Shown: positions 1 to 64,000 of the stretch, in pieces
How positions within the stretch are numbered: position 1 is the stretch's first letter
Layout: the number at the start of each line of letters is the position of its first letter
Assembly (NCBI RefSeq): GCF_026343335.1
Contig: NZ_JAPELX010000001.1
Location: 6,634,001-6,698,000 of the forward strand
Direction: 5' to 3'
From: Streptomyces sp. NBC_00078
Lineage (GTDB): Bacteria; Actinomycetota; Actinomycetes; Streptomycetales; Streptomycetaceae
Length of the DNA: 64,000 bases
Notes under the pieces: model-generated
The model's input: only the letters and a program-made list of their open reading frames with translations
The model's database searches: none
Told to the model about the DNA's origin: nothing
Translations under genes and position numbers: made by a program

Positions 1-2
1 CC

Positions 3-449
3 ATGAGCGACCAGTCGTCGATGATGCCGCTGTTGACTGCGATCAAGGTGATGACCAGCCTGGCGTGCGCGATCGTTGCGTACTGGCTCTCGTACAGCTA
101 CCAGAAGTCCGCCGCCATGGACGCAATCGTCCCGCAAGGAGAAGTATTCCAAGATCCGGGCCTGTACGGCTGGAAGTCCTTCTGCGCCGCAGCGGGTGGC
201 TTCTTGGCGGCCTTCCTTGACTTCCAGCAAGTCGTGGGCGTACTTGGCCTCCCCGAGGTGCCGAGTGACCACGACATTGGATGCGCTGTCCTTGTGTGCA
301 TCGTGTCTCTCGTGTGCGGCATGCTCGGCTTCAGTGTCTGCCTCAAGATCAACACGCCGTGGCAGGTGGCGATGTTCGGAGGTGGTACTACCTTCACCAG
401 CGCGTTGCTGATCTTTCCGGACGTTCTCAGAGGGTTCAACGTGCTCTGA
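3..449 (+). CDS. Small hypothetical membrane protein
   Basis: Encodes 148 residues if the ATG at position 3 is the true start; it lies at the window edge, so the real start may be further upstream. I do not recognise the family. About four hydrophobic stretches are visible (roughly residues 7-28, 57-80, 92-115 and 122-142), so it is probably a polytopic membrane protein. An aromatic and acidic patch with the motif [10 protein letters not shown] lies between segments 1 and 2. It ends 137 bases before rlmN on the same strand. Codon use is slightly less GC-biased than in the neighbours, which may indicate acquired DNA, but this is weak. No function can be assigned. Confidence 0.6.
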
Positions 450-586
450 CAGCAGTGAGCAGCGCTCTCGGACGGTCCCTGGGCCGTCCGAAGCCGACCA
501 ACGCCGACAGTCGGCACCCACAGGTGACCACCCCCACCCCGCTCCGGCCTGGGCTCCCGGCGATGATCTGCCACACTGGAAGGGTT

Positions 587-1693
587 ATGCCTGCACCCGG
601 AGAACTCACTTTCGTCGCCCCCCGCGGAGCCAAGAAGCCGCCGCGGCACCTTGCCGACCTCACGCCTGCCGAGCGCAAGGAAGCGGTGGCCGAGATCGGC
701 GAGAAGCCGTTTCGTGCCAAGCAGCTCTCGCAGCATTACTTCGCGCGGTTCGCGCACGACCCGGCGGAGTGGACCGACATTCCGGCCGGCTCGCGCGGGA
801 AGCTGCAGGAGGTGCTGCTTCCCGAGCTGATGACCGTGGTACGGCATCTGTCGACGGACGAGGGGACGACCCGCAAGACGCTGTGGCGGCTGTTTGACGG
901 GACGCTCGTCGAGTCTGTGCTCATGCGGTATCCCGACCGGGTGACCATGTGCATCAGCTCGCAGGCCGGGTGCGGGATGAACTGCCCGTTCTGTGCGACC
1001 GGGCAGGCGGGCCTCGACCGGAATCTGTCCACCGCCGAGATCGTCCATCAGATCGTGGACGGGATGCGGGCGCTGCGGGACGGGGAGGTCCCCGGGGGGC
1101 CCGCGCGGCTTTCCAACATCGTGTTCATGGGCATGGGCGAGCCCCTCGCCAACTACAAGCGGGTCGTCGGTGCCGTCCGGGCGCTCACCGACCCCGCCCC
1201 CGACGGGCTCGGGCTGTCGCAGCGCGGCATCACCGTGTCGACCGTCGGGCTCGTCCCGGCCATCCACCGGTTCGCCGACGAGGGCTTCAAATGCAGGCTG
1301 GCCATCTCTCTGCACGCCCCCGACGACGAGCTGCGCGACACCCTCGTCCCCGTCAACACCCGGTGGAAGGTGCGCGAGGTCCTCGACGCCGGGTTCGAGT
1401 ACGTCGAGAAGAGCGGGCGAAGGCTGAGCATCGAGTACGCGCTCATTCGCGACATCAACGACCAGGCCTGGCGCGGTGACCGGCTCGGCCGGCTGCTCAA
1501 AGGCAAGCCCGTGCACGTCAACCTCATCCCGCTGAACCCGACGCCGGGTTCGAAGTGGACGGCCTCGCGGCCCGAGGACGAGAAGGCGTTCGTCGAGGCC
1601 ATCGCGGCGCACGGCGTGCCGGTGACCGTCCGGGACACCCGGGGCCAGGAGATCGACGGAGCCTGCGGCCAGCTCGCGGCCACCGAGCGGTGA
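587..1693 (+). CDS. rlmN: Dual-specificity 23S rRNA/tRNA adenine C2-methyltransferase RlmN
   Basis: A radical SAM methyltransferase of 368 residues that methylates C2 of A2503 in 23S rRNA and A37 in some tRNAs (family knowledge). The sequence shows the radical SAM cluster CX3CX2C at Cys129, Cys133 and Cys136 ([14 protein letters not shown]), the GMGEPL motif, and a C-terminal Cys360 in DGACGQLA that matches the methyl-carrying cysteine of the family. An N-terminal HhH-like region ([22 protein letters not shown], here split between residues about 25 and 46) is typical. An upstream in-frame extension exists, but the ATG at 587 gives the normal family length and N-terminus. It stands alone; the TPP riboswitch begins about 40 bases after its stop. 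Confidence 0.95.
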
Positions 1694-1729
1694 CCCGGTA
1701 ACCTGACCCCGTACGCATATCTTCATATT

Positions 1730-1822
1730 CCGACAGGGGAGCGCCACAGCGCTGAGAGTGCGGCAACCGGGCCGCAGACCCTCTGAACCTTGCCCAGGTC
1801 ATTCTGGGTAGGAAGTTCGGTC
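1730..1822 (+). promoter_or_regulatory. TPP riboswitch (THI element)
   Basis: The conserved THI-box pieces are present in order: CTGAGAGTGCGG at 1752-1763, GACCCTCTGAACCT at 1777-1790, and CCAGGTCATTCTGGGTAGGA at 1794-1813. This is the canonical thiamine-pyrophosphate aptamer. It lies in the leader of the thiamine-type ABC importer, so high TPP should switch the operon off. Boundaries are approximate because P1 was judged by eye. Confidence 0.93.
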
Positions 1823-1840
1823 TTCACTCAAGCTGTTGCG

Positions 1841-1911
1841 CCCTGCCCGGGAACCGGAGGATCTCCCCGACGGTCCCGGGCAGGGCCGCGTCTCTTCCTG
1901 GCCAGCCAGGA
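1841..1911 (+). promoter_or_regulatory. Expression platform of the TPP riboswitch: two hairpins, the second occluding the ribosome binding site
   Basis: A perfect 12-bp inverted repeat pairs 1841-1852 with 1874-1885 (CCCTGCCCGGGA / TCCCGGGCAGGG, 21-nt loop). It lacks a following U-run. A second hairpin pairs 1896-1901 (TCCTGG) with 1906-1911 (CCAGGA) and covers the first part of the AGGAGG Shine-Dalgarno at 1908-1913, which serves the GTG at 1920. The layout suggests translational control, or U-less termination; which one cannot be told from sequence. Confidence 0.65.
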
Positions 1912-1919
1912 GGAATTCA

Positions 1920-3032
1920 GTGCACACCAAGACGTTTGTGGCCGCCGCGGTCGGCCTCGGCCTGATCACGCTGTCCGCGTGCGGGTCGTCGTCCGGCAGC
2001 GGCGGGTCCGGAGACTCCAAGTCCGTCACCCTCGTCAGCCACGACTCGTGGGCCGTCTCGAAGAGCGTCCTCGCCGACTTCGAGAAGCAGTCCGGCTACA
2101 AGGTCCACGTCCTCAAGGACGGCGACGCCGGACAGGCCGTCAACAAGGCCATCCTCACCAAGGACAACCCGCAGGGCGACGTCTTCTTCGGCGTCGACAA
2201 CACCCTGCTGTCGCGGGCGCTCGACAACGGCCTCTTCCAGCCGTACGAGGCGAAGGGCGCGGGACAGATCCAGGCGCAGTACCGGGTCGACCAGGACAAG
2301 CACCGCGTCACGCCCATCGACTCCGGCGACATCTGCGTCAACTACGACAAGGCGTACTTCAGCAAGCACAAGCTGGCCCCGCCCCAGTCGTTCGACGACC
2401 TGGTCAAGCCCGCGTACAAGAACCTCCTCGTCACCGAGAACGCCGCCACCTCCTCGCCCGGCCTCGGATTCCTGCTCGGCACCGCGGCCAGGTACGGCGA
2501 TGGGGGCACCTCCCGCTCGGGCGGAGCCGAGAGTGGGGGAGGCTGGCAGGGCTACTGGAAGAAGCTCACGGCGAACGGCGTCAAGGTCGTCGACGGCTGG
2601 GAGCAGGCGTACAACGACGAGTTCTCCGGGTCCGCCGGCGGCAAGAAGGCCAAGGCCGACCGGCCGCTCGTCGTGTCGTACGCCTCCTCGCCGCCCGCCG
2701 AGGTCATCTACGGTGACCCGAAGCCGAAGACCGCGCCGACCGGGACGTCGTACGGCACCTGCTTCCGGCAGGTCGAGTACGCCGGGCTGCTCAGCAACGC
2801 CAAGAACAGCAAGGGCGGCAAGGCGTTCCTCGACTTCCTGGTCACCAAGGAGTTCCAGGAGGACATGCCGCTGAACATGTTCGTCTACCCGGTGCGGGAG
2901 GGCGCTCAGGTGCCGCCGGAGTTCGTGAAGTACGGGCAGCCGGCCAAGGACCCCGAGACCATCGCCCCGGCCAGGATCGCCGCCAACCGTGACCAGTGGG
3001 TCAAGTCGTGGACGTCACTCGTACTGAAGTAG
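1920..3032 (+). CDS. thiB: Thiamine ABC transporter substrate-binding lipoprotein
   Basis: A 370-residue extracytoplasmic binding protein of the ThiB/iron-Fbp type. The GTG start is chosen because it follows AGGAGG with normal spacing and gives a lipoprotein signal ending in the lipobox LSAC (residues about 15-18). The mature part shows the family sequence VTLVSHDSWAVSKSVLADFE and FFGVDNTLLSRAL, typical of thiamine-binding proteins. It is preceded by a TPP riboswitch and overlaps the permease gene, which supports thiamine or a thiamine precursor as ligand. Oddly, about 14 residues rich in Gly, Ser and Arg interrupt the ARYGD...GWQGYW segment and are encoded by a hairpin repeat (separate entry). 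Confidence 0.88.
   Translation: MHTKTFVAAAVGLGLITLSACGSSSGSGGSGDSKSVTLVSHDSWAVSKSVLADFEKQSGYKVHVLKDGDAGQAVNKAILTKDNPQGDVFFGVDNTLLSRALDNGLFQPYEAKGAGQIQAQYRVDQDKHRVTPIDSGDICVNYDKAYFSKHKLAPPQSFDDLVKPAYKNLLVTENAATSSPGLGFLLGTAARYGDGGTSRSGGAESGGGWQGYWKKLTANGVKVVDGWEQAYNDEFSGSAGGKKAKADRPLVVSYASSPPAEVIYGDPKPKTAPTGTSYGTCFRQVEYAGLLSNAKNSKGGKAFLDFLVTKEFQEDMPLNMFVYPVREGAQVPPEFVKYGQPAKDPETIAPARIAANRDQWVKSWTSLVLK
2500..2542 (+). repeat. Dispersed hairpin repeat inserted in frame inside the thiB-type gene
   Basis: The block running from GGGGGCACCTCCCGCTCGG to GAGCCGAGAGTGGGGGAGG is a partial palindrome: CTCGG pairs with CCGAG, and CCTCCC with GGGAGG. I recognise this word as a repeat scattered through Streptomyces genomes, usually between genes. 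Here it adds about 14 codons in frame. Flanking protein sequence reads smoothly across it if it is removed. Confidence 0.6.
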
Positions 3033-4672
3033 CGCCCCGCAGGCGCCAGAACGCGGCGCGGCTCGGGCTCATGGCCGTGCCGGTCGCGTTCTTCGCGCTG
3101 TTCTTCGCCTGGCCCGTCGCCGCGATCGTGGCGCGCGGGCTCAAGGTCGACGGGGCCTGGCAGTTCGGCCGGATCGCGGACGTCGTCGCGCAGTCCGACA
3201 TCCGGCACGTCCTGTGGTTCACCACCTGGCAGGCCCTCGCCTCCACCGCGCTCACGCTGATGGTCGCGCTGCCCGGCGCGTACGTCTTCGCGCGCTTCCA
3301 CTTCCCCGGCAAGCAGGTCCTGCGCGCCGTCGTCACCGTCCCCTTCGTACTGCCGACCGTCGTCGTCGGTACGGCGTTCCTGGCCCTCGTCGGACGCGGG
3401 GGACTCCTCGACGAGCTGTGGGGCGTACGGCTGGACACCACCGTCTGGGCCATCCTGCTCGCGCACGTCTTCTTCAACTACGCCGTCGTCGTGCGGACCG
3501 TCGGCGGCCTGTGGGCGCAGCTCGACCCGCGTCAGGAGGAGGCGGCCCGGATGCTGGGCGCCACGCGCTTCCATGCCTGGCGCAGGGTCACGCTGCCCGC
3601 GCTCGCGCCCGCGGTCGCCGCCGCCGCGCTCATGGTCTTCCTGTTCACCTTCACCTCCTTCGGAGTGGTGCAGATCCTGGGCGGGCCGACCTTCTCCACG
3701 CTGGAGGTGGAAATCTACCGGCAGACCTCCGAGATCTTCGACCTGTCCACGGCCGCCGTGCTCACGATCGTCCAGTTCGTGGCGGTGGGCGCGATCCTCG
3801 CCGTGCACGCCTGGACGGTACGGCGGCGGGAGACCGCGCTGCGGCTGGTGGACGCGAACACCACGGCCCGGCGGCCGCACGGGGCCGGCCAGTGGGCGCT
3901 GCTGGCCGGGGTCCTCGGCACCATCGCCGTCCTGCTCGTGCTGCCACTCGCCGTCCTGGTGCAACGGTCGCTGGACGCACCCGGCTTCGGCTACTACCGG
4001 GCGCTCACGAGCGAGGACGGCGGAACCTTCCTCGTCCCGCCGATCCAGGCGATCGGCAACTCCCTCCAGTACGCCCTCGCCGCCACCGCCATTGCCGTGG
4101 TGATCGGTGCTCTCGCTGCCGCGGCCCTCACGCGCAGGGACGCGGGCCGGCTGGTCCGCGGCTTCGACGCGCTGCTGATGCTGCCGCTCGGCGTCTCCGC
4201 GGTGACCGTAGGCTTCGGCTTCCTGATCGCCCTCGACGAGCCCCCGCTGGACCTGCGTCAGTCCTGGATCCTGGTGCCGCTCGCGCAGGCGCTGGTGGGC
4301 GTCCCCTTCGTCGTACGGACCATGCTGCCCGTGCTGCGGGCCGTGGACGGGCGGCTGCGGGAGGCCGCGGCGGTGCTCGGGGCGTCGCCCTGGCGGGTGT
4401 GGCGAGAGGTCGATCTGCCGATGGTGCGGCGGGCGCTGCTGGTCGCGGCCGGGTTCGCGTTCGCGGTGTCGCTGGGGGAGTTCGGGGCGACGGTGTTCAT
4501 CGCGCGGCCCGACCACCCGACGCTGCCGGTCGCCGTGGCGCGACTGCTCGGCCGGCCCGGCGATCTCAACTACGGCCAGGCGATGGCCCTTTCGACGATT
4601 CTGATGGTGGTGTGCGCGGTGGCGCTGCTGGTGCTCGAGCGGCTCCGTACCGACCGGACCGGGGAGTTCTAG
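3008..4672 (+). CDS. thiP: Thiamine-type ABC transporter permease (fused two-domain)
   Basis: About 554 residues with two binding-protein-dependent permease domains in tandem, roughly 12 membrane segments, the ThiP/FbpB architecture. EAA-like loops are visible in both halves: EEAARMLGATRFHAWRRVTL in the first and REAAAVLGASPWRVWREVDL in the second. The start is uncertain: GTG at 3008 or 2996; both overlap the end of the binding-protein gene by about 25-37 bases, as expected for a translationally coupled operon. It is followed without gap by the ATPase gene. The substrate is inferred from the riboswitch and the binding protein. Confidence 0.88.
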   Translation: MDVTRTEVAPRRRQNAARLGLMAVPVAFFALFFAWPVAAIVARGLKVDGAWQFGRIADVVAQSDIRHVLWFTTWQALASTALTLMVALPGAYVFARFHFPGKQVLRAVVTVPFVLPTVVVGTAFLALVGRGGLLDELWGVRLDTTVWAILLAHVFFNYAVVVRTVGGLWAQLDPRQEEAARMLGATRFHAWRRVTLPALAPAVAAAALMVFLFTFTSFGVVQILGGPTFSTLEVEIYRQTSEIFDLSTAAVLTIVQFVAVGAILAVHAWTVRRRETALRLVDANTTARRPHGAGQWALLAGVLGTIAVLLVLPLAVLVQRSLDAPGFGYYRALTSEDGGTFLVPPIQAIGNSLQYALAATAIAVVIGALAAAALTRRDAGRLVRGFDALLMLPLGVSAVTVGFGFLIALDEPPLDLRQSWILVPLAQALVGVPFVVRTMLPVLRAVDGRLREAAAVLGASPWRVWREVDLPMVRRALLVAAGFAFAVSLGEFGATVFIARPDHPTLPVAVARLLGRPGDLNYGQAMALSTILMVVCAVALLVLERLRTDRTGEF

Positions 4673-5692
4673 ATGCTGCTGAGCCTGGAAGACGTGACCG
4701 TGCGGTTCGGCGGGCGGGCTGTGCTCGACGCCGTCGGCCTCGATGTCGCGGAGCACGAGATCGTGTGCGTGCTCGGGCCCAGCGGCAGTGGCAAGTCGAC
4801 GCTGCTGCGGGCGGTGGCCGGGCTGCAACTCCTGGGTGGCGGGCGGGTGCTGCTCGACGGGCGGGACCAGTCTGACGTGCCCGCGCACAAGCGTGGGGTG
4901 GGTCTCATGTTCCAGGACCATCAGCTGTTCCCGCAGCGGGACGTGGGCGGGAACGTCGCCTTCGGGCTGCGGATGCACGGGGCGTCACGTCCTCAACAGG
5001 GTGAGCGCGTACGGGAGTTGCTGGAACTCGTCGGCCTTCCGGGTGCCGCCCGCCGGGCCGTCGCCTCGCTCTCAGGCGGTGAACAGCAGCGTGTCGCGCT
5101 GGCCCGTGCGCTCGCGCCCCGCCCGCGGCTGCTGATGCTGGACGAGCCGCTCGGCCAGCTCGACCGCTCGCTGCGGGAGCGGCTGGTCGTCGAACTCAGG
5201 GAACTCTTCGGCCGGTTGGGCACCACGGTCCTCGCCGTGACACATGACCAGGGCGAGGCCTTCGCGCTCGCCGACCGGGTCGTGGTGATGCGGGACGGGC
5301 GGATCGCCCAGTCCGGTACGCCACTTGAGGTGTGGCAGCGACCGGCGGACGAGTTCGTGGCCCGGTTCCTCGGCTTCGACAACGTGGTCGAAGGGACCGT
5401 GAGCGGTGCGGCCGCGGACACCCCCTGGGGCAAGCTGCCGGTGACCGAGGATGCCCCGCAGGGGACGCGCACCCTCCTCGTACGCCCCGCCGGTGTGCGT
5501 CTGGTCCCCGCCGACGAGGGCCTGCGCTGCACGGTGGCCGCACGCACCTTCAAGGGCACTCATGTCGCCGTACAACTGCAGCCGGAGGACGCGCCGAGGC
5601 TGGAGGCGGCGGTGGCGCTGCGGGAGGCGCCCGAGGTGGGGGAGGCGGTCGGAGTGGAGTTCGATGCCGCCGAAATCGTGGTGCTCGGCTGA
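4673..5692 (+). CDS. thiQ: Thiamine-type ABC transporter ATP-binding protein
   Basis: A 339-residue ABC ATPase. Walker A GPSGSGKST (about residue 36), Q-loop MFQDHQLFP, signature LSGGEQQR, Walker B LLMLDEP and the switch histidine in VTHDQ are all intact. Residues after about 240 form a TOBE-like regulatory tail, which makes it longer than proteobacterial ThiQ (about 230 residues) and closer to Fbp/Pot-type ATPases. The ATG directly follows the permease stop codon, so it is the third gene of the riboswitch-controlled operon. Confidence 0.9.
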   Translation: MLLSLEDVTVRFGGRAVLDAVGLDVAEHEIVCVLGPSGSGKSTLLRAVAGLQLLGGGRVLLDGRDQSDVPAHKRGVGLMFQDHQLFPQRDVGGNVAFGLRMHGASRPQQGERVRELLELVGLPGAARRAVASLSGGEQQRVALARALAPRPRLLMLDEPLGQLDRSLRERLVVELRELFGRLGTTVLAVTHDQGEAFALADRVVVMRDGRIAQSGTPLEVWQRPADEFVARFLGFDNVVEGTVSGAAADTPWGKLPVTEDAPQGTRTLLVRPAGVRLVPADEGLRCTVAARTFKGTHVAVQLQPEDAPRLEAAVALREAPEVGEAVGVEFDAAEIVVLG

Positions 5693-5717
5693 GGAGAGCG
5701 ACCGTAGGGTGACCGGC

Positions 5718-6515
5718 ATGACCCTACTTACACATGATCGCTACTGCGACGAGATCGCCCACCAGGTCCAACAGTTGAGGGCGGTGGTCACGAGCGGCGC
5801 CGATCTGTCCGCGACCGTCCCGACCTGTCCGGACTGGACCCTGGAACAGCTCAACCTGCACATGGGCGGCGTCCTGCGCTGGGCTGGGACGCTGGTGCGG
5901 AAACGAGCCGAGGAGAACGTCCCCGACGAGGAGATACCGCGGGGCGACGGCCCCGAGAACCCGGGGGACGCCGAAGCCCTCGACGCCTGGCTGGCGGAGG
6001 CCGGGGAGCTGGCGGTGGGCGCGCTGCGCGAGGCCGGGCCCGACGCGAAGGTGTGGGCCTGGTCCGGGATCCACACGTCCGGCTTCTGGGCGCGACGTAT
6101 GGCGCACGAGATCACCGTCCACCGGGCGGACGCCACACTGGCCGCCGGGCTGCCGTACGAGGTGGCGCCCGAGGTGGCCGCCGACACGATCGACGAGTGG
6201 CTGCAGATCGTGGAATGGTCCCAGCGGGCGGAGCCGGACGAGGCTGCTTGGCGGGAGCTGCGCGGACCCGGTCGCAGCATCCATCTCCATGCCACCGACA
6301 CCGCCGCCGGACTGAACGCCGAGTGGGTCGTCGAACTCACCGAGGACGGCGTCTCCTGGCACCGCGGCCACGAGAAGGCGGACGTCGCCCTGCGCGGCCC
6401 GCTCACCCCGCTCCTCCTCGCCTTCTACGGCCGACTCCCGCTGGACAGCCCTGAGTTGGAGGTCCTCGGCGACCGGGAGCTGCTGGAGTTCTGGCTGGAG
6501 CGGGCGAGCTTCTGA
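5718..6515 (+). CDS. Maleylpyruvate isomerase family mycothiol-dependent enzyme
   Basis: A 265-residue member of the actinobacterial MDMPI/DinB-like family, which uses mycothiol as cofactor in members of known function. The N-terminal four-helix part shows the usual VPTCPDWTLEQLNLHMGGV and RMAHEITVHRADA; the three metal-binding positions (His in LNLHMGG, and the E and H of HEITVHR) are visible. The C-terminal MDMPI_C-like domain covers about residues 150-260. The ATG at 5718 was chosen because it lies 25 bases after the ATPase stop and gives the standard N-terminus. The physiological substrate cannot be read from sequence. It may be co-transcribed with the transporter. Confidence 0.85.
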   Translation: MTLLTHDRYCDEIAHQVQQLRAVVTSGADLSATVPTCPDWTLEQLNLHMGGVLRWAGTLVRKRAEENVPDEEIPRGDGPENPGDAEALDAWLAEAGELAVGALREAGPDAKVWAWSGIHTSGFWARRMAHEITVHRADATLAAGLPYEVAPEVAADTIDEWLQIVEWSQRAEPDEAAWRELRGPGRSIHLHATDTAAGLNAEWVVELTEDGVSWHRGHEKADVALRGPLTPLLLAFYGRLPLDSPELEVLGDRELLEFWLERASF

Positions 6516-6523
6516 ACGACTGA

Positions 6524-6554
6524 GGCCCGCCCCCCGGGGATACGGGGACGGGCC
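6524..6554. terminator. Bidirectional terminator hairpin
   Basis: GGCCCG at 6524-6529 pairs with CGGGCC at 6549-6554, and the next CCCC and GGGG extend the stem past one mismatch. It lies between two convergent genes and has no U-run, as is common in Streptomyces. Confidence 0.6.
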
Positions 6555-6577
6555 ACAGCGGTGTTCTGAGAGAGGCG

Positions 6578-7273
6578 TCAGCTGCTGCTGTTCGCCCCAC
6601 GACGGCGCATGCCGAAGAAGACGGCGCCGCCGCCGACCACGACCAGCGCGCCCGCGATACCGGCGATCAGGCCGGTGTTGGAGTTCGCACCGGTCTCGGC
6701 GAGGTTCGAGTCACCGGCCGCCGGGGACGGCGCGTTGCTCGGGGCGCCGGCCGGAGCGGTGGTGCTCTCGGAGGCCGACGGGGTCGGAGTCGGGGACTCC
6801 TCGGCCGGCGGCGTGGTGGACTCCGACGGCGACGGGGTCGCGGGCGGCGTCGACTCGTCCTTCGAGCAGCCCTCGGACGGGGTCGTCAGGTTCGGCGTGA
6901 TGTCCTTGTCGACGATCTTGCGATCGCCCTTGCCGGCCGAGACGTGGACGCGGTACTCGGCGTTCGGCTTCCAGTCCTCGGAGAAGGTGACGACCGTGCC
7001 TTCGCGCGAGCCGGTCACCTCCTGCTCGCCGACCTTCTGCACGTCGGCGCCGTTGCTCTCGAGGAACACGGTGACCGTTGCCGCGGTACCGGAGGCGTCC
7101 TGGTCGGTGACCGAGATGACGCCCTTGCTGCCGTCGCACTTGGCTTCGGCGGAGAACTCACTGATGTTGCAGGCGAGTGCACTGCCCGCGGCGCTCAGCG
7201 CGAGCGCGGAGGAGGCGGCGGCAACGCCCAGGATCTGCACGGAACGACGTGCGGTAAGGCGAGTTATGGACAC
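6578..7273 (-). CDS. LAETG-anchored cell-surface protein (sortase substrate)
   Basis: 231 residues. It has a signal peptide (about residues 1-34, ending SAGSALA), a beta-rich domain with two cysteines spanning about 35-130 ([14 protein letters not shown]...), a Pro/Thr/Ser/Glu-rich stalk (about 135-188) and a sorting signal: LAETG at residue 191, a hydrophobic segment, then RRRG near the end. LAxTG is the class E sortase motif in Streptomyces (family knowledge). No sortase lies next to it, although a class F-like sortase is about 10 kb away. It is probably covalently attached to peptidoglycan. The folded domain is similar to that of many unnamed Streptomyces surface proteins, and its function is unknown. 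Confidence 0.85.
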
Positions 7274-7438
7274 GTTTGCCCTTCACGGGATGCGCAACTG
7301 CGGGGGGCTTACGGGGCGGGAAGTGAGGCGACAGTCGAGGTGAAGCCTCACGTACCCCATGAGACTCATAGGTTTATAAGCGTTCCATAAGGAGTGTCAA
7401 TGCAAAGGCGGACCTGGGCCGTTGACTTTGCACACTCG

Positions 7439-8560
7439 TTAACCAGCGAGACGTTTCAACGCCTCCGGAGCCTCCTCGATCCGGTCAACGAGGGTGATAC
7501 GGGACTCCATCGAGCGTTCCCGGGCGAGTGCCCGCAAGAGGGGCCAGGCCGGCAGCCGGTCCGTCCAGTGCGCGCGGTCGACGAGCACCATGGGCGTCGG
7601 TTCGCCGCGCGACTCGTAGTAGTTGGGCGTCGCGTTGTCGAAGATCTCCTGTACGGTGCCGGCGGCGCCCGGCAGGAAGACCACGCCCGCGTTCGAGCGG
7701 GCCAGCAGGCCGTCCTCGCGGGTGGCGTTGGCGAAGTACTTGGCGATGTGCGAGGCGAACGGGTTCGGCGGCTCGTGGCCGTAGAACCAGGTGGGGATGC
7801 CGATCGAGTGGTTGCCCTTCGGCCAGCGGGCGCGCACCTCGAAGGCGCACCGTGCCCACTCGCTGACCGACGGCGAGAACGACGGTGCCTTCGCCAGGAG
7901 TTCGCAGGCCTCGTCCAGCATGGCGTCGTCGTACGGCGCCGCGTACGCGCCCAGGTTCGCCGCCTCCATCGCCCCCGGTCCGCCGCCCGTCGCCACCGTG
8001 AACCCGCCGCGGCTCAGCTCCCGGCCCAGGCGCGCCGCACCGGCGTACGACCCCGTCCCGCGCGCCATCGCGTGGCCGCCCATGACTCCCACCACCCGTG
8101 CGCCCCGCAGGAGTTCGTCGAGGGCGTCGGAGACGGAGTCGTCGTGGACGGCGCGCAGCATCGAGGCGTAGATGTCGCCGTCGGCCTTGGTGCGCTGGAA
8201 CCAGGTGTACGCGAGGGCGTCCGGTGTCCGCTCGTACCCCTTGTCCAGTGAGGCGAACAGTTCGTCGGGCGTGTAGAGACGACCGCGGTACGGGTCGAAG
8301 GGCAGATGCGGGACGGGCGGGAAGAGCAGGGCGCCGTCGGCGCGGACCTTCGCCGCCGCGTCCTCGCGCATCGGGCAGCCGAGGAAGACGGCCTCGGCGG
8401 TGGCGGTGGTGAGCAACTCCCGCGTGCGGTCGGTCAGATCGACGCCCTGCACGCGGTAGCCGGAGAGGGTGCCGCGGGCCGAGACGGTCGCGTCGAAGTC
8501 CTCGAGCGTCTCGATCTCGCGCTCGTCGTGGTGGGCCGCATGGGCCGGGCTCGTCTGCAC
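7439..8560 (-). CDS. LOG family Rossmann-fold protein
   Basis: A 373-residue protein of the LOG/TIGR00730-type superfamily (cytokinin riboside phosphoribohydrolase and nucleotide-processing relatives). The two hallmark motifs are present in slightly altered form: GGGPGAMEAAN (about residue 192) and PGAAGTVQEIFD (about 299), where the family usually has PGGxGTxxE. The protein is about twice as long as plant-type LOG enzymes, with an N-terminal extension of about 140 residues, as in other large actinobacterial members. The start (ATG at 8560) gives a plausible N-terminus but has no strong ribosome binding site. The substrate is unknown; phosphoribohydrolase activity is an inference from the fold. 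Confidence 0.8.
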   Translation of the reverse strand: MQTSPAHAAHHDEREIETLEDFDATVSARGTLSGYRVQGVDLTDRTRELLTTATAEAVFLGCPMREDAAAKVRADGALLFPPVPHLPFDPYRGRLYTPDELFASLDKGYERTPDALAYTWFQRTKADGDIYASMLRAVHDDSVSDALDELLRGARVVGVMGGHAMARGTGSYAGAARLGRELSRGGFTVATGGGPGAMEAANLGAYAAPYDDAMLDEACELLAKAPSFSPSVSEWARCAFEVRARWPKGNHSIGIPTWFYGHEPPNPFASHIAKYFANATREDGLLARSNAGVVFLPGAAGTVQEIFDNATPNYYESRGEPTPMVLVDRAHWTDRLPAWPLLRALARERSMESRITLVDRIEEAPEALKRLAG

Positions 8561-8597
8561 GGCCCCATGCTAGGCACGGCGTCCTCGCGCGAAGTCC

Positions 8598-9005
8598 TCA
8601 GCCCTGGACGGCCGCCGGGTCCATCCACACGACCTCCCAGGAGTGGCCGTCGAGGTCGTCGAAGGAACGGCCGTACATGTAGCCGTGGTCCTGGACGTCT
8701 GGGTTGGCGGTGCCGCCGGCCGCGACCGCCTTGTCCACCAGCTCGTCGACCTTCTCGCGGCTCTCCGCGCTCAGGCAGATCAGCACCTCGCTGGTCTTCG
8801 TCGAGTCCGCGATCTCCTTCTTCGTGAAGTCCGCGTACCGCTGCTTGCCGAGCAGCATCGCGATGATGGTGTCGCTGATCACGACGCAGGTGCAGTCGTC
8901 GGTGCTGAACTGCGGGTTGATCGTGTAGCCGAGCTGCGTGAAGAACTTCTTCGACGCGTCGACGTCGTTGGTGGCAAGGTTCACGAAGATCATCTGCTGG
9001 TACAT
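8598..9005 (-). CDS. VOC (glyoxalase/bleomycin-resistance fold) family protein
   Basis: A 135-residue protein with the paired beta-alpha-beta-beta-beta units of the VOC superfamily. It begins MIFVNLATNDVDASKKFFTQ and ends with the usual FDDLDGHSWEVVWMDP, where the C-terminal Glu is a common metal ligand. This sub-type is annotated widely as glyoxalase or lactoylglutathione-lyase-like, without a known substrate. The ATG at 9005 follows a GGGAGACC ribosome binding site. It is one of several independent minus-strand genes here and shows no clear operon partner. Confidence 0.85.
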   Translation of the reverse strand: MYQQMIFVNLATNDVDASKKFFTQLGYTINPQFSTDDCTCVVISDTIIAMLLGKQRYADFTKKEIADSTKTSEVLICLSAESREKVDELVDKAVAAGGTANPDVQDHGYMYGRSFDDLDGHSWEVVWMDPAAVQG

Positions 9006-9099
9006 GTGAGGTCTCCCGTCGGATGCGTGCCTTTCGGTGGGGTAGACCGGGGGCCCGTGCGGAACTCATCGGGCCCCGGGATTTTTTTCGTACGCGTTC

Positions 9100-10449
9100 T
9101 CAGCGGGCGAGTGGCAGGGCCGCCAGCTCCGCCACGATCAGGGTCAGCGGGCCGAACAGGGCGAGCAGCGTGCCCGCACGGAGGGCGGCGGCACCGCGCA
9201 GCATCGTGGTGGGGGCACCCAGGCGCAACAGGGCGGCCGTGGTGTCGGCCCGGGCGTGCTTGGCCTCCACGGCGGTGGTGAGCAGCGTGGCGACGGTGCA
9301 GCCGGTGACGAGAAACGTGCCGACGGTGGTGAGCGGGCCGAGGGAGGGTGAACTGGTCTGGTACAGCGCCGTCATGGCGAACGCGCCGGAGGCGGCCGCG
9401 CTGACGACGCCGAGCGGGCGCCCGATGCGGGTGGCCTCCTCCATCAGGACGCGGCCGGCGAGCAGTCGCAGGGCGCCGGGGCGGGCCGCCTGCAGGAGAC
9501 GGCCGCACAAGTGGGTCAGGCCGGGCCCCGCGAGAGCCAGGCCGAGGGCGGTGAGGGCCCAGCCGGCGACGACCGCCGGGGTGCCCGATGTGAGGCCGCC
9601 GGGGAGGGCGAGCCCGGGTACGGCCGAGGTGCTGCCCGCGTAGGCCTGAACGGCCAGGCCGACGGTGAGTACGGAGATCCCCCAGGGCAGGCCCGCGGGG
9701 GCGCTGTGGGGCGCCGCGGGCTGGGTGGGGTCGGAGTCGGGCGTGGCGGTGACGGGGGCCGGTTCCGAAGAGGCGGGGTGGCCTTGGGACGGCGGTGCGG
9801 CGGCGGGACGGTGGCCCGTGCCCCGCCGGTGGGCGCCGAAGCGGCCGTACGTCCCGAAGGTCTCCCGTGCCACCGACCGGCCGTACGCCCCGAAGCGGCC
9901 GTAACGGCGCGCTGCCGTCCGTGCCGCGGTCGGCCTCGCGTACCGCGGGGCCAGCACGAGCGCCACCGTCACCGAGGAGATCGCCGGGACCAGCGCCAGC
10001 AGGGTCAGGGACGCCGGGAGGGGCAACGGCTGGTCGGCGGCCAGGAAGGCCGAGGCCGCGCCGTCGAAGGGCAGGCCCGTGAGGTCGCCGCGGAGCTGGA
10101 GGAAGAGCAGGAGGGCCAGCAGCGAGCCCAGCGTGCACGACAGGGCCGTGGTCATGGCCGAGATCGTCATCAGGCGGCTTGGGCCCAGGCCGATGGCCGA
10201 CAGGCCGGGGCGCGGTTTCGTGGCCGGGTCGGTGCGGGCCACCGCCACCGCGAGGTGGACGGTGGCGGCCAGCGGGGTCAGGCACCAGGCCAGACGCAGG
10301 GCCGAGCCGGAGGGGTTCTCCGCGTGGCTCATCGCGTAGCCGAGGGCGCACAGCAGAAGGAAGCCCGTGCCGGCCGACGCCAGCGCCACCAGAACGCGGC
10401 GCAGCTGTACGGCCGGGTGGGCGCCGCGGGTCAGACGGAGAGCGAGCAC
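9100..10449 (-). CDS. ABC transporter permease-like membrane protein
   Basis: About 449 residues with around eight to ten hydrophobic segments. A central low-complexity cytoplasmic loop (about residues 175-250) contains the repeated motif YGRFG and many Pro, Ala and Arg residues. The GTG at 10449 overlaps the stop of the upstream ATPase gene by 19 bases, so the two should be translated together. Upstream in-frame sequence is a shadow of the ATPase gene and was excluded. The C-terminal half (EEATRIGRPLGVVSAAASGAFA onwards, split here) resembles FtsX-type permeases in pattern only. The transported substrate is unknown. Confidence 0.7.
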   Translation of the reverse strand: MLALRLTRGAHPAVQLRRVLVALASAGTGFLLLCALGYAMSHAENPSGSALRLAWCLTPLAATVHLAVAVARTDPATKPRPGLSAIGLGPSRLMTISAMTTALSCTLGSLLALLLFLQLRGDLTGLPFDGAASAFLAADQPLPLPASLTLLALVPAISSVTVALVLAPRYARPTAARTAARRYGRFGAYGRSVARETFGTYGRFGAHRRGTGHRPAAAPPSQGHPASSEPAPVTATPDSDPTQPAAPHSAPAGLPWGISVLTVGLAVQAYAGSTSAVPGLALPGGLTSGTPAVVAGWALTALGLALAGPGLTHLCGRLLQAARPGALRLLAGRVLMEEATRIGRPLGVVSAAASGAFAMTALYQTSSPSLGPLTTVGTFLVTGCTVATLLTTAVEAKHARADTTAALLRLGAPTTMLRGAAALRAGTLLALFGPLTLIVAELAALPLAR

Positions 10450-11171
10450 GCGGCCCGGCCTTCCGTCTCGGCGGCCGGGGGCAGATGGACCGTGTTCACA
10501 CGCCGGCCGTCCAGCAGCGACACCGTGCGGTCGGCGAGGGCCGCGGTCTCCGCGTCGTGGGTGGCCAGGACGACCGTGATGCCGTGCGAGCGGGCCGCCG
10601 TGGTGAGCGTGCGCAGGACGTGGGCGCGGTCGGCGCGGTGCAGGGGGGCGGTGGGCTCGTCCGCGAACAGGACGGTGGGGGCCGGGGCGAGGGCCCGGGC
10701 GATCGACACGCGCTGCCGCTCGGCCTGCTTCAGTTCGTGCGGGCGCCGACGGGACTTGTCGCCGACGTCGAGGCGCTCCAGCCACTCCAGGGCGGCCGTC
10801 TTGGCGCGGCGGCGGCTGGTGCCGCGGAGCATCAGGGGCAGCGCTGCGTTCTCCCAGGCGTTCAGCTCGGGGACGAGCACGGGGGCCGGGTCGATCCAGC
10901 CGAACCGGTCGCGGCGCAGACGCTCACGGGCCAGGGGGCCCATGGTGTGGACCGGCGCGCTGTTGAACCAGACCTCGCCGCGTTGGGCCGGGACCAGGCC
11001 CGACAGGCAGCGCAGAAGCGTGGTCTTGCCGCTGCCCCGGGGGCCGCTGACGGCGAGGATCTCGCCCACCTTGACGCCGATCGAGACGCCGCTGAGCGCG
11101 GGCGAGCCGTCCCTGTGCTGGAAGTGCAGGGCTCGTGCCCAGAGCACGTCGTTGTCCGGCGGGGCCACCAT
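10431..11171 (-). CDS. ABC transporter ATP-binding protein with degenerate motifs
   Basis: 246 residues. Walker A is intact (SGPRGSGKTT, about residue 37) and Walker B is intact (VLFADEP). The signature is LKQAERQRVSIARAL instead of LSGGQ, and the Q-loop region reads RFGWIDPAPVL, without the usual glutamine. The order and the PELNAWENAALPL segment place it with MacB/LolD-like ATPases. The ATG at 11171 was chosen because GAGGTG precedes it and upstream codons look non-coding. It forms a two-gene unit with the overlapping permease. ATP hydrolysis may be weak or altered; it could act as a sensor or resistance module rather than a pump. Confidence 0.78.
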   Translation of the reverse strand: MVAPPDNDVLWARALHFQHRDGSPALSGVSIGVKVGEILAVSGPRGSGKTTLLRCLSGLVPAQRGEVWFNSAPVHTMGPLARERLRRDRFGWIDPAPVLVPELNAWENAALPLMLRGTSRRRAKTAALEWLERLDVGDKSRRRPHELKQAERQRVSIARALAPAPTVLFADEPTAPLHRADRAHVLRTLTTAARSHGITVVLATHDAETAALADRTVSLLDGRRVNTVHLPPAAETEGRAACSLSV

Positions 11172-11392
11172 CCGCGTACACCTCGGTTCAGATCCGTTTT
11201 TGCCGTGCCACATCCCCCGTGCGGGGGAACGAAGACAGGGCCGATCGGTCACTCGGCACGCTAGGCAGTTCAGGTGTGGATGCCGGACAGCACACGGCCC
11301 CGGGCCCCCGTTTCTCACTCGAACGGGCGGCACCGGGGCCGGTGTTGATCATCCAGAACGAAGATCGGTCCACGGGGACCGGTCCACGCAGA

Positions 11393-12757
11393 TCAGAGCT
11401 TCGTCCACGCCTCGGTCAGGGTCGCGCGCAGGATCTGCTCGATCTCGTCGAAGGTCTCCTGGTTGGAGATCAGCGGCGGGGCGAGCTGGACGACCGGGTC
11501 GCCGCGGTCGTCGGCACGGCAGTACAGGCCGTTGTCGTACAGGGCCTTGGAGAGGAAGCCGTACAGGACGCGCTCCGTCTCCTCCTCGTTGAAGGACTCC
11601 TTGGTGTGCTTGTCCTTCACCAGCTCGATGCCGTAGAAGAAGCCGTTGCCGCGGACGTCGCCGACGATCGGCAGGTCGTGCAGCTTCTCCAGGGTCGAGC
11701 GGAAGTTGCCCTCGTTGTCGAGCACGTGCTGGTTGAGGTTCTCGCGCTCGAACAGGTCGAGGTTGGCGAGGCCGACGGCCGCGGAGACCGGGTGGCCGCC
11801 GAAGGTGTAGCCGTGCAGGAAGGTGTTGTCGCCCTTGTAGAACGGCTCGGCGAGGCGGTCGGAGATGATGCAGGCGCCGATCGGGGAGTAGCCCGAGGTC
11901 ATGCCCTTGGCGCAGGTGATCATGTCCGGGACGTAGCCGAACTTGTCGCAGGCGAAGGTCGTGCCCAGGCGGCCGAAGGCGCAGATGACCTCGTCCGAGA
12001 CCAGCAGCACGTCGTACTGGTCGCAGATCTCGCGCACCCGCTGGAAGTATCCGGGCGGGGGCGGGAAGCAGCCGCCGGCGTTCTGCACGGGCTCCAGGAA
12101 GACCGCGGCGACCGTCTCCGGGCCCTCGAAGAGGATCTGCTGCTCGATCTGGTCGGCGGCCCAGCGGCCGAAGGCCTCCGGGTCGTCGCCGAAGAGCGGG
12201 GCGCGGTAGATGTTGGTGTTCGGGACCTTGTGCGCGCCCGGGACGAGCGGCTCGAACGGGGCCTTCAATGCCGGCAGGCCCGTGATCGACAGGGCTCCCT
12301 GCGGGGTGCCGTGGTAGGCGACCGCGCGCGAGATGACCTTGTACTTGTTGGGCTTGCCCGTCAGCTTGAAGTACTGCTTGGCGAGCTTCCAGGCGGTCTC
12401 CACCGCCTCACCGCCGCCGGTGGTGAAGAAGACCTTGTTCAGGTCGCCCGGGGCCTGGTCGGCAAGGCGCTCGGCCAGTTCCACGGCCTTCGGGTGGGCG
12501 TAGGACCACACCGGGAAGAACGCCAGCTCCTGCCCCTGCTTGAAGGCCGCCTCGGCGAGCTCCACGCGGCCGTGGCCGGCCTGGACCACGAACAGCCCCG
12601 CGAGACCGTCGAGGTAGCGCTTGCCCTTGTCGTCGTAGATATGCGTGCCCTCGCCCCGGACGATGGTCGGGACCGGCGAGTTCTCGTACGAGGACATGCG
12701 GGTGAAGTGCATCCACAGGTGGTCGTACGCGGTGCGGCTGAGGTCCTTGGTGCTCAC
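11393..12757 (-). CDS. Class III aminotransferase, probably putrescine/omega-amino acid:pyruvate type
   Basis: A PLP-dependent fold type I aminotransferase of 454 residues. The family signatures are clear: GGGEAVETAWKLA, the DEVICAFGR motif carrying the PLP-ring aspartate, the lysine in CAKGMTSGYSP that would form the Schiff base, and the FLHGYTFGGHP segment. It resembles Streptomyces enzymes annotated as aspartate aminotransferase family proteins and linked to polyamine or beta-alanine breakdown. The GTG start lies 19 bases after the stop of an Lrp-type gene on the same strand, inside a duplicated 16-bp element. Together with the divergent aminoaldehyde dehydrogenase it would convert putrescine to GABA through aminobutyraldehyde. 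The substrate is inferred from context. Confidence 0.88.
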   Translation of the reverse strand: MSTKDLSRTAYDHLWMHFTRMSSYENSPVPTIVRGEGTHIYDDKGKRYLDGLAGLFVVQAGHGRVELAEAAFKQGQELAFFPVWSYAHPKAVELAERLADQAPGDLNKVFFTTGGGEAVETAWKLAKQYFKLTGKPNKYKVISRAVAYHGTPQGALSITGLPALKAPFEPLVPGAHKVPNTNIYRAPLFGDDPEAFGRWAADQIEQQILFEGPETVAAVFLEPVQNAGGCFPPPPGYFQRVREICDQYDVLLVSDEVICAFGRLGTTFACDKFGYVPDMITCAKGMTSGYSPIGACIISDRLAEPFYKGDNTFLHGYTFGGHPVSAAVGLANLDLFERENLNQHVLDNEGNFRSTLEKLHDLPIVGDVRGNGFFYGIELVKDKHTKESFNEEETERVLYGFLSKALYDNGLYCRADDRGDPVVQLAPPLISNQETFDEIEQILRATLTEAWTKL

Positions 12758-12785
12758 GGTTATCGGGTCCTCACGGTTATCGGGT
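12753..12785 (-). repeat. Perfect 16-bp direct duplication at the lrp/aminotransferase junction
   Basis: CTCACGGTTATCGGGT occurs at 12753-12768 and 12770-12785. On the minus strand, each copy reads ACCCGATAACCGTGAG. The first copy supplies the Lrp stop codon and, through GTGAGGA, the Shine-Dalgarno; the second supplies the GTGAGC start of the aminotransferase gene. Confidence 0.85.
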
Positions 12786-13292
12786 TCCCCACATGTAGGT
12801 CTGCTTCTTGAGCTTCAGGTAGACGAAGCTCTCGGTGGAGCGCACGCCGGGCAGCGCCCGGATGCGTTTGTTGATGACGTCCAGCAGGTGGTCGTCGTCC
12901 TCGCAGACGATCTCGGCGAGGATGTCGAACGAGCCCGCCGTCATCACCACGTACTCGACTTCCGGCATGGCCGTCAGCGCCTCGGCCACCGGGTCCAGGT
13001 CGCCCTCGACGTGGACACCGACCATCGCCTGCCGGCGGAAACCCACGGTGAGCGGGTCCGTGACGGCGACGATCTGCATCACGCCCTGGTCGAGCAGCTT
13101 CTGGACGCGCTGGCGCACGGCCGCCTCGGACAGGCCGACGGCCTTGCCGATCGCGGCGTAGGGCCGGCGGCCGTCCTCCTGGAGCTGTTCGATGATGGCG
13201 AGGGAGACGGCATCCAGATGAGGAGTGCCGTTTCTGGACTCGCGGGAGTCCCTGTGCTCTGCGCTTCGACTGGCCACGAGCTCACTGTGCAC
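12777..13292 (-). CDS. Lrp/AsnC family transcriptional regulator
   Basis: About 171 residues. An N-terminal helix-turn-helix (IIEQLQEDGRRPYAAIGKAV followed by GLSEAAVRQRVQKL, about residues 30-70) precedes the alpha-beta RAM ligand-sensing domain (about 80-160, with VMTAGSFDILAEIVCEDD). The GTG at 13292 is the most likely start; GTG at 13277 and a TTG at 13313 are also possible. It is transcribed away from the aminoaldehyde dehydrogenase, with 175 bases of shared upstream DNA, and upstream of the aminotransferase in an apparent operon. This arrangement suggests control of both units by an amino acid or polyamine, by analogy with other Lrp proteins. Confidence 0.9.
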   Translation of the reverse strand: MHSELVASRSAEHRDSRESRNGTPHLDAVSLAIIEQLQEDGRRPYAAIGKAVGLSEAAVRQRVQKLLDQGVMQIVAVTDPLTVGFRRQAMVGVHVEGDLDPVAEALTAMPEVEYVVMTAGSFDILAEIVCEDDDHLLDVINKRIRALPGVRSTESFVYLKLKKQTYMWGTR

Positions 13293-13467
13293 GACGTCTC
13301 GACCGTTCCGCAAGGGCAGACCAATGAAATTCGTTGTTTACGTGACTAAGACCTGCGGATTTCGTAGTCTTCCGGCGATCGGGGGTGTTGAAAACGTGGG
13401 CTTGCGGATTAGGGTGGTGTCTCAGCCAATGGACACGTTGGATCCACTCGAACTTGGAGGGCCGGCA

Positions 13468-14907
13468 GTGAGCACCGAGCTGCGTCGTCTGCGCAATTAC
13501 ATCGACGGTGAGTTCCGGGACGCCGCCGACGGACGGACCACGGAGGTGGTCAACCCCGTGACGGGCGAGGCGTACGCGACCGCGCCGCTGTCCGGGGCGG
13601 CGGACGTCGACGCCGCGATGGCGGCCGCCGCCGCGGCCTTCCCGGCCTGGCGCGACACCACCCCCTCCGAGCGTCAGAAGGCCCTGCTGAAGATCGCGGA
13701 CGCGTTCGAGGAGCGTGCCGAGGAACTCATCGCGGCCGAGGTGGAGAACACGGGCAAGCCGATCGGACTCACGCGGTCCGAGGAGATCCCGCCCATGGTC
13801 GACCAGATCCGCTTCTTCGCGGGTGCGGCCCGGATGCTGGAGGGGCGCAGCGCCGGCGAGTACATGGAGGGGCTGACCTCGATCGTCCGCCGCGAGCCGA
13901 TCGGCGTCTGCGCGCAGGTCGCGCCGTGGAACTACCCGATGATGATGGCCGTGTGGAAGTTCGCCCCGGCGCTCGCCGCGGGCAACACGGTCGTGCTGAA
14001 GCCCTCGGACACGACCCCCGCGTCGACCGTGCTCATCGCCGACATCATCGGCTCCATCCTGCCCACGGGCGTCTTCAACGTCATCACGGGCGACCGTGAC
14101 ACCGGCCGGCTGATGGTCGAGCACACGACCCCGGCGATGGCGTCCATCACCGGCTCCGTGCGCGCCGGCATGTCGGTCGCCGAGTCGGCGTCCAAGGACC
14201 TCAAGCGGGTCCACCTGGAGCTGGGCGGCAAGGCGCCGGTCGTGGTCTTCGAGGACACCGACATCGCCAAGGCCGTCGAGGACATCTCGGTGGCGGGCTT
14301 CTTCAACGCCGGCCAGGACTGTACGGCGGCGACACGTGTCCTCGTCCAGGAGGGCATCCACGACGAGTTCGTGGCCGCGCTCGCGAAGGCGGCCGCCGAG
14401 ACGAAGACCGGCCGGCCGGACGACGAGGACGTACTCTTCGGCCCGCTCAACAACCCGAACCAGCTGAAGCAGGTCTCCGGCTTCATCGAGCGGCTGCCCG
14501 CCCACGCGAAGGTCGAGGCCGGTGGCCACCAGGTCGGCGAGAAGGGGTACTTCTACGCGCCGACCGTCGTGTCCGGGCTGAAGCAGGACGACGAGATCGT
14601 CCAGAGGGAGATCTTCGGGCCGGTGATCACCGTCCAGTCCTTCACCGACGAGGAGCAGGCCGTGGAGTGGGCCAACGGCGTGGAGTACGCGCTGGCGTCG
14701 TCGGTGTGGACCAAGGACCACGGGCGTGCGATGCGCATGTCGAAGAAGCTCGACTTCGGGTGCGTGTGGATCAACACGCACATTCCGCTGGTCGCCGAGA
14801 TGCCGCACGGCGGGTTCAAGAAGTCCGGGTACGGCAAGGACCTGTCGGCGTACGGCTTCGACGACTACACGCGGATCAAGCACGTGATGACGTCGCTGGA
14901 CGGCTAG
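13468..14907 (+). CDS. Gamma-aminobutyraldehyde dehydrogenase (copy 1)
   Basis: A 479-residue NAD-dependent aldehyde dehydrogenase of the PuuC/PatD/betaine-aldehyde group. Catalytic features: AQVAPWNYP (oxyanion asparagine), ELGGKAP (general base Glu) and NAGQDCTAATR (nucleophile Cys). The GTG at 13468 is preceded by GGAGG at 13456-13460 and begins STELRRLRNYIDGEFRDAAD; a longer in-frame read-through would run into the divergent lrp gene. It is a paralogue of the enzyme at 24894-26429. Its position opposite Lrp and the aminotransferase indicates oxidation of 4-aminobutanal to GABA during putrescine breakdown; related aminoaldehydes are also possible substrates. Confidence 0.9.
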   Translation: MSTELRRLRNYIDGEFRDAADGRTTEVVNPVTGEAYATAPLSGAADVDAAMAAAAAAFPAWRDTTPSERQKALLKIADAFEERAEELIAAEVENTGKPIGLTRSEEIPPMVDQIRFFAGAARMLEGRSAGEYMEGLTSIVRREPIGVCAQVAPWNYPMMMAVWKFAPALAAGNTVVLKPSDTTPASTVLIADIIGSILPTGVFNVITGDRDTGRLMVEHTTPAMASITGSVRAGMSVAESASKDLKRVHLELGGKAPVVVFEDTDIAKAVEDISVAGFFNAGQDCTAATRVLVQEGIHDEFVAALAKAAAETKTGRPDDEDVLFGPLNNPNQLKQVSGFIERLPAHAKVEAGGHQVGEKGYFYAPTVVSGLKQDDEIVQREIFGPVITVQSFTDEEQAVEWANGVEYALASSVWTKDHGRAMRMSKKLDFGCVWINTHIPLVAEMPHGGFKKSGYGKDLSAYGFDDYTRIKHVMTSLDG

Positions 14908-14934
14908 TCCTCCGGTCGCCCGGATTCGAAAAGG

Positions 14935-14966
14935 CGCTGCCCGTGCCGATGTCGGCACGGGCAGCG
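14935..14966 (+). terminator. Strong terminator hairpin after the aminoaldehyde dehydrogenase
   Basis: A perfect 15-bp inverted repeat (CGCTGCCCGTGCCGA / TCGGCACGGGCAGCG) with a 2-nt centre, 28 bases after the stop codon. There is no U-run. Confidence 0.8.
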
Positions 14967-14999
14967 TCGGCGTGCGGTCGCGGCCGCCTCGGGTGACTT

Positions 15000-15242
15000 C
15001 ACGTCGAACCGGTCGATCACCATGAAGGCGCCGCTGTTCTTGGTGAGGGTGAGGGTGTGCCGTCCGGCCGTCAGACCGCTGACCGTGTAGACGGTCTGCT
15101 GGACGTGGCGGCTGGTGGCGTTGGCGTTGACGGTGCCCTGCGAGGCTCCGTCGAGGGAGACCGCGATCGTGCCTTCGTCGGTGTTGGTCTCGGTGATCAC
15201 GTCGATCCAGGTGCCGACGAAGGTGACCGTCTGCGCTATCAC
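15000..15242 (-). pseudogene. C-terminal remnant of a secreted glycoside hydrolase
   Basis: About 80 codons read as a beta-sandwich carbohydrate-enzyme tail: FVGTWIDVITETNTDEG, then QQTVYTVSGLTAGRHTLTLT and AFMVIDRFDV. I recognise this as the terminal module of several Streptomyces glycoside hydrolases (fucosidase- and arabinofuranosidase-type proteins). No catalytic domain precedes it; the frame joins arginine-rich non-coding sequence on both sides and an IS remnant lies directly upstream. It is therefore the stump of a deleted gene. Confidence 0.6.
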
Positions 15243-15336
15243 GAACCTGCACGTGCACCGGGCCGGGCCGGCACGGCTCGCCGCGTGGTTCCGCCGCCGC
15301 CGGCACATCGAGAACCGGGATCCGTTGGGTCCGCGA

Positions 15337-15616
15337 CGTTTTGGCGAGTCTGCGGCAGCAGATCAGAGTGCAGGCGATGCTGGTGAATGCCAGGAAGTGG
15401 TCGGCTGTGCGTTCGTAGCGGCGGTGCGGGCGTCGGCATCCGGCGATCCAGGACATGGTGCGTTCGATCGTCCGGCGGTGGCCGGCCGAGCCGTGGCGAG
15501 GTCTCGATGCCTCTGCGGGAGATGCGGTGCCGGATCCCTCGGCTGGACAACCATCGCCGCAGGTGGTTGTAGTCGTGGCTCCCGCCGCGTCCGGTCCGGG
15601 GCCGAGGACGGATCCG
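15337..15616 (-). pseudogene. IS5-family transposase remnant (C-terminal part, frameshifted)
   Basis: Minus-strand reading gives GGSHDYNHLRRWLSSRGIRH, RISRRGIETS and then, after a one-base shift near 15474, RRTIERTMSWIAGCRRPHRR and FLAFTSIACTLICCRRL. These blocks are the C-terminal DDE region of Streptomyces IS5-type transposases; the Glu of the triad lies in the TIERTMSW segment. The N-terminal two thirds and recognisable terminal inverted repeats are absent. The element is dead and marks an old insertion and deletion between the dehydrogenase and the YceI gene. Confidence 0.75.
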
Positions 15617-15638
15617 GTCGGCCGTCAGCCGCGCGGTG

Positions 15639-16307
15639 TCATGTCATACGGATGGCGGCGATGTCGAACTGGAGGCGCACCTTCTCGCTCACCATGGCAC
15701 CGCCCTCCTTCAGCCGCTGGTTGTAGGTCAGGCCCCAATCGGAGCGGTTGATGGTGGTCGTACCGTCGAAGCCCACCCGCTCGTCCCCGAACGGGTCGGT
15801 GACATGGCCTATGTAGGTGAGTTCCAGGTCGACCGGCCGGGTGGCGTTCTTGATGGTCAGGTCGCCGTGCATGCGGTAGACGTCGCTGCCCACGAGCTGC
15901 ACTGCCGTACTGACGAAGCGCAGATGGGGATAGGTCGCCGCGTCCAGGAAGTCGCGGTGGACCAGATGGGCGTCGCGCTGTTCCACGCCGGTGTCGACCG
16001 ACGCGGTGGACAGCACGATCTCGGCGCGTGAACGGGATGGATCTCGGCCGTCGAAGTAGAGCCGGCTCTGGTACTCGGTGAACGCTCCCCGCACGGTCGT
16101 GACCAGGGCGTGGCGGACGGAGAAACCGATACGACTGTGCGCCGGGTCGATCATCCACTCGCCGGTCAACGCCGCCTGTGCGGGATCCGACAGGTTCGTC
16201 GTCGGGGCGAACGCCGGTGGCTGATGGGGCCGTTGCGAAGCGGGAGCGGTGGACGGGGTGGGGGGAGCCGGGCGGCGCAGGGACGCACCCCGGGTGAACA
16301 GGTTCAT
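15639..16307 (-). CDS. YceI family protein
   Basis: 222 residues. After a Pro/Ala-rich N-terminal stretch of about 45 residues the YceI lipocalin-like domain runs to the end: GEWMIDPAHSRIGFSVRHAL, then the VDTGVEQRDAHLVHRDFLDA motif and the WGLTYNQRLKEGG signature. Family members bind isoprenoid or similar lipids (polyprenyl carriers), mostly in the periplasm; here no clear signal peptide is seen, so it may be cytoplasmic. The gene is divergent from the sortase-substrate gene and adjoins the IS5 remnant. Confidence 0.88.
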   Translation of the reverse strand: MNLFTRGASLRRPAPPTPSTAPASQRPHQPPAFAPTTNLSDPAQAALTGEWMIDPAHSRIGFSVRHALVTTVRGAFTEYQSRLYFDGRDPSRSRAEIVLSTASVDTGVEQRDAHLVHRDFLDAATYPHLRFVSTAVQLVGSDVYRMHGDLTIKNATRPVDLELTYIGHVTDPFGDERVGFDGTTTINRSDWGLTYNQRLKEGGAMVSEKVRLQFDIAAIRMT

Positions 16308-16510
16308 GATTCACGTAACTACGTCATGCCGAGGAGCGCCGCAAGCCTCCTTCAAGACCCGCGCACACGGTCGTCACGAATCGCCCAACCGAAGCCGCTG
16401 ACTTTGCGATCTCTTTACAACCTGGGTCATGGCTGCCTCGTCTCTTCGCTCGATCAGTGACACAGCCCGCCCGGCCGACTTCCGGGCGGACCGACGAAAG
16501 AGAGCGATTC

Positions 16511-16888
16511 ATGCGCCGAACCGGCCTCAGTGCCTTGGCAGTTGCGTGCACCGCCGTGCTGGCGGGCGCGGTGCCCGCGTTCGCCGACGGGGCGTCCGCG
16601 GCTCCGAGCCCCGTCCCCTCCGCGACCCGCGCGCCCAGCGCCGGCCCCACGTCCGCCCCCGCCGAGAGCACCACCCCGAGCGCCGTGCCGAGTGCGGCCC
16701 CGACCCGGGCGCCGTCGCCCGGTCAGGTCTCCATCGTGCCGAGCGGTGCGCCCAACACCGGTGTGGCGCCGACCTCTTCGGACTCGTCGGGCGCGGGCGC
16801 TCTGATCGGCGGGGGCGCCGCCGCGGCCGTCGCCCTCGGCGGTGGCGCGGTCTTCATCGTGCGCCGCCGGCGGGCGAACGGGGCATGA
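16511..16888 (+). CDS. Small Pro/Ser/Ala-rich surface protein, candidate sortase substrate
   Basis: 125 residues. There is a signal peptide (about 1-26, ending AVPAFA), a low-complexity stalk of Pro, Ser, Ala and Thr (about 28-78), then APNTG at residue 80, a Gly/Ala hydrophobic helix and the terminal RRRRANGA. The layout is that of an LPxTG-type protein with APNTG as a variant sorting motif. The ATG at 16511 follows AGAGCG and gives a clean signal peptide. Its stop codon overlaps the start of the sortase gene (ATGA), which strongly suggests enzyme and substrate are made together. The protein has almost no folded domain, so it may serve as a wall spacer or a scaffold. Confidence 0.8.
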   Translation: MRRTGLSALAVACTAVLAGAVPAFADGASAAPSPVPSATRAPSAGPTSAPAESTTPSAVPSAAPTRAPSPGQVSIVPSGAPNTGVAPTSSDSSGAGALIGGGAAAAVALGGGAVFIVRRRRANGA

Positions 16889-17538
16889 GTCCGCTCTCCA
16901 GGCGCGCCTTCGCCGCCGCGGCGCTCGCCGCGCTCCTCGCGGGCTGCGGCGGCCCGGGCGCCACGAACGGCAACTCCCCGGACGGGAGCCGGGCGAGCGA
17001 CGCGTCGTCCTCCGCCTCGTCGTCCTCTGCACCGTCGTCCTCCGCGCCACCGCACGCCGGGCCGGTGTCCGCGGTGGGGCGATCGACCCCGGTCAGGCTC
17101 CGGATACCGGCCATCGGGGTCGACACCCCGGTCATGAAGCTGGGCCTGGCCGCGGACGGCACCGTGCAGGTGCCGCCGATCGCGGCGCACGACCGCGCGG
17201 GCTGGTACGAACACTCCCCGACGCCGGGGCAGACCGGTCCGTCGGTGATCCTCGGCCATGTCACGGTCGGCGCCTACGGAGACGGGGTCTTCCGGCACCT
17301 GAAGGACCTGCACAAGGGGGAGCGGATCGTGGCGCGCCTGGAGAACGGCACGGCTGCGGTGTTCGCCGTGACCGACGTGCGGACGGTCGCCAAGGCCGCC
17401 TTCCCGTCGAAGGAGGTGTACGGGAACGTGAAGCGGCCGGAGCTGCGGCTGATCACGTGCGGCGGCGAACGGAGCGGTGACGGATACCTCGACAACGTGA
17501 TCGTCTTCGCGGCGCTGAGATCGTCTTCACGGGACTGA
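16885..17538 (+). CDS. Class F-type sortase
   Basis: 217 residues. An N-terminal hydrophobic segment with the lipobox-like LAGCGG (about residues 14-20) and a Ser-rich linker (about 30-60) precede the sortase beta-barrel. The catalytic His is in ILGHVTVG (His125) and the catalytic Cys in LITCGG (Cys192). The catalytic Arg that usually lies 10-15 residues after Cys is not obvious: the segment reads GERSGDGYLDNVIVFA, with Arg only at the third position. This protein could therefore be atypical. It overlaps the upstream substrate gene by four bases. Sortases cleave the sorting motif and transfer the protein to cell-wall peptidoglycan on the outer face of the membrane. Confidence 0.85.
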   Translation: MSPLSRRAFAAAALAALLAGCGGPGATNGNSPDGSRASDASSSASSSSAPSSSAPPHAGPVSAVGRSTPVRLRIPAIGVDTPVMKLGLAADGTVQVPPIAAHDRAGWYEHSPTPGQTGPSVILGHVTVGAYGDGVFRHLKDLHKGERIVARLENGTAAVFAVTDVRTVAKAAFPSKEVYGNVKRPELRLITCGGERSGDGYLDNVIVFAALRSSSRD

Positions 17539-17641
17539 GCCCGTCGAGCCCTTGACCGGCCGGCCGTCGGCCGAATCCAAACCGGGATCCCGGGCCGACG
17601 GAACGTACGCCGTCGGTCCGGGCTCTTCCCCCGTGAGCGTC

Positions 17642-18244
17642 ATGAGTGCCACGTGCGCCACGTGCGCCACGTGCGCCACGTGCGCCACGTGCGCTTTGAG
17701 AGTGGTGAACGCCACGAGTCCCCCCGCAAGTGCCCCACGACCCGGGAGAACGTTGAAACGGTCCCGCGAGAAGGCCGCGTCCGAGCTGTTCGCCGCCCTC
17801 TACCCGCGTCTCGCCGGCTGGGTCCGCCGGCTGGTCGACGACGACGAGACGGCGCATGAGATCGCCTCGGAGGCGTTCACCCGGCTCTGGGCGCGCTGGA
17901 CGGCCGTCGCGGAGCCGCGCGGTTTTCTCTACGTCACCGCGGCCAACCTCGTCCGGGACCACTGGCGCAAGCTGGAGCGCGAACGCAGAGCCGTACGCCG
18001 GGCGACCACCGAGGCCGCGGTGACCCCGCATCCCGAGCAGGCCGACCCCTCGGTGCGCCTGCTCGTGCAGTCCCTCCCGGAACGACTGCGCATCCCGATC
18101 CTCCTGCACTACTACGCTGACATGCCGATCCGGGAGGTGTCCGTGCTCACCGGACGCAAGGAAGGAACCGTCAAGGCCGACCTCCACGCGGCCCGCGAAC
18201 TGCTCCGCGCCCACCTGAGGAGAAGCCTTGATCACACACTCTGA
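17642..18244 (+). CDS. ECF-type RNA polymerase sigma factor
   Basis: About 200 residues from the ATG at 17642, or 163 from the TTG at 17753, which has a better Shine-Dalgarno (GGGAGA). Region 2 is visible as LFAALYPRLAGWVRRLVDDD, HEIASEAFTRLWARW and NLVRDHWRKLERERR; region 4 as SLPERLRIPILLHYYADMPI with the HTH VLTGRKEGTVKADLHAAREL. The gene after it, overlapping by 17 bases, encodes a single-pass membrane protein that may be its regulator. If the ATG is used, the protein begins with a run of Ala-Thr-Cys units from a 9-bp tandem repeat. The target promoters are unknown. Confidence 0.85.
   Translation: MSATCATCATCATCATCALRVVNATSPPASAPRPGRTLKRSREKAASELFAALYPRLAGWVRRLVDDDETAHEIASEAFTRLWARWTAVAEPRGFLYVTAANLVRDHWRKLERERRAVRRATTEAAVTPHPEQADPSVRLLVQSLPERLRIPILLHYYADMPIREVSVLTGRKEGTVKADLHAARELLRAHLRRSLDHTL
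17648..17692 (+). repeat. Five perfect copies of the 9-bp unit GCCACGTGC
   Basis: Each unit contains the palindrome CACGTG. The array lies just after a candidate ATG for the sigma-factor gene and would encode (Ala-Thr-Cys)x5. If the sigma gene starts at 17753, the array is in its leader instead. Confidence 0.9.
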
Positions 18245-18767
18245 CGAGGGCCCGGACCACGACCCCGACGACCCGCTCACCGTCATCCTGCGGCCCCCCG
18301 CCGAACATCTCGGCCCACCCCCCGGCCACTACGAGGCGATCCGCCGCGGCGCGTCCCGCCGCAGGATGCTGCGCGCGGCCGCCGGTGCGGCCCTGACCTG
18401 CGGTGTCGCCGCCCTGGTCGTACTGCCGCTGCGCCTGACGGCCTCCGACGCGCCCGGCTCCCCGACGGTGCCTCTCGCCCCGCCCCCGGCGAGCAGCCCC
18501 TCGAACCCGCCGCCCCGGACGGCGACGCCCGCACCGTCGAGTGCCGGGCCCGGCCAGTCGTCCCGTTCCGCCCCGCCGACCGCCGGACCGACCGCCGGAC
18601 CGACCGCCGGACCGAGCGCCGGACCGACCAGAGAGCCGAGCGCGGCCGAACCGTCCAGCCCCACCGTCGCGCCGGTTACTCCGATACCCTCCCGATCCGC
18701 CTCCGTCCAGCCGTCCGCGCCCGGGTCCCGGGCCGTCGCGACGCCGTCGAGCGCGCCCCGCCGGTAG
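18228..18767 (+). CDS. Single-pass membrane protein, possible partner of the ECF sigma factor
   Basis: 179 residues from a TTG that follows GAGGAGA and overlaps the sigma gene. A short cytoplasmic N-terminus (about 1-45, with SRRRMLRAAAG) is followed by one membrane segment (about 48-70) and a long Pro/Ser/Thr/Ala-rich extracytoplasmic tail carrying the repeat PTAG (from a 12-bp DNA repeat near 18577-18625). No zinc-binding HxxxCxxC motif is present, so it is not a classical ZAS anti-sigma factor. A role in sigma regulation is an inference from overlap and topology. I do not recognise the family. Confidence 0.65.
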   Translation: MITHSDEGPDHDPDDPLTVILRPPAEHLGPPPGHYEAIRRGASRRRMLRAAAGAALTCGVAALVVLPLRLTASDAPGSPTVPLAPPPASSPSNPPPRTATPAPSSAGPGQSSRSAPPTAGPTAGPTAGPSAGPTREPSAAEPSSPTVAPVTPIPSRSASVQPSAPGSRAVATPSSAPRR

Positions 18768-19205
18768 CCACCACGGAAGCGAGGTGGCTCGCGCGGGACG
18801 GTTGTGAACACGTTCTGCGGACCGATCCGCTGCATCCCCTTCCGGTGGACGGTGGCCGGCATGTCCTTCGGCGTCTTCGGCGTCTTCGGTGTGCTCCCGT
18901 CATCTGCACTGCTCCCGCTGTACGTCGTCCGGAAGAAGATCAAGCGACGGGAGACGCTGACCGCTGCCCCGGATCCCGGCCCGGTGGCGCTGCTTGAGGG
19001 CGGCCTGCACGATCCGCTCGGCGAAAAAAGTGTTATCCCGTCAGCCTCCAGCCCGTCTCCCCTCGCGACCCCCGTTTCCCCCACACCCGGGAGCTCCCTT
19101 GCACCGCCCGCACCGGGACCGCACCGTGACCTCGGACATGGCCGCATGCCCGGGCCGAGCTGAGAAGGTGCGGTCGGACGGCGTATGACCTGGGAGGGGG
19201 CAGAC
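18768..19205. other. 438-bp region without a gene I can support
   Basis: A 119-codon open frame (18804-19163) starts with GTG and has a possible membrane segment, but its second half is Pro/Ser-rich and lacks a ribosome binding site, so I do not call it. It contains a short repeat, TTCGGCGTC, three times near 18866-18892. The A-rich stretch GCGAAAAAAGTGTTATCCCG at 19021-19040 may belong to the promoter of the next gene. Confidence 0.5.
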
Positions 19206-20870
19206 GTGGGAGACAGGGCCGGGCGGGAGTGGCGTGCCACCATCGCCGCCGCGCAGGCCGGTGACCGGCACGCGTTGGAGGAACTCGTCGCCGGCTGGCT
19301 GCCGCTGGTCTACAACGTCGTCGGCCGCGCCCTGAACGGCCACGCCGACGTCGACGACGTCGTGCAGGAGACCATGCTGCGGGCCGTCGGCAACCTCGGC
19401 TCACTGCGCGACCCGGACAGCTTCCGGTCCTGGCTGATGGCGATCGCCATGCGGCAGATACTTGACCGGGCGCGCCGCAGAGCCACCCGGCAACTGGACG
19501 AGAGCGCCGCCAGGGAGGCCACCGACTTCGCCGAACTTACCGTGCTGCGACTCCAGTTGGAGGGCCAGCGGCGCGAGGTGGCGGAGGCGGTGCGCTGGCT
19601 GGACGACGAGGACCGCCAACTGCTGTCCCTGTGGTGGCTGGAGGTCGCGGGCGAGCTGACCCGGCGCGACCTGGCGGCGGCCGTCGGCATCAGCCGGCAG
19701 CACGCCGCCGTACGCGTCCAGCGGATGAAGGAACGCCTGGAGACCTCGCGCGGGATCGTGCGCGCACTGGACGGGGCGTGCCCCGCACTGCGGGAGCTGA
19801 CCGGCCGCTGGGACGGGCGGCCCGACTCGGTCTGGCGCAAGCGGCTGGCCCGGCACATCAGGGGCTGCGCCTACTGCGGCGACGCGCGCACGTCCGTCGT
19901 ACCGGCGGAGCGGCTCCTGGTCGGCATCGCGCTCGTACCGGTCCCGGCCGGCTTCACCCTGTCGCTGGCTCTCGGCGGCAAGACGGCGGCGGCCGCCACC
20001 TCCGTCGGCTGGTCCGCCAAGGTGCTCGGCATCCTGGCCAAGCCCGCGGTCGCCGTCACGGCGGCGGCGACCGTCGTCGCGGGCGGCGCGTACGTCGTCA
20101 CGCAGACCCCGGGCACCCCGCCCCCGCACGCGGCGGTCACCCCCACTACGGCGAGCACCCACCGCCCGCCGCCCCCTTCCGCCTCGCCCACGCCCTCCCC
20201 GTCGCCCTCGGTGTCCCCCTCCGTGGCGAAGCAGAAGACCGAGCTCTACGGCAGCGTCGTCGACGCCGTCGACAAGGCGCCCGACCCGGACACCTCGCCC
20301 GGCGCGCTCCCGCACCGGCCCGCGTCCGGCGTCACCAGCACCGGCGGGGCGCACGCCGTGATGAACCACCGCGGCGACAGCGTGACGCTCACCGGCCAGG
20401 GCTATGTCCTGGTCCGCTGGCAGATCTCACCGCAGTACCGGTCGGGCGGCCTGGTCATGCCTGCCTGGACCGGCCTGAAGGGAAAGCTCTTCCACGTGGC
20501 CTCGGGCGGCGGCCGCCGGATGGATGACCACGTCAGCGACACCGACCGCTCCGCCACCGGCATGGGCGACTCGACCGTCGGCTACGCCGTACCGCAGGCC
20601 GGCACCCAGCAGATGTGGCAGAACGAGTACTTCTACCTCGACGGCGGCGTCACCCTCACCGTGAACGAGCGCGGCGCCGACTACGGCCTGAGCGTCTTCC
20701 CGACCACCTGGGACGCGGTGGAGAAGGACGTCACGGCCGGCCCCGACCAGGGCGCGAGGCGCTACGGACTGGTCCGCGACACCGGCAGGGACGACACTCC
20801 GGTCCCGCAGTACGTGACCCGTGCGACGCCGGCCGATCCGGCGACGGTGGCTCAGCGCTCGCGGGTGTAG
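19206..20870 (+). CDS. ECF sigma factor fused to a zinc-finger anti-sigma-like, membrane-anchored C-terminus
   Basis: 554 residues. Residues about 5-85 are sigma region 2 (LPLVYNVVGRAL, DVDDVVQETMLRAVGN, FRSWLMAIAMRQILDRARR); about 125-180 are region 4 (WLDDEDRQLLSLWW and the HTH RRDLAAAVGISRQHAAVRVQ). Near residue 217 HIRGCAYC matches the HX3CX2C signature of ZAS anti-sigma domains. A hydrophobic helix (about 272-296), a Pro/Ser/Thr linker and a 200-residue outer domain with a conserved-looking FYLDGGVTLTVNERG segment follow. So sensor, anchor, anti-sigma-like element and sigma are one chain. GTG at 19206 is preferred to ATG at 19185 because GGAGGGGG is correctly spaced. Its 3' end overlaps the convergent GDPD gene by 19 bases. 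Confidence 0.85.
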   Translation: MGDRAGREWRATIAAAQAGDRHALEELVAGWLPLVYNVVGRALNGHADVDDVVQETMLRAVGNLGSLRDPDSFRSWLMAIAMRQILDRARRRATRQLDESAAREATDFAELTVLRLQLEGQRREVAEAVRWLDDEDRQLLSLWWLEVAGELTRRDLAAAVGISRQHAAVRVQRMKERLETSRGIVRALDGACPALRELTGRWDGRPDSVWRKRLARHIRGCAYCGDARTSVVPAERLLVGIALVPVPAGFTLSLALGGKTAAAATSVGWSAKVLGILAKPAVAVTAAATVVAGGAYVVTQTPGTPPPHAAVTPTTASTHRPPPPSASPTPSPSPSVSPSVAKQKTELYGSVVDAVDKAPDPDTSPGALPHRPASGVTSTGGAHAVMNHRGDSVTLTGQGYVLVRWQISPQYRSGGLVMPAWTGLKGKLFHVASGGGRRMDDHVSDTDRSATGMGDSTVGYAVPQAGTQQMWQNEYFYLDGGVTLTVNERGADYGLSVFPTTWDAVEKDVTAGPDQGARRYGLVRDTGRDDTPVPQYVTRATPADPATVAQRSRV

Positions 20871-21553
20871 CCGCCGTAGCGCAGAGCGCACAGGACATCG
20901 ACGCGGTTGGTCGTGATCGAGTCGACGCCGAGGCCGATGAGGCGGCGCATGGAACGGCGCGTGTCCGGCGTCCACACGGACAGCAGGTAGCCGTCGTGGT
21001 GGACGCGGGCGGCCAGCTCGCGACTGACCAGGGAGAAGCGGTAGTTGAGCCAGCGCGGCTTCACCGCCGAGAGCAGCGCGGGGCGCGGGGGCGCCAGGCT
21101 GGTGCAGGTCAGGGCGATCTCGGCGGACGGGTCGGCGGCGCGGACGGCGAGCATCGCGGCGGAGCCCGCGGTGTAGTAGACGCGCTCGGCCGCCCCGGCC
21201 TCCCGTACGGCGTCCACGACGCGGCGCGCCGCCCGTACGTCCCGTATCCCCGGCAGGTCCAGCATCAGCCGGGTGCCGTCAGCGGCGGCCAGCGCCTCCG
21301 CGAGCGTCGGCACCCGGCCGTCGGTGAGCCCGCGCACCTCGTCCGCCGACAGGGAGCCGAGGGGCCGCTCGTGCTCCCACAGCCGTTTCAGCGTCGCGTC
21401 GTGCAGGAGCACGGGGACACCGTCCTTGGTGAGTCGTACGTCGATCTCGACGGCGTCCGCGCCCCGGTCGAGCGCGGAACGCAGCGAGTCGATCGTGTTC
21501 TCGCGGACGCGGTAGGGGTCGCCGCGGTGGGCCACGGCGGTCACGTTCTGCAT
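20852..21553 (-). CDS. Glycerophosphodiester phosphodiesterase
   Basis: A 233-residue GDPD-family enzyme that hydrolyses glycerophosphodiesters to glycerol 3-phosphate and an alcohol. The family residues are visible: AVAHRGDPYRVRENTIDSL at the N-terminus (HRG and EN pair), the metal-binding AVEIDVRLTKDGVPVLLHDA block, and the C-terminal VWTPDTRRSMRRLIGLGVD with SITTNRVD. It has no signal peptide and is probably cytosolic. It is followed on the same strand by adenosine deaminase 20 bases upstream, although the order suggests the deaminase promoter drives both. Confidence 0.92.
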   Translation of the reverse strand: MQNVTAVAHRGDPYRVRENTIDSLRSALDRGADAVEIDVRLTKDGVPVLLHDATLKRLWEHERPLGSLSADEVRGLTDGRVPTLAEALAAADGTRLMLDLPGIRDVRAARRVVDAVREAGAAERVYYTAGSAAMLAVRAADPSAEIALTCTSLAPPRPALLSAVKPRWLNYRFSLVSRELAARVHHDGYLLSVWTPDTRRSMRRLIGLGVDSITTNRVDVLCALRYGGYTRER

Positions 21554-21572
21554 GGCCCCATTGTGGAGGGCG

Positions 21573-22637
21573 TCAGGGGGCGAGCCACGCCGAGGTGTAG
21601 CTGTCGATCTCCTCGCGGATCCGGACCTTGCCCGCCTCGTCCAGGAAGGAGGCGTCGACGGCGCTCCTGGCGAGGGCCGCGAGACCCTGTTCGTCGAGCT
21701 TCAGCAGGCGGGCGGCGACCGCGTACTCGTTGTTGAGGTCGGTGCCGAACATGGGCGGGTCGTCGGAGTTGATCGTGATGACGACCCCGGCCTTGGCGAA
21801 CTCCTTGACCGGGTGCTCGTCCAGGGTGCGGACCGCGCGCGTGGCGATGTTCGACGTCGGGCAGACCTCCAGCGGAATCCGGTGCTCGGCAAGGTGCGCG
21901 AGGAGCTTCGGGTCCTGGAAGGAACTGGTGCCGTGTCCGATGCGCTCGGCATGCAGGTGAGTGAGGGCGTCCCACACCGTCTCGGGGCCGGTGGTCTCCC
22001 CGGCGTGCGGCACGGAACGCAGACCGGCGGCGACGGCCCGGTCGAAGTACGGCTTGAACTGCGGCCGCGGCACCCCGATCTCGGGCCCACCGAGCCCGAA
22101 CGACACCAGCCCCTCCGGCCGCAGCCGGTCGTCGGTCGCGAGCCGCGTCGTCTCCTCAGCCGCCTCCAGGCCGGCCTCGCCGGGAATGTCGAAGCACCAG
22201 CGCAGTACGGTCCCGAACTCGGCCTCGGCCGCCTTGCGCGCGTCCTCGATCGCGTCCATGAAGGCACGCTCGTCGATGTTGCGCCGGGTCGAGGACCACG
22301 GCGTGATGGTCAGCTCGGCGTACCGCACCTGCTGCCGGGCCAGATCCCGGGCCACCTCGTACGTCAGCAGCCGTACGTCCTCCGGGGTGCGGATCAGGTC
22401 GACGACCGACAGATATACGTCGATGAAGTGCGCGAAGTCCGTGAAGGTGAAGTAGTCGACCAGTGCCTCGGGGTCGGTGGGCACCTTGGAGTCGGGGTGC
22501 CGGGCGGCGAGTTCCGAGACGATCCGGGGGGAGGCGGAGCCGACGTGGTGGACGTGCAGTTCTGCCTTGGGCAGTCCGGCGATGAAGGCGTGCAGGTCAC
22601 GCGGCACGACAGCGGACACGTCGAGATGCTCGGTCAA
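21573..22637 (-). CDS. add: Adenosine deaminase
   Basis: 354 residues. It hydrolyses adenosine or deoxyadenosine to inosine and ammonia in purine salvage. Zinc and catalytic motifs: ELHVHHVGS (HxH), HAGE (general acid Glu region), ERIGHGTS, EVCPTSN and NSDDPPMFGT. The TTG at 22637 follows GGGGAGGA with correct spacing and gives a normal N-terminus (MTEHLDVSAVVPRDLHAFIA); the open frame extends 250 codons further upstream through low-complexity DNA and that extension was rejected. It precedes the GDPD gene by about 20 bases, so the two probably form an operon. Confidence 0.93.
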   Translation of the reverse strand: MTEHLDVSAVVPRDLHAFIAGLPKAELHVHHVGSASPRIVSELAARHPDSKVPTDPEALVDYFTFTDFAHFIDVYLSVVDLIRTPEDVRLLTYEVARDLARQQVRYAELTITPWSSTRRNIDERAFMDAIEDARKAAEAEFGTVLRWCFDIPGEAGLEAAEETTRLATDDRLRPEGLVSFGLGGPEIGVPRPQFKPYFDRAVAAGLRSVPHAGETTGPETVWDALTHLHAERIGHGTSSFQDPKLLAHLAEHRIPLEVCPTSNIATRAVRTLDEHPVKEFAKAGVVITINSDDPPMFGTDLNNEYAVAARLLKLDEQGLAALARSAVDASFLDEAGKVRIREEIDSYTSAWLAP

Positions 22638-22953
22638 GAGTTCCTCCCCGGAACGGCGCCCCGGGCGGCTTCGGCGCTTCGGCCTGGCGGGGCGCGGGTG
22701 ATCGGCTGATCGGTGGGTCAGGATCATCGTAGGCCGGGGGCTCGGTTCGCGGTGTGGGGGTGTGGTCGCGTGGGACAGGGCGGGGCGGGGCGGGGTGAGG
22801 CAGGGCAGACAGGGCGGGGCGGGCGCCGGGCCCCGGGCCATGGGCCCCGAGCCCCGAGCCCCGAGCCATGGGCCATGGGCCATGGGCCACGGTCCGGGGC
22901 CTCCCGGCTCGGGCCGTAGCATGACGGAACGTTCGACAGAGGGGATTACGTGC
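22638..22953. other. Divergent intergenic region with short tandem repeats
   Basis: Between add and the DUF4190-type gene. It holds G-rich runs (GGGGCGGGGCGGGGTGAGG near 22782-22800) and, from about 22831 to 22895, tandem GGGCC-, GAGCCCC- and CATGGGC-type units (three copies each of GAGCCCC and of CATGGGC). Promoters for both genes must lie here, but I cannot place them. Confidence 0.6.
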
Positions 22954-23865
22954 ATGTCCGACGACGCGCAGACGCCGGCCGCCCGCGACCCGTGGGCCGC
23001 ACCGTCGGAGGCAGGCTCGCGCGACGCGGCCCCCAAGGTCCCGCTGGCCAAGCCGGACCGCCCCGCCGCCCCCGTCCCGGAACCGAACCCCTGGGCATCA
23101 CCGGCGACCGACGCCCAGGCGGGCCCCGGCCACACGGTCGCAGGCCAGGGAGCCGGGTACACGGTCGCCGGGCACGGCCCGGGTGAGGGGGCCGACGAGC
23201 CCGGCCCGGCCAGCCCGCCGCGGCCTTCCGTCCATGACCAGCTGACGGTCACGTCCTTGCCCGGCATCGACGACACACCGCCCCCCTCCCAGCCCTGGGC
23301 CGCCCCCTTCACCCCACAGGGCCCGACGCCCCCGATGGGCGGTCCGGTCAATCCGTTCGCCCCGCCCGGCGGGATGCCTCCGATGGGCGCTCCGGCCAAT
23401 CCGTTCGCCCCGCCCGGCCCCGTGGCGCACGCAAGCGGCTCTGCCGCCCCCTTCGCCCCTCATGCCCACGGCGAGCCGATCCCGCCGCCGCCCATCGCCC
23501 CTGACGGCCCCGGCCAGGTCCCGTACGGCTACGGCTATCCGCCCCAGGCCGGTTACGGCGGACCCCTCCCGCAGTCCCAGGGCGCACCCGGCTACTACAA
23601 CTGGCCCGGCATGACGCCCATGCCCAGGAACGGCATGGGCACCGCCGCCCTCGTGCTCGGCATCATCGCGGTGGTCGTCTTCTGTCTGTGGCCGATCGCC
23701 GTCGTGCTGGGTGTACTGGCTGTGATCTTCGGCGTGATCGGCCGCGGCAGGGCGCGCCGGGGCGAGTCGACGAACCCTGGTCAGGCCCTCGCGGGGATCA
23801 TCTGCGGCGCCGTGGGCACCGTGCTCGGCGCGGTCATGATCGCGGCCTGGATCGCCCACCTCTGA
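22954..23865 (+). CDS. DUF4190-domain membrane protein with a Pro-rich N-terminus
   Basis: 303 residues. Residues 1-215 are Pro/Ala/Gly-rich and disordered in appearance, with repeated GxPxNPFAPPG motifs; the C-terminal 85 residues contain two membrane segments (AALVLGIIAVVVFCLWPIAV and a second ending IAAWIAHL) separated by a basic IGRGRARRGES loop. This is the DUF4190 pattern common in Streptomyces. The ATG at 22954 is preceded by GAGGGG; earlier in-frame starts lie in repeat DNA. The function is unknown. Confidence 0.8.
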   Translation: MSDDAQTPAARDPWAAPSEAGSRDAAPKVPLAKPDRPAAPVPEPNPWASPATDAQAGPGHTVAGQGAGYTVAGHGPGEGADEPGPASPPRPSVHDQLTVTSLPGIDDTPPPSQPWAAPFTPQGPTPPMGGPVNPFAPPGGMPPMGAPANPFAPPGPVAHASGSAAPFAPHAHGEPIPPPPIAPDGPGQVPYGYGYPPQAGYGGPLPQSQGAPGYYNWPGMTPMPRNGMGTAALVLGIIAVVVFCLWPIAVVLGVLAVIFGVIGRGRARRGESTNPGQALAGIICGAVGTVLGAVMIAAWIAHL

Positions 23866-23896
23866 GGGACAGGCTGCCCGGCGACGCCGGGCTCTC

Positions 23897-23952
23897 GTGG
23901 TCCCGAGCGGGTGGTCCCGAGCGGGTGGTCCCGAGCGGGTGGTCCCGAGAGG
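23897..23952 (+). repeat. Four tandem copies of a 14-bp unit GTGGTCCCGAGCGG
   Basis: The first three copies are identical and the fourth has one change (GTGGTCCCGAGAGG). A second repetitive block (24005-24110) follows, with CGCCGAGCTGGCTACGGCAC repeated at a 60-bp distance and related GCCTGCCGGCTCAGGCACC words. The second block runs into the 3' end of the convergent NADAR gene. Confidence 0.85.
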
Positions 23953-24098
23953 GTGGACCTTGTGTGTTCAGGCCGGCACCCGAGCCTGCCGGCTACGGCA
24001 CCCGCGCCGAGCTGGCTACGGCACCCTCGCCCAGTCGCACCCGCGCCTGCCGGCTCAGGCACCTCGCCGAGCTGGCTACGGCACCCGCGCCTGCCGGC

Positions 24099-24683
24099 TC
24101 AGGCACCCGCGCCCAGTCGCCCCCGCGCCTCCATCAAGGCGAACCCCAGCAGATTCGCCCCCCGCCACCGCTCCGGATCCATCGCCGCCTCGGTGTCCGC
24201 TGCCAGGCCGATGCCCCACACCCGGTCCATGGGGCTCGCCTCGACCAGGACCCGGTCGCCCGTGCCCAGCAGGAACTCCCGCAGATCCGGGTGCGCGGTG
24301 AACTTGTGGACGCTGCCCTCGACCACGATCGCGAAGCGCTCGCGCTTCCATATCTCCTCGTCGAAGCCGCGCACCAGCCGCCCCGCCTTCTTCGCGAGAG
24401 ACGGATCGTCCGCCGCCAGCACCTGCCGCTCCGCCTCCGCGTCGTCGAACAGCCGCGCCTTGGCCGCCATCATCCAGTGCTCGGCCGTCGCATACGCCGT
24501 CCCGTCCACCGTGAACGCCGCCGGCCACCACTGACTCATACAGCTCGACGCCACCCGGCCGTCCACCCGTGCCCGGTGACCCCAGAAGTGCAGATACTTG
24601 AACCGGGCGCCGGCGCGGACTTCCCTGACCAGGGCTTCCCGGGAGGCGATCCGCCCCGCGATCCCGCCCGTGCTCTCTTCCAT
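24099..24683 (-). CDS. NADAR domain protein (YbiA-like N-glycosidase family)
   Basis: 194 residues. The NADAR fold is recognised from FWGHRARVDGRV, the WWPAAFTVDGTAYATAEHWM motif, MAAKARLFDDAEA and VWGIGLAADTEA near the C-terminus. Characterised relatives cleave the N-glycosidic bond of damaged riboflavin intermediates, and others remove ADP-ribose; which of these applies here is unknown. The ATG at 24683 was preferred to an in-frame codon at 24713 because it gives the usual N-terminus. The last few codons (GRLGAGA) lie in the tandem-repeat block. Confidence 0.88.
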   Translation of the reverse strand: MEESTGGIAGRIASREALVREVRAGARFKYLHFWGHRARVDGRVASSCMSQWWPAAFTVDGTAYATAEHWMMAAKARLFDDAEAERQVLAADDPSLAKKAGRLVRGFDEEIWKRERFAIVVEGSVHKFTAHPDLREFLLGTGDRVLVEASPMDRVWGIGLAADTEAAMDPERWRGANLLGFALMEARGRLGAGA

Positions 24684-24755
24684 GCACGGGAGTTTGGCAG
24701 GCACCACTGACACTCCGTCCCTCCTATTCCGAGCTCACTCGACACCTGGTCGACA

Positions 24756-24799
24756 GATTCCGTCGCGTAACCAAAAGGCAACAACGGAATCACTTGTTG
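24756..24799 (+). promoter_or_regulatory. Candidate operator upstream of the aminobutyraldehyde dehydrogenase/pot operon
   Basis: Two overlapping inverted repeats in an unusually A-rich stretch: GATTCCGT (24756-24763) with ACGGAATC (24784-24791), and CAACAA (24779-24784) with TTGTTG (24794-24799). The start codon is 94 bases downstream. Binding by the Lrp-type or PucR-type regulator in this window is possible but untested. Confidence 0.4.
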
Positions 24800-24893
24800 G
24801 ACGGCATCAGCTCTGTCAGGATCGGCAGTCAAATCGAGCTGGAGCTACGCCACCCACCTCATGAGCCGCGGGGCGACGGCGGAGGAGAGCGAC

Positions 24894-26429
24894 ATGCACA
24901 ACCCGGGTCAAACCATCCCGGAACGATTCCCGGCGCAGGACCGCTTCGCGGACGGCGCGCAGTTCATCGCGGGGCGCCTCACCAAGGGCACCTCCGGTCG
25001 TACCCACGCGGTCGTCGACCCGGCGACCGGCGACGAGGTGTACACATACGAACTCGCCGGCCCCGACGACGTCGACGCGGCGGTGGCGGCCGCGCGCGAG
25101 GCCTTCCCCGGCTGGGCCGCCACCACGCCCGGCGGGCGTTCCGACGCGCTGCACCGCTTCGCCGCCGTGCTCGCGGACCGCGCCGAGGAATTCGCCCGCG
25201 CAGAGTCCCTCCAGTGCGGCAAGCCGCTGAAGCTGACGCGTGGGTTCGACGTGCCGGGCACCATCGACAACACCGCCTTCTTCGCGGGCGCCGCCCGGCA
25301 TCTGCAGGGGCAGTCCGCCGGTGAGTACTCCGGCGACCACACCTCTTATGTACGCCGTGAACCCATCGGTGTCGTCGGGTCGATCGCGCCCTGGAACTAC
25401 CCCCTCCAGATGGCCGCCTGGAAGATCCTCCCGGCGATCGCCGCGGGCAACACCATCGTGCTGAAGCCCGCCGAGCTCACCCCGCTCACCTCACTGCTGT
25501 TCGCCCAGGCGGCGACCGACGCCGGCCTCCCGGACGGTGTGATCAACATCGTCACCGGCACAGGCAGGGAAGCGGGCGAGCACCTGGTCGGTCACCCCGA
25601 TGTCGTCATGACCTCGTTCACCGGTTCCACCGCCGTCGGCAAGCGTGTCGCCGAGGTCGCCACCGCGACCGTCAAGCGCATCCACCTGGAGCTCGGCGGC
25701 AAAGCCCCCTTCGTGGTCTTCGACGACGCCGACCTGGAGGCCGCCGCCAACGGCGCGGTCGCGGGTGCGCTCATCAACACCGGCCAGGACTGCACGGCCG
25801 CCACGCGCGCGTACGTACAGCGCCCGCTCTACGACGCGTTCGTCGAGCGGACGGCCGCCCTCATGGAGAGCGTCCGGCTCGGCGACCCCTTCGCCCCCGG
25901 CACCGACCTCGGCCCGCTGATCTCGCACCTCCAGCGCGACCGCGTCGCCGGATTCGTCGACCGGGCGCGCTCCTACGCGCGCGTGGTGACCGGCGGCGAG
26001 GCTCCCGGGGGAGCTCTGGAGAACGGTGCGTACTACCGCCCCACCCTCGTCGCGGACGCCGCCCAGGACAGCGAGATCGTCCAGTCCGAGATCTTCGGGC
26101 CGGTCCTGGTGGTCCTGCCGTTCGACAGCGACCAGGATGGGATCAGGCTCGCCAACGACTCCCCGTACGGCCTCGCCGCCTCCGCCTGGAGCCGCGACGT
26201 CTACCGGGCGAACCGCGCCACCCGTGAGATCAAGGCGGGCTGCGTGTGGATCAACGATCACATCCCGATCATCAGCGAGATGCCGCACGGCGGCTACAAG
26301 GCGTCCGGCTTCGGCAAGGACATGTCCACCTACTCCTTCGAGGAGTACACGCAGATCAAGCACGTCATGTTCGACAACACGGCGGTGGCCAGGAAGGACT
26401 GGCACCGCACCGTCTTCGGGGACCGATAG
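24894..26429 (+). CDS. Gamma-aminobutyraldehyde dehydrogenase (copy 2)
   Basis: 511 residues, an aldehyde dehydrogenase of the same sub-type as the enzyme at 13468-14907. Motifs: SIAPWNYPLQMAAWK, ELGGKAPFVVF (general base) and NTGQDCTAATR (nucleophile Cys). The ATG at 24894 is chosen because GGAGGAG precedes it; an ATG 11 codons earlier has no such site. It is followed 56 bases later by potD, so it heads the polyamine uptake operon. It most likely oxidises 4-aminobutanal, or gamma-glutamyl-aminobutanal made by the flavoprotein encoded at the end of the operon. Having two paralogues 11 kb apart suggests different substrates or conditions. Confidence 0.9.
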   Translation: MHNPGQTIPERFPAQDRFADGAQFIAGRLTKGTSGRTHAVVDPATGDEVYTYELAGPDDVDAAVAAAREAFPGWAATTPGGRSDALHRFAAVLADRAEEFARAESLQCGKPLKLTRGFDVPGTIDNTAFFAGAARHLQGQSAGEYSGDHTSYVRREPIGVVGSIAPWNYPLQMAAWKILPAIAAGNTIVLKPAELTPLTSLLFAQAATDAGLPDGVINIVTGTGREAGEHLVGHPDVVMTSFTGSTAVGKRVAEVATATVKRIHLELGGKAPFVVFDDADLEAAANGAVAGALINTGQDCTAATRAYVQRPLYDAFVERTAALMESVRLGDPFAPGTDLGPLISHLQRDRVAGFVDRARSYARVVTGGEAPGGALENGAYYRPTLVADAAQDSEIVQSEIFGPVLVVLPFDSDQDGIRLANDSPYGLAASAWSRDVYRANRATREIKAGCVWINDHIPIISEMPHGGYKASGFGKDMSTYSFEEYTQIKHVMFDNTAVARKDWHRTVFGDR

Positions 26430-26485
26430 CAGAACCTGACGGTCGTCCACAGGCGGCCGCCACCTCCCGAAAGGGCAGCACGCGC

Positions 26486-27733
26486 ATGGAGCAGTACGAG
26501 CCCGACCGCCTGTCACCGGCCACAGCGGCCGCCGTGCGACGCAGTCTCCGCAACGGACGGGCCGCCATGACCCGCCGTTCGGTGCTGCGCGCCTCCGCGG
26601 GCGGCGCGCTTGCCGCCGGCGGCATGGTGGCGCTGAGCGGCTGCGGGATCCCAGCGGCAGGCAAATCGCAGGGCGGAGTGTCCGCCGACGACCACTCGGC
26701 GAAGGAGAAGGTGATCAACTTCTCCAACTGGCCCGAGTACATCGACGTCGACGACAGCGGCAAGCGCCACCCGACGCTGGACGCGTTCCGCAAGCGGACC
26801 GGCATCCAGGTCAAGTACACCGAGGACATCAACGACAACGACGAGTTCTTCGGCAAGATCCAGCCGCAGCTCGCCGCGGGCCAGGACACCGGGCGCGACC
26901 TCATCGTGCTCACCGACTGGCTGGCCGCCCGCATGATCCGCCTGGGCTACGTCCAGAAACTGGACGCGGCCAACCTGCCCCACGCCTACGCCAACCTGTC
27001 GGACCAGTTCCGCAGCCCGGACTGGGATCCGGGCCGCGCCTATTCGTATGTGTGGCAGGGCATCTCGACCGTCGTCGCGTTCAACAAGAAGGCACTCGAC
27101 GGCGTCGAGGTGAAGTCGGTCTCCGACCTGCTCGACAACCCCGCGCTCAAGGGCCGGGTCGGCCTGCTGACCGAGATGCGTGACACCGTCGGCATGACCA
27201 TGCTCGACATGGGCAAGGACCCGGCGAAGTTCACCGACGACGACTACGACGCGGTGATAGCCCGTCTGCAGAAGGCCGTCGACAAGGGCCAGATCCGCCG
27301 CTTCACCGGCAACGACTACACCTCCGACCTCAGCAAGGGCGACCTGGCGGCCTGTGTCGCCTGGGGCGGCGACATCGTGCAGCTCCAGACGGACAACCCC
27401 GATGTCGGCTACGTCATCCCCGACCACGGCTACATGACGTCCACCGACAACCTGTTGATCCCCAACAAGGCGCGCCACAAGACGAACGCCGAGCGGCTCA
27501 TCGACTACTACTACGAGCCGGGGCCGGCCGCCGAACTCGCCGCCTACATCAACTACGTGAGTCCGGTCGCGGACGTCAAGCCGTACCTTGCCAAGCTCGA
27601 CAAGTCGGCGGCGAACAACCCGCTGATCCTTCCCGACAAGGCCATGCAGGCGAGGTCCGTGGCCTTCCGCTCGCTGAGCTCGAAGGAAGAGACGGCCTAC
27701 CAGCAGAAGTTCGCGAAGCTCACAGGGGCGTGA
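26486..27733 (+). CDS. potD: Spermidine/putrescine ABC transporter substrate-binding lipoprotein
   Basis: 415 residues. An N-terminal Tat-like signal (MTRRSVLRASAGG at about residues 28-40) ends in a lipobox (LSGC). The mature PotD-type domain shows INFSNWPEYIDVDD, YTEDINDNDEFFGKIQP, GRDLIVLTDWLAARM and the ligand-pocket segment SYVWQGISTVVAFN. PotD/F proteins bind putrescine and spermidine through such acidic and aromatic residues. The stop overlaps the potA start by four bases. Family and operon content make polyamine uptake the clear role. Confidence 0.92.
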   Translation: MEQYEPDRLSPATAAAVRRSLRNGRAAMTRRSVLRASAGGALAAGGMVALSGCGIPAAGKSQGGVSADDHSAKEKVINFSNWPEYIDVDDSGKRHPTLDAFRKRTGIQVKYTEDINDNDEFFGKIQPQLAAGQDTGRDLIVLTDWLAARMIRLGYVQKLDAANLPHAYANLSDQFRSPDWDPGRAYSYVWQGISTVVAFNKKALDGVEVKSVSDLLDNPALKGRVGLLTEMRDTVGMTMLDMGKDPAKFTDDDYDAVIARLQKAVDKGQIRRFTGNDYTSDLSKGDLAACVAWGGDIVQLQTDNPDVGYVIPDHGYMTSTDNLLIPNKARHKTNAERLIDYYYEPGPAAELAAYINYVSPVADVKPYLAKLDKSAANNPLILPDKAMQARSVAFRSLSSKEETAYQQKFAKLTGA

Positions 27734-28908
27734 CGAAGATGACCACAGACAACAGCGGCGACGTGCGCCTTTCCGGCATCAGCAAGACCTACGGCTCCTT
27801 CACCGCCGTACACCCGCTCGACCTGACCGTGCCGCAGGGGTCCTTCTTCGCCCTGCTCGGCGCCTCGGGCTGCGGCAAGACCACCACCCTGCGCATGATC
27901 GCCGGCCTGGAGGAGCCCAGCGGCGGCACCGTCCACCTCGGCGACCAGGAGGTCACCCAACTGCCGCCCTACAAGCGGCCGGTGAACACCGTCTTCCAGT
28001 CCTACGCCCTCTTCCCGCACCTCGACATCTTCGAGAACGTCGCCTTCGGCCTGCGCCGGCGCGGCATCAAGAGCGTGAAGAAGCAGGTCGAGGAGATGCT
28101 GGAGCTGGTCCAGCTCGGCGAGCAGGCACGCAAGAAGCCGCACCAGCTCTCCGGCGGCCAGCAGCAGCGCGTCGCGGTGGCCCGCGCACTGATCAACACC
28201 CCGAAGGTGCTCCTCCTAGACGAGCCGCTCGGCGCCCTCGACCTCAAGCTGCGCCGTCAGATGCAGCTGGAGCTCAAGCGCATCCAGACCGAGGTCGGCA
28301 TCACCTTCATCCACGTCACGCACGACCAGGAGGAGGCCATGACCATGGCCGACACGGTCGCAGTGATGAACGCGGGCCGCGTCGAACAGCTCGGTTCGCC
28401 CGCCGACCTCTACGAAAACCCCGACACCACCTTCGTCGCCAACTTCCTCGGCACCTCGAACCTGATCGAGGCCGAGGTCGACTCCAGGAGCGGCGGCGAC
28501 ATCGTCCTCAGGGCGGGCGGCGGCAAGCTGGTGCTGCCCGAGTCGCGCTGCTCCGCGCCGACGACGACCGGCGGCAAGGTACTGGTCGGCGTCCGCCCCG
28601 AGAAGATCTCGCTCACGCACGCCGACGACGCGGGTGAGATCGGCGAGGGCCGCAACCGCATCACCGGGAAGATCGCCGACTCCAGCTTCATAGGCGTCTC
28701 CACGCAGTACGTCATCGACAGCCCCGTCTGTCCCGAGTTCGAGGTCTACGCGCAGAACATCGACCGCGACGCCCGGCTGGTGCCCGGCGCCGAGGTCGTC
28801 CTGCACTGGAACCCGGCACACACCTTCGGCCTCGACGCGGACCAGTCCCTGCTTGCTGGGACAGTGGGCTCCGCCGGGGTGGCCGAGGTCGAGGAGGAGG
28901 CCGCCTGA
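27730..28908 (+). CDS. potA: Polyamine ABC transporter ATP-binding protein
   Basis: 392 residues from a GTG overlapping the potD stop (GTGA). Walker [10 protein letters not shown] (about residue 44), Q-loop VFQSYALFP, signature LSGGQQQR, Walker B VLLLDEP and switch HDQEEA are all intact. A C-terminal TOBE domain (about 290-375) is typical of PotA and may sense substrate. The ATG at 27739 is an alternative start. The stop overlaps the potB start (TGATG). Confidence 0.93.
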
Positions 28909-29831
28909 TGGCCACGCTCAGTGAGGCGCCACCCCTGGCGCCGGTCCCCGAGAAGAAGCCCCCGCGCAAGCGGGGCCGCCTGGTGCCGTACTGGCTCCTG
29001 CTCCCCGGTCTCCTGTGGCTGGTCATCTTCTTCGCGTTGCCGATGATCTACCAGGCCTCCACGTCCGTGCAGACGGGCTCCCTGGAGGAGGGCTACAAGG
29101 TCACCTGGCACCTCGCCACCTACTGGGACGCGATGTCCGAGTACTGGCCGCAGTTCCTGCGCTCGATCCTGTACGCCGGCGCCGCGACGATCCTGTGCCT
29201 CGTTCTCGGCTACCCGCTCGCGTACCTGATCGCCTTCCGCGCGGGCCGCTGGCGGAACCTGATCATGGTCCTGGTGATCGCGCCGTTCTTCACCAGCTTC
29301 CTCATCCGCACCCTCGCCTGGAAGACGATCCTCGCGGACAGCGGACCGGTGGTGAGCACCCTCAACACGCTGCACCTCCTGGACGTCACCAACTGGCTCG
29401 GCTGGACCTCCGGCGACCGTGTGCTGGCCACCCCGCTCGCGGTGGTCTGCGGACTGACGTACAACTTCCTGCCGTTCATGATCCTGCCGCTCTACACCTC
29501 GCTGGAACGCATCGACGGGCGGCTCCACGAGGCGGCCGGCGACCTGTACGCCAAGCCCTGGACCACCTTCCGCAAGGTGACCTTCCCGCTGTCGATGCCC
29601 GGTGTGGTCTCCGGAACGCTGCTGACCTTCATTCCGGCGGCCGGCGACTACGTCAACGCCGAACTCCTCGGCTCCACCGACACCCGCATGATCGGAAACG
29701 TCATCCAGACCCAGTTCCTGAGAATTCTGGACTATCCGACGGCCGCTGCCCTCTCCTTCATCCTCATGGCAGCGATTCTGCTCATGGTGACCATCTACAT
29801 TCGCCGGGCCGGGACGGAGGATCTGGTCTAA
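28908..29831 (+). CDS. potB: Polyamine ABC transporter permease
   Basis: 307 residues with six predicted membrane segments and the ABC permease EAA loop HEAAGDLYAKPWTTFRKVTF. The PotB-type N-terminus carries a basic Pro-rich cytoplasmic tail (PEKKPPRKRGR). It overlaps potA by one base and is followed immediately by potC. Confidence 0.92.
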   Translation: MATLSEAPPLAPVPEKKPPRKRGRLVPYWLLLPGLLWLVIFFALPMIYQASTSVQTGSLEEGYKVTWHLATYWDAMSEYWPQFLRSILYAGAATILCLVLGYPLAYLIAFRAGRWRNLIMVLVIAPFFTSFLIRTLAWKTILADSGPVVSTLNTLHLLDVTNWLGWTSGDRVLATPLAVVCGLTYNFLPFMILPLYTSLERIDGRLHEAAGDLYAKPWTTFRKVTFPLSMPGVVSGTLLTFIPAAGDYVNAELLGSTDTRMIGNVIQTQFLRILDYPTAAALSFILMAAILLMVTIYIRRAGTEDLV

Positions 29832-30632
29832 ATGCCTGTCGTCAACTGGCTCAAGCGCCATCTCGTCGTCATCGCGGGACTGGTGACGCTCGGATATCTG
29901 CTGCTGCCGAACGTCATCGTCACGGTGTTCTCCTTCAACAAACCCAAGGGCCGCTTCAACTACCAGTGGCAGCAGTTCTCCACGGACGCCTGGAAGGACC
30001 CGTGCGGGGTCGCCGACATGTGCGGGTCGCTGTCGATCAGCCTCCAGATCGCCTTCTGGGCGACGGCCGGCGCCACGATCCTCGGCACGATGATCGCGTT
30101 CGCGCTGGTCCGCTACCGGTTCCGCGCGCGGGGCACGGTGAACTCGCTGATCTTCCTGCCGATGGCGATGCCCGAGGTCGTCATGGCGGCCTCGCTGCTC
30201 ACCCTGTTCCTCAACCTGGGTGCCCAGCTGGGCTTCTGGACGATCCTGATCGCCCACGTCATGTTCTGCCTCAGCTTCGTCGTCGTCGCCGTCAAGGCGC
30301 GCGTGATGTCGATGGACCCGCGCCTGGAGCAGGCGGCGCAGGACCTCTACGCCGGTCCCGCGCAGACCTTCCTGCGCGTCACCCTGCCCATCGCCGCGCC
30401 CGGGATCGCCGCGGGCGCGCTGTTGTCCTTCGCGCTCTCCTTCGACGATTTCATCATCACCAACTTCAACGCGGGCTCGACCGTCACCTTCCCCATGTTC
30501 GTCTGGGGCTCGGCACAGCGCGGAACGCCCGTCCAGATCAATGTCATCGGTACGGCCATGTTCCTCGTCGCCGTACTGCTCGTGCTTTCCTCGATGCTTA
30601 TCAGCAATCGCCGCAACAAGCAGAAGGCATAA
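29832..30632 (+). CDS. potC: Polyamine ABC transporter permease
   Basis: 266 residues with six membrane segments and the EAA loop EQAAQDLYAGPAQTFLRVTL. The SFDDFIITNFNAGSTVTFPM segment is typical of PotC. The ATG directly follows the potB stop with no gap, so it is translationally coupled. PotB and PotC form the membrane channel with PotA and receive substrate from PotD. Confidence 0.92.
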   Translation: MPVVNWLKRHLVVIAGLVTLGYLLLPNVIVTVFSFNKPKGRFNYQWQQFSTDAWKDPCGVADMCGSLSISLQIAFWATAGATILGTMIAFALVRYRFRARGTVNSLIFLPMAMPEVVMAASLLTLFLNLGAQLGFWTILIAHVMFCLSFVVVAVKARVMSMDPRLEQAAQDLYAGPAQTFLRVTLPIAAPGIAAGALLSFALSFDDFIITNFNAGSTVTFPMFVWGSAQRGTPVQINVIGTAMFLVAVLLVLSSMLISNRRNKQKA

Positions 30633-30660
30633 CCGCAGAACCTTGTAGGGAGTTGAAATC

Positions 30661-32112
30661 ATGGCCCCAGGCGCCATGCCCCTGAATTCTGGGGGAAATG
30701 CCCCCAGACCCCCTAGTTGGACAAAGTCACTCTCCGACGCACAGCCGGTCCCGTACTGGCTGGAAGACCCCGGCAAGCCCCACCCCGAGCCCGCGCTCAC
30801 CGGCGCCGAGACCTGCGACCTGCTGGTCGTCGGCGGCGGCTACAGCGGACTGTGGACCGCGCTCATCGCCAAGGAGCGCGACCCCGGACGGGATGTCGTC
30901 CTGCTGGAAGGCCGCGAGGTGGGCTGGGCCGCCTCGGGCCGCAACGGCGGCTTCTGCGCCGCCTCCCTCACCCACGGCCTGCCCAACGGACTGACCCGCT
31001 GGCCGGACGAGATCCGCACACTGCAGGAGCTGGGCGCCCGCAACCTCGACGAGATCGAGAAGGCGGTCGCCCGCCACTCGCTGGACTGCGACTTCGAGCG
31101 CACCGGCGAGATCGACGTGGCCACCGAGACGTACCAGGCGCGGGAACTGCGCGACTGGTACGAGGAGATGGAGCGCGAGGGCCTCGCCGACGGCGTCGAG
31201 TTCCTGGAGGCCGAAGCGGTGCGGGAACAAGTCGACTCGCCGACCTTCCAGGCGGGCCTGTGGGACCGCGGGGGCGTGGCCATGCTCCACCCGGCCAAGC
31301 TCGCCTGGGGCCTGAAGCGTGCCTGCCTCGCGCTCGGCGTGCGCGTCTACGAGCACACTCCGGCCCTGGCCCTGAAGCCGTACGGCGCCGGCATGGCCGT
31401 ACGCACCTCCTACGGTTTCGTCCGCGCCCGCAAGGTCGCGCTCGGCACCAACATCTTCCCGAACCTGGTCAGGCGCGTACGGGCGTACACCGTCCCGGTC
31501 TACGACTACGCGCTGATGACCGAGCCGCTGAGCGACGAACAGCTGGCGTCGATCGGCTGGAAGAACCGCCAGGGCCTCGGGGACAGCGCCAACCAGTTCC
31601 ACTACTTCCGGCTGTCCGCCGACAACCGGATCCTGTGGGGCGGTTACGACGCGGTCCACCACTACGGCGGCCGGGTGCGCGCCGAGTACGACGACCGCCC
31701 GGAGACGTACGCCAAGCTGGCCCGGCACTTCTTCACCTGTTTCCCGCAGCTGGAGGGCGTCCGCTTCACGCACGCCTGGGGCGGCGCGATCGACACCTGC
31801 TCGCGCTTCTCCGCGTTCTTCGGCACCGCACACCACGGCAACGTCGCCTACGCGGCGGGCTACACGGGTCTCGGCGTGGGTGCCACGCGTTTCGGTGCCG
31901 AGGTGATGCTGGACCTGCTGGCGGGGGAGCGCACGGAGCGCACCGAGCTGGAGATGGTCCGCAAGAAGCCCCTGCCGTTCCCGCCCGAGCCCTTCGCCTG
32001 GACCGGTATCGCGCTCACCAAGTGGTCGCTGGCCCGCGCCGATGCACAGGGCGGCCGGCGCAACCTCTGGCTGCGGACGATGGACAGGGTGGGCCTCGGG
32101 TTCGACAGCTGA
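30661..32112 (+). CDS. puuB: FAD-dependent oxidoreductase, probably gamma-glutamylputrescine oxidase type
   Basis: 483 residues of the DAO/GlpO superfamily. The FAD-binding GGGYSGLWTA motif is at about residue 60, followed by VVLLEGREVGWAASGRNGGF, typical of PuuB-like enzymes, and the C-terminal AYAAGYTGLGVGATRFGAEV. In PuuB, such enzymes oxidise gamma-glutamylputrescine to the aldehyde with release of ammonia and H2O2. No gamma-glutamylputrescine synthetase is in the window, so direct oxidation of a free polyamine is also possible. It starts 28 bases after potC with AGGGAG at the right distance. The first 20 or so codons are atypical because they contain a dispersed hairpin repeat (next entry). 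Confidence 0.82.
   Translation: MAPGAMPLNSGGNAPRPPSWTKSLSDAQPVPYWLEDPGKPHPEPALTGAETCDLLVVGGGYSGLWTALIAKERDPGRDVVLLEGREVGWAASGRNGGFCAASLTHGLPNGLTRWPDEIRTLQELGARNLDEIEKAVARHSLDCDFERTGEIDVATETYQARELRDWYEEMEREGLADGVEFLEAEAVREQVDSPTFQAGLWDRGGVAMLHPAKLAWGLKRACLALGVRVYEHTPALALKPYGAGMAVRTSYGFVRARKVALGTNIFPNLVRRVRAYTVPVYDYALMTEPLSDEQLASIGWKNRQGLGDSANQFHYFRLSADNRILWGGYDAVHHYGGRVRAEYDDRPETYAKLARHFFTCFPQLEGVRFTHAWGGAIDTCSRFSAFFGTAHHGNVAYAAGYTGLGVGATRFGAEVMLDLLAGERTERTELEMVRKKPLPFPPEPFAWTGIALTKWSLARADAQGGRRNLWLRTMDRVGLGFDS
30688..30708 (+). repeat. Hairpin repeat within the first codons of the puuB-type gene
   Basis: TCTGGGGG (30688-30695) pairs perfectly with CCCCCAGA (30701-30708) around AAATG. The surrounding words GCCCCTGAATTC and CCCCCAGACCCCC are of the kind seen between Streptomyces genes. 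The hairpin encodes SGGNAPRPP, which is absent from the conserved family core that begins near SLSDAQPVPYW. Confidence 0.6.
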
Positions 32113-32179
32113 ACGCGATCCAGTGTGATCCAGCTCACTTCAACTGGGTGTGGAAACCCGCGTAATGCCTGCCGGTGGA

Positions 32180-32227
32180 CCTCCCTCTCTCCCATGACGC
32201 GATCAGCGTCAAGGAGAGACAGGGAGG
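32180..32227 (+). promoter_or_regulatory. Long hairpin after puuB that also sequesters the next gene's ribosome binding site
   Basis: CCTCCCTCTCTCC (32180-32192) pairs with GGAGAGACAGGGAGG (32213-32227) apart from a 2-nt bulge, and an inner stem pairs GACGC with GCGTC. GGGAGG at 32222-32227 is the Shine-Dalgarno of the ATG at 32234. The structure could end the pot operon, or hold back translation of the small downstream protein. Confidence 0.6.
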
Positions 32228-32233
32228 CTCCTC

Positions 32234-32686
32234 ATGGATGGGGCGAAAACGGCGGTCGAGTGGCTGGCATCCGTCGCTCCGGATCCCGAGGCCTGCCGCT
32301 GGGAGTGGGAGCGCAACCCCCTGGGGATCGCGCTGCTGCCCGCAGGCAAGGCCTGGGACGTACTCATCCTGCCGAGCCGGCTCGGCTATCCCACGCTCGA
32401 CGTCCTCACCCGCGTCCTCGACCGGCCGGGACCGGTCCTGGTCGACTTCGGGGACGCGCGCATGGGCTTCTTCGTGCCCCCGGGCACAGCGGCCCGCTGG
32501 CTCGGGACCGGCATCCGCACCGCGGGAGCCGGCACCTGGATCGTGGTGCCGTACCCGGGGCGGTCGACCGGTGGGGTGCGCTGGCTGGTCCCGCCGGACG
32601 GCTCGGGCACCCTCACCGACCCCGCGCTCCTCGAACTGGCGATGCACGAGGCGGCAGCGGGCCTGGCGTGCGAGGAGGGCACATGA
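32234..32686 (+). CDS. Small protein with similarity in layout to bifunctional primase/polymerase N-terminal domains
   Basis: 150 residues, starting MDGAKTAVEWLASVAPDPEA. The order WDVLILPSRLGYPTLDVLTR, VLVDFGDARMGFFVPPG and the GTWIVVPYPGRSTGGVRWLV block resemble the Prim-Pol-type small proteins common in Streptomyces. The acidic catalytic pair of true primase/polymerases is not evident, so enzymatic activity is doubtful. The ATG follows GGGAGG at a normal distance, inside a hairpin. It lies between the polyamine operon and a convergent PAP2 gene and has no clear functional link to either. Confidence 0.6.
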   Translation: MDGAKTAVEWLASVAPDPEACRWEWERNPLGIALLPAGKAWDVLILPSRLGYPTLDVLTRVLDRPGPVLVDFGDARMGFFVPPGTAARWLGTGIRTAGAGTWIVVPYPGRSTGGVRWLVPPDGSGTLTDPALLELAMHEAAAGLACEEGT

Positions 32687-32708
32687 CGGGCCGGTGACGG
32701 CCAGAGGT

Positions 32709-33566
32709 CTACTCGTCCTCCGTGGCGCTCTCGCGTCGGCCGGCCGTGTGGCCGACGCGAACCAGGAAGATCCACAAAGACGTGAGCAGCACCGTGCACA
32801 GGCACCAGCTGGCCACGACGTCCAGTGGCCAGTGGTAGCCGCGCCGGACCAGGCCGAACCCGACGGCGAACGTGACGACGGCGCAGGCGATGACCAGCTC
32901 GCGGCGGGCGTAAGCCGTGCGCAGCCAGGGGAGCAGGAGCAGGGTCGCCGAGCCGTAGGCGACGGCGGACGTCGCGGTGTGGCCGGACGGGTAGTAGCCG
33001 GTCGCCGGGGGCATCACGGGGGTGCCCGGGCGGTCGATCAGTGCCTTGAGGGGCACGATCAGGGCCGGGACCAGCGCCATCACGAGAGCCGCCGCGAGGG
33101 GCGGCAGCCACCAGCGGTACATCCCGGACGTCCGGCCCCGCCAGGCCGCGTAGGCCAGGACGACGGCGAGCACCGGCACCGCGACCTGGACATTGCCCAG
33201 GTCTGAGAGAAGCTCGGAGAAGCGGTCCGGGTGCGCGAGGGCGAGGCTGACCCTTCGGTCCACGCGCAGAAGCAGGCCGTCGGAGACGACCTGCCAGGTG
33301 ATCAGCGCGAAAAGAAGGGCGGGAAGCCCGAGAAGGAGAAGGAAGGAGGCCGGCCGCCCCGGAACAGGGGGGGTGGTTCCGGGGCGGCCGATCAGATCGG
33401 ATCGACGCCCACCCCGGGGGGTTTGGGGCGGGCGACTGTCCGATCGGTGAGGAGATCCGGAGCTGGAAGCTCCGTGTGTGTGCGCGAGGGCACGACCAGG
33501 CCGAAGCTGGGGAGGCCCCGTCCTGATGTCGCCCACAGTCCCCTGTGGGCGGGGTGTATCTCTCAT
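32709..33566 (-). CDS. PAP2-family membrane phosphatase
   Basis: The three phosphatase motifs are clear: KALIDRPGTP (KX6RP), YYPSGHTATS (PSGH) and RRGYHWPLDVV (RX3-5HX3D variant). Six membrane segments fit undecaprenyl-pyrophosphate or phosphatidate phosphatases, which act on lipid phosphates on the outer membrane face. The C-terminus is short (RRESATEDE). The start is uncertain: ATG at 33566 gives about 285 residues with an 80-residue basic, Pro-rich N-terminal region that may not be translated; the conserved part begins near residue 80 (ASFLLLLGLPALLF). It is convergent with the small protein gene upstream. Confidence 0.8.
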   Translation of the reverse strand: MRDTPRPQGTVGDIRTGPPQLRPGRALAHTHGASSSGSPHRSDSRPPQTPRGGRRSDLIGRPGTTPPVPGRPASFLLLLGLPALLFALITWQVVSDGLLLRVDRRVSLALAHPDRFSELLSDLGNVQVAVPVLAVVLAYAAWRGRTSGMYRWWLPPLAAALVMALVPALIVPLKALIDRPGTPVMPPATGYYPSGHTATSAVAYGSATLLLLPWLRTAYARRELVIACAVVTFAVGFGLVRRGYHWPLDVVASWCLCTVLLTSLWIFLVRVGHTAGRRESATEDE

Positions 33567-33757
33567 CTGGGTAGAACCTACGACAGCCGAAGGGCTCAGG
33601 ACAGGCGGAATCGCGTTACGCCATCCACCTCGCACACCTTCTTCACACGGCCTGACGGCGGCCGCCCCGGGCCCGGAATCGCAGGGGCCGCGAGGGCTGG
33701 GGCGGATGGTGCTCATGTGGTGTGCACCCTGTGGGTGAGCTGCGGATTCCGGGTGGC

Positions 33758-35092
33758 TCAGATGCGTGTGAAGGCCTGCTCGATGATGTCGAGACCCTCG
33801 CTCAGCAGGTCCTCGCCGATGACCAGCGGGGGCAGGAAGCGCAGCACGTTGCCGTACGTGCCACAGGTCAGGACCAGCAGGCCCTCCTGGTGGCAGGCCC
33901 TGGCGAGCGCGGCGGTCGCCTCCGGGTTCGGCTCCTTGGTCGCGCGGTCCTTGACCAGCTCGATGGCGATCATCGCGCCCCGGCCCCGGACGTCGCCGAT
34001 GATGTCGAACTTCTCGGCCATGGCGCCGAGGCGGCTCTTCATGACCGCCTCGATGTTCTTCGCCCTGGCGTTGAGGTCGAGCTCCTTCATGGTCTCGATG
34101 GCGCCCAGCGCACCGGCACAGGCGACCGGGTTGCCGCCGTAGGTGCCGCCCAGGCCGCCGGCGTGCGCGGCGTCCATGATCTCGGCGCGGCCGGTCACGG
34201 CGGCGAGCGGAAGACCGCCCGCGATGCCCTTCGCCGTCGTGATCAGGTCGGGGACGATGCCCTCGTCCTCACAGGCGAACCACTGGCCCGTACGGCAGAA
34301 CCCGGACTGGATCTCGTCGGCGACGAACACGATCCCGTTGTCCTGGGCGAACCGGCTGATCGCCGGCAGGAAGCCCTTCGCCGGCTCGATGAAGCCGCCC
34401 TCGCCGAGCAGCGGCTCGATGATGATCGCGGCGACGTTCTCGGCGCCGACCTGCTTGCTGATCTGGTCGATGGCCTGCGCGGCGGCCTCGGGGCCGGCGT
34501 TCTCGGGACCGGTCGGCCAGCGGTAGCCGTAGGCGACCGGGACGCGGTAGACCTCGGGCGCGAACGGGCCGAAGCCGTGCTTGTACGGCATGTTCTTCGC
34601 CGTCAGTGCCATCGTCAGGTTGGTGCGCCCGTGGTAGCCGTGGTCGAAGACGACCACGGCCTGGCGCCTGGTGTACGCGCGCGCGATCTTGACGGCGTTC
34701 TCGACGGCCTCGGCGCCACTGTTGAACAGGGCGGACTTCTTGGCGTGGTCACCCGGGGTGAGTTCGGTGAGGGCCTCGGCGACCTCCACGTAGCCCTCGT
34801 ACGGAGTGACCATGAAGCAGGTGTGGGTGAAGTCGGCGAGCTGCGCGGAGGCGCGGCGTACGACGGCCTCGGCGGACGCGCCGACGGACGTCACGGCGAT
34901 TCCCGAGCCGAAGTCGATGAGCCGGTTCCCGTCGACGTCCTCGATGATCCCGCCGCCCGCACGCGCGGTGAAGACCGGCAGCACGGAGCCCACGCCCTGC
35001 GCGACCGCGGCGGTACGGCGGGCCTGCAGTTCCTGCGACTTCGGACCGGGGATGGCGGTGACGATCCGGCGCTCCTGCGGAAGTGCGCTCAT
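33758..35092 (-). CDS. gabT: 4-aminobutyrate aminotransferase
   Basis: 444 residues, PLP-dependent class III aminotransferase of the GabT group. It moves the GABA amino group to 2-oxoglutarate, giving succinate semialdehyde and glutamate. Visible motifs: NSGAEAVENAVKIAR, DHGYHGRTNLTMALT, IIIEPLLGEGGFI, FVADEIQSGFCRTG (PLP-ring Asp) and TTAKGIAGGLPL (Schiff-base Lys). The ATG at 35092 follows CAGGAG. It is transcribed away from the ATP-binding membrane protein gene. With the nearby GabD-type enzyme it would pass carbon from GABA into the TCA cycle. Confidence 0.93.
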   Translation of the reverse strand: MSALPQERRIVTAIPGPKSQELQARRTAAVAQGVGSVLPVFTARAGGGIIEDVDGNRLIDFGSGIAVTSVGASAEAVVRRASAQLADFTHTCFMVTPYEGYVEVAEALTELTPGDHAKKSALFNSGAEAVENAVKIARAYTRRQAVVVFDHGYHGRTNLTMALTAKNMPYKHGFGPFAPEVYRVPVAYGYRWPTGPENAGPEAAAQAIDQISKQVGAENVAAIIIEPLLGEGGFIEPAKGFLPAISRFAQDNGIVFVADEIQSGFCRTGQWFACEDEGIVPDLITTAKGIAGGLPLAAVTGRAEIMDAAHAGGLGGTYGGNPVACAGALGAIETMKELDLNARAKNIEAVMKSRLGAMAEKFDIIGDVRGRGAMIAIELVKDRATKEPNPEATAALARACHQEGLLVLTCGTYGNVLRFLPPLVIGEDLLSEGLDIIEQAFTRI

Positions 35093-35355
35093 GAGGGGCT
35101 CCTGGGGGTGTGCGGCCTTACGGACTCTTGCCTTCTTTTCTCGCAGGTTAGGGCCGGGAGAGAGGGGTGGGCATGCTCCATGTGGGCGCTGTCGGGAATT
35201 CGGGTTGTCCGCGTTGGACATGGCGGGGGCGGGCGGACGGCCATCACCGGGTTCGGTTCCGCTGCCCGCCCGCGGCCGCGTAAGCGGTGAACTCCCTTGG
35301 CGGGGGCGTTAGATTGACCGCTGAGGACGGAACGGCTGGTCAGGGAGCGAGGGCG

Positions 35356-37497
35356 ATGGACAGCGACGGGACGCACGACGCACGGGGCACGCACGCCAAT
35401 CCTGTGCCGCGTCCGGCGGGGCCACCGCAGGTTCCGGCGATGCCGGCCCGGCCCCCCGCGGCGCCGGATGTGCCACCGCGGCCGGACGGGTCGGCGTTCC
35501 TGACATGGCTGCGGGCACCGCGGCCGGAGGTGGCGCCGGGCGTGTGGCGGTTCGGGCACCGGCCCCGGCCGGAGGAGGAGCCCGAACTCATCCCCGCCCG
35601 CCAGCTGGTCAGCGGCGCGGTGATCGCCTTCCTCGTCGGCTGGCTGATCTGGTCGCTGCTGTGGAACGGCTACCTCGGCGGCTGGTGGCTGCTCCCGCTC
35701 TACGCGATGATCCCCGGCTCCTGGGCGCAGCCCCACAGCTTCGCCTCGGTCGTGGTCGTCTACGCCTACTACGTGCTGATCGCCCTGGTCATCATGATCG
35801 GCGTCGGCAGGCTCGGACGGTGGGGGGAGATCTGGCGCCGCTACGGCCCGCCGGCCTGGAGCAGCCGGTCGGCGCCCCGCACCGAACGCCCGCCCGCCCC
35901 CGAACAGGACCCTGCCGAGTGGCCCCAGCTGCGCGCCGCCGGAGCCGTCGACGCCGCCGAGCGCCTCGCCGGCGAGGCCCGCTCCGGGCTGATGCGGGAC
36001 GTGGACCACGCCCGGATCGTGCGCGCCTGGCAGGGCGTGCGCAGCGGCCGGCACACCCTCGCCGCGTTCACCGGAGCCGTGCTCAAGGACGGGGCCGCCG
36101 CCTGTCTGCACCCCTCCGGGGAGCGTGACCTGCCGGCCCGGCTCTCCCGGCACGACCTGCTGACCGGGCAGGTACGGCTCGGTATCGCCGCCGACGACCC
36201 CCGCAACCCGTACGCCTACCGCGGCGCCGGACTCGGCCTCGACCCCGGGCTGCTCGGCACCTCGCTGCTCGCTGTCGGCCCGGCCGGCTCCGGCAAGACC
36301 GGCACCGTGGTGCGGCCGCTCGCCGAGTCGCTGTGCCTGCACGCCCTCGCCGGACGGGCCGCGGTCGTCGTGGTCGGCGCGGCCGGCGCGGGGCTCGGAC
36401 CGGTCGACGCGTACGACGTCGTCGTACGGATCGGGCATCCGGAATCGGAGTACGACCTGGACCTGTACGGCGGGAGTGGCGACCCCGACGAGGCCGCGGC
36501 AGTGCTTGCCGAGGCGCTGGTCGGGGATCTCGCCGATCCGCACCCCGGCAGTGACAGCCGTCGGTCCACGACCGTGCTCGCCCAGCTTCTGGGACCGTTC
36601 CGGGCGGTGCACGGCCGCTTCCCCTCCGTGCCGGAGCTGCGGCAGCTGCTCGACGGGGCGCCCGGTCCGCTGGACACGCTGCGTACGGCGCTGCAGGGCT
36701 CAGGGCAGGAGTCGCTGCTGCGTGAACTGGACGCGCGAGAGCGGCAGTCGGGGCACCCCGGTGATGTGGCGGCGGTGCTCGCGGACCGGGTGGCGCTGCT
36801 CGACCGGCCCGCCTTCGCCACGTTTTTCAAAAGCTCAGCCTTCGACGCGTCCGGACAGTCCAAGCCCTTCTCCCTCAAGGCCCTGGACCACCCGGTGCGG
36901 GTCCGTATCGATCTGCCCGAGCGCGGGCACGCGGACGCCTCGCGGATGCTGGCGCGGCTGGTGCTCGCACAGTTCACGGCGAGCGTGGCGATGCGCGAGG
37001 ACCGGTCGCTGTTCGCCTGTCTGGTGCTGGACGACGCGTCCGGGGTGGTGACCCCGGAGGCGGTGCGCGGGATCCAGCGGCTGCGGTCGGCGAACGCCGG
37101 CGCCGTGCTCACCCTGCGCTCCCTGGACGACGTACCGAGGCCCTTGCGCGGTCCGCTGCTCGGCTCCACCGGATGCCGGATGGCGCTGTCCGGGCTCACT
37201 CCGTGGGACGGCCAGGACTTCGCCGAGGTGTGGGGCAAGGAGTGGACCGAGGCGCGGGACGTCACCGACCGGCAGATCATCGCCGAGACCCCGGCGGGGA
37301 AGGCCCTGCACGTGCTGCGCCGGGTGATCACCGGCAAGGCGCCGACCCAGCGGGCCGTAACCGTCCGACAGGTCGAACGCGAGCGGTGGTCGGCGTCCGA
37401 GCTGGCGCACGGAGTGCCGCCGGGACATGCGGTGCTGTCGCTGACGAACGTGAAGGGCGAGCACGCGCCACCGCTGCTGGTGGATCTGAGGGGGTAG
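35356..37497 (+). CDS. Membrane-anchored P-loop ATP/GTP-binding protein
   Basis: 713 residues. A Pro-rich N-terminus (about 1-75) precedes two membrane segments (about 84-104 and 130-150), then a large cytoplasmic ATPase. Walker A is GPAGSGKTGT (about residue 310) and a Walker B-like strand is FACLVLDDASG (about 555). The overall plan recalls VirD4/TraG-type coupling ATPases, but there is no conjugation or secretion cluster here, and Streptomyces carry such proteins as chromosomal orthologues. The ATG at 35356 has GGGAGCGAGGG upstream. It sits between gabT and a TnpB element. Its function is unknown. Confidence 0.78.
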   Translation: MDSDGTHDARGTHANPVPRPAGPPQVPAMPARPPAAPDVPPRPDGSAFLTWLRAPRPEVAPGVWRFGHRPRPEEEPELIPARQLVSGAVIAFLVGWLIWSLLWNGYLGGWWLLPLYAMIPGSWAQPHSFASVVVVYAYYVLIALVIMIGVGRLGRWGEIWRRYGPPAWSSRSAPRTERPPAPEQDPAEWPQLRAAGAVDAAERLAGEARSGLMRDVDHARIVRAWQGVRSGRHTLAAFTGAVLKDGAAACLHPSGERDLPARLSRHDLLTGQVRLGIAADDPRNPYAYRGAGLGLDPGLLGTSLLAVGPAGSGKTGTVVRPLAESLCLHALAGRAAVVVVGAAGAGLGPVDAYDVVVRIGHPESEYDLDLYGGSGDPDEAAAVLAEALVGDLADPHPGSDSRRSTTVLAQLLGPFRAVHGRFPSVPELRQLLDGAPGPLDTLRTALQGSGQESLLRELDARERQSGHPGDVAAVLADRVALLDRPAFATFFKSSAFDASGQSKPFSLKALDHPVRVRIDLPERGHADASRMLARLVLAQFTASVAMREDRSLFACLVLDDASGVVTPEAVRGIQRLRSANAGAVLTLRSLDDVPRPLRGPLLGSTGCRMALSGLTPWDGQDFAEVWGKEWTEARDVTDRQIIAETPAGKALHVLRRVITGKAPTQRAVTVRQVERERWSASELAHGVPPGHAVLSLTNVKGEHAPPLLVDLRG

Positions 37498-37528
37498 GCC
37501 CCTCCTTCACCTGTTTCTTGCGAGGAGG

Positions 37529-37548
37529 CCCCGGCGTTCACGCCGGGG
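37529..37548 (+). repeat. Hairpin with TTCA loop upstream of tnpB (possible element end)
   Basis: CCCCGGCG (37529-37536) and CGCCGGGG (37541-37548) pair perfectly around TTCA, followed by AGGAATCGC. The loop and the GGGGAGGA word after the stem match the hairpin at the other side of tnpB (39008-39028). It may be the left end of this element, or the right end of a lost neighbour. Confidence 0.55.
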
Positions 37549-37777
37549 AGGAATCGCATCCGGGTGTCGCGACGCGGAGCGTCGCCGCATCCGGTTCGGG
37601 GCGCGGAGCGCCCGCGGCTGTCGGCACCGCCGAGGTGATGCGAACGCGTGTACCCGTGATCGCTGGTCGGGGTGATGGCCGGGGAATCATGGTCCGTGTG
37701 TGCGGCTGTCGTACGAATGGTCCTTCGGAGGGTTCGGGACGGCGCGGTGTCCCGGCCCAGGACCATGAGGGGGCGAG

Positions 37778-38998
37778 ATGGCGCGGGTGGAGGCGACTGC
37801 GGAGGCCGGGCATGCCCGGTACACCTTTCGGCTGCGCCTGTCGTCCGCCGCCCGTACCGCCCTGGCGGCGGAGTGGGACCGATGCCGTTGGGTGTGGAAC
37901 GAATGCGCCGCCAAGTCCAGGGCCATACACCTGCACAACAAGGCCACCGGGCAGAAGGCCACGTGCGGTCCGGCTCAGCTCGACAGGATGCTGACCGAAG
38001 CCCGCGCCCGTACGCCCTGGCTGCGGGAGGGCTCGTCGGTTGTCCAGCAGCAGGTCATCCGCGACTTCGGCCGCTCCCGCACCAAGGCACAGAAGGACAT
38101 CAAGGCGCGCCTGCCCATGGCGCGTCAGGCCGGGATGCCGAGGTGGAAGACGAAACGCGAGGCGCTGCCGTCCCTCAACTACACCCGGCGCGGGTTCCGG
38201 TTGAAGGACGGCCGGCTGCACCTGGCGGGTGGCATCGTCGTGACGGTGGTGTGGTCGCGGGAACTGCCGGCCGAACCGTCCTCGGTACGCGTCTACCAGG
38301 ACAGTCTCGGACACTGGTATGGCTCGTTCGTCGTCCCCGCCCAGGTCGAGCCCCTGCCTCGGACCGGCCGTGTACTCGGCGTCGACTGGGGCGTGAAGGA
38401 GACCGCGACCACCACATCCGACGCGCACGACCTGCCGCACGCCGAGCACGGCAAGAAGGCCAGGACGAAGCTGACCCGGTATGACCGGATGATGGCCCGC
38501 CGCAAGCCGAAGAAGGGCCGGCCCGGGTCGAAGGGCTACCACGAGGCGAAGAAACTGCGGGCGAAGGCGCACAAGAAGGTTGCGAGGCAGCGTCAGGACA
38601 CCGGCCGCAAGTGGGCCAAAAAGGCTGTCCGCGACCACGATGCCATCGCTGTCGAGGACTTCCGTCCGAAGTTCCTCGCCAGGACCACGATGGCCCGCAA
38701 GGCCGCTGACGCCGCCATCGGCGCCACCAAGGCCGCTCTGATCGCGATGGGCCGCAAGCACGGGCGGGACATCCGCCTCGTCCACCCCGCGCACACCACG
38801 ATGGACTGCGCGCACTGCGATGCGAGAGCCAAGCATCGCCTGCCGCTGGGTGAGCGCACCTACACCTGCACCGTGTGCGGAAACGTGTCCCCGCGGGACA
38901 AGAACTCCGCACGCGTCATGCTCGTCCGGGCTGGTCTCAACCCGGCTGGCGCTGATGGCGTAAGACCTCCTGGAGCGCTGCTCCAGGAGGCAGCCTGA
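37778..38998 (+). CDS. tnpB: TnpB-type RNA-guided nuclease of an IS200/IS605-family element
   Basis: 406 residues. The RuvC-like catalytic acids are all present: Asp203 in GVDWGVKE, Glu293 in VEDF and Asp374 in PRDKNSARVM. A zinc finger (CAHC...CTVCG, about residues 346-368) lies between the last two. An N-terminal OrfB-type domain with WVWNECAAKSRAIHLHN is intact. Length and motifs suggest an active protein. TnpB proteins bind an RNA made from the element's right end and cut matching DNA (established for IS605-family members). No TnpA transposase is encoded next to it, so it is either a TnpB-only element or has lost tnpA. The ATG follows GGGGG. Confidence 0.9.
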   Translation: MARVEATAEAGHARYTFRLRLSSAARTALAAEWDRCRWVWNECAAKSRAIHLHNKATGQKATCGPAQLDRMLTEARARTPWLREGSSVVQQQVIRDFGRSRTKAQKDIKARLPMARQAGMPRWKTKREALPSLNYTRRGFRLKDGRLHLAGGIVVTVVWSRELPAEPSSVRVYQDSLGHWYGSFVVPAQVEPLPRTGRVLGVDWGVKETATTTSDAHDLPHAEHGKKARTKLTRYDRMMARRKPKKGRPGSKGYHEAKKLRAKAHKKVARQRQDTGRKWAKKAVRDHDAIAVEDFRPKFLARTTMARKAADAAIGATKAALIAMGRKHGRDIRLVHPAHTTMDCAHCDARAKHRLPLGERTYTCTVCGNVSPRDKNSARVMLVRAGLNPAGADGVRPPGALLQEAA

Positions 38999-39039
38999 GC
39001 CAGGAATCCCCTTCCCTTCAGGGAGGGGAGGATTCAAAG
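38966..39039 (+). ncRNA. Predicted right-end/omega-RNA region of the TnpB element
   Basis: An 11-bp perfect hairpin (CCTCCTGGAGC, GCT loop, GCTCCAGGAGG; 38966-38990) overlaps the tnpB 3' end. It is followed by a second stem (CCCC and CCC with GGG and GGGG, TTCA loop, 39008-39028) and GAGGATTCAA, which resembles IS605-type right ends. The RNA would extend to the right of about 39037, so the guide would be host DNA beginning AAGCACGCGG or close to it. Confidence 0.6.
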
Positions 39040-39153
39040 CACGCGGTGACCGTACGGTGAGGCAGAATCGGCAGAGGCCGTTCATACGTGGCGGCCAAGA
39101 GATCACCCTGTTCGACTGGTCTCCGCAGACTGTCCCGCCGACCTGAAGGCCTC

Positions 39154-40734
39154 ATGCCCCCGACGCTCGCCTCGCTCGTCCACCACTCCGCGCTCAAGCT
39201 GACCGTGCGCGCGGGCGAGGACCGCCTGGACGTGCCCGTCCGCTGGGCACATGTCAGCGAGCTGGCCGACCCGGTGCCCTACATGGAGGGCGGGGAACTG
39301 CTGCTGATCACCGCGCTGAAGCTGGACGCGGAGGACCCGCAGGCGATGCGGCGGTATGTGAAGCGGCTGGCGGGGGCCGGGGTGGTGGGCCTCGGCTTCG
39401 CCGTCGGCGTCAACTACGAGGAGACGCCGAAGGCGCTGGTCGACGCGGCTCAGGAGCAGGGGCTCCCGCTGCTCGAAGTGCCGCGCCGCACCCCCTTCCT
39501 TGCCATCAGCAAGGCCGTGTCCGCCGAGATCGCCGCCGACCAGTACCGGGCGGTGACGGCGGGCTTCGCCGCGCAGCGGGAACTGACGAAGCAGGCGCTG
39601 ACCGACGGTCCGGAGGGCCTGCTCTCCTCGCTCGCCTCGCAGGTCGACGGCTGGACGGCGCTCTACGACGCCTCGGGCGCCGTCGTCGCCACCGCACCGG
39701 AGTGGGCGGGCCGGCGCGCCGCACGCCTCACCGCGGACGTGGAGCGGCTGCAGGAGCGGCCGGCGCCGGCGTCCTCGGTGGTCGGCCCTCCGGACAACGA
39801 GGACCGCGTCGAACTGCACTCCCTGGGCACCGGGCGGCGGCCGCGGGCGGCGCTCGCGGTGGGCACCGCGGCGGCCCTCGGCACGGCCGAGCGGTACGCG
39901 GTCCACTCGGCGATCGCGCTGCTGACGCTGACGACGGAACGCTCCAGGTCGTTCCACGCGGCGGAACAGCGGATCGGCGCGGCGGTGCTGCGCATGCTGC
40001 TGGCGGGGGAGCCGGACCATGCGCGTGCCGTCGCGGGCCACCTGTACGGAGGTCTCCTCGACGCCCCCTTCCGGATGATCGTCGCCGAGGCGGCCACGCG
40101 GGCCGCCGCCGACCCCGCAGATCCGCTCGCCGCGCTCGCCGAGACCGTGGAGTCGGCGGCCGCGCGCGCGGGGGAGCCCGTACTGGTCGTGCCCGAGGGA
40201 GAGCGGCTGATCGTGCTGGCCCCCGACGGAGGTGCGGCGGTCGCCGCGTGCGGTGAGTGCGCGGCGGTCCTGGGGGCCGCGCGGGATCCGGCCGGCGGTG
40301 ACGGGGACGAGGTCGTGGTGGGGCTGTCGGCGCCCGTGGGGCCGATCGCGGCCGCGGCGGCGTACAAGCAGGCCGAGCAGGCGTTGTCGGTGGCTCGGCG
40401 GCGGGGACGGGTGTGCGTGGCGCACGAGCAGTTGGCGGCCGGATCCGTGCTGCCCCTGCTCGCCGACGATGCGGTGAAGGCGTTCGCGGACGGGCTGCTG
40501 CGCCCGCTGTACGAGCACGACGCGACCGGGCGGGGCGATCTGGTGGCCTCGCTGCGGGCATGGCTCTCCCGCCACGGCCAATGGGACGCGGCGGCGGCCG
40601 ACCTGGGGGTTCACCGGCACACCCTGCGCTACCGGATGCGGCGCGTGGAGGAGATCCTCGGCCGGTCGCTGGACGACCCGGATGTACGGATGGAACTGTG
40701 GCTGGCCCTCAAGGCGACATCGGTGGGTGGGTGA
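39154..40734 (+). CDS. PucR family transcriptional regulator
   Basis: 526 residues. The N-terminal PucR sensor domain (about 1-125) contains VRWAHVSELADPVPYMEGGE and LLITALKLDAEDPQAMRRYV; a middle GGDEF-like PucR region follows; and the C-terminal HTH (about 465-515) reads WLSRHGQWDAAAADLGVHRH with TLRYRMRRVEEILGRSL. The ATG at 39154 gives the standard family start. It lies immediately upstream of the GabD-type gene and downstream of gabT, which suggests control of GABA metabolism. From memory, the same order occurs in S. coelicolor, with no TnpB between. Its effector is unknown. Confidence 0.88.
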   Translation: MPPTLASLVHHSALKLTVRAGEDRLDVPVRWAHVSELADPVPYMEGGELLLITALKLDAEDPQAMRRYVKRLAGAGVVGLGFAVGVNYEETPKALVDAAQEQGLPLLEVPRRTPFLAISKAVSAEIAADQYRAVTAGFAAQRELTKQALTDGPEGLLSSLASQVDGWTALYDASGAVVATAPEWAGRRAARLTADVERLQERPAPASSVVGPPDNEDRVELHSLGTGRRPRAALAVGTAAALGTAERYAVHSAIALLTLTTERSRSFHAAEQRIGAAVLRMLLAGEPDHARAVAGHLYGGLLDAPFRMIVAEAATRAAADPADPLAALAETVESAAARAGEPVLVVPEGERLIVLAPDGGAAVAACGECAAVLGAARDPAGGDGDEVVVGLSAPVGPIAAAAAYKQAEQALSVARRRGRVCVAHEQLAAGSVLPLLADDAVKAFADGLLRPLYEHDATGRGDLVASLRAWLSRHGQWDAAAADLGVHRHTLRYRMRRVEEILGRSLDDPDVRMELWLALKATSVGG

Positions 40735-41029
40735 CTCCAGCCCGAAATCAGCCCCTTTGGCGTTTGAGGAGCGGGGGTCCGGGGGTGGAGCCCCTGGGAG
40801 GGGAGGGGAGGGGAGGGGACGGGACGGGTAAGGGACGGGTAGGGGCGGCGGGCGAAAGAACCCCCAGTGCGCCCCGCGCGCACCCCCGTGCACTCACCAC
40901 CGCGCCAAACCGGCGCACCCCAGCCCCCGACCAGTACGCCCCGGACAAGCGCACCCCCGACCCCTCCGTCCTACCGTGGACCCACTACCACCCCGCACAC
41001 CCCCTAACGCGGAAGGGCCGGACCCGCAC
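40735..41029 (+). other. Intergenic region with G-rich repeats before gabD
   Basis: 295 bases. It contains repeats of GGGAGGGG and GACGGGTAG types near 40793-40845, which could form G-quadruplex or hairpin structures, and the promoter of the dehydrogenase gene, not identified. No gene is apparent. Confidence 0.5.
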
Positions 41030-42490
41030 ATGCCCCAGAGCAACGTCGCAGCCACCACCGCCTTCTGGCTCGCCGGCCGCCAGGCCACCGGCGAGGACAC
41101 CTTCGACGTCACCTCCCCGTGGGACGGCCGGCTCGTCGGCAAGGTGAGCGTGCCGAGCGACGCCCAGGTCGAGGAGGCCGTCGCCGCCGCCCACGCCGTC
41201 CGCGAGGACTTCGCCGCCACCCCCGCGCACGTCCGCGCCGCCGCCCTCGACCACGTCAGCCGTCGGCTCGGGGAGCGCACCGAGGAGATCGCCCGGCTGA
41301 TCTCGGCGGAGAACGGCAAGCCGATCAAGTGGGCCCGTGGCGAGGTCGGCCGGGCCGTCTCCGTCTTCCGGTTCGCCGCCGAGGAGGCCCGCCGCTTCAA
41401 CGGCGGCGAGGCCCAGCGCCTCGACACCGACGCCGGCGGTCAGGGCCGTCTCGCCCTCACCCGCCGCTTCCCGAAGGGCGTCGTCCTCGGCATCGCGCCC
41501 TTCAACTTCCCGCTCAACCTCTGCGCCCACAAGATCGCGCCCGCGATCGCCGCCGGTGCGCCCATCATCCTCAAGCCGGCGCCCGCCACCCCGCTCTCGG
41601 GCCTGGTCATCGGCGACCTGCTCGCCGAGACCGACCTCCCGGCCGGGTCCTGGAGCATCCTCCCGGTCGCCAACGACAAGATGCCGGCCCTGGTCCAGGA
41701 CGAGCGCCTGCCGGTGATCTCCTTCACCGGTTCGGAGAAGGTCGGCTACGCGATCATGGACTCGGTTCCGCGCAAGCACTGCACGCTGGAGCTGGGCGGC
41801 AACGGCGCGGCCGTCGTCCTCGGAGACTTCGCGAGCGACGCCGACCTCGACTGGGCGGCCACCCGCATCGCGACGTTCTCCAACTACCAGGGCGGCCAGT
41901 CCTGCATCTCCGTGCAGCGGGTCATCGCGGACGCCTCCGTGTACGACCGCCTGCTGCCGCGCATCGTCGCCGCCGTCGAGGCCCAGGTCACCGGCGACCC
42001 GGGTGACGACAAGACGGACGTCGGCCCGCTGGTCAGCGAGGACGCGGCCAAGCGCGTCGAGTCCTGGGTCAAGGAGGCCGTCGAGTCCGGCGCCACCCTT
42101 CTCACCGGTGGCGACCGCGACGGCGCCTCCTACGCCCCGACCGTCCTCACCGACGTACCGGCGGACGTCACCCTCTCCTGCGAGGAGGTCTTCGGACCGG
42201 TCCTCACCGTGCAGAGGACGGACGGCGAGGCCGAGGCCTTCGCCGCGGCCAACGACTCCAAGTACGGCCTCCAGGCGGGCGTGTTCACCCACGACCTGCA
42301 GGCCGCCTTCCGCGCCCACCGCGCCCTGGAGGTCGGCGGTGTCGTCATCGGCGACGTCCCCTCCTACCGCGCCGACCAGATGCCGTACGGCGGTGCCAAG
42401 CAGTCCGGTGTGGGGCGCGAGGGCGTGAAGTTCGCGATGGACGACTACACGTACGAGCGCGTGCTGGTCCTGACCGGACTCGCGCTCTAG
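41030..42490 (+). CDS. gabD: Succinate-semialdehyde dehydrogenase-type aldehyde dehydrogenase
   Basis: 486 residues of the NAD(P)-dependent aldehyde dehydrogenase superfamily. Catalytic features: IAPFNFPLNL (oxyanion Asn), ELGGNGAAVVL (general base Glu) and NYQGGQSCISVQR (nucleophile Cys). It differs in the N-terminus and the Cys loop from the two aminoaldehyde dehydrogenases of the window. Position next to PucR and near gabT makes succinate semialdehyde the likely substrate, giving succinate for the TCA cycle. The ATG at 41030 is preceded by GGAAGG. A strong terminator follows. Confidence 0.85.
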   Translation: MPQSNVAATTAFWLAGRQATGEDTFDVTSPWDGRLVGKVSVPSDAQVEEAVAAAHAVREDFAATPAHVRAAALDHVSRRLGERTEEIARLISAENGKPIKWARGEVGRAVSVFRFAAEEARRFNGGEAQRLDTDAGGQGRLALTRRFPKGVVLGIAPFNFPLNLCAHKIAPAIAAGAPIILKPAPATPLSGLVIGDLLAETDLPAGSWSILPVANDKMPALVQDERLPVISFTGSEKVGYAIMDSVPRKHCTLELGGNGAAVVLGDFASDADLDWAATRIATFSNYQGGQSCISVQRVIADASVYDRLLPRIVAAVEAQVTGDPGDDKTDVGPLVSEDAAKRVESWVKEAVESGATLLTGGDRDGASYAPTVLTDVPADVTLSCEEVFGPVLTVQRTDGEAEAFAAANDSKYGLQAGVFTHDLQAAFRAHRALEVGGVVIGDVPSYRADQMPYGGAKQSGVGREGVKFAMDDYTYERVLVLTGLAL

Positions 42491-42520
42491 CTAATGGGAA
42501 CCATTTTCATATAGGCTCCC

Positions 42521-42562
42521 GAAGGGGCCCGGCACCGATGCCTTCCGGTGCCGGGCCCCTTC
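42521..42562. terminator. Strong bidirectional terminator
   Basis: A perfect 17-bp inverted repeat (GAAGGGGCCCGGCACCG at 42521-42537, CGGTGCCGGGCCCCTTC at 42546-42562) with an 8-nt loop separates gabD from the convergent GH3 gene. Confidence 0.9.
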
Positions 42563-42586
42563 TTCAGTCCGGCCTTCTCCGGACCC

Positions 42587-45427
42587 TCAACCGGAGAAGC
42601 CGACATGCGCAAGCCGCAGGGGGCCGCGCAGCCCGAGGTGTACGTCGCGCACGCCCTCGGCGACGATGCCGGCGCTGAGCGTGGTGTAGGCGTACAGGTC
42701 GTCCGGATCGGCCGCGTCCGGTGTCAGCGCGGCGAGCACCGCGCCCCCGTCCAGGGACAGTTCCACGACGCCCTCGCCCGCCACGGTGACCGTCACCTCC
42801 GTGACACCGTCCCCGAAGTCGCAGTCGCGATAGATCAGTTCGGCGCTCCGGTCCGGGAGCGGCGTCACCGCGTCCCCCGACGTCTTCGTACGGTCGACGA
42901 TCGCGGCGCCGCTCTGCTCGTCGAAGTCGGCCGCGTTCAGGCCCTGCCGGAGGACCGGGCGCGGGGCGTCCGGCTCGCCGTCCAGGATCACCGTCGTACG
43001 CAGGCGGATGTCCTCGCTGGAGGCGCCGGCCAGGAGGTCGTACGGGCCCGACTGCAGGCGCCATCCACCCCGGGCCACGTCCCAGAACTCGAAGGCGGAC
43101 AAGGGGACTTCGAAGGACAGCTGCTCCCGCGCGCCGGGCGCCAGCGTGATCCGGCGGTGGGCGAGCAGCTCGCGGCGCGGGCGGGGGAGCGTCGGCTCGA
43201 CGGCGCGCGTGTAGAGCTGTGCGACCTCGTCGGCCGTGACGTCACCGGTGTTGGCGACCGTGAAGGCGACGTGCGCCGTCCCGCCCTCGACCCGCACCGA
43301 CAGGTCGGAGTAGGCGAACGACCCGTACGACAGGCCGTGCCCGAACGGGAACAGCGGCGTCCCCTCGAAGTACAGGTAGGTCTGGCGGCCGCCGATCACG
43401 TCGTAGTCGAGGAGGTCGGGCAGGTCGGCGTCGCTCTCGTACCAGGTCTGCGGGAGGCGGCCCGCGGGGGAGACGTCGCCGGACAGCACGCGGGCCAGGG
43501 CCGTGCCCGCGGCCTGGCCGCCGTGCGCGGTCCACAGCACCGCAGGGAGGGCGGCGGTCTCGACGGCGTACGGATACGCGGAGATCAGCGCGAGCGCCGT
43601 GTTCGGGTTGGCGGCACGGGCGGCGCGCAGGATGCGCTCCTGGTGGGCGGGCAGCCGCAGCGTGGTGCGGTCCTCGGTCTCGCGGCCGTTGATGTGCGGG
43701 TCGTTGCCCGCGACCACCAGCACCACGTCGGCCTGCGTAGTGACCTGCGTTACTGCGTCCTCGCCGCTTTCGGTCACGATGAGCTCGAACGTTTCCGGAT
43801 TCTCGTCGGCAACCTTTACTCCGTCCGCGGCGACAGAGACGTGACGACCCGTACCGATGTGCCTGAGGAGGTGCCCGCTTTCATGAGGTTCCAGCCGGAA
43901 TGTCTCCTGTACGATCCAGCCGCCCGGCTGGTCCGCGGAGGCACGTACGTAGCCGTCCTCGGCCACCGAGAGATAGCGGCCGTCGGGGGCGCGCAGCGTG
44001 AGGACACCCTCGCCCCAGTCGACCAGGGCGAACTCGGTGCCGGCGGGGTCGGTGGTGAGCGGGGGCAGGTCGGTGCGGCCCGCGAGCAGCGCCGGGTCGA
44101 GGGCACCCTCGGCGCCGCGCACCTCGTCGGTGGCGCCTACGGCCGCGGGCACGTGCACGAACGCACCGGAGGACGTCTTCAGGAGCACCCGGTCCACGCC
44201 CTCCGCGAACTCCACCTGCTCGGTGCCGAACCGCTCGTACAGGCCCTCCAGCGGGGTGGAGCGGTGGATGAGGGTGCCGCTGTACCAGTCGCGTTTGCAT
44301 TCGTCGGCGAGCAGGCCGACCACGGCGAGGCGGGTGCCGGGGGCCAGCGGCAGCAGTCCGTCGTTCTTGAGGAGCACGACCGCCTGCTCGGCCGCCTCCT
44401 GGGCGAGCGCGCGGTGGTGCGGGGTGTCGAACTCCGCGGTGAGCGCGTGCGGGTCGTAGGCCTGGTCGAACTCGCCGAGCCGGAAGCGGACGGAGAGCTG
44501 GCGGCGGACGGACAGGTCGATGTCGGCCTCGGTCAGCAGCCCGTCCGCATACGCCTTGCTGATCCGCCCGACGATCTGCGAACTGTCCGTCCCGTGATCG
44601 GTGAAGCTGTCGACCCCCGCCCGCAGCGAGGCCGCCGTCGCCTCCTCGTGGGTGTCGTAGTAGTGCTCGTGGTCGACCAGGTTCGAGGGCGCGCCCGCGT
44701 CCGAGCAGACCAGCAGATCCTCGTCGGTCCAGGCGCGCAGGTGCTCGCGCAGGTACGGGGAGACGTGGTTGGGGCGGCCGTTGACCAGGTTGTACGCCGG
44801 CATCACCCCGGCGACCCCGCCCGCCTCGACGGTCTCGCGGAAGGCGCGCAGGTCGTACTCGTGCAGCACGCGGGGGCGGACCGAACTCGACGCGGTGGAC
44901 CGGTCCGTCTCGTTGTTGTGGGCGAGCCAGTGCTTGAGGACGGGGGCCGTGCGCCAGTAGGTCGGGTGGTTCCCGCGCAGTCCGAGGGTGTACGCGGTGG
45001 CGATGGCCGACGTCAGTTTCGGGTCCTCGGAGTAGCCCTCCTCGTTGCGGCCCCACAGGGGGTGGCGCAGGAGGTTCACCGTGGGGGCCCAGACGTTGAG
45101 GCCGACGCGGTCGTCGTGGGCGCGCAAGGCGCGGATCTCCTTGGACACCGCCTCGCCGACCCGGCGTACGAGGTCCGTGTTCCAGGTCGCGCCGAGGCCC
45201 ACGGCCTGCGGGAAGACGGTGGCCGGCCCCATCCAGGCGACACCGTGCAGCGCCTCCTGCCCGGTGCGGAAGGCCTCGATGCCCAGGCGTTCCACCCCGG
45301 GCACGAACTGGTGCAGGAAGGAGATCTTCTCGTCGAGCGTGAGCCGCTCCAACAGGTCGTCGATGCGCTTCGCGAACGGCAGTTGCGGGTCGCGGAACGG
45401 TGGCGTGGGCGGCGTGTGTGCGGTCAC
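42587..45427 (-). CDS. GH3 beta-glucosidase with an inserted beta-trefoil-like module
   Basis: 946 residues, no signal peptide, so probably cytoplasmic. The N-terminal TIM-barrel has VFPQAVGLGATWNTDLVRRV and the nucleophile Asp243 in LLVCSDAGAP; Glu583 in INGRETEDR is a candidate acid/base. A C-terminal fibronectin-III-like domain (about 705-800) is typical of family 3. Between the two (about residues 450-560) lies a block with YLSVAEDGYVRAS and HVSVAADGVKV repeats, resembling a fascin-type beta-trefoil. GH3 enzymes remove terminal beta-linked glucose. The GTG at 45427 is preceded by AAGGGGA. Its promoter overlaps a LacI-type operator shared with the divergent transport genes. Confidence 0.88.
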   Translation of the reverse strand: MTAHTPPTPPFRDPQLPFAKRIDDLLERLTLDEKISFLHQFVPGVERLGIEAFRTGQEALHGVAWMGPATVFPQAVGLGATWNTDLVRRVGEAVSKEIRALRAHDDRVGLNVWAPTVNLLRHPLWGRNEEGYSEDPKLTSAIATAYTLGLRGNHPTYWRTAPVLKHWLAHNNETDRSTASSSVRPRVLHEYDLRAFRETVEAGGVAGVMPAYNLVNGRPNHVSPYLREHLRAWTDEDLLVCSDAGAPSNLVDHEHYYDTHEEATAASLRAGVDSFTDHGTDSSQIVGRISKAYADGLLTEADIDLSVRRQLSVRFRLGEFDQAYDPHALTAEFDTPHHRALAQEAAEQAVVLLKNDGLLPLAPGTRLAVVGLLADECKRDWYSGTLIHRSTPLEGLYERFGTEQVEFAEGVDRVLLKTSSGAFVHVPAAVGATDEVRGAEGALDPALLAGRTDLPPLTTDPAGTEFALVDWGEGVLTLRAPDGRYLSVAEDGYVRASADQPGGWIVQETFRLEPHESGHLLRHIGTGRHVSVAADGVKVADENPETFELIVTESGEDAVTQVTTQADVVLVVAGNDPHINGRETEDRTTLRLPAHQERILRAARAANPNTALALISAYPYAVETAALPAVLWTAHGGQAAGTALARVLSGDVSPAGRLPQTWYESDADLPDLLDYDVIGGRQTYLYFEGTPLFPFGHGLSYGSFAYSDLSVRVEGGTAHVAFTVANTGDVTADEVAQLYTRAVEPTLPRPRRELLAHRRITLAPGAREQLSFEVPLSAFEFWDVARGGWRLQSGPYDLLAGASSEDIRLRTTVILDGEPDAPRPVLRQGLNAADFDEQSGAAIVDRTKTSGDAVTPLPDRSAELIYRDCDFGDGVTEVTVTVAGEGVVELSLDGGAVLAALTPDAADPDDLYAYTTLSAGIVAEGVRDVHLGLRGPLRLAHVGFSG

Positions 45428-45462
45428 GTGGGGATCCCCTTGGGATGGAGCGGCATAGCCTT

Positions 45463-45505
45463 TCGAAGCGCTTCGATGCTCATTGGACGTACGGCCGTGT
45501 GTCAA
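45463..45505 (-). promoter_or_regulatory. Promoter and LacI-type operator of the GH3 gene
   Basis: On the minus strand, TTGACA (plus 45505-45500) is followed by a 17-nt spacer and TGAGCA (45482-45477), then directly by the 14-bp palindrome TCGAAGCGCTTCGA (45476-45463). A repressor bound there would block transcription start. The -10 is weak. Confidence 0.7.
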
Positions 45506-45583
45506 GAGACGCTCACCGTCACTTCAAGGGACACATAAGAAAAGGTCAGTTGAGACAGCTCGGAGGAATCTTGGAAGCGACCC

Positions 45584-45635
45584 TTGTGCACCCCCAGGTG
45601 TTCACCTAACCTCACACCACATCGAAGCGCTTCGA
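45584..45635 (+). promoter_or_regulatory. Promoter and LacI-type operator of the xyloglucan transport/hydrolase operon
   Basis: TTGTGC (45584-45589), 17-nt spacer, TAACCT (45607-45612), then TCGAAGCGCTTCGA (45622-45635), which would span about +3 to +16. The start codon lies 117 bases further on. Confidence 0.7.
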
Positions 45636-45751
45636 CTACGAGGCCTCAGGGCATTGATCGTAGGGGCGCTTCAGCTCAGCCAGTTCCAGTCAAGACACCG
45701 CAGCCGACGGCCACCGCCGGGTGTCCTGGTGCGCCATGAAGGGTTGACGCA

Positions 45752-47443
45752 ATGACGCCGAACGCCGCTTCCGCTTCCTCCGGGCCCAGCCGGAGAAGCT
45801 TCCTCGCCTCCACCGCGGTCGCCACCGCAGCGGTGGCGGGCGGGATGCCTCTGCTTGCCGCGTGTGGGAGTTCGAACGGCGGGTCGGGCGGGGGCACGAC
45901 GTCGGGGAAGAACGCGAAGAAGATCCTCCCGGCCTTCGTGGCCAGCAATGTGGTGACGCCGGACATCCCGTCCAAGAACGGCTCGGCGATGGGCTTCACC
46001 CGCGAGCTGGCGATGGCCGACCTCAAGACGTCCGTGCCGAAGAAGCTCGGCAAGGGCGGCAAGGTGACGATCATGTCGCCGTTCTGGGGCTCGCCGCCGA
46101 AGCAGAACAACCCGTACTACACGTCGATGAACAGCCTGATCGGCGTCGACGTCCAGTGGCAGAACCAGGACGGCAACACCTACGACCAGAAGCTCGGTGC
46201 GGTCCTCGCCTCCAGCGAAGTCCCCGACGTGGTGGTCATCCCCGGCTGGAACATGGGCGGCAAGATACCCAGCGCCATCACCAGCAAGTTCGCCGACCTG
46301 TCCCCGTACCTGTCCGGGGACAAGGCCAAGGATTACCCGAACCTCGCGGCGATCCCGACGGACGCCTGGCAGCGGTCGATCTTCGGCGGCAAACTGCGCG
46401 GCCTGCCCCAGCCGGGCCCCTACGTCACGGGCATCATCCCGCTGTACCGCAAGGACATCTTCGACAAGGAGGGTTACAGCCTTCCCAAGTCGGCCGACGA
46501 GTTCACGGCCCTGTGCAAGGAGATCACCAACGCCAGGGCCAAGCGCTGGGCCTGCGGCGACATAAAGTGGACCGCCTTCGAGATTTTCGGCGTGCTCTCC
46601 GGCTCGGAGAAGCCCCTCGGCTGGAACCTCGCCGACGGCAAGATGACCTACCGCATCGAGACCCCGGAGTACCTCGAAGCGCTGGAGTGGGCCCGCAAGC
46701 TGTTCGCCGCCGGGTACGTCCACCCCGACTTCAAGCTGGGCAAGGGCCAGGCCACCGACCCGGGCAGCAAGTTCGGCGCCGGCGAGTTCCTGATCTGGGA
46801 AAACAACATCACCAGCTGGTGGGGGCAGCAGTCGGCCCAGGCCACCCAGAACCCGGACTTCAAGATCTGGGGCATGGACCTCTTCGGCCACGACGGCGGC
46901 AACCCCACCCTGTGGGCCGAGCAGCCGGCCGGCATCTTCGCCTTCGTCAACAAGAAGGCATCCGAGTCCGTCATCCGGGACGTGCTGGCCGTCGCCAACG
47001 TCACCGCGGCGCCGTACGGCACCAAGGAGTGGATGATGACCAACTACGGGGTCGAGGGCACCCACTACACGCTGAAGAACGGTGTGCCCGTCAAGAACGA
47101 CAAGGGCAACAACGAGGTCCTCAACGCCTACGTCATGGTCGCGAGCCCCGCCGCGACCATCGCCCACCCCGACTACCCGGACATCACCAAGGCCAGCGTC
47201 GAGTGGCAGCAGCGGATGGGCGCCTGCACCAAGAAGTCGTCCTTCTGGGGCCTGCAGATCACCGAGCCCGCCCGCTACACCAACCTCTCCAACGACTTCG
47301 AGCAGCTCGAGGACGACGTCGTCCGCGGCCACAAGAAGATCAGCGACATGCAGCAGGCCGTCTCCGACTGGAAGAAGCAGGGCGGGGACAAGCTGCGCGA
47401 CTGGTACAAGAAGCTGCTCGACGACAACGGCTCGGCGAACTGA
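45752..47443 (+). CDS. CUT1 ABC transporter oligosaccharide-binding lipoprotein
   Basis: 563 residues, larger than most sugar-binding proteins (about 420) and of the LipO/LplA-like type. A Tat-like signal (SRRSFLAST) ends in the lipobox LAAC. The mature part includes FWGSPPKQNNPYYTSMN, GVDVQWQNQDGNTYDQKLGA and ITSWWGQQSAQ, with many Trp and Tyr residues suited to sugar stacking. It is the first gene of a seven-gene run and follows a LacI-type operator. A large pocket would suit xyloglucan oligosaccharides of seven or more sugars, which is an inference. Confidence 0.85.
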   Translation: MTPNAASASSGPSRRSFLASTAVATAAVAGGMPLLAACGSSNGGSGGGTTSGKNAKKILPAFVASNVVTPDIPSKNGSAMGFTRELAMADLKTSVPKKLGKGGKVTIMSPFWGSPPKQNNPYYTSMNSLIGVDVQWQNQDGNTYDQKLGAVLASSEVPDVVVIPGWNMGGKIPSAITSKFADLSPYLSGDKAKDYPNLAAIPTDAWQRSIFGGKLRGLPQPGPYVTGIIPLYRKDIFDKEGYSLPKSADEFTALCKEITNARAKRWACGDIKWTAFEIFGVLSGSEKPLGWNLADGKMTYRIETPEYLEALEWARKLFAAGYVHPDFKLGKGQATDPGSKFGAGEFLIWENNITSWWGQQSAQATQNPDFKIWGMDLFGHDGGNPTLWAEQPAGIFAFVNKKASESVIRDVLAVANVTAAPYGTKEWMMTNYGVEGTHYTLKNGVPVKNDKGNNEVLNAYVMVASPAATIAHPDYPDITKASVEWQQRMGACTKKSSFWGLQITEPARYTNLSNDFEQLEDDVVRGHKKISDMQQAVSDWKKQGGDKLRDWYKKLLDDNGSAN

Positions 47444-47470
47444 CCCGGTACCGAGGCAAGGAGAACGACC

Positions 47471-48502
47471 GTGTCCCACAGCACGGTGCCTCGCACCAGG
47501 GCCGAGGCGAAGACGAGTCCGACGAAGACCCCGGTGGAGTCCGGCGACGCCACCGGTTCCCGGAAACGGGCCGGAAAGCTCGGCTTCCGGCTGAGGTTCA
47601 GACGCGACCGCGTGCTGCTGCTGATGACGCTGCCCGCGCTGCTGCTCCTCGTGGTCTTCAACTACGTGCCGATCCTCGGCAACATCGTCGCCTTCGAGGA
47701 CTACGACCCCTACGTCAGCGACAACGGCATCGTCTCGATGCTGCACAGCCCGTGGGTCGGCCTCGCCAACTTCCAGCAGATGTTCCAGGACTCGGCCTTC
47801 TGGGACGCCGTCCAGAACACACTGGTGCTGTTCATCCTCCAGCTGGTGCTGTTCTTCCCGATCCCGATCCTGCTCGCGCTGCTCATCAACAGCGTGGTCA
47901 GGCCCCGGGTGCGGGCGTTCACACAGGCCGTCCTCTATCTGCCGCACTTCTTCTCCTGGGTGCTGGTCATCGCCGTCTTCCAGCAGATGTTCGGCGGCGC
48001 CGGGATGCTCTCCCAGCTGCTGCGGGAGCACGGCCACGGCGGCATCGACATCATGACCAACGCGGCCACCTTCAAGTTCCTGATCACCGCGCAGAGCGTC
48101 TGGAAGGACGCCGGCTGGGGAATCATCGTGTTCCTCGCAGCGCTGGCCTCGGTCTCCCCGGACCTGTACGAGGCCGCCGCGATGGACGGCGCCGGCCGCT
48201 GGCGCCGCATGTGGCACGTCACCCTGCCCGCGCTGCGCCCGGTCGTCGCGCTCCTGCTCGTCCTGCGGGTCGGGGACGCGCTGACCGTCGGCTTCGAACA
48301 GATCCTGCTGCAGCGTGACGCCGTGGGGCCGGGGGCCGCCGAAGTCCTCGACACCTTCGTGTGGTGGAACGGCGTCCGCAACCAGGACTTCGGTTACGCG
48401 GCCGCCGCCGGACTCGTCAAGGGCGTGGTCAGCATCGGTCTGGTCCTCGCCGCGAACAAGGTGGCCCATCTCATGGGCGAGCAGGGGGTGTACAAGAAAT
48501 GA
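47471..48502 (+). CDS. CUT1 ABC transporter permease (LplB-like)
   Basis: 343 residues from a GTG preceded by AAGGAGA. Six membrane segments follow a basic N-terminal tail; the EAA loop reads YEAAAMDGAGRWRRMWHVTL. LplB-type permeases pair with the second permease (next gene) and large binding proteins. Its stop overlaps the next start (ATGA). Confidence 0.88.
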   Translation: MSHSTVPRTRAEAKTSPTKTPVESGDATGSRKRAGKLGFRLRFRRDRVLLLMTLPALLLLVVFNYVPILGNIVAFEDYDPYVSDNGIVSMLHSPWVGLANFQQMFQDSAFWDAVQNTLVLFILQLVLFFPIPILLALLINSVVRPRVRAFTQAVLYLPHFFSWVLVIAVFQQMFGGAGMLSQLLREHGHGGIDIMTNAATFKFLITAQSVWKDAGWGIIVFLAALASVSPDLYEAAAMDGAGRWRRMWHVTLPALRPVVALLLVLRVGDALTVGFEQILLQRDAVGPGAAEVLDTFVWWNGVRNQDFGYAAAAGLVKGVVSIGLVLAANKVAHLMGEQGVYKK

Positions 48503-49434
48503 CCGCGGTCATCGACGAACCGGCGAGCAGGACGTTCAGGTGGGAGGCCCCTGAGCGGCCGGCCTGGGAGGAGGAGCCCTCCAAGGCGGGCGTGGCCGGC
48601 AAGGGCGTCGTGCTGGGCCTCGCCTGCCTGGGCGTCCTCTTCCCGCTGTGGATCGTGATCGTCACGAGCCTCTCCAGCAAGAAGACGATCACTGAGGCCG
48701 GCGGTCTGGTGATGGTCCCCAAGGACATCACCTTCATCGCCTACAAGGAACTGCTCAGTGGCGGCCAGGTGACCCGCGCGACGATCATCAGCATCCTCGT
48801 CACCCTCGTCGGCACGGTGTTCTCGATGACGGTGTCCGTGCTGTGCGCGTACGGCCTCTCCCGGATCGGCTCGCTGGGGCACCGGTGGATCCTGATGATC
48901 CTGCTGGCGACGATGTTCTTCAGCGCCGGTCTCATCCCGACGTATCTGCTGGTGCAGTCGCTCGGCCTGACGGATTCGTATCTCGCGCTGATCCTGCCCA
49001 GTGCGCTCAGCGTGTTCAACATCCTTGTGCTGCGCGGTTTCTTCATGGGGATCTCGCAGGAGCTCACCGACAGCGCGCGGATCGACGGGGCCGGGGACTT
49101 CCGGATTCTGTGGCAGATCGTGATGCCGTTGTCGCGTGCGGTGCTGGCGGTCATCACGCTGTTCTACGCCGTGGGGTACTGGAGCGCCTGGTTCAACGCG
49201 TCGCTGTACCTGAACAACCAGGACATGATGCCGCTGCAGAACGTCATGATCCAGCTGGTGCAGAAGCAGGAGGCGCCGGTGGGACTGGGGCAGGCCATCA
49301 GGACCGGGCAGCTGTCCGGGCTTGCTGTGCAGATGGCGGTGATGGTGATGGCTCTGCTGCCGGTGGCCGTGTTGTCGCCGTTCGTGCAGCGGCACTTCAA
49401 GAAGGGCATGCTCACCGGCGCAGTGAAGGGCTGA
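48499..49434 (+). CDS. CUT1 ABC transporter permease (YtcP-like)
   Basis: 311 residues, six membrane segments, EAA-type loop DSARIDGAGDFRILWQIVMP. It completes the permease pair. No ATPase gene lies in the locus, so the system should use the shared ATPase MsiK, as other Streptomyces CUT1 importers do (established for cellobiose, xylobiose and maltose systems). Confidence 0.88.
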   Translation: MTAVIDEPASRTFRWEAPERPAWEEEPSKAGVAGKGVVLGLACLGVLFPLWIVIVTSLSSKKTITEAGGLVMVPKDITFIAYKELLSGGQVTRATIISILVTLVGTVFSMTVSVLCAYGLSRIGSLGHRWILMILLATMFFSAGLIPTYLLVQSLGLTDSYLALILPSALSVFNILVLRGFFMGISQELTDSARIDGAGDFRILWQIVMPLSRAVLAVITLFYAVGYWSAWFNASLYLNNQDMMPLQNVMIQLVQKQEAPVGLGQAIRTGQLSGLAVQMAVMVMALLPVAVLSPFVQRHFKKGMLTGAVKG

Positions 49435-49598
49435 GTGGTCGCCCACCGGGCAGGGCTCTTCGGTTGTTTGTTCGGCGGCCGCCGGCCGGTTGTGGCTGGT
49501 CGCGCCCACGCGGCTGAGTCGCAGATCGATGCAGCACCGCGCCCTTGAAGGGGCGCTCCCCCATCCCCCTCTTTTTCCAGAGCAACGAGGTATGTGTC

Positions 49599-51809
49599 AT
49601 GCACGCGTCCCGCCTCACCAGACGTGCCCTTCTTGCCGGGACCGCAGCCGGTGCCGCGCTCGCCGCCGTACCGTTTCTGCCCGGCCGGGCGCACGCCGCC
49701 GAAGCTGAAGCCGGGGCCACCCCCGCCTACCGCTGGCGCAATGCCGTGATCGGCGGCACCGGATTCGTCACCGGTGTGCTGTTCCACCCCGCCGTCCGCG
49801 GCCTCGCCTACGCCCGTACCGACATCGGTGGTGCCTACCGCTGGGACGACCGGGCCGGCCGCTGGATCCCGCTGACGGACCACGTGGGCTGGGACGACTG
49901 GAACCTGCTCGGCGTGGAGGCCATGGCCGTCGACCCGGCCCACCCGAACCGGCTGTACCTCGCCCTCGGTACGTACGCGCAGTCCTGGGCCGGCAACGGG
50001 GCCGTGCTGCGGTCCGAGGACCGTGGGGCGACCTGGAAGCGCGCCGACCTCACCGTGAAGCTCGGTGCCAACGAGGACGGGCGTGGCTGCGGGGAGCGGC
50101 TGCTGGTCGACCCGCGGGACAGCGACACCCTGTGGCTCGGCACCCGGCACGACGGACTGCTCAAGTCGACCGACCGGGGCGCCACCTGGACGGCTGTGAC
50201 CTTCCCGGCCACGGCCGGCGCCACCGGCCAGGGAGTCGTCCTCCTCGTCGCGGCGGGCCGTACGGTCTACGCCGGCTGGGGCGACTCCGACGGCACGGTC
50301 GGCAAGCCCAACCTGTTCCGCACGTCCGACGGCACGACCTGGGAGGCCGTCCCCGGGCAGCCCACCGGTACCGCCGCCAAGGTCCCGATCCGGGCGGCGT
50401 ACGACCGGCACACGCACGAGCTGTACGTGACGTACGCCGACGCCCCCGGCCCCAACGGCCAGTCCGACGGCAGCGTGCACAAGCTGCGTACGACGGACGG
50501 CAAGTGGACCGACGTCACGCCGGTGAAACCCGGCGGGGCGACCAGCGACGGCGGGACCGACTCCTTCGGCTACGGCGGGTGCGCCGTCGACGCCCGCCAC
50601 CCCGGCACCGTCGTCGTCTCCACCAACAACCGCTGGTCGCTGATCGACACCCTGTACCGGACCACCGACGGCGGCCGCACCTGGAAGTCCCTGAAGGACA
50701 AGGCCGTCCTCGACGTCTCCGAGACCCCCTTCCTCACCTTCGGCGCCGACAAGCCCAAGTTCGGCTGGTGGATCCAGGCCGTCGGCGTCGACCCGTACGA
50801 CTCGAAGCACCTCGTCTACGGCACCGGCGCCACCCTCTACGGCACGCGGGACCTCAAGCACTGGGCCCCGCAGATCCGCGGCCTGGAGGAGACGTCCGTA
50901 CGTCAGTTGGTCTCGCCCCCGGTCGGGGAGGCGCACCTGATCAGCGGGCTCGGGGACGTCGGGGTGATGTACCACGAGCGGCTCACGGCCTCGCCGTCGC
51001 GCGGCATGGCCTCGAACCCGGTGTTCGGCACGACGACGGGGCTCGCGCCGGCCGCCGCCAAGCCGTCCTACCTGGTCCGGGCGGGCTGGGGCGACAACGG
51101 CAACGGCGCCTACTCGAACGACGGCGGCAAGACCTGGGCACCCTTCAAGGCCCAGCCGGACGTGGCCAAGTCCGCGCCGGGCCCGATCGCCACCAGCGCC
51201 GACGCCAGCGTCCTGCTGTGGTCCTTCGGCACGGCCAACCCGGGCTACCGCTCGGCCGACAAGGGGGATACCTGGTCCGAGGTGGCCTCCTTCCCGAAGG
51301 GTGCCGTCCCGGTCGCGGACCCGGTCGACCCGGCCCGCTTCTACGCCTTCGACACCACGACCGGCACACTGCACGCCAGCACCGACGGCGGCCGGACCTT
51401 CGCCGCGCGGGCCACCGGCCTGAACTCGGGCGACAGCGAGTTCCAACTGGCCGTGACCCCGGGACGCTCCGGGCATCTGTGGCTGAGCCTGAAGTGGAAC
51501 GGCCTGTACCGCTCGACCGACGGCGGTGCGACCTTCACCAAGGTGAGCAGCTGCTGGGCGTCGTACACCCTCGGCTTCGGCAAGGCCGCCCAGGGCGCCT
51601 CCTACCCGGCGCTGTACATGGTCGGCTCCACCGAGACCATCACCGCCGTGTACCGCTCCGACGACGAGGCGAAGACCTGGACGCGGATCAACGACGACCA
51701 GCACCAGTGGGGCTACACCGGCGCGGCCATCACCGGCGACCCCCGCATCCACGGCCGTGTCTACCTCGCCACCAACGGGCGCGGAATCCAGTACGGAGAG
51801 CCCGTCTGA
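49599..51809 (+). CDS. GH74 secreted endo-xyloglucanase
   Basis: 736 residues. A Tat-type signal peptide (RLTRRALLAGTAAG, cleavage near residue 35 after RAHA) precedes a two-propeller GH74 fold. The family block ARTDIGGAYRWDDRAGRWIP holds the catalytic Asp75, and many Asp-box motifs follow (TDGGRTWKSL, SNDGGKTWAPF, STDGGATFTKV). GH74 enzymes cut the xyloglucan backbone. There is no carbohydrate-binding module at the C-terminus. GAGG lies 8 bases before the ATG at 49599. The stop overlaps the GH42 start, so the gene is in the same operon as the importer. Confidence 0.9.
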   Translation: MHASRLTRRALLAGTAAGAALAAVPFLPGRAHAAEAEAGATPAYRWRNAVIGGTGFVTGVLFHPAVRGLAYARTDIGGAYRWDDRAGRWIPLTDHVGWDDWNLLGVEAMAVDPAHPNRLYLALGTYAQSWAGNGAVLRSEDRGATWKRADLTVKLGANEDGRGCGERLLVDPRDSDTLWLGTRHDGLLKSTDRGATWTAVTFPATAGATGQGVVLLVAAGRTVYAGWGDSDGTVGKPNLFRTSDGTTWEAVPGQPTGTAAKVPIRAAYDRHTHELYVTYADAPGPNGQSDGSVHKLRTTDGKWTDVTPVKPGGATSDGGTDSFGYGGCAVDARHPGTVVVSTNNRWSLIDTLYRTTDGGRTWKSLKDKAVLDVSETPFLTFGADKPKFGWWIQAVGVDPYDSKHLVYGTGATLYGTRDLKHWAPQIRGLEETSVRQLVSPPVGEAHLISGLGDVGVMYHERLTASPSRGMASNPVFGTTTGLAPAAAKPSYLVRAGWGDNGNGAYSNDGGKTWAPFKAQPDVAKSAPGPIATSADASVLLWSFGTANPGYRSADKGDTWSEVASFPKGAVPVADPVDPARFYAFDTTTGTLHASTDGGRTFAARATGLNSGDSEFQLAVTPGRSGHLWLSLKWNGLYRSTDGGATFTKVSSCWASYTLGFGKAAQGASYPALYMVGSTETITAVYRSDDEAKTWTRINDDQHQWGYTGAAITGDPRIHGRVYLATNGRGIQYGEPV

Positions 51810-53794
51810 TGCCCCCGAACTCCCAGCCCGGCCTGAGTGACGCCACCCGTGGCCGCATCCTCTTCGGCGGTGACTACAACCCCGAGCAGTGGCCCGAGGA
51901 GACCTGGCTCGAGGACGTGCGGCTGATGAAGGACGCCGGCGTGAACTCCGTGACCCTCGGCGTCTTCTCCTGGGCGAAGCTCGAACCCCGGCCCGGGGCG
52001 CGGGAGTTCGGCTGGCTGGACCGGCTGATGGACCTCATGCACGACAACGGCATCGGCGTCGTCCTCGCCACCCCCACCTCCTCGCCCCCGCCCTGGCTGG
52101 GCCGCCTGCACCCCGAGACCCTGCCCCGCGGCGAGGACGGCCGCACCGAGTGGTGGGGCGGCCGGCAGCACTTCTCTCACTCCAGCGCCGCCTACCGCCG
52201 CTACGCCGCCGCCATCACCGAGGACCTCGCCGCCCGCTACGGCGGCCACCCCGCCCTCACCATGTGGCACATCAACAACGAGTACTGCACCTACGACTGG
52301 GGCGACGAGGCCGCCGCCCGCTTCCGCCGCTGGCTGCAGCAGAAGTACGGCACCCTCGACACCCTCAACTCCGCCTGGGGCACCGCCTTCTGGAGCCAGG
52401 GCTACGGCGACTGGGACGAGGTCCTGCCACCCCGGCACGCGCACTACATGAAGAACCCGGGCCAGGTCCTGGACTTCAAGCGGTTCACGTCCGACATGCT
52501 CCTGGAGTGCTACGTCGCCGAGCGGGACATCGTCCGCCGGCACACCCCGGGCCATGTCCCCGTCACCACCAACTTCATGCCGCTGTGGGTCGGACAGGAC
52601 GCCTGGCGGTGGGCGGGGGAGGAGGACGTCGTCTCCGTCGACATCTACCCCGATCCACGCGACCCCCTCGGCGCCCAGCACGGCGCCCTCGTCCAGGACA
52701 TGACCCGCTCGCAGGCCCGCGGCCCCTGGATGCTGATGGAACAGGCGGCGGGACCGGTCAACTGGCGCGGCGTCAACCACCCCAAGCCGCACGGTCTCAA
52801 CCGCCTCTGGTCCCTCCAGGCCGTCGCCCGCGGCGCCGACGCCGTCTGCTACTTCCAGTGGCGCCAGTCCCGGCAGGGCGCGGAGAAGTTCCACTCCGGG
52901 ATGGTCAGTCACGCGGGGGAACAGGGCCGTACGTACCAGGAGGTCAAGCAGCTCGGCTCCGAACTCGCCAGGATCGGCGAGGAAGTGACGGGCAGTCACA
53001 GCAGCGGCGACATCGCGATCCTCCACGACTGGCACTCCTGGTGGGCCGGCGCCCACGAAGGCCGTCTCTCCACCCAGGTCGACTACACCCAGGTCCTCAC
53101 CACCTGGCACCGCGCCCTCTGGCAGGCCCACCTCACCACCGACTTCGCCCACCCCGAACACGACCTCACCGCCTATAAGTTGGTCGTCGTCCCCCAGCTG
53201 TACGCCCTCACGGACGCGGCGATCGACAACCTCCTCGCCTACGTCCGCGGCGGCGGCACCCTCGTCTGCGGCTTCCTGACCGGCGTCGCCGACGAGGACG
53301 ACCGGGTGCGACCCGGCGGCATGGACCCGCGCCTGCGCGAGCTCCTCGGCATCCGCACGCTGCACGAGTGGTGGCCGCTGGACTCGGGGGAGAGCGCCGA
53401 GACCGACGGCTTCCGCGGGACCCTCTGGTCGGAGGAGATCGAGAGCGCCGAGGACACGGCCGTCGAAGCCCGGTACAAGGGCGGCGAACTCGACGGACTG
53501 CCCGCCGTCCTGCGCAGGGGCCGTGCCTGGTACGTCTCCACGCTCCCCGAGCCGCACGCGTTGCGCACTCTCCTCGCCCAGGTCGCGGCCGACGCGGGCG
53601 CCCGCCCGGTCCTCGACGGCCTGCCCGACCGGGTCGAGGCGGTCCGCCGCGGCGATCTGCTCTTCGTCCTCAACCACGGGCGCGAGACGGTGACCGTGCA
53701 GCTGCCGGGCACCCACCACGACCTGCTGACCGGGGTGACCGTCGAGGACGAACTCGCCCTCGGCCGGTACGGCGTGGCGGTGTTGCGGCCATGA
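51809..53794 (+). CDS. GH42 beta-galactosidase
   Basis: 661 residues, no signal peptide. The N-terminal TIM barrel starts GGDYNPEQWPEETWLEDVRL; the acid/base Glu158 is in WHINNEYC and the nucleophile Glu311 in MLMEQAAG. The C-terminal trimerisation and beta domains follow. It would remove beta-galactose from imported xyloglucan side chains (L units), after fucose is removed. It overlaps GH74 by one base (TGATG) and GH95 by four (ATGA). Confidence 0.92.
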   Translation: MPPNSQPGLSDATRGRILFGGDYNPEQWPEETWLEDVRLMKDAGVNSVTLGVFSWAKLEPRPGAREFGWLDRLMDLMHDNGIGVVLATPTSSPPPWLGRLHPETLPRGEDGRTEWWGGRQHFSHSSAAYRRYAAAITEDLAARYGGHPALTMWHINNEYCTYDWGDEAAARFRRWLQQKYGTLDTLNSAWGTAFWSQGYGDWDEVLPPRHAHYMKNPGQVLDFKRFTSDMLLECYVAERDIVRRHTPGHVPVTTNFMPLWVGQDAWRWAGEEDVVSVDIYPDPRDPLGAQHGALVQDMTRSQARGPWMLMEQAAGPVNWRGVNHPKPHGLNRLWSLQAVARGADAVCYFQWRQSRQGAEKFHSGMVSHAGEQGRTYQEVKQLGSELARIGEEVTGSHSSGDIAILHDWHSWWAGAHEGRLSTQVDYTQVLTTWHRALWQAHLTTDFAHPEHDLTAYKLVVVPQLYALTDAAIDNLLAYVRGGGTLVCGFLTGVADEDDRVRPGGMDPRLRELLGIRTLHEWWPLDSGESAETDGFRGTLWSEEIESAEDTAVEARYKGGELDGLPAVLRRGRAWYVSTLPEPHALRTLLAQVAADAGARPVLDGLPDRVEAVRRGDLLFVLNHGRETVTVQLPGTHHDLLTGVTVEDELALGRYGVAVLRP

Positions 53795-55986
53795 ACCTCG
53801 TCCACGGAACCTGGGAGCCCCGCCCCGCCGGCCGCTGGGAGGACGGCTTCCTGAGCGGGAACGGCCACCACGGCGCCCTGATGTTCGGCGACCCGAACGA
53901 CGAACGGATCGTCGTCACGCACCACACCCTCGTCCGCCCGAACAGCGGCGAGCAGGCCCGCCCGCCTCAGCTCGCCGCCGAACTGCCCGCCCTCCAGGAC
54001 CGGTTGCTCGCGGGCGACCTGTACGCGGCCGAAGGCTTCACCGACGGCCGCGACCTGCAGTGGGTGCAGCCCTTCCACCCCGCCTTCCGGATACGGCTGC
54101 GCACGGCGCCCGGCGAGGAGCCGCGCCGCTACCGCCGCTCTGTCGACTTCACCACCGGCGTCGCCGAGGCGGTGTGCGAGGGCCGGTGCAGCCGCGTCTT
54201 CGTCTCGCGTGCCGACGACGTGATCGTCCAGCAGATCACGGCCCCCGACGTCGACATCGCCCTGGACCACCGGCTGCCGAGCGCACCCACGGGTCTCGCC
54301 GTCGGCGACGGGGCGGTCCTCACCGCTGAAGGTGCCCTGCTCACCCTGCGCGTCCGCTACCCCGGCACCGACACGGCGTACACCGGAGTGACGCTCGTCG
54401 CGATCACCGGCGGACGCGCGACCCTCACTCCCCCCGGCGTACGGGTCACGGGCGCGGAGTCGGTCCTGCTGCTGACCCGGGTGCTGCGGCACACCGGCGA
54501 GCTGGACGCGACGCCCCACACCCGCGCCCTGCGCGCCCTGCTGCCGGACGGCGAGGATCCGTACACCACCCTCCTGGACCGCCACACCGCCCTCCACCGC
54601 ACCGCATACGAGCGTGTCACCCTCGACCTGGACGCGGACCCCGCCGAACGCGCCCTGCCCGGCTCGGAGTTGCTCGCGCGCCCGGACAGTTCCGCCCTCC
54701 TGGAACGCCTCTTCGCCGCCGGCCGCTACCACCTGCTCTCCGCGAGCGGCCTGTTCCCGCCCCGGCTGACCGGCCTGTGGACCGGCGCCTGGAACACGGC
54801 GTGGTCGGGGGCGTTCACCAACGACGCCAACCTCAACCTTCAGACGGCCTCCGCGGCCGCCGCCGCACTCCCCGAAGTGACGGAAGCACACGCCTTCCTG
54901 ATCGCGCGTCAGCTTCCCGACTGGGCCGAGAACGCCCGCGCGGTCTTCGGCGCCCGCGGCGTCGTCGCCCCCGCCCATACCGACGGCGAGTCCGGACTGA
55001 CGTACCACTTCAGCCGCGAATACCCCCTGCACCTGTGGACGGCGGGCGCCGACTGGCTGCTCAAGCCGCTCGTCGACCACGACGAGACCCGTGGCGAACG
55101 CGACCCCCGCACCGCCCACGCACTCGCCCAAGTCGCCCTGTTCTACGAGGACTTCCTCACCCGGACCGAGAAGGACGGCAATCTGGTCGTCGTCCCGTCC
55201 TACTCGCCCGAGAACCGCCCCGCGAACGCGAGCTGGGGCGCGGTCAACGCGGCCATGGACCTCTCGGCCGCCCGGCACGCCCTGCTGACGGCTGCCGCCT
55301 ACCACCCGCAGACCCCCGAAGCCGACCGCTGGCGGGCCCTCGCCGACCGTCTCCCGCCCCACCGCGTCAACGCCGACGGCGCCCTGGCCGAATGGGCCTG
55401 GCCCGGCCTCGACGACACCTACGACCACCGTCACCTCAGCCACCTCTACGGCGTCTGGCCGCTCGACGAGATCAGCCCCTACGACACCCCGGACCTCGCG
55501 GCCGCCGCCCACCGGGCCCTCGAACTGCGCGGCGCCGAGAACGACTCCGCCCACGGCCATCTGCACCACGCCCTCGTCGCCGCCCGCCTGCGCGACGGCG
55601 AACGGGTCGCGCACGCCCTCGGCCAGGTCCTCAAGGGCGACTTCTTCCACACCTCCCTGATGAGCGCCCACTACCCGAACCGCGACGTCTACAACGCCGA
55701 CGCCGCACACACCCTGCCCGCCGTGCTGATCGAGACGCTCGTGCAGTCGACCCCGGACCGCCTGGTCCTGCTGCCCGCGCTCCCGACGGACTACCCGAAG
55801 GGCCAACTTCTCGGCGTCCGTACCCGGTTCGGGGCGGAGCTCGACCTCACCTGGAACCCGCACGAAGCGACCGCGGTGCTGCGCCCCACCCGCACCCACC
55901 GCGTCGAACTCAGGACCTTCTCCGGTACCCGACCGCTCGACCTCGTCGCCGGAGAAGACCACGTCCTCCCCCTGGGAGCGTGGTAA
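53791..55986 (+). CDS. GH95 alpha-L-fucosidase-type enzyme
   Basis: 731 residues, no signal peptide. Family features: the N-terminal GRWEDGFLSGNGHHGALMFG, the residues Asn347 and Asn349 in NDANLNLQ, Glu534 in ALAEWAW as general acid, HRHLSHLYGVWP, and Asp637. The block normally FQIDGNFG reads YNADAAHTLPA here, so the aspartate is kept but its neighbours differ. GH95 members are alpha-1,2-L-fucosidases or alpha-L-galactosidases. Given the other genes it should remove the terminal fucose of XXFG units. It overlaps GH42 by four bases. Confidence 0.88.
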   Translation: MNLVHGTWEPRPAGRWEDGFLSGNGHHGALMFGDPNDERIVVTHHTLVRPNSGEQARPPQLAAELPALQDRLLAGDLYAAEGFTDGRDLQWVQPFHPAFRIRLRTAPGEEPRRYRRSVDFTTGVAEAVCEGRCSRVFVSRADDVIVQQITAPDVDIALDHRLPSAPTGLAVGDGAVLTAEGALLTLRVRYPGTDTAYTGVTLVAITGGRATLTPPGVRVTGAESVLLLTRVLRHTGELDATPHTRALRALLPDGEDPYTTLLDRHTALHRTAYERVTLDLDADPAERALPGSELLARPDSSALLERLFAAGRYHLLSASGLFPPRLTGLWTGAWNTAWSGAFTNDANLNLQTASAAAAALPEVTEAHAFLIARQLPDWAENARAVFGARGVVAPAHTDGESGLTYHFSREYPLHLWTAGADWLLKPLVDHDETRGERDPRTAHALAQVALFYEDFLTRTEKDGNLVVVPSYSPENRPANASWGAVNAAMDLSAARHALLTAAAYHPQTPEADRWRALADRLPPHRVNADGALAEWAWPGLDDTYDHRHLSHLYGVWPLDEISPYDTPDLAAAAHRALELRGAENDSAHGHLHHALVAARLRDGERVAHALGQVLKGDFFHTSLMSAHYPNRDVYNADAAHTLPAVLIETLVQSTPDRLVLLPALPTDYPKGQLLGVRTRFGAELDLTWNPHEATAVLRPTRTHRVELRTFSGTRPLDLVAGEDHVLPLGAW

Positions 55987-56024
55987 CCACCCCCGCATTT
56001 CCCCCCACCCATGGAAGGGACACC

Positions 56025-56738
56025 ATGGCAGAAAACATTTGGCGCAAGGCCACCATGGCCGTGCTGGCCCCGGCGATGGCCATAGGCGCCACCGTCGGCC
56101 TCGCGTCCGCCCCCGCCTCCGCCGCCGTCTGGAACACCTGCGACCAGTACGGCAGCACGAGCCTGGACGGCTACATGCTCTACAACAACATCTGGGGCTC
56201 CGGCGCCGGCAGCCAGTGCATCTGGGCCAACTCCGGCACCAACTGGGGCGTCGTGGCCAACCACCCCGACACCGGCGGCATCAAGTCCTACCCCAACTCC
56301 GACAAGGTGATCAACAAGTCGATCACCTCGCTCCGTTCACTGTCCAGCAGCTACAACGTCAGCGTGCCGTCGTCCGGCGCGTACGAGACGGCGTACGACA
56401 TCTGGGACACCAACCACAAGTACGAGATCATGCTCTGGATGAACAAGACCGGAGCCGTCGGCCCGCTCGGCACCTCGCAGGGCAACGCCACGCTGGGCGG
56501 TCACACCTGGACCGTCTACAAGGGCAGCAACGGCTCCAACGACGTGTTCTCGTTCGTCCGCACCTCCAACTCGTCCTCCGGCACCGTCGACGTCCTGCCG
56601 ATCCTGAAGTGGATCAAGGACACCAAGGGCTGGTTCGGCGATGTGACCATGGGCGACTTCCAGTTCGGCTTCGAGATCACGTCCTCGTCCGGCGGCCTGA
56701 ACTTCACCGTCAACAACGCGACCGTCAGCAGTAGTTGA
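56025..56738 (+). CDS. GH12 secreted endoglucanase/xyloglucanase
   Basis: 237 residues. A signal peptide (ending PASA, about residue 34) is followed by a single GH12 beta-jelly-roll: nucleophile Glu134 in EIMLWMNKTG and acid/base Glu217 in FQFGFEITSS. It is one-domain, with no linker or CBM2 as many Streptomyces endoglucanases have. GGAAGGGA lies before the ATG. Being last in the operon and secreted, it would act with GH74 on the polymer, either as xyloglucanase or on less branched glucan. Confidence 0.92.
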   Translation: MAENIWRKATMAVLAPAMAIGATVGLASAPASAAVWNTCDQYGSTSLDGYMLYNNIWGSGAGSQCIWANSGTNWGVVANHPDTGGIKSYPNSDKVINKSITSLRSLSSSYNVSVPSSGAYETAYDIWDTNHKYEIMLWMNKTGAVGPLGTSQGNATLGGHTWTVYKGSNGSNDVFSFVRTSNSSSGTVDVLPILKWIKDTKGWFGDVTMGDFQFGFEITSSSGGLNFTVNNATVSSS

Positions 56739-56843
56739 GTCATCTGCCGGCCGAGTCGTCGACCGACAGAGTGAGGGTGGCCGTTCCGGGCGCGCGACCG
56801 GGGCGGCCACCCGCCGTTCACCGGCGTGGGGTTGGATGGCGCC

Positions 56844-57416
56844 ATGCACATTGCCACCCCCCTCCGGTACGTCGTGCCCGCCGGCGCCGCACTCCTGCTC
56901 TCCGCCGCGCCCGCCTCCGCGACCCCCGCACCGGTCTCCCCACTGCAGCCGGTCACCTCCCTCGCCGCCGAACGCCTCGCCACCGCCGACCTCGTCGCGG
57001 CCGCGAAGTGGGGCACCGACAGCCCCATCGACGATCCGGCCCGCGAGCAGGTCGTCCTCGACTCCGTCGCCGCCGAGGCCCAGCGGACAGGGGCCGACCC
57101 CGATGAGGTCCGGCGCATCTTCCGCGACCAGATCGAGGCGAACAAGGTCGTCCAGCGCGGCCTGTACGCCCGCTGGGAGGCCCATCCCGAGCAGGCGCCG
57201 ACCACCAAGCCGGACCTGAACGTCGTCCGCGAGACCATCAACCGCATCAACACGGACCTCGTCCAGGCCGTCGCCGACTCCACGCCACAGCGCACCGCGC
57301 CGACCTGCCGGCCCGAACTCGCTCTGGCCGTCGTAGAGGTCCACCACGACAAGCACCCGGACCTGCTGCACACCCGCGCGCTGGTCCGCTCCCTCGTTTC
57401 CGTCTGCAGGGACTGA
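56844..57416 (+). CDS. Secreted chorismate mutase (AroQ-gamma type)
   Basis: 190 residues. A signal peptide (to about residue 28, PASA) precedes an all-helical AroQ-gamma domain with AAERLATADLVAAAKWGTDS, a PIDDPAREQVVLDSVAAEAQ segment, DPDEVRRIFRDQIEANKVVQ and two Cys (CRPEL and VCRD) that could form a disulphide, as in the exported M. tuberculosis enzyme. It converts chorismate to prephenate, but its purpose outside the cell is unknown. It lies within the xyloglucan locus, 105 bases after GH12, and may have its own promoter. Confidence 0.85.
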   Translation: MHIATPLRYVVPAGAALLLSAAPASATPAPVSPLQPVTSLAAERLATADLVAAAKWGTDSPIDDPAREQVVLDSVAAEAQRTGADPDEVRRIFRDQIEANKVVQRGLYARWEAHPEQAPTTKPDLNVVRETINRINTDLVQAVADSTPQRTAPTCRPELALAVVEVHHDKHPDLLHTRALVRSLVSVCRD

Positions 57417-57429
57417 CGCGGAAAAATGC

Positions 57430-57498
57430 GGCTGGTTCCCCAGGTGAAGGGGGGCCGGCCGCGCCCCTGACGGGGCGCGGGGAACTGCGCGACCAGCC
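57430..57498. repeat. Dispersed Streptomyces repeat with nested hairpins
   Basis: GGCTGGT (57430-57436) pairs with ACCAGCC (57492-57498) and, inside, GCGCCCC pairs with GGGGCGC around TGAC. The word GGGGCGCGGGGAACTGCGCG is one I recognise as a frequent intergenic repeat in Streptomyces. Here it lies between two convergent genes and may act as terminator. Confidence 0.7.
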
Positions 57499-57550
57499 AC
57501 GACGGTGCCGCACCCGCCCGAGGGCAGGGCGCGGCACCCCCTGCGACCGG

Positions 57551-59599
57551 CTATTCCGCCAGCGGCAACTGCGCCCCGTCCCGCAGGAACAGCGGGATGC
57601 GGTCCAGCGGGGCGTCGACCGTCACGGCCGCACCGCCCTCGTACGTCTCACCGGTCCACGCGTCCGTCCAGGTCGCACCCGCCGGGAGATAGGTCGTACG
57701 GGCCGTCGCGCCCGCCGTCAGTACCGGTGCGACCAGCAGGTCCCGGCCGAAGAGGTAGGCGTCGTCCACCGTCCAGGCCGTCTGGTCGTCCGGGAACTCC
57801 AGGAACAGCGGCCGCATCACCGGCAGCCCCTCCTCGTGCGCCTCCCGCATCACGTCCAGCACGTACGGCTTCAGACGGTCCCGCAGCCGCAGGTAGCGCT
57901 CCAGGATCGCGCCCGCCTCCTCGCCGTAGGACCACACCTCGTTCGGGCCGCCGGTCATCTCCGGGCCGAGCGGCATGCCCGGGTCGCGGAAGCCGTGCAG
58001 ACGCATCAGCGGGGACAGGGCGCCGAACTGGAACCAGCGGACCATCACTTCGCGGTACGCCGGATCGTCAGGGTCGCCGCCGTGGAAGCCGCCGATGTCC
58101 GTGTTCCACCAAGGGATGCCGGACAGGGCCGTGTTGAGACCGGCCGCGATCTGGCGGCGCAGCGTCGGGAAGTCGGTGCCGATGTCGCCGGACCACAGGG
58201 CGGCGCCGTAGCGCTGACTGCCCGCCCAGGCCGAGCGGTTGAGGGTGATGATCTCGTCGTCGCCGGAGCCGGAGGCCTGCAGGCCCTCGTAGAAGGTGCG
58301 GGAGTTCTCGGCCGGGTAGCTGTTGCCGACCTCCAGGCCGGGGCCCGTCCAGTAGCGCAGGTTCGCCTGGAATCCGGGCTTGAGCTCCGGCTCGCAGGCG
58401 TCCAGCCAGAAGGCCGTGATGCCGTACGGCTCCAGGTAGTTCTCCTTGACCCTGGACCACACGAACTCACGGGCTTCGGGGTTCGTGGCGTCGTAGAAGG
58501 CCACCTGGACGGTGGAGGCGACCTCCTTGTCGGGCCAGTCGGCGTGCGCCATCGGGCCGTACTGGGTGCCGATGAAGTATCCGCGCTGCTCCATCACCGG
58601 GTGGTTCTCGCTCAGCGGCGACACGGACGGCCACACGCTCACCACCAGCTTGATGCCGAGCTCCTCCAGCTCACGCACCATCGCCGCCGGGTCCGGCCAC
58701 TCGCTCGGGTCGAACTTCCACTCGCCCAGGTGCGTCCAGTGGAAGAAGTCGCAGACGATGGCGGTGATGGGCAGACCCCGGCGCTTGTACTCCCGTGCCA
58801 CCGCGAGGAGTTCGTCCTGGGTGCGGTAGCGCAGCTTGCACTGCCAGAAGCCCGCCGCCCACTCCGGCAGCATCGGCGTACGTCCCGTCACCGCGCTGTA
58901 GCGGCGCTGGCCGTCGGCCGGGGCGCCCGCGGTGATCCAGTAGTCGATCTGGCGGGCCGAGTCGGCCACCCAGCGGGTGCCGTTGTGCGCCAGCTCCACG
59001 CGGCCGATCGCCGGGTTGTTCCACAGGAGGGTGTAGCCGCGGCTGGAGGAGAGCACCGGGATGCCGACCTCGGCGTTGCGCTGGACCAGGTCGAGGACCA
59101 GGCCCTTCTGGTCGAAGCGGCCGTGCTGGTGCTGGCCGAGGCCGAACAGCTTCTCGTCGTCGTAGGCGGCGAAGCGCTGCTCCAGGCGGTGGTGGCCGCC
59201 TCCGACGGCGGTGTAGAGGCGGGAGCCCGGCCACCAGAAGTGGGCGCGTTCCTCCGCGAGGAGCTCGAAGGAGTCCTCGCTGCGCAAAAAGCGGATCTGG
59301 CCCTCGGCGTCGACGTGGACGGTCAGCGCGCCCACGGTCAGCTGTCCTTCCGCGTCACCGATCCTCAACGAGCTCTCGGTGTCCGGCGGTTCGTCGAGCA
59401 GGGCGCCCGGCAGCCCGTCCAGGACCGGTCCGCCGAGCCGCGTCCGCACCCGGACCGCGTCCGGACCCCAGGGCTCCACACGTACCGTCTCCTGGCGGCC
59501 GGTCCACTCCAGGGCGCCGCCCCGCTCGCGGAACGTGCCGATGGTGGGAGACGACTGCGCAAGACTGACCTTGGGCTGAATTTCGGCAGGCTGATTCAC
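57551..59599 (-). CDS. GH31 alpha-xylosidase
   Basis: 682 residues, no signal peptide. The nucleophile Asp400 is in AFWLDACEPE and the acid/base Asp472 in LWSGDIGTDF; FFHWTHLGEWKFDPSEWPDP and ALSGIPWWNTDIGGFHGGDP are typical of alpha-xylosidase-type GH31. The GTG at 59599 follows CAGGAG. It should remove xylose from the non-reducing end of xyloglucan oligosaccharides, allowing GH3 to take the exposed glucose. It lies 61 bases downstream of the LacI-type regulator on the same strand, probably in one transcript. Confidence 0.9.
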   Translation of the reverse strand: MNQPAEIQPKVSLAQSSPTIGTFRERGGALEWTGRQETVRVEPWGPDAVRVRTRLGGPVLDGLPGALLDEPPDTESSLRIGDAEGQLTVGALTVHVDAEGQIRFLRSEDSFELLAEERAHFWWPGSRLYTAVGGGHHRLEQRFAAYDDEKLFGLGQHQHGRFDQKGLVLDLVQRNAEVGIPVLSSSRGYTLLWNNPAIGRVELAHNGTRWVADSARQIDYWITAGAPADGQRRYSAVTGRTPMLPEWAAGFWQCKLRYRTQDELLAVAREYKRRGLPITAIVCDFFHWTHLGEWKFDPSEWPDPAAMVRELEELGIKLVVSVWPSVSPLSENHPVMEQRGYFIGTQYGPMAHADWPDKEVASTVQVAFYDATNPEAREFVWSRVKENYLEPYGITAFWLDACEPELKPGFQANLRYWTGPGLEVGNSYPAENSRTFYEGLQASGSGDDEIITLNRSAWAGSQRYGAALWSGDIGTDFPTLRRQIAAGLNTALSGIPWWNTDIGGFHGGDPDDPAYREVMVRWFQFGALSPLMRLHGFRDPGMPLGPEMTGGPNEVWSYGEEAGAILERYLRLRDRLKPYVLDVMREAHEEGLPVMRPLFLEFPDDQTAWTVDDAYLFGRDLLVAPVLTAGATARTTYLPAGATWTDAWTGETYEGGAAVTVDAPLDRIPLFLRDGAQLPLAE

Positions 59600-59660
59600 G
59601 AGGGGTGCTCCTGAAGGGATGCAGACAGGGGCGTGCCGCGCGGGCACGGTTCGGGGGCTG

Positions 59661-60674
59661 TCAGGAACCCGACGGGGCCGGGCCGGTGCTGGCCCGGACC
59701 GTCAGCTCGGGGGAGATCAGAACGACTTCGTCGGTCCCGTGGCCGTCGAGCTTGACGACCAGACGCTCCACGGCGTGCCGGCCCATCTCCTGTGCGGGGA
59801 TGGCGACGGACGTCAGCCGCACCGATGCCTGGACGGCGACCTGGTCCGGACAGACCGCGACCACCGACACGTCCTCCGGCACGGCACGGCCCTGCTGGCG
59901 CAGCAGGCCGAGCAGGGGCTCGACGGCCTGCTCGTTCTGCACGACGAAGCCAGTGGTGCCCGGGCGCTCGTCGAGGATGCGGGCGAGGGTGACGGCCATG
60001 GCGTCGTAACCGCCCTCGCACGGCCGGTGCAGCACCCCGATGCCCAACTCCCGTGCCCGGGAGCGGAGTCCGTCGAGGGTGCGCTCGGCGAAGCCGGTGT
60101 GCCGCTCGTAGACCCCGGGGGCCTCGCCGATGACGGCGATGTCCCGGTGGCCGAGCATCGCCAGATGCTCGACGCACAACGCGCCCGTCGCCTTGAAGTC
60201 GAGGTCGACGCAGGTCAGCCCGCTGGTGTCGGCGGGCAGCCCGATGAGCACGGAGGGCTGGTCGGTGCCGCGCAGCAACGGCAGCCGCTCGTCGTCGAGT
60301 TCGACGTCCATCAGGATCATCGCGTCGGCGAGCCCGCTGCCGGTGACCCGGCGCACGGCGTCGGGGCCCTCCTCGCCGGTCAGCAGCAGGACGTCGTAGC
60401 CGTGCGTGCGGGCCGTGGTGGCGACCGCGATGGCGATCTCCATCATCACCGGCACGTACATGTCGGTGCGCAGGGGGACCATCAGCGCGATGATGTTCGA
60501 CTTGCTGCTGGCCAGGGCCCGCGCGCCCGCGTTCGGGTGGTAGCCGAGTTCGCGGATGCTCTGCTCGACCCGCTGCCGGGTGGTCGTGGAGATGGACCGC
60601 TTGCCGCTGAGGACATAACTCACCGTGCTCGCCGAGACTCCGGCGTGCTGGGCGACCTCGGCGAGGGTGACCAT
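59661..60674 (-). CDS. LacI family transcriptional regulator of the xyloglucan locus
   Basis: 337 residues. The N-terminal HTH and hinge (VTLAEVAQHAGVSASTVSYV, ending NAGARALASSKS) are followed by a periplasmic-binding-protein-like effector domain (about 60-330). The ATG at 60674 follows GGGAGAG. It probably represses the locus by binding the palindrome TCGAAGCGCTTCGA, which occurs beside the promoters of the GH3 gene and transport operon and twice in front of this gene. The effector is likely to be a xyloglucan fragment or one of its sugars; this is inferred. Confidence 0.92.
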   Translation of the reverse strand: MVTLAEVAQHAGVSASTVSYVLSGKRSISTTTRQRVEQSIRELGYHPNAGARALASSKSNIIALMVPLRTDMYVPVMMEIAIAVATTARTHGYDVLLLTGEEGPDAVRRVTGSGLADAMILMDVELDDERLPLLRGTDQPSVLIGLPADTSGLTCVDLDFKATGALCVEHLAMLGHRDIAVIGEAPGVYERHTGFAERTLDGLRSRARELGIGVLHRPCEGGYDAMAVTLARILDERPGTTGFVVQNEQAVEPLLGLLRQQGRAVPEDVSVVAVCPDQVAVQASVRLTSVAIPAQEMGRHAVERLVVKLDGHGTDEVVLISPELTVRASTGPAPSGS

Positions 60675-60691
60675 CCAGCTCTCCCAGCGGT

Positions 60692-60705
60692 GTGAAGCGC
60701 TTCGA
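60692..60705. promoter_or_regulatory. LacI-type operator in front of the regulator gene
   Basis: GTGAAGCGCTTCGA, one base different from the full palindrome, 18 bases upstream of the ATG. It suggests autoregulation. Confidence 0.7.
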
Positions 60706-60780
60706 CAGCGCGTATTGCGAGTATGGGCGGGTGAGGGTGGTTCGACACTAGCTCTACCGGAGGTAGGTGTCCATAGGTCG

Positions 60781-60794
60781 TCGAAGCGCTTCGA
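60781..60794. promoter_or_regulatory. Second LacI-type operator upstream of the regulator
   Basis: A perfect copy of TCGAAGCGCTTCGA, 76 bases from the first, so a looped repressor-DNA complex is possible. The rest of the 60675-61183 interval holds no gene I can support; the promoter of the acyl-CoA dehydrogenase must also be here. Confidence 0.7.
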
Positions 60795-61183
60795 CACCTT
60801 TCTTTTCCGAGGTGTCGTTTCTGCGGGCGCGGCGGCCTCTCCGGCTCCCGGCGGCCACGGGAAAGCCGTACCCCGAACCGTCCCCCGGAAGGCCCGCCGA
60901 TGCAACACCGCCGCACCGGGTGCCGCAACCGTGCTGCATCACATCCGCCGGCACCCGTCTGGCGCAACCCCTCCGGCGACGACGGACAGGTCTCCGGAAC
61001 CGGGTCCGGCACCCGGCTCCTCAAGGGTGCGGGCCGGCTGGACACCGGAGCGTACTCCGTCAACATCGGCCGAACGGCTGCGCAAAGGGTGGTGGGGGCG
61101 TCCGGGATCGGGTACATACGATCGAGTAGCACCCGTCGGTAGCCAAACGGCCCATGATCCCGATTCGCGGCGAGGTGACCCTC

Positions 61184-63118
61184 ATGTCCGCCAGCCCCAC
61201 CACCAAACCCACCGTCTCCGAACGGGAGGCCCGCCAGGTGGCGGAGGCGGCCCGGGAACAGGAGTGGCGCAAGCCCAGCTTCGCCAAGGAACTGTTCCTG
61301 GGCCGCTTCCGGCTCGACCTGGTCCACCCGCACCCCATGCCCTCCACGGAGGCCGTGCAGAGCGGCGAGGAGTTCCTCGCCAAGCTCCGCGACTTCTGCG
61401 AGACCAAGGTCGACAGTGCGCTGATCGAGCGCGAGGCCCGCATCCCCGACGAGGTCATCAACGGCCTCAAGGAACTCGGCGCCCTCGGCATGAAGATCGA
61501 CACCAAGTACGGCGGTCTCGGTCTCACACAGGTGTACTACAACAAGGCGCTCGCGCTCGCGGGTTCGGCCTCCCCCGCGATCGGTGTGCTGCTGTCGGCG
61601 CACCAGTCGATCGGCCTGCCGCAGCCGCTGAAGCTGTTCGGCACCCCCGAGCAGAAGGAGCAGTTCCTGCCCCGGTGCGCCCGCACCGACATCAGCGCCT
61701 TCCTGCTGACCGAGCCCGACGTCGGGTCCGACCCGGCCAGGCTCGCGACGACCGCGGTGCCCGAGGGGGACGACTACGTCCTCGACGGGGTGAAGCTGTG
61801 GACGACCAACGGCGTGGTCGCCGACCTGCTGGTCGTGATGGCCCGGGTGCCGAAGAGCGAGGGCCACAAGGGCGGCATCACGGCGTTCGTCGTGGAGACC
61901 AACTCGCCCGGCATCACCGTCGAGAACCGCAACGCCTTCATGGGCCTGCGCGGGATCGAGAACGGCGTCACCCGCTTCCACCAGGTCCGGGTCCCCGCCG
62001 CTCACCGCATCGGCCCGGAGGGTGCGGGCCTGAAGATCGCACTGACCACCCTCAACACCGGCCGCCTCTCCCTTCCGGCCTCCTGCGTGGCCGCCGGGAA
62101 GTGGTGTCTGAAGATCGCCCGTGAGTGGTCGGCGGCCCGCGAGCAGTGGGGCAAGCCGATCGCCCACCACGAGGCGGTCGGGTCCAAGATCTCCTTCATC
62201 GCGGCGACGACCTTCGCCCTGGAGGCCGTACTGGACCTGTCCTCGCAGATGGCCGACGAGAACCGCAACGACATCCGTATCGAGGGCGCGCTGGCCAAGC
62301 TCTACGCCTCCGAGATGGGCTGGCTGATCGCCGACGAACTCGTCCAGATCCGCGGCGGCCGCGGCTTCGAGACGGCGGCGTCCCTGGCCGCCCGCGGCGA
62401 ACGGGCCGTCCCGGCCGAACAGGTCCTGCGCGACCTGCGCATCAACCGCATCTTCGAGGGCTCGACCGAGATCATGCACCTGCTGATCGCGCGCGAGGCC
62501 GTGGACGCCCACCTCTCGGTGGCCGGCGACCTCATCGACCCGGACAAGTCCCTCCAGGACAAGGCGAAGGCGGGCGCGAACGCGGGCGTCTTCTACGCCA
62601 AGTGGCTGCCTAAGCTGGTCGCGGGACAGGGCCAACTCCCGGGCACCTACGGCGAGTTCCGCCACGAGGTGGACCTGTCCCGGCATCTGCGCTACGTCGA
62701 GCGCAACGCCCGCAAGCTGGCCCGCTCCACCTTCTACGCCATGTCCCGCTGGCAGGGCCGCATGGAGACCAAGCAGGGCTTTCTGGGCCGCATCGTCGAC
62801 ATCGGCGCGGAGCTGTTCGCGATGAGCGCGGCCTGCGTACGGGCGGAACTCCTGCGCAGCCAGGGCGAGCACGGCCGCGAGGCCTACCAGCTGGCCGACG
62901 TCTTCTGCCGCCAGTCCCGCATCCGCGTCGAGGAACTCTTCAACCGCCTGTGGACCAACACCGACGACCTCGACCGCAAGCTGGTCAAGGGCATCATGTC
63001 GGGCACCTACAAGTGGCTGGAGGAGGGCATCGTCGACCCCTCGGGCGACGGACCGTGGATCGCCGCGGCGGACCCGGGGCCTTCCGAACACGAGAACGTC
63101 CACCGCCCGATCCGGTGA
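61184..63118 (+). CDS. Acyl-CoA dehydrogenase (long-chain/VLCAD-like)
   Basis: 644 residues, longer than standard acyl-CoA dehydrogenases (about 390) because of a C-terminal extension like that of VLCAD and ACAD9. Motifs: FLLTEPDVGSDPA (FAD and substrate contacts), KLWTTNGVVADLLVVMA, the DEL/IRGGRGFE segment and RINRIFEGSTEIMHLLIA, where the Glu is the candidate catalytic base. The ATG at 61184 follows CGAGGTG; an ATG ten codons earlier is less likely. It would introduce the first double bond in fatty-acid beta-oxidation. It is not linked to its neighbours by function. Confidence 0.9.
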   Translation: MSASPTTKPTVSEREARQVAEAAREQEWRKPSFAKELFLGRFRLDLVHPHPMPSTEAVQSGEEFLAKLRDFCETKVDSALIEREARIPDEVINGLKELGALGMKIDTKYGGLGLTQVYYNKALALAGSASPAIGVLLSAHQSIGLPQPLKLFGTPEQKEQFLPRCARTDISAFLLTEPDVGSDPARLATTAVPEGDDYVLDGVKLWTTNGVVADLLVVMARVPKSEGHKGGITAFVVETNSPGITVENRNAFMGLRGIENGVTRFHQVRVPAAHRIGPEGAGLKIALTTLNTGRLSLPASCVAAGKWCLKIAREWSAAREQWGKPIAHHEAVGSKISFIAATTFALEAVLDLSSQMADENRNDIRIEGALAKLYASEMGWLIADELVQIRGGRGFETAASLAARGERAVPAEQVLRDLRINRIFEGSTEIMHLLIAREAVDAHLSVAGDLIDPDKSLQDKAKAGANAGVFYAKWLPKLVAGQGQLPGTYGEFRHEVDLSRHLRYVERNARKLARSTFYAMSRWQGRMETKQGFLGRIVDIGAELFAMSAACVRAELLRSQGEHGREAYQLADVFCRQSRIRVEELFNRLWTNTDDLDRKLVKGIMSGTYKWLEEGIVDPSGDGPWIAAADPGPSEHENVHRPIR

Positions 63119-63213
63119 TCGATCCATGACGGGACGTCCCTCTCGGCCCCCCGTGCGGGGGATGAGGGGGACGCACTGTCCTCACACACGGTCCTTACGG
63201 CAACAATGGAGGG

Positions 63214-64000
63214 ATGAGCGACAGTCCAGCCCCCTCAGGGTCTCTGCCCCACGCCCTGGCCGACCCGCACCTCGTGTACGACCCCGTGGCGGGCGACGGC
63301 CCGAAGGACGTGGTGATCCTCGGCTCCACCGGCTCGATCGGCACCCAGGCCATCGACCTCGTGCTGCGCAACCCCGACCGGTTCCGGGTCACCGGGCTCT
63401 CGGCCAACGGCGGCCGGATCGCCCTTCTCGCCGAGCAGGCGCACCGGCTCCGGGTGCGGGCGGTCGCGGTCGCCCGCGAGGACGTCGTACCGCAGCTGCG
63501 CGAGGCGCTGGCCGGCCTGTACGGCGCGGGAGAGCCGACGCCCGAGATCCTCGCCGGTCCGGAGGCGGCCAACCGGCTCGCCGCGTCCCCCTGCCACACC
63601 GTCCTGAACGGCATCACCGGCTCCATCGGCCTCGCCCCGACCCTCGCCGCCCTGGAGGCGGGCCGCACTCTCGCGCTCGCCAACAAGGAGTCGCTCATCG
63701 TCGGCGGCCCGCTGGTCAGGGCGCTGGCCAAGCCCGGGCAGATCATCCCGGTCGACTCCGAGCACGCGGCCCTGTTCCAGGCGCTCGCGGCCGGCACGCG
63801 CGCGGATGTGCGCAAGCTCGTCGTCACGGCGTCCGGCGGCCCCTTCCGCGGCCGTACGAAGGCCGAACTGGCGAACGTCACCGTCGAGGACGCCCTCGCC
63901 CACCCCACCTGGGCGATGGGCCCGGTGATCACGATCAACTCCGCGACCTTGGTCAACAAGGGCCTGGAGGTCATCGAGGCACACTTGCTGTACGACATTC
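63214..64000 (+). CDS. dxr: 1-deoxy-D-xylulose-5-phosphate reductoisomerase (5' part, cut by the window end)
   Basis: The first 262 codons are present and the frame is open at the end of the window. Dxr catalyses the NADPH-dependent conversion of DXP to MEP in the isoprenoid pathway. The NADPH-binding VVILGSTGSIGTQAIDLVL is at about residue 32, ALANKESLIVGG at about 155 and the metal/substrate site IPVDSEHAALFQAL at about 175. GGAGGG lies directly against the ATG at 63214, with no spacer, so the ribosome binding site must be elsewhere or the message is leaderless. An N-terminal extension of about 30 residues is typical of Streptomyces. Confidence 0.93.
   Translation, partial: MSDSPAPSGSLPHALADPHLVYDPVAGDGPKDVVILGSTGSIGTQAIDLVLRNPDRFRVTGLSANGGRIALLAEQAHRLRVRAVAVAREDVVPQLREALAGLYGAGEPTPEILAGPEAANRLAASPCHTVLNGITGSIGLAPTLAALEAGRTLALANKESLIVGGPLVRALAKPGQIIPVDSEHAALFQALAAGTRADVRKLVVTASGGPFRGRTKAELANVTVEDALAHPTWAMGPVITINSATLVNKGLEVIEAHLLYDI

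Follow-up and report, generated by a model that had tools for sequence, protein, structure and literature searches.

The window analysed here, the whole 64,000-nucleotide stretch from Streptomyces sp. NBC_00078, carries on its forward strand an uninterrupted open reading frame (ORF) at positions 19185–20870, which encodes 561 amino acids when read from the ATG at 19185; residues of the protein are counted from this ATG. The original prediction placed the start at the GTG at 19206 (19206–20870, forward strand, stop codon included), and this is probably the better start, because 69 of 80 relatives have an in-frame GTG located 2 to 8 codons ahead of Trp16, a conserved residue. The gene encodes a fused ECF sigma factor, in which sigma regions, a zinc module, a membrane helix, and an outer, sensor-like domain form a single polypeptide, as had been predicted. 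The 80 loci kept for comparison, each with a full-length homologue (78 titled Streptomyces and 2 titled “Actinobacteria bacterium”), hold the best 80 of 168 confirmed homologues, with 71% to 89% identity in the best segment; judged from these sequences, the conserved whole-chain architecture is not a chance arrangement. Some congeners no longer have the fused gene but retain remnants of it (L148, L149, and L150), either with an internal deletion or as the C-terminal part alone, the match in L150 being short.

The last codons of the gene (20852–20870) overlap by 19 nt a convergent glycerophosphodiester phosphodiesterase gene on the reverse strand (20852–21553; PF03009, E = 9.4e-39), and conservation of the extreme C-terminus may stem from this overlap. 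A phosphodiesterase homologue lies beside the gene in 78 of the 80 loci, as does an adenosine deaminase gene (likewise 78 of 80), and the phosphodiesterase gene is probably outside the sigma system. At 17552–18244 the window contains a SigE-family-like ECF gene, homologues of which occur in the flanks of 18 of the 80 loci; it overlaps by 17 nt a gene (18228–18767) whose small product has a single hydrophobic stretch, a Pro/Ser-rich tail and no zinc motif, a possible non-zinc anti-sigma partner. Positions 16457–17538 cover a gene for a small, apparently secreted protein that ends in a PNTG-type sorting signal and, after it, a sortase-looking ORF.

Sigma, zinc, and membrane parts of the chain

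Both sigma regions named in the original prediction are present. Region 2 (residues 34–100; 19284–19484) matches PF04542 (E = 3.7e-15), and region 4 with its helix-turn-helix (HTH; about residues 136–186; 19590–19742) lies inside a TIGR02937 sigma70-ECF match (residues 29–186; E = 1e-23) that exceeds the cut-off of that model. The Pfam models of sigma region 4 gave no match in the protein, where generic HTH models alone matched, below cut-off; region 4 is the most conserved part of the chain (mean identity 0.93 over 81 aligned rows, consisting of the window protein and its orthologues). ECF sigma factors are defined by regions 2 and 4 with a short linker between them and no region 3, and the protein belongs to this class.

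The sequence HIRGCAYC (residues 224–231) forms the end of a larger zinc module, Cys199-x24-His224-x3-Cys228-x2-Cys231 (19779–19877), all four residues of which are invariant in 81/81 rows. The two zinc-coordinating cysteines initially counted are thus three in a four-ligand arrangement, with Cys199 as the likely additional ligand, and we infer that this Cys-His-Cys-Cys module binds zinc. Of 83 distinct ORFs from the wider family, 81 have the same C-x24-H-x3-C-x2-C spacing; the remaining two are fragments. The pattern agrees with that of a ZAS domain, four ligands ending in HX3CX2C, the first ligand here being Cys. The term anti-sigma-like, as used for this part, refers to position and ligand pattern only: Pfam zf-HC2 did not match the zinc region of the window protein even at E = 10.

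Two hydrophobic stretches follow, where the original prediction named a single membrane helix. The first (LLVGIALVPVPAGFTLSLAL; residues 244–263; 19914–19973) probably closes the anti-sigma-like module as its final helix, and the second (about residues 284–305; 20034–20099) is probably the membrane helix. A Pro/Ser/Thr-rich linker (20100–20219), the least conserved stretch besides the N-terminus, leads to the outer domain. The full-chain AlphaFold model, in which an anti-sigma fold clasping the sigma regions would show, is poor (mean pLDDT 52.8) and has no confident membrane helix.

The outer domain and its replacements in relatives

The outer domain (residues 346–561; 20220–20867), about 200 residues long in the original prediction, comprises some 215 residues and is well conserved (mean column identity 79% over 46 rows). 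Pfam gave no match for the window's domain and a chance-level match alone in 2 of 46 members. When modelled by itself with AlphaFold, the domain reaches a mean pLDDT of 71.4, with its core (about 30–170) near 85 to 90, and is predicted to have an all-beta core plus one helix. A Foldseek search with this model gave a best E of 0.12, with nothing at 0.001 or better; a further structure comparison gave at best a collagen-binding domain (Z = 3.4, rmsd 3.6 over 78 aligned residues) tied with other rows; and the profile of the domain produced only a chance match among PDB sequences (E = 0.6). The predicted model thus has no convincing structural match in the PDB, and we neither claim nor reject any fold family for it.

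Among 197 genomes of the order, 39 contain the domain, a few of these as fragments only, and some congeners retain just its remnants; among 396 genomes of the phylum, 4 contain it, each a Streptomyces genome. A search of plasmid records with the outer domain alone gave no match. Stand-alone secreted copies adjoin the fused sigma gene in other genera (L140, 4810–5733; L142, 5560–6546). In the two stand-alone copies next to a fused gene (genomes G165 and G023), the start is signal-like and the end hydrophobic with an Arg tail, and the copy at L140 has a LASTG-type end with a below-cut-off match to Gram_pos_anchor (E = 0.0015).

The sigma/zinc core was found in 33 of 41 sampled genomes of the order, with up to 8 copies each, and in 18 of 72,556 plasmid records. 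The genome of the window itself encodes a paralogue that is 54% identical over residues 3–350 and carries AbfB as its outer domain (PF05270, E = 3.4e-42). We assembled 83 distinct ORFs with this core, leaving out one plasmid copy (L106, the same as L094), and clustered 75 of them by their outer parts (at least 150 residues) after 8 short or broken ORFs had been dropped. They fell into eight outer-domain classes, named after representatives: CAP (41 members), the window's domain (9), AbfB (7), Glyco_hydro_cc (6), GH99-like (5), an unassigned class (4), beta-helix with LAxTG (2), and ricin-type lectin (1). AbfB, GH99, Glyco_hydro_cc, and CAP domains thus occupy in other members the position of the window's outer domain. 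Two ORFs of 283 and 294 residues (L212, 5938–6894; L238, 1457–2365) contain the sigma/zinc core with neither membrane helix nor outer domain; each lies near, and opposite to, a full-length member in one genome.

On a tree of the core, the class labels require at least 10 changes, compared with a minimum of 7 for eight classes and a mean of 32.6 for shuffled labels; the outer domains therefore appear to have been mostly inherited with the core and swapped occasionally. The window-type label requires 4 changes, on branches weak enough to be compatible with a single origin. In 6 of the 75 members (4 CAP and 2 window-type) the next gene mirrors the sensor, versus 7 of 3,732 control pairs, so that the mirroring is real and confined to a minority of members.

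The promoter and the predicted regulon

An ECF-type promoter precedes the sigma gene at 19031–19060 (forward strand), consisting of a −35 element TGTTATC (19031–19037), a 16-nt spacer, and a −10 element CGTCTCC (19054–19060). In this it is similar to ECF promoters with CGTC at −10 and a TGT-type −35 element. The pattern TGTTATCN{15,16}CGTC has a single match in the 64-kb window, where 0.03 are expected. Across the orthologues, the upstream consensus reads AAAAA[GC]TGTTATC, a variable spacer, and CGTCTCC; TGTTA[TC] lies within 220 nt of the gene in 70 of 81 rows, with CGTCTCC conserved there too, and 78 of 80 loci have TGTTA[TC]-N15-17-CGTC[TCA]CC no more than 1.7 kb away, one miss having too short an upstream sequence. 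In five loci (L068, L072, L073, L077, and L078) an alginate-lyase-family gene separates the promoter from the sigma gene, with 4 nt shared by the lyase gene and the sigma ORF in L072, and in a sixth (L088) only the last part of the lyase-family gene remains. The promoter is not family-wide, because the exact form lies upstream of only 2 of 73 wider members; a looser pattern was found before 5 of the 73 (shuffled mean 0.32) and the loosest before 10 (shuffled mean 1.1).

Exact sites (TGTTATCN{15,16}CGTCTCC) number 85 in 48 of 197 genomes, versus 0 in every genome for the reversed-pattern control. The full gene is present in 30 of 181 congeners (sigma-plus) and not in the other 151 (sigma-minus), genomes with outer-domain fragments only (G005, G053, G069, and G098) being counted as sigma-minus or outside the 30. 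A non-self exact site is present in 28 of the 30 sigma-plus congeners versus 17 of the 151 sigma-minus ones (Fisher p = 6e-19, with relatedness ignored). The exact self site is present in 23 of the 30 and absent in 7, and all 44 non-self sites of the sigma-plus congeners were read: half of them (22) lie before a gene for a secreted beta-repeat protein, and the other 22 before a gene of the alginate-lyase family.

The lyase-family proteins have LAxTG in 20 of 22 cases and twin Arg near the start in 21 of 22. The beta-repeat start codon lies 5 to 6 nt past the −10 element in 24/24 cases, which suggests that the beta-repeat mRNA is leaderless, and a membrane-anchor-like end with WWPY is present in 24/24 of these proteins. 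The match of the lyase to its family (PF05426; E = 1.8e-15 for L072, the copy tested) does not identify a substrate, and the beta-repeat protein, with an autotransporter-type repeat, matches PATR below cut-off only; polyuronate is therefore a guess. Profiles of both protein families found nothing at E = 1 or better among PDB chains.

In the genome of the window, the second exact site lies before a beta-repeat gene beside a GH43 gene, and a shorter pattern finds four sites, one of them before an FG-GAP gene and one before a truncated lyase remnant. The promoter before this alginate-lyase remnant (L240, 1500–1731) is near perfect and lies about 4.6 kb from the AbfB-type paralogue.

Only co-occurrence and position link the sigma factor to these sites, and we read the whole as a one-component system that amplifies its own expression and controls a small surface-glycan regulon. 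The literature on ECF sigma factors, alginate lyase, and the promoter word in Streptomyces that was covered, mostly outside subscription papers, gave no account of such a regulon.

Proposed mechanism and known systems

We consider it likely that the gene encodes a single-chain transmembrane ECF sigma factor that is inhibited by its zinc module, receives a signal at the outer surface, is released by probable stepwise proteolysis, and drives its own gene together with the lyase-family and beta-repeat genes. Architecture, promoter, and target families are read from the sequence; inhibition, signal, and release we infer. The zinc module would keep the sigma part inactive at the membrane until a signal at the cell surface reaches the outer domain; this signal is most likely a polysaccharide, a product of its breakdown, or a surface protein. 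Release of the sigma part would follow, probably through proteolysis in steps; IutY too is released by proteolysis, which has also been proposed for ECF52/53 (PMC8999054 and PMC5826349). Once free, the sigma part would transcribe its own gene, creating positive feedback, and the genes for the surface-anchored alginate-lyase-family protein and the secreted, membrane-anchored beta-repeat protein.

The direction of the signal depends on topology, since the outer domain would lie inside the cell if both hydrophobic stretches crossed the membrane, and its cue would then be internal. By hydropathy alone the first stretch is indeed the stronger in the window protein (mean Kyte-Doolittle 2.13 at residues 244–263 versus 1.92 at 280–299) and it reaches at least 1.6 in 81/81 orthologue rows, but of the 75 wider relatives 28 have a first stretch under 1.6 and only 10 a second stretch under this value. 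The net charge between the two stretches, +2 or +3 in 81/81 rows, fits an inner loop; the inner flank of the second stretch is more positive than the outer one in 73 of the 75 relatives; and two members with the same sigma/zinc part (L103 and L234) end in an LAxTG-type sorting signal, a hydrophobic tail, and Arg. Because of these sorting signals at the far end, the secreted-type domains that replace the outer domain in other members, the signal-like start and LASTG-type end of the stand-alone copy at L140, and the helix flank charges, we place the last domain outside. A two-pass chain is accordingly very unlikely in our estimate, and the best reading of the sequences is the one membrane helix originally predicted, formed by the second stretch. 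In a redox-sensing reading, as first proposed, oxidation of the cysteines would release zinc and free the sigma part. The three invariant cysteines in their zinc-ligand pattern, the sole cysteines of the protein in 61 of 81 rows, could be cited for it. The HX3CX2C motif, however, occurs in redox-sensing and non-sensing zinc anti-sigma factors alike and is therefore uninformative on this point, and the large conserved outer domain points to an outside signal, as do the predicted targets, which are surface polysaccharide proteins and not thiol-redox genes. We regard redox sensing as extremely improbable, and the original proposal of it as unsupported.

That the sigma part is tethered to the membrane, as the original prediction held, is supported by the sequence and matches the idea published for ECF48/52/53 (PMC8999054). 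It might even act there, as the original prediction also allowed, with a ligand shifting the grip of the zinc module and polymerase being recruited at the membrane, no proteolysis being involved. A single chain, with no separate anti-sigma factor seen, would suit such a course, and conformational switching is thought to operate in other extended ECF factors, according to PMC8999054, which also provides the counter-example of IutY, whose fused anti-sigma part is cut by Prc and RseP. Since the predicted targets lie far from the sigma gene in the genome, action in place seems fairly unlikely to us. It is also conceivable that a different sigma factor uses this promoter and drives the sigma gene and the lyase-family and beta-repeat genes alike; the 17 exact sites in 17 sigma-minus genomes would be expected in that case, two of them preceding the beta-repeat gene. 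Yet 11 of the 16 such sites that were read (G153 was left out) precede other fused sigma factors of the same family (10 CAP-type and 1 beta-helix type), which would explain the sites; of the others, besides the two beta-repeat sites, 2 precede membrane-anchored CAP proteins with no sigma factor and 1 precedes something unrelated. Together with the strong co-occurrence of sites and window-type genes, this makes a foreign promoter quite unlikely, and release of the sigma part onto its own promoter remains the reading that we prefer.

A broader proposal is more tentative. CAP-type sigma factors share a promoter with CAP proteins, and some window-type sigma factors adjoin a wall-anchored copy of their own sensor. 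It is possible, if somewhat doubtful, that the family is a plug-in platform in which one sigma/zinc/membrane core carries interchangeable outer domains, each with a tiny self-amplifying regulon of surface proteins that are at times relatives of the sensor; the sensor would be a stand-in for the surface protein, or a competitor for its ligand, and report the need for more. In the survey of relatives, the outer sensor varies and the core is constant. If our reading of the window's system is right, it offers a compact, re-pluggable path by which a sugar polymer outside the cell acts on transcription, and it could be of use in finding the signals of silent Streptomyces functions and in sensor design.

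A known regulon or signal is rare among one-piece membrane sigma factors. The ECF48, ECF52, and ECF53 groups are described, in PMC8999054 and PMC10766802, as fused to membrane anti-sigma parts with a zinc finger and regulatory extensions, some ECF52 and ECF53 members having predicted glycosyl hydrolase and carbohydrate-binding domains. The window protein is of this general kind, defined by a zinc-finger module, a membrane helix or two, and a long extension within one chain (PMC8999054). The best understood of the three groups, according to that review, is SCO4117 of Streptomyces coelicolor (ECF52), which likewise unites an ECF sigma factor, zinc finger, helix, Pro-rich stretch, and outer domain and for which self-activation was proposed (PMC5826349); its published motif, CSGYN-17bp-SRHA, differs from the TGTTATC/CGTCTCC of the window. 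The window genome encodes a SCO4117-like protein (L110), by its architecture probably the SCO4117 orthologue, which matches zf-HC2 (E = 2e-05) and NPCBM (E = 9.1e-32), families that neither the zinc region nor the outer part of the window protein matches. BLAST of the window protein against L110 gave no significant match (best E = 3.8), and the window protein is therefore not ECF52 by sequence. Membership of ECF52 was accordingly rejected, there being no significant match to L110, no zf-HC2, and no Pfam carbohydrate-binding outer domain. SCO4895, a candidate counterpart in S. coelicolor, was dropped, as the passages covered of PMC9205884 give no distinguishing basis.

ECF53 (type WP_030276194.1) and ECF48 factors, compared by their descriptions only, share the fused membrane anti-sigma part with zinc finger and the extensions, whereas the window's outer domain belongs to no Pfam family. 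IutY of Pseudomonas putida (ECF243) also combines sigma and anti-sigma parts in one chain and is freed by proteolysis (PMC8999054), but it serves Gram-negative iron uptake and has no soluble outer sensor of the window's kind. The clostridial SigI/RsgI systems use carbohydrate-binding domains outside the cell to control a sigma factor that serves polysaccharide enzymes (PMC10766802). There, sigma and anti-sigma factors are two proteins and the sigma factor is of another class. Fused membrane ECF factors are thus already known, and what the window adds is a new variant, whose predicted promoter and two-target regulon can be tested directly with purified protein.
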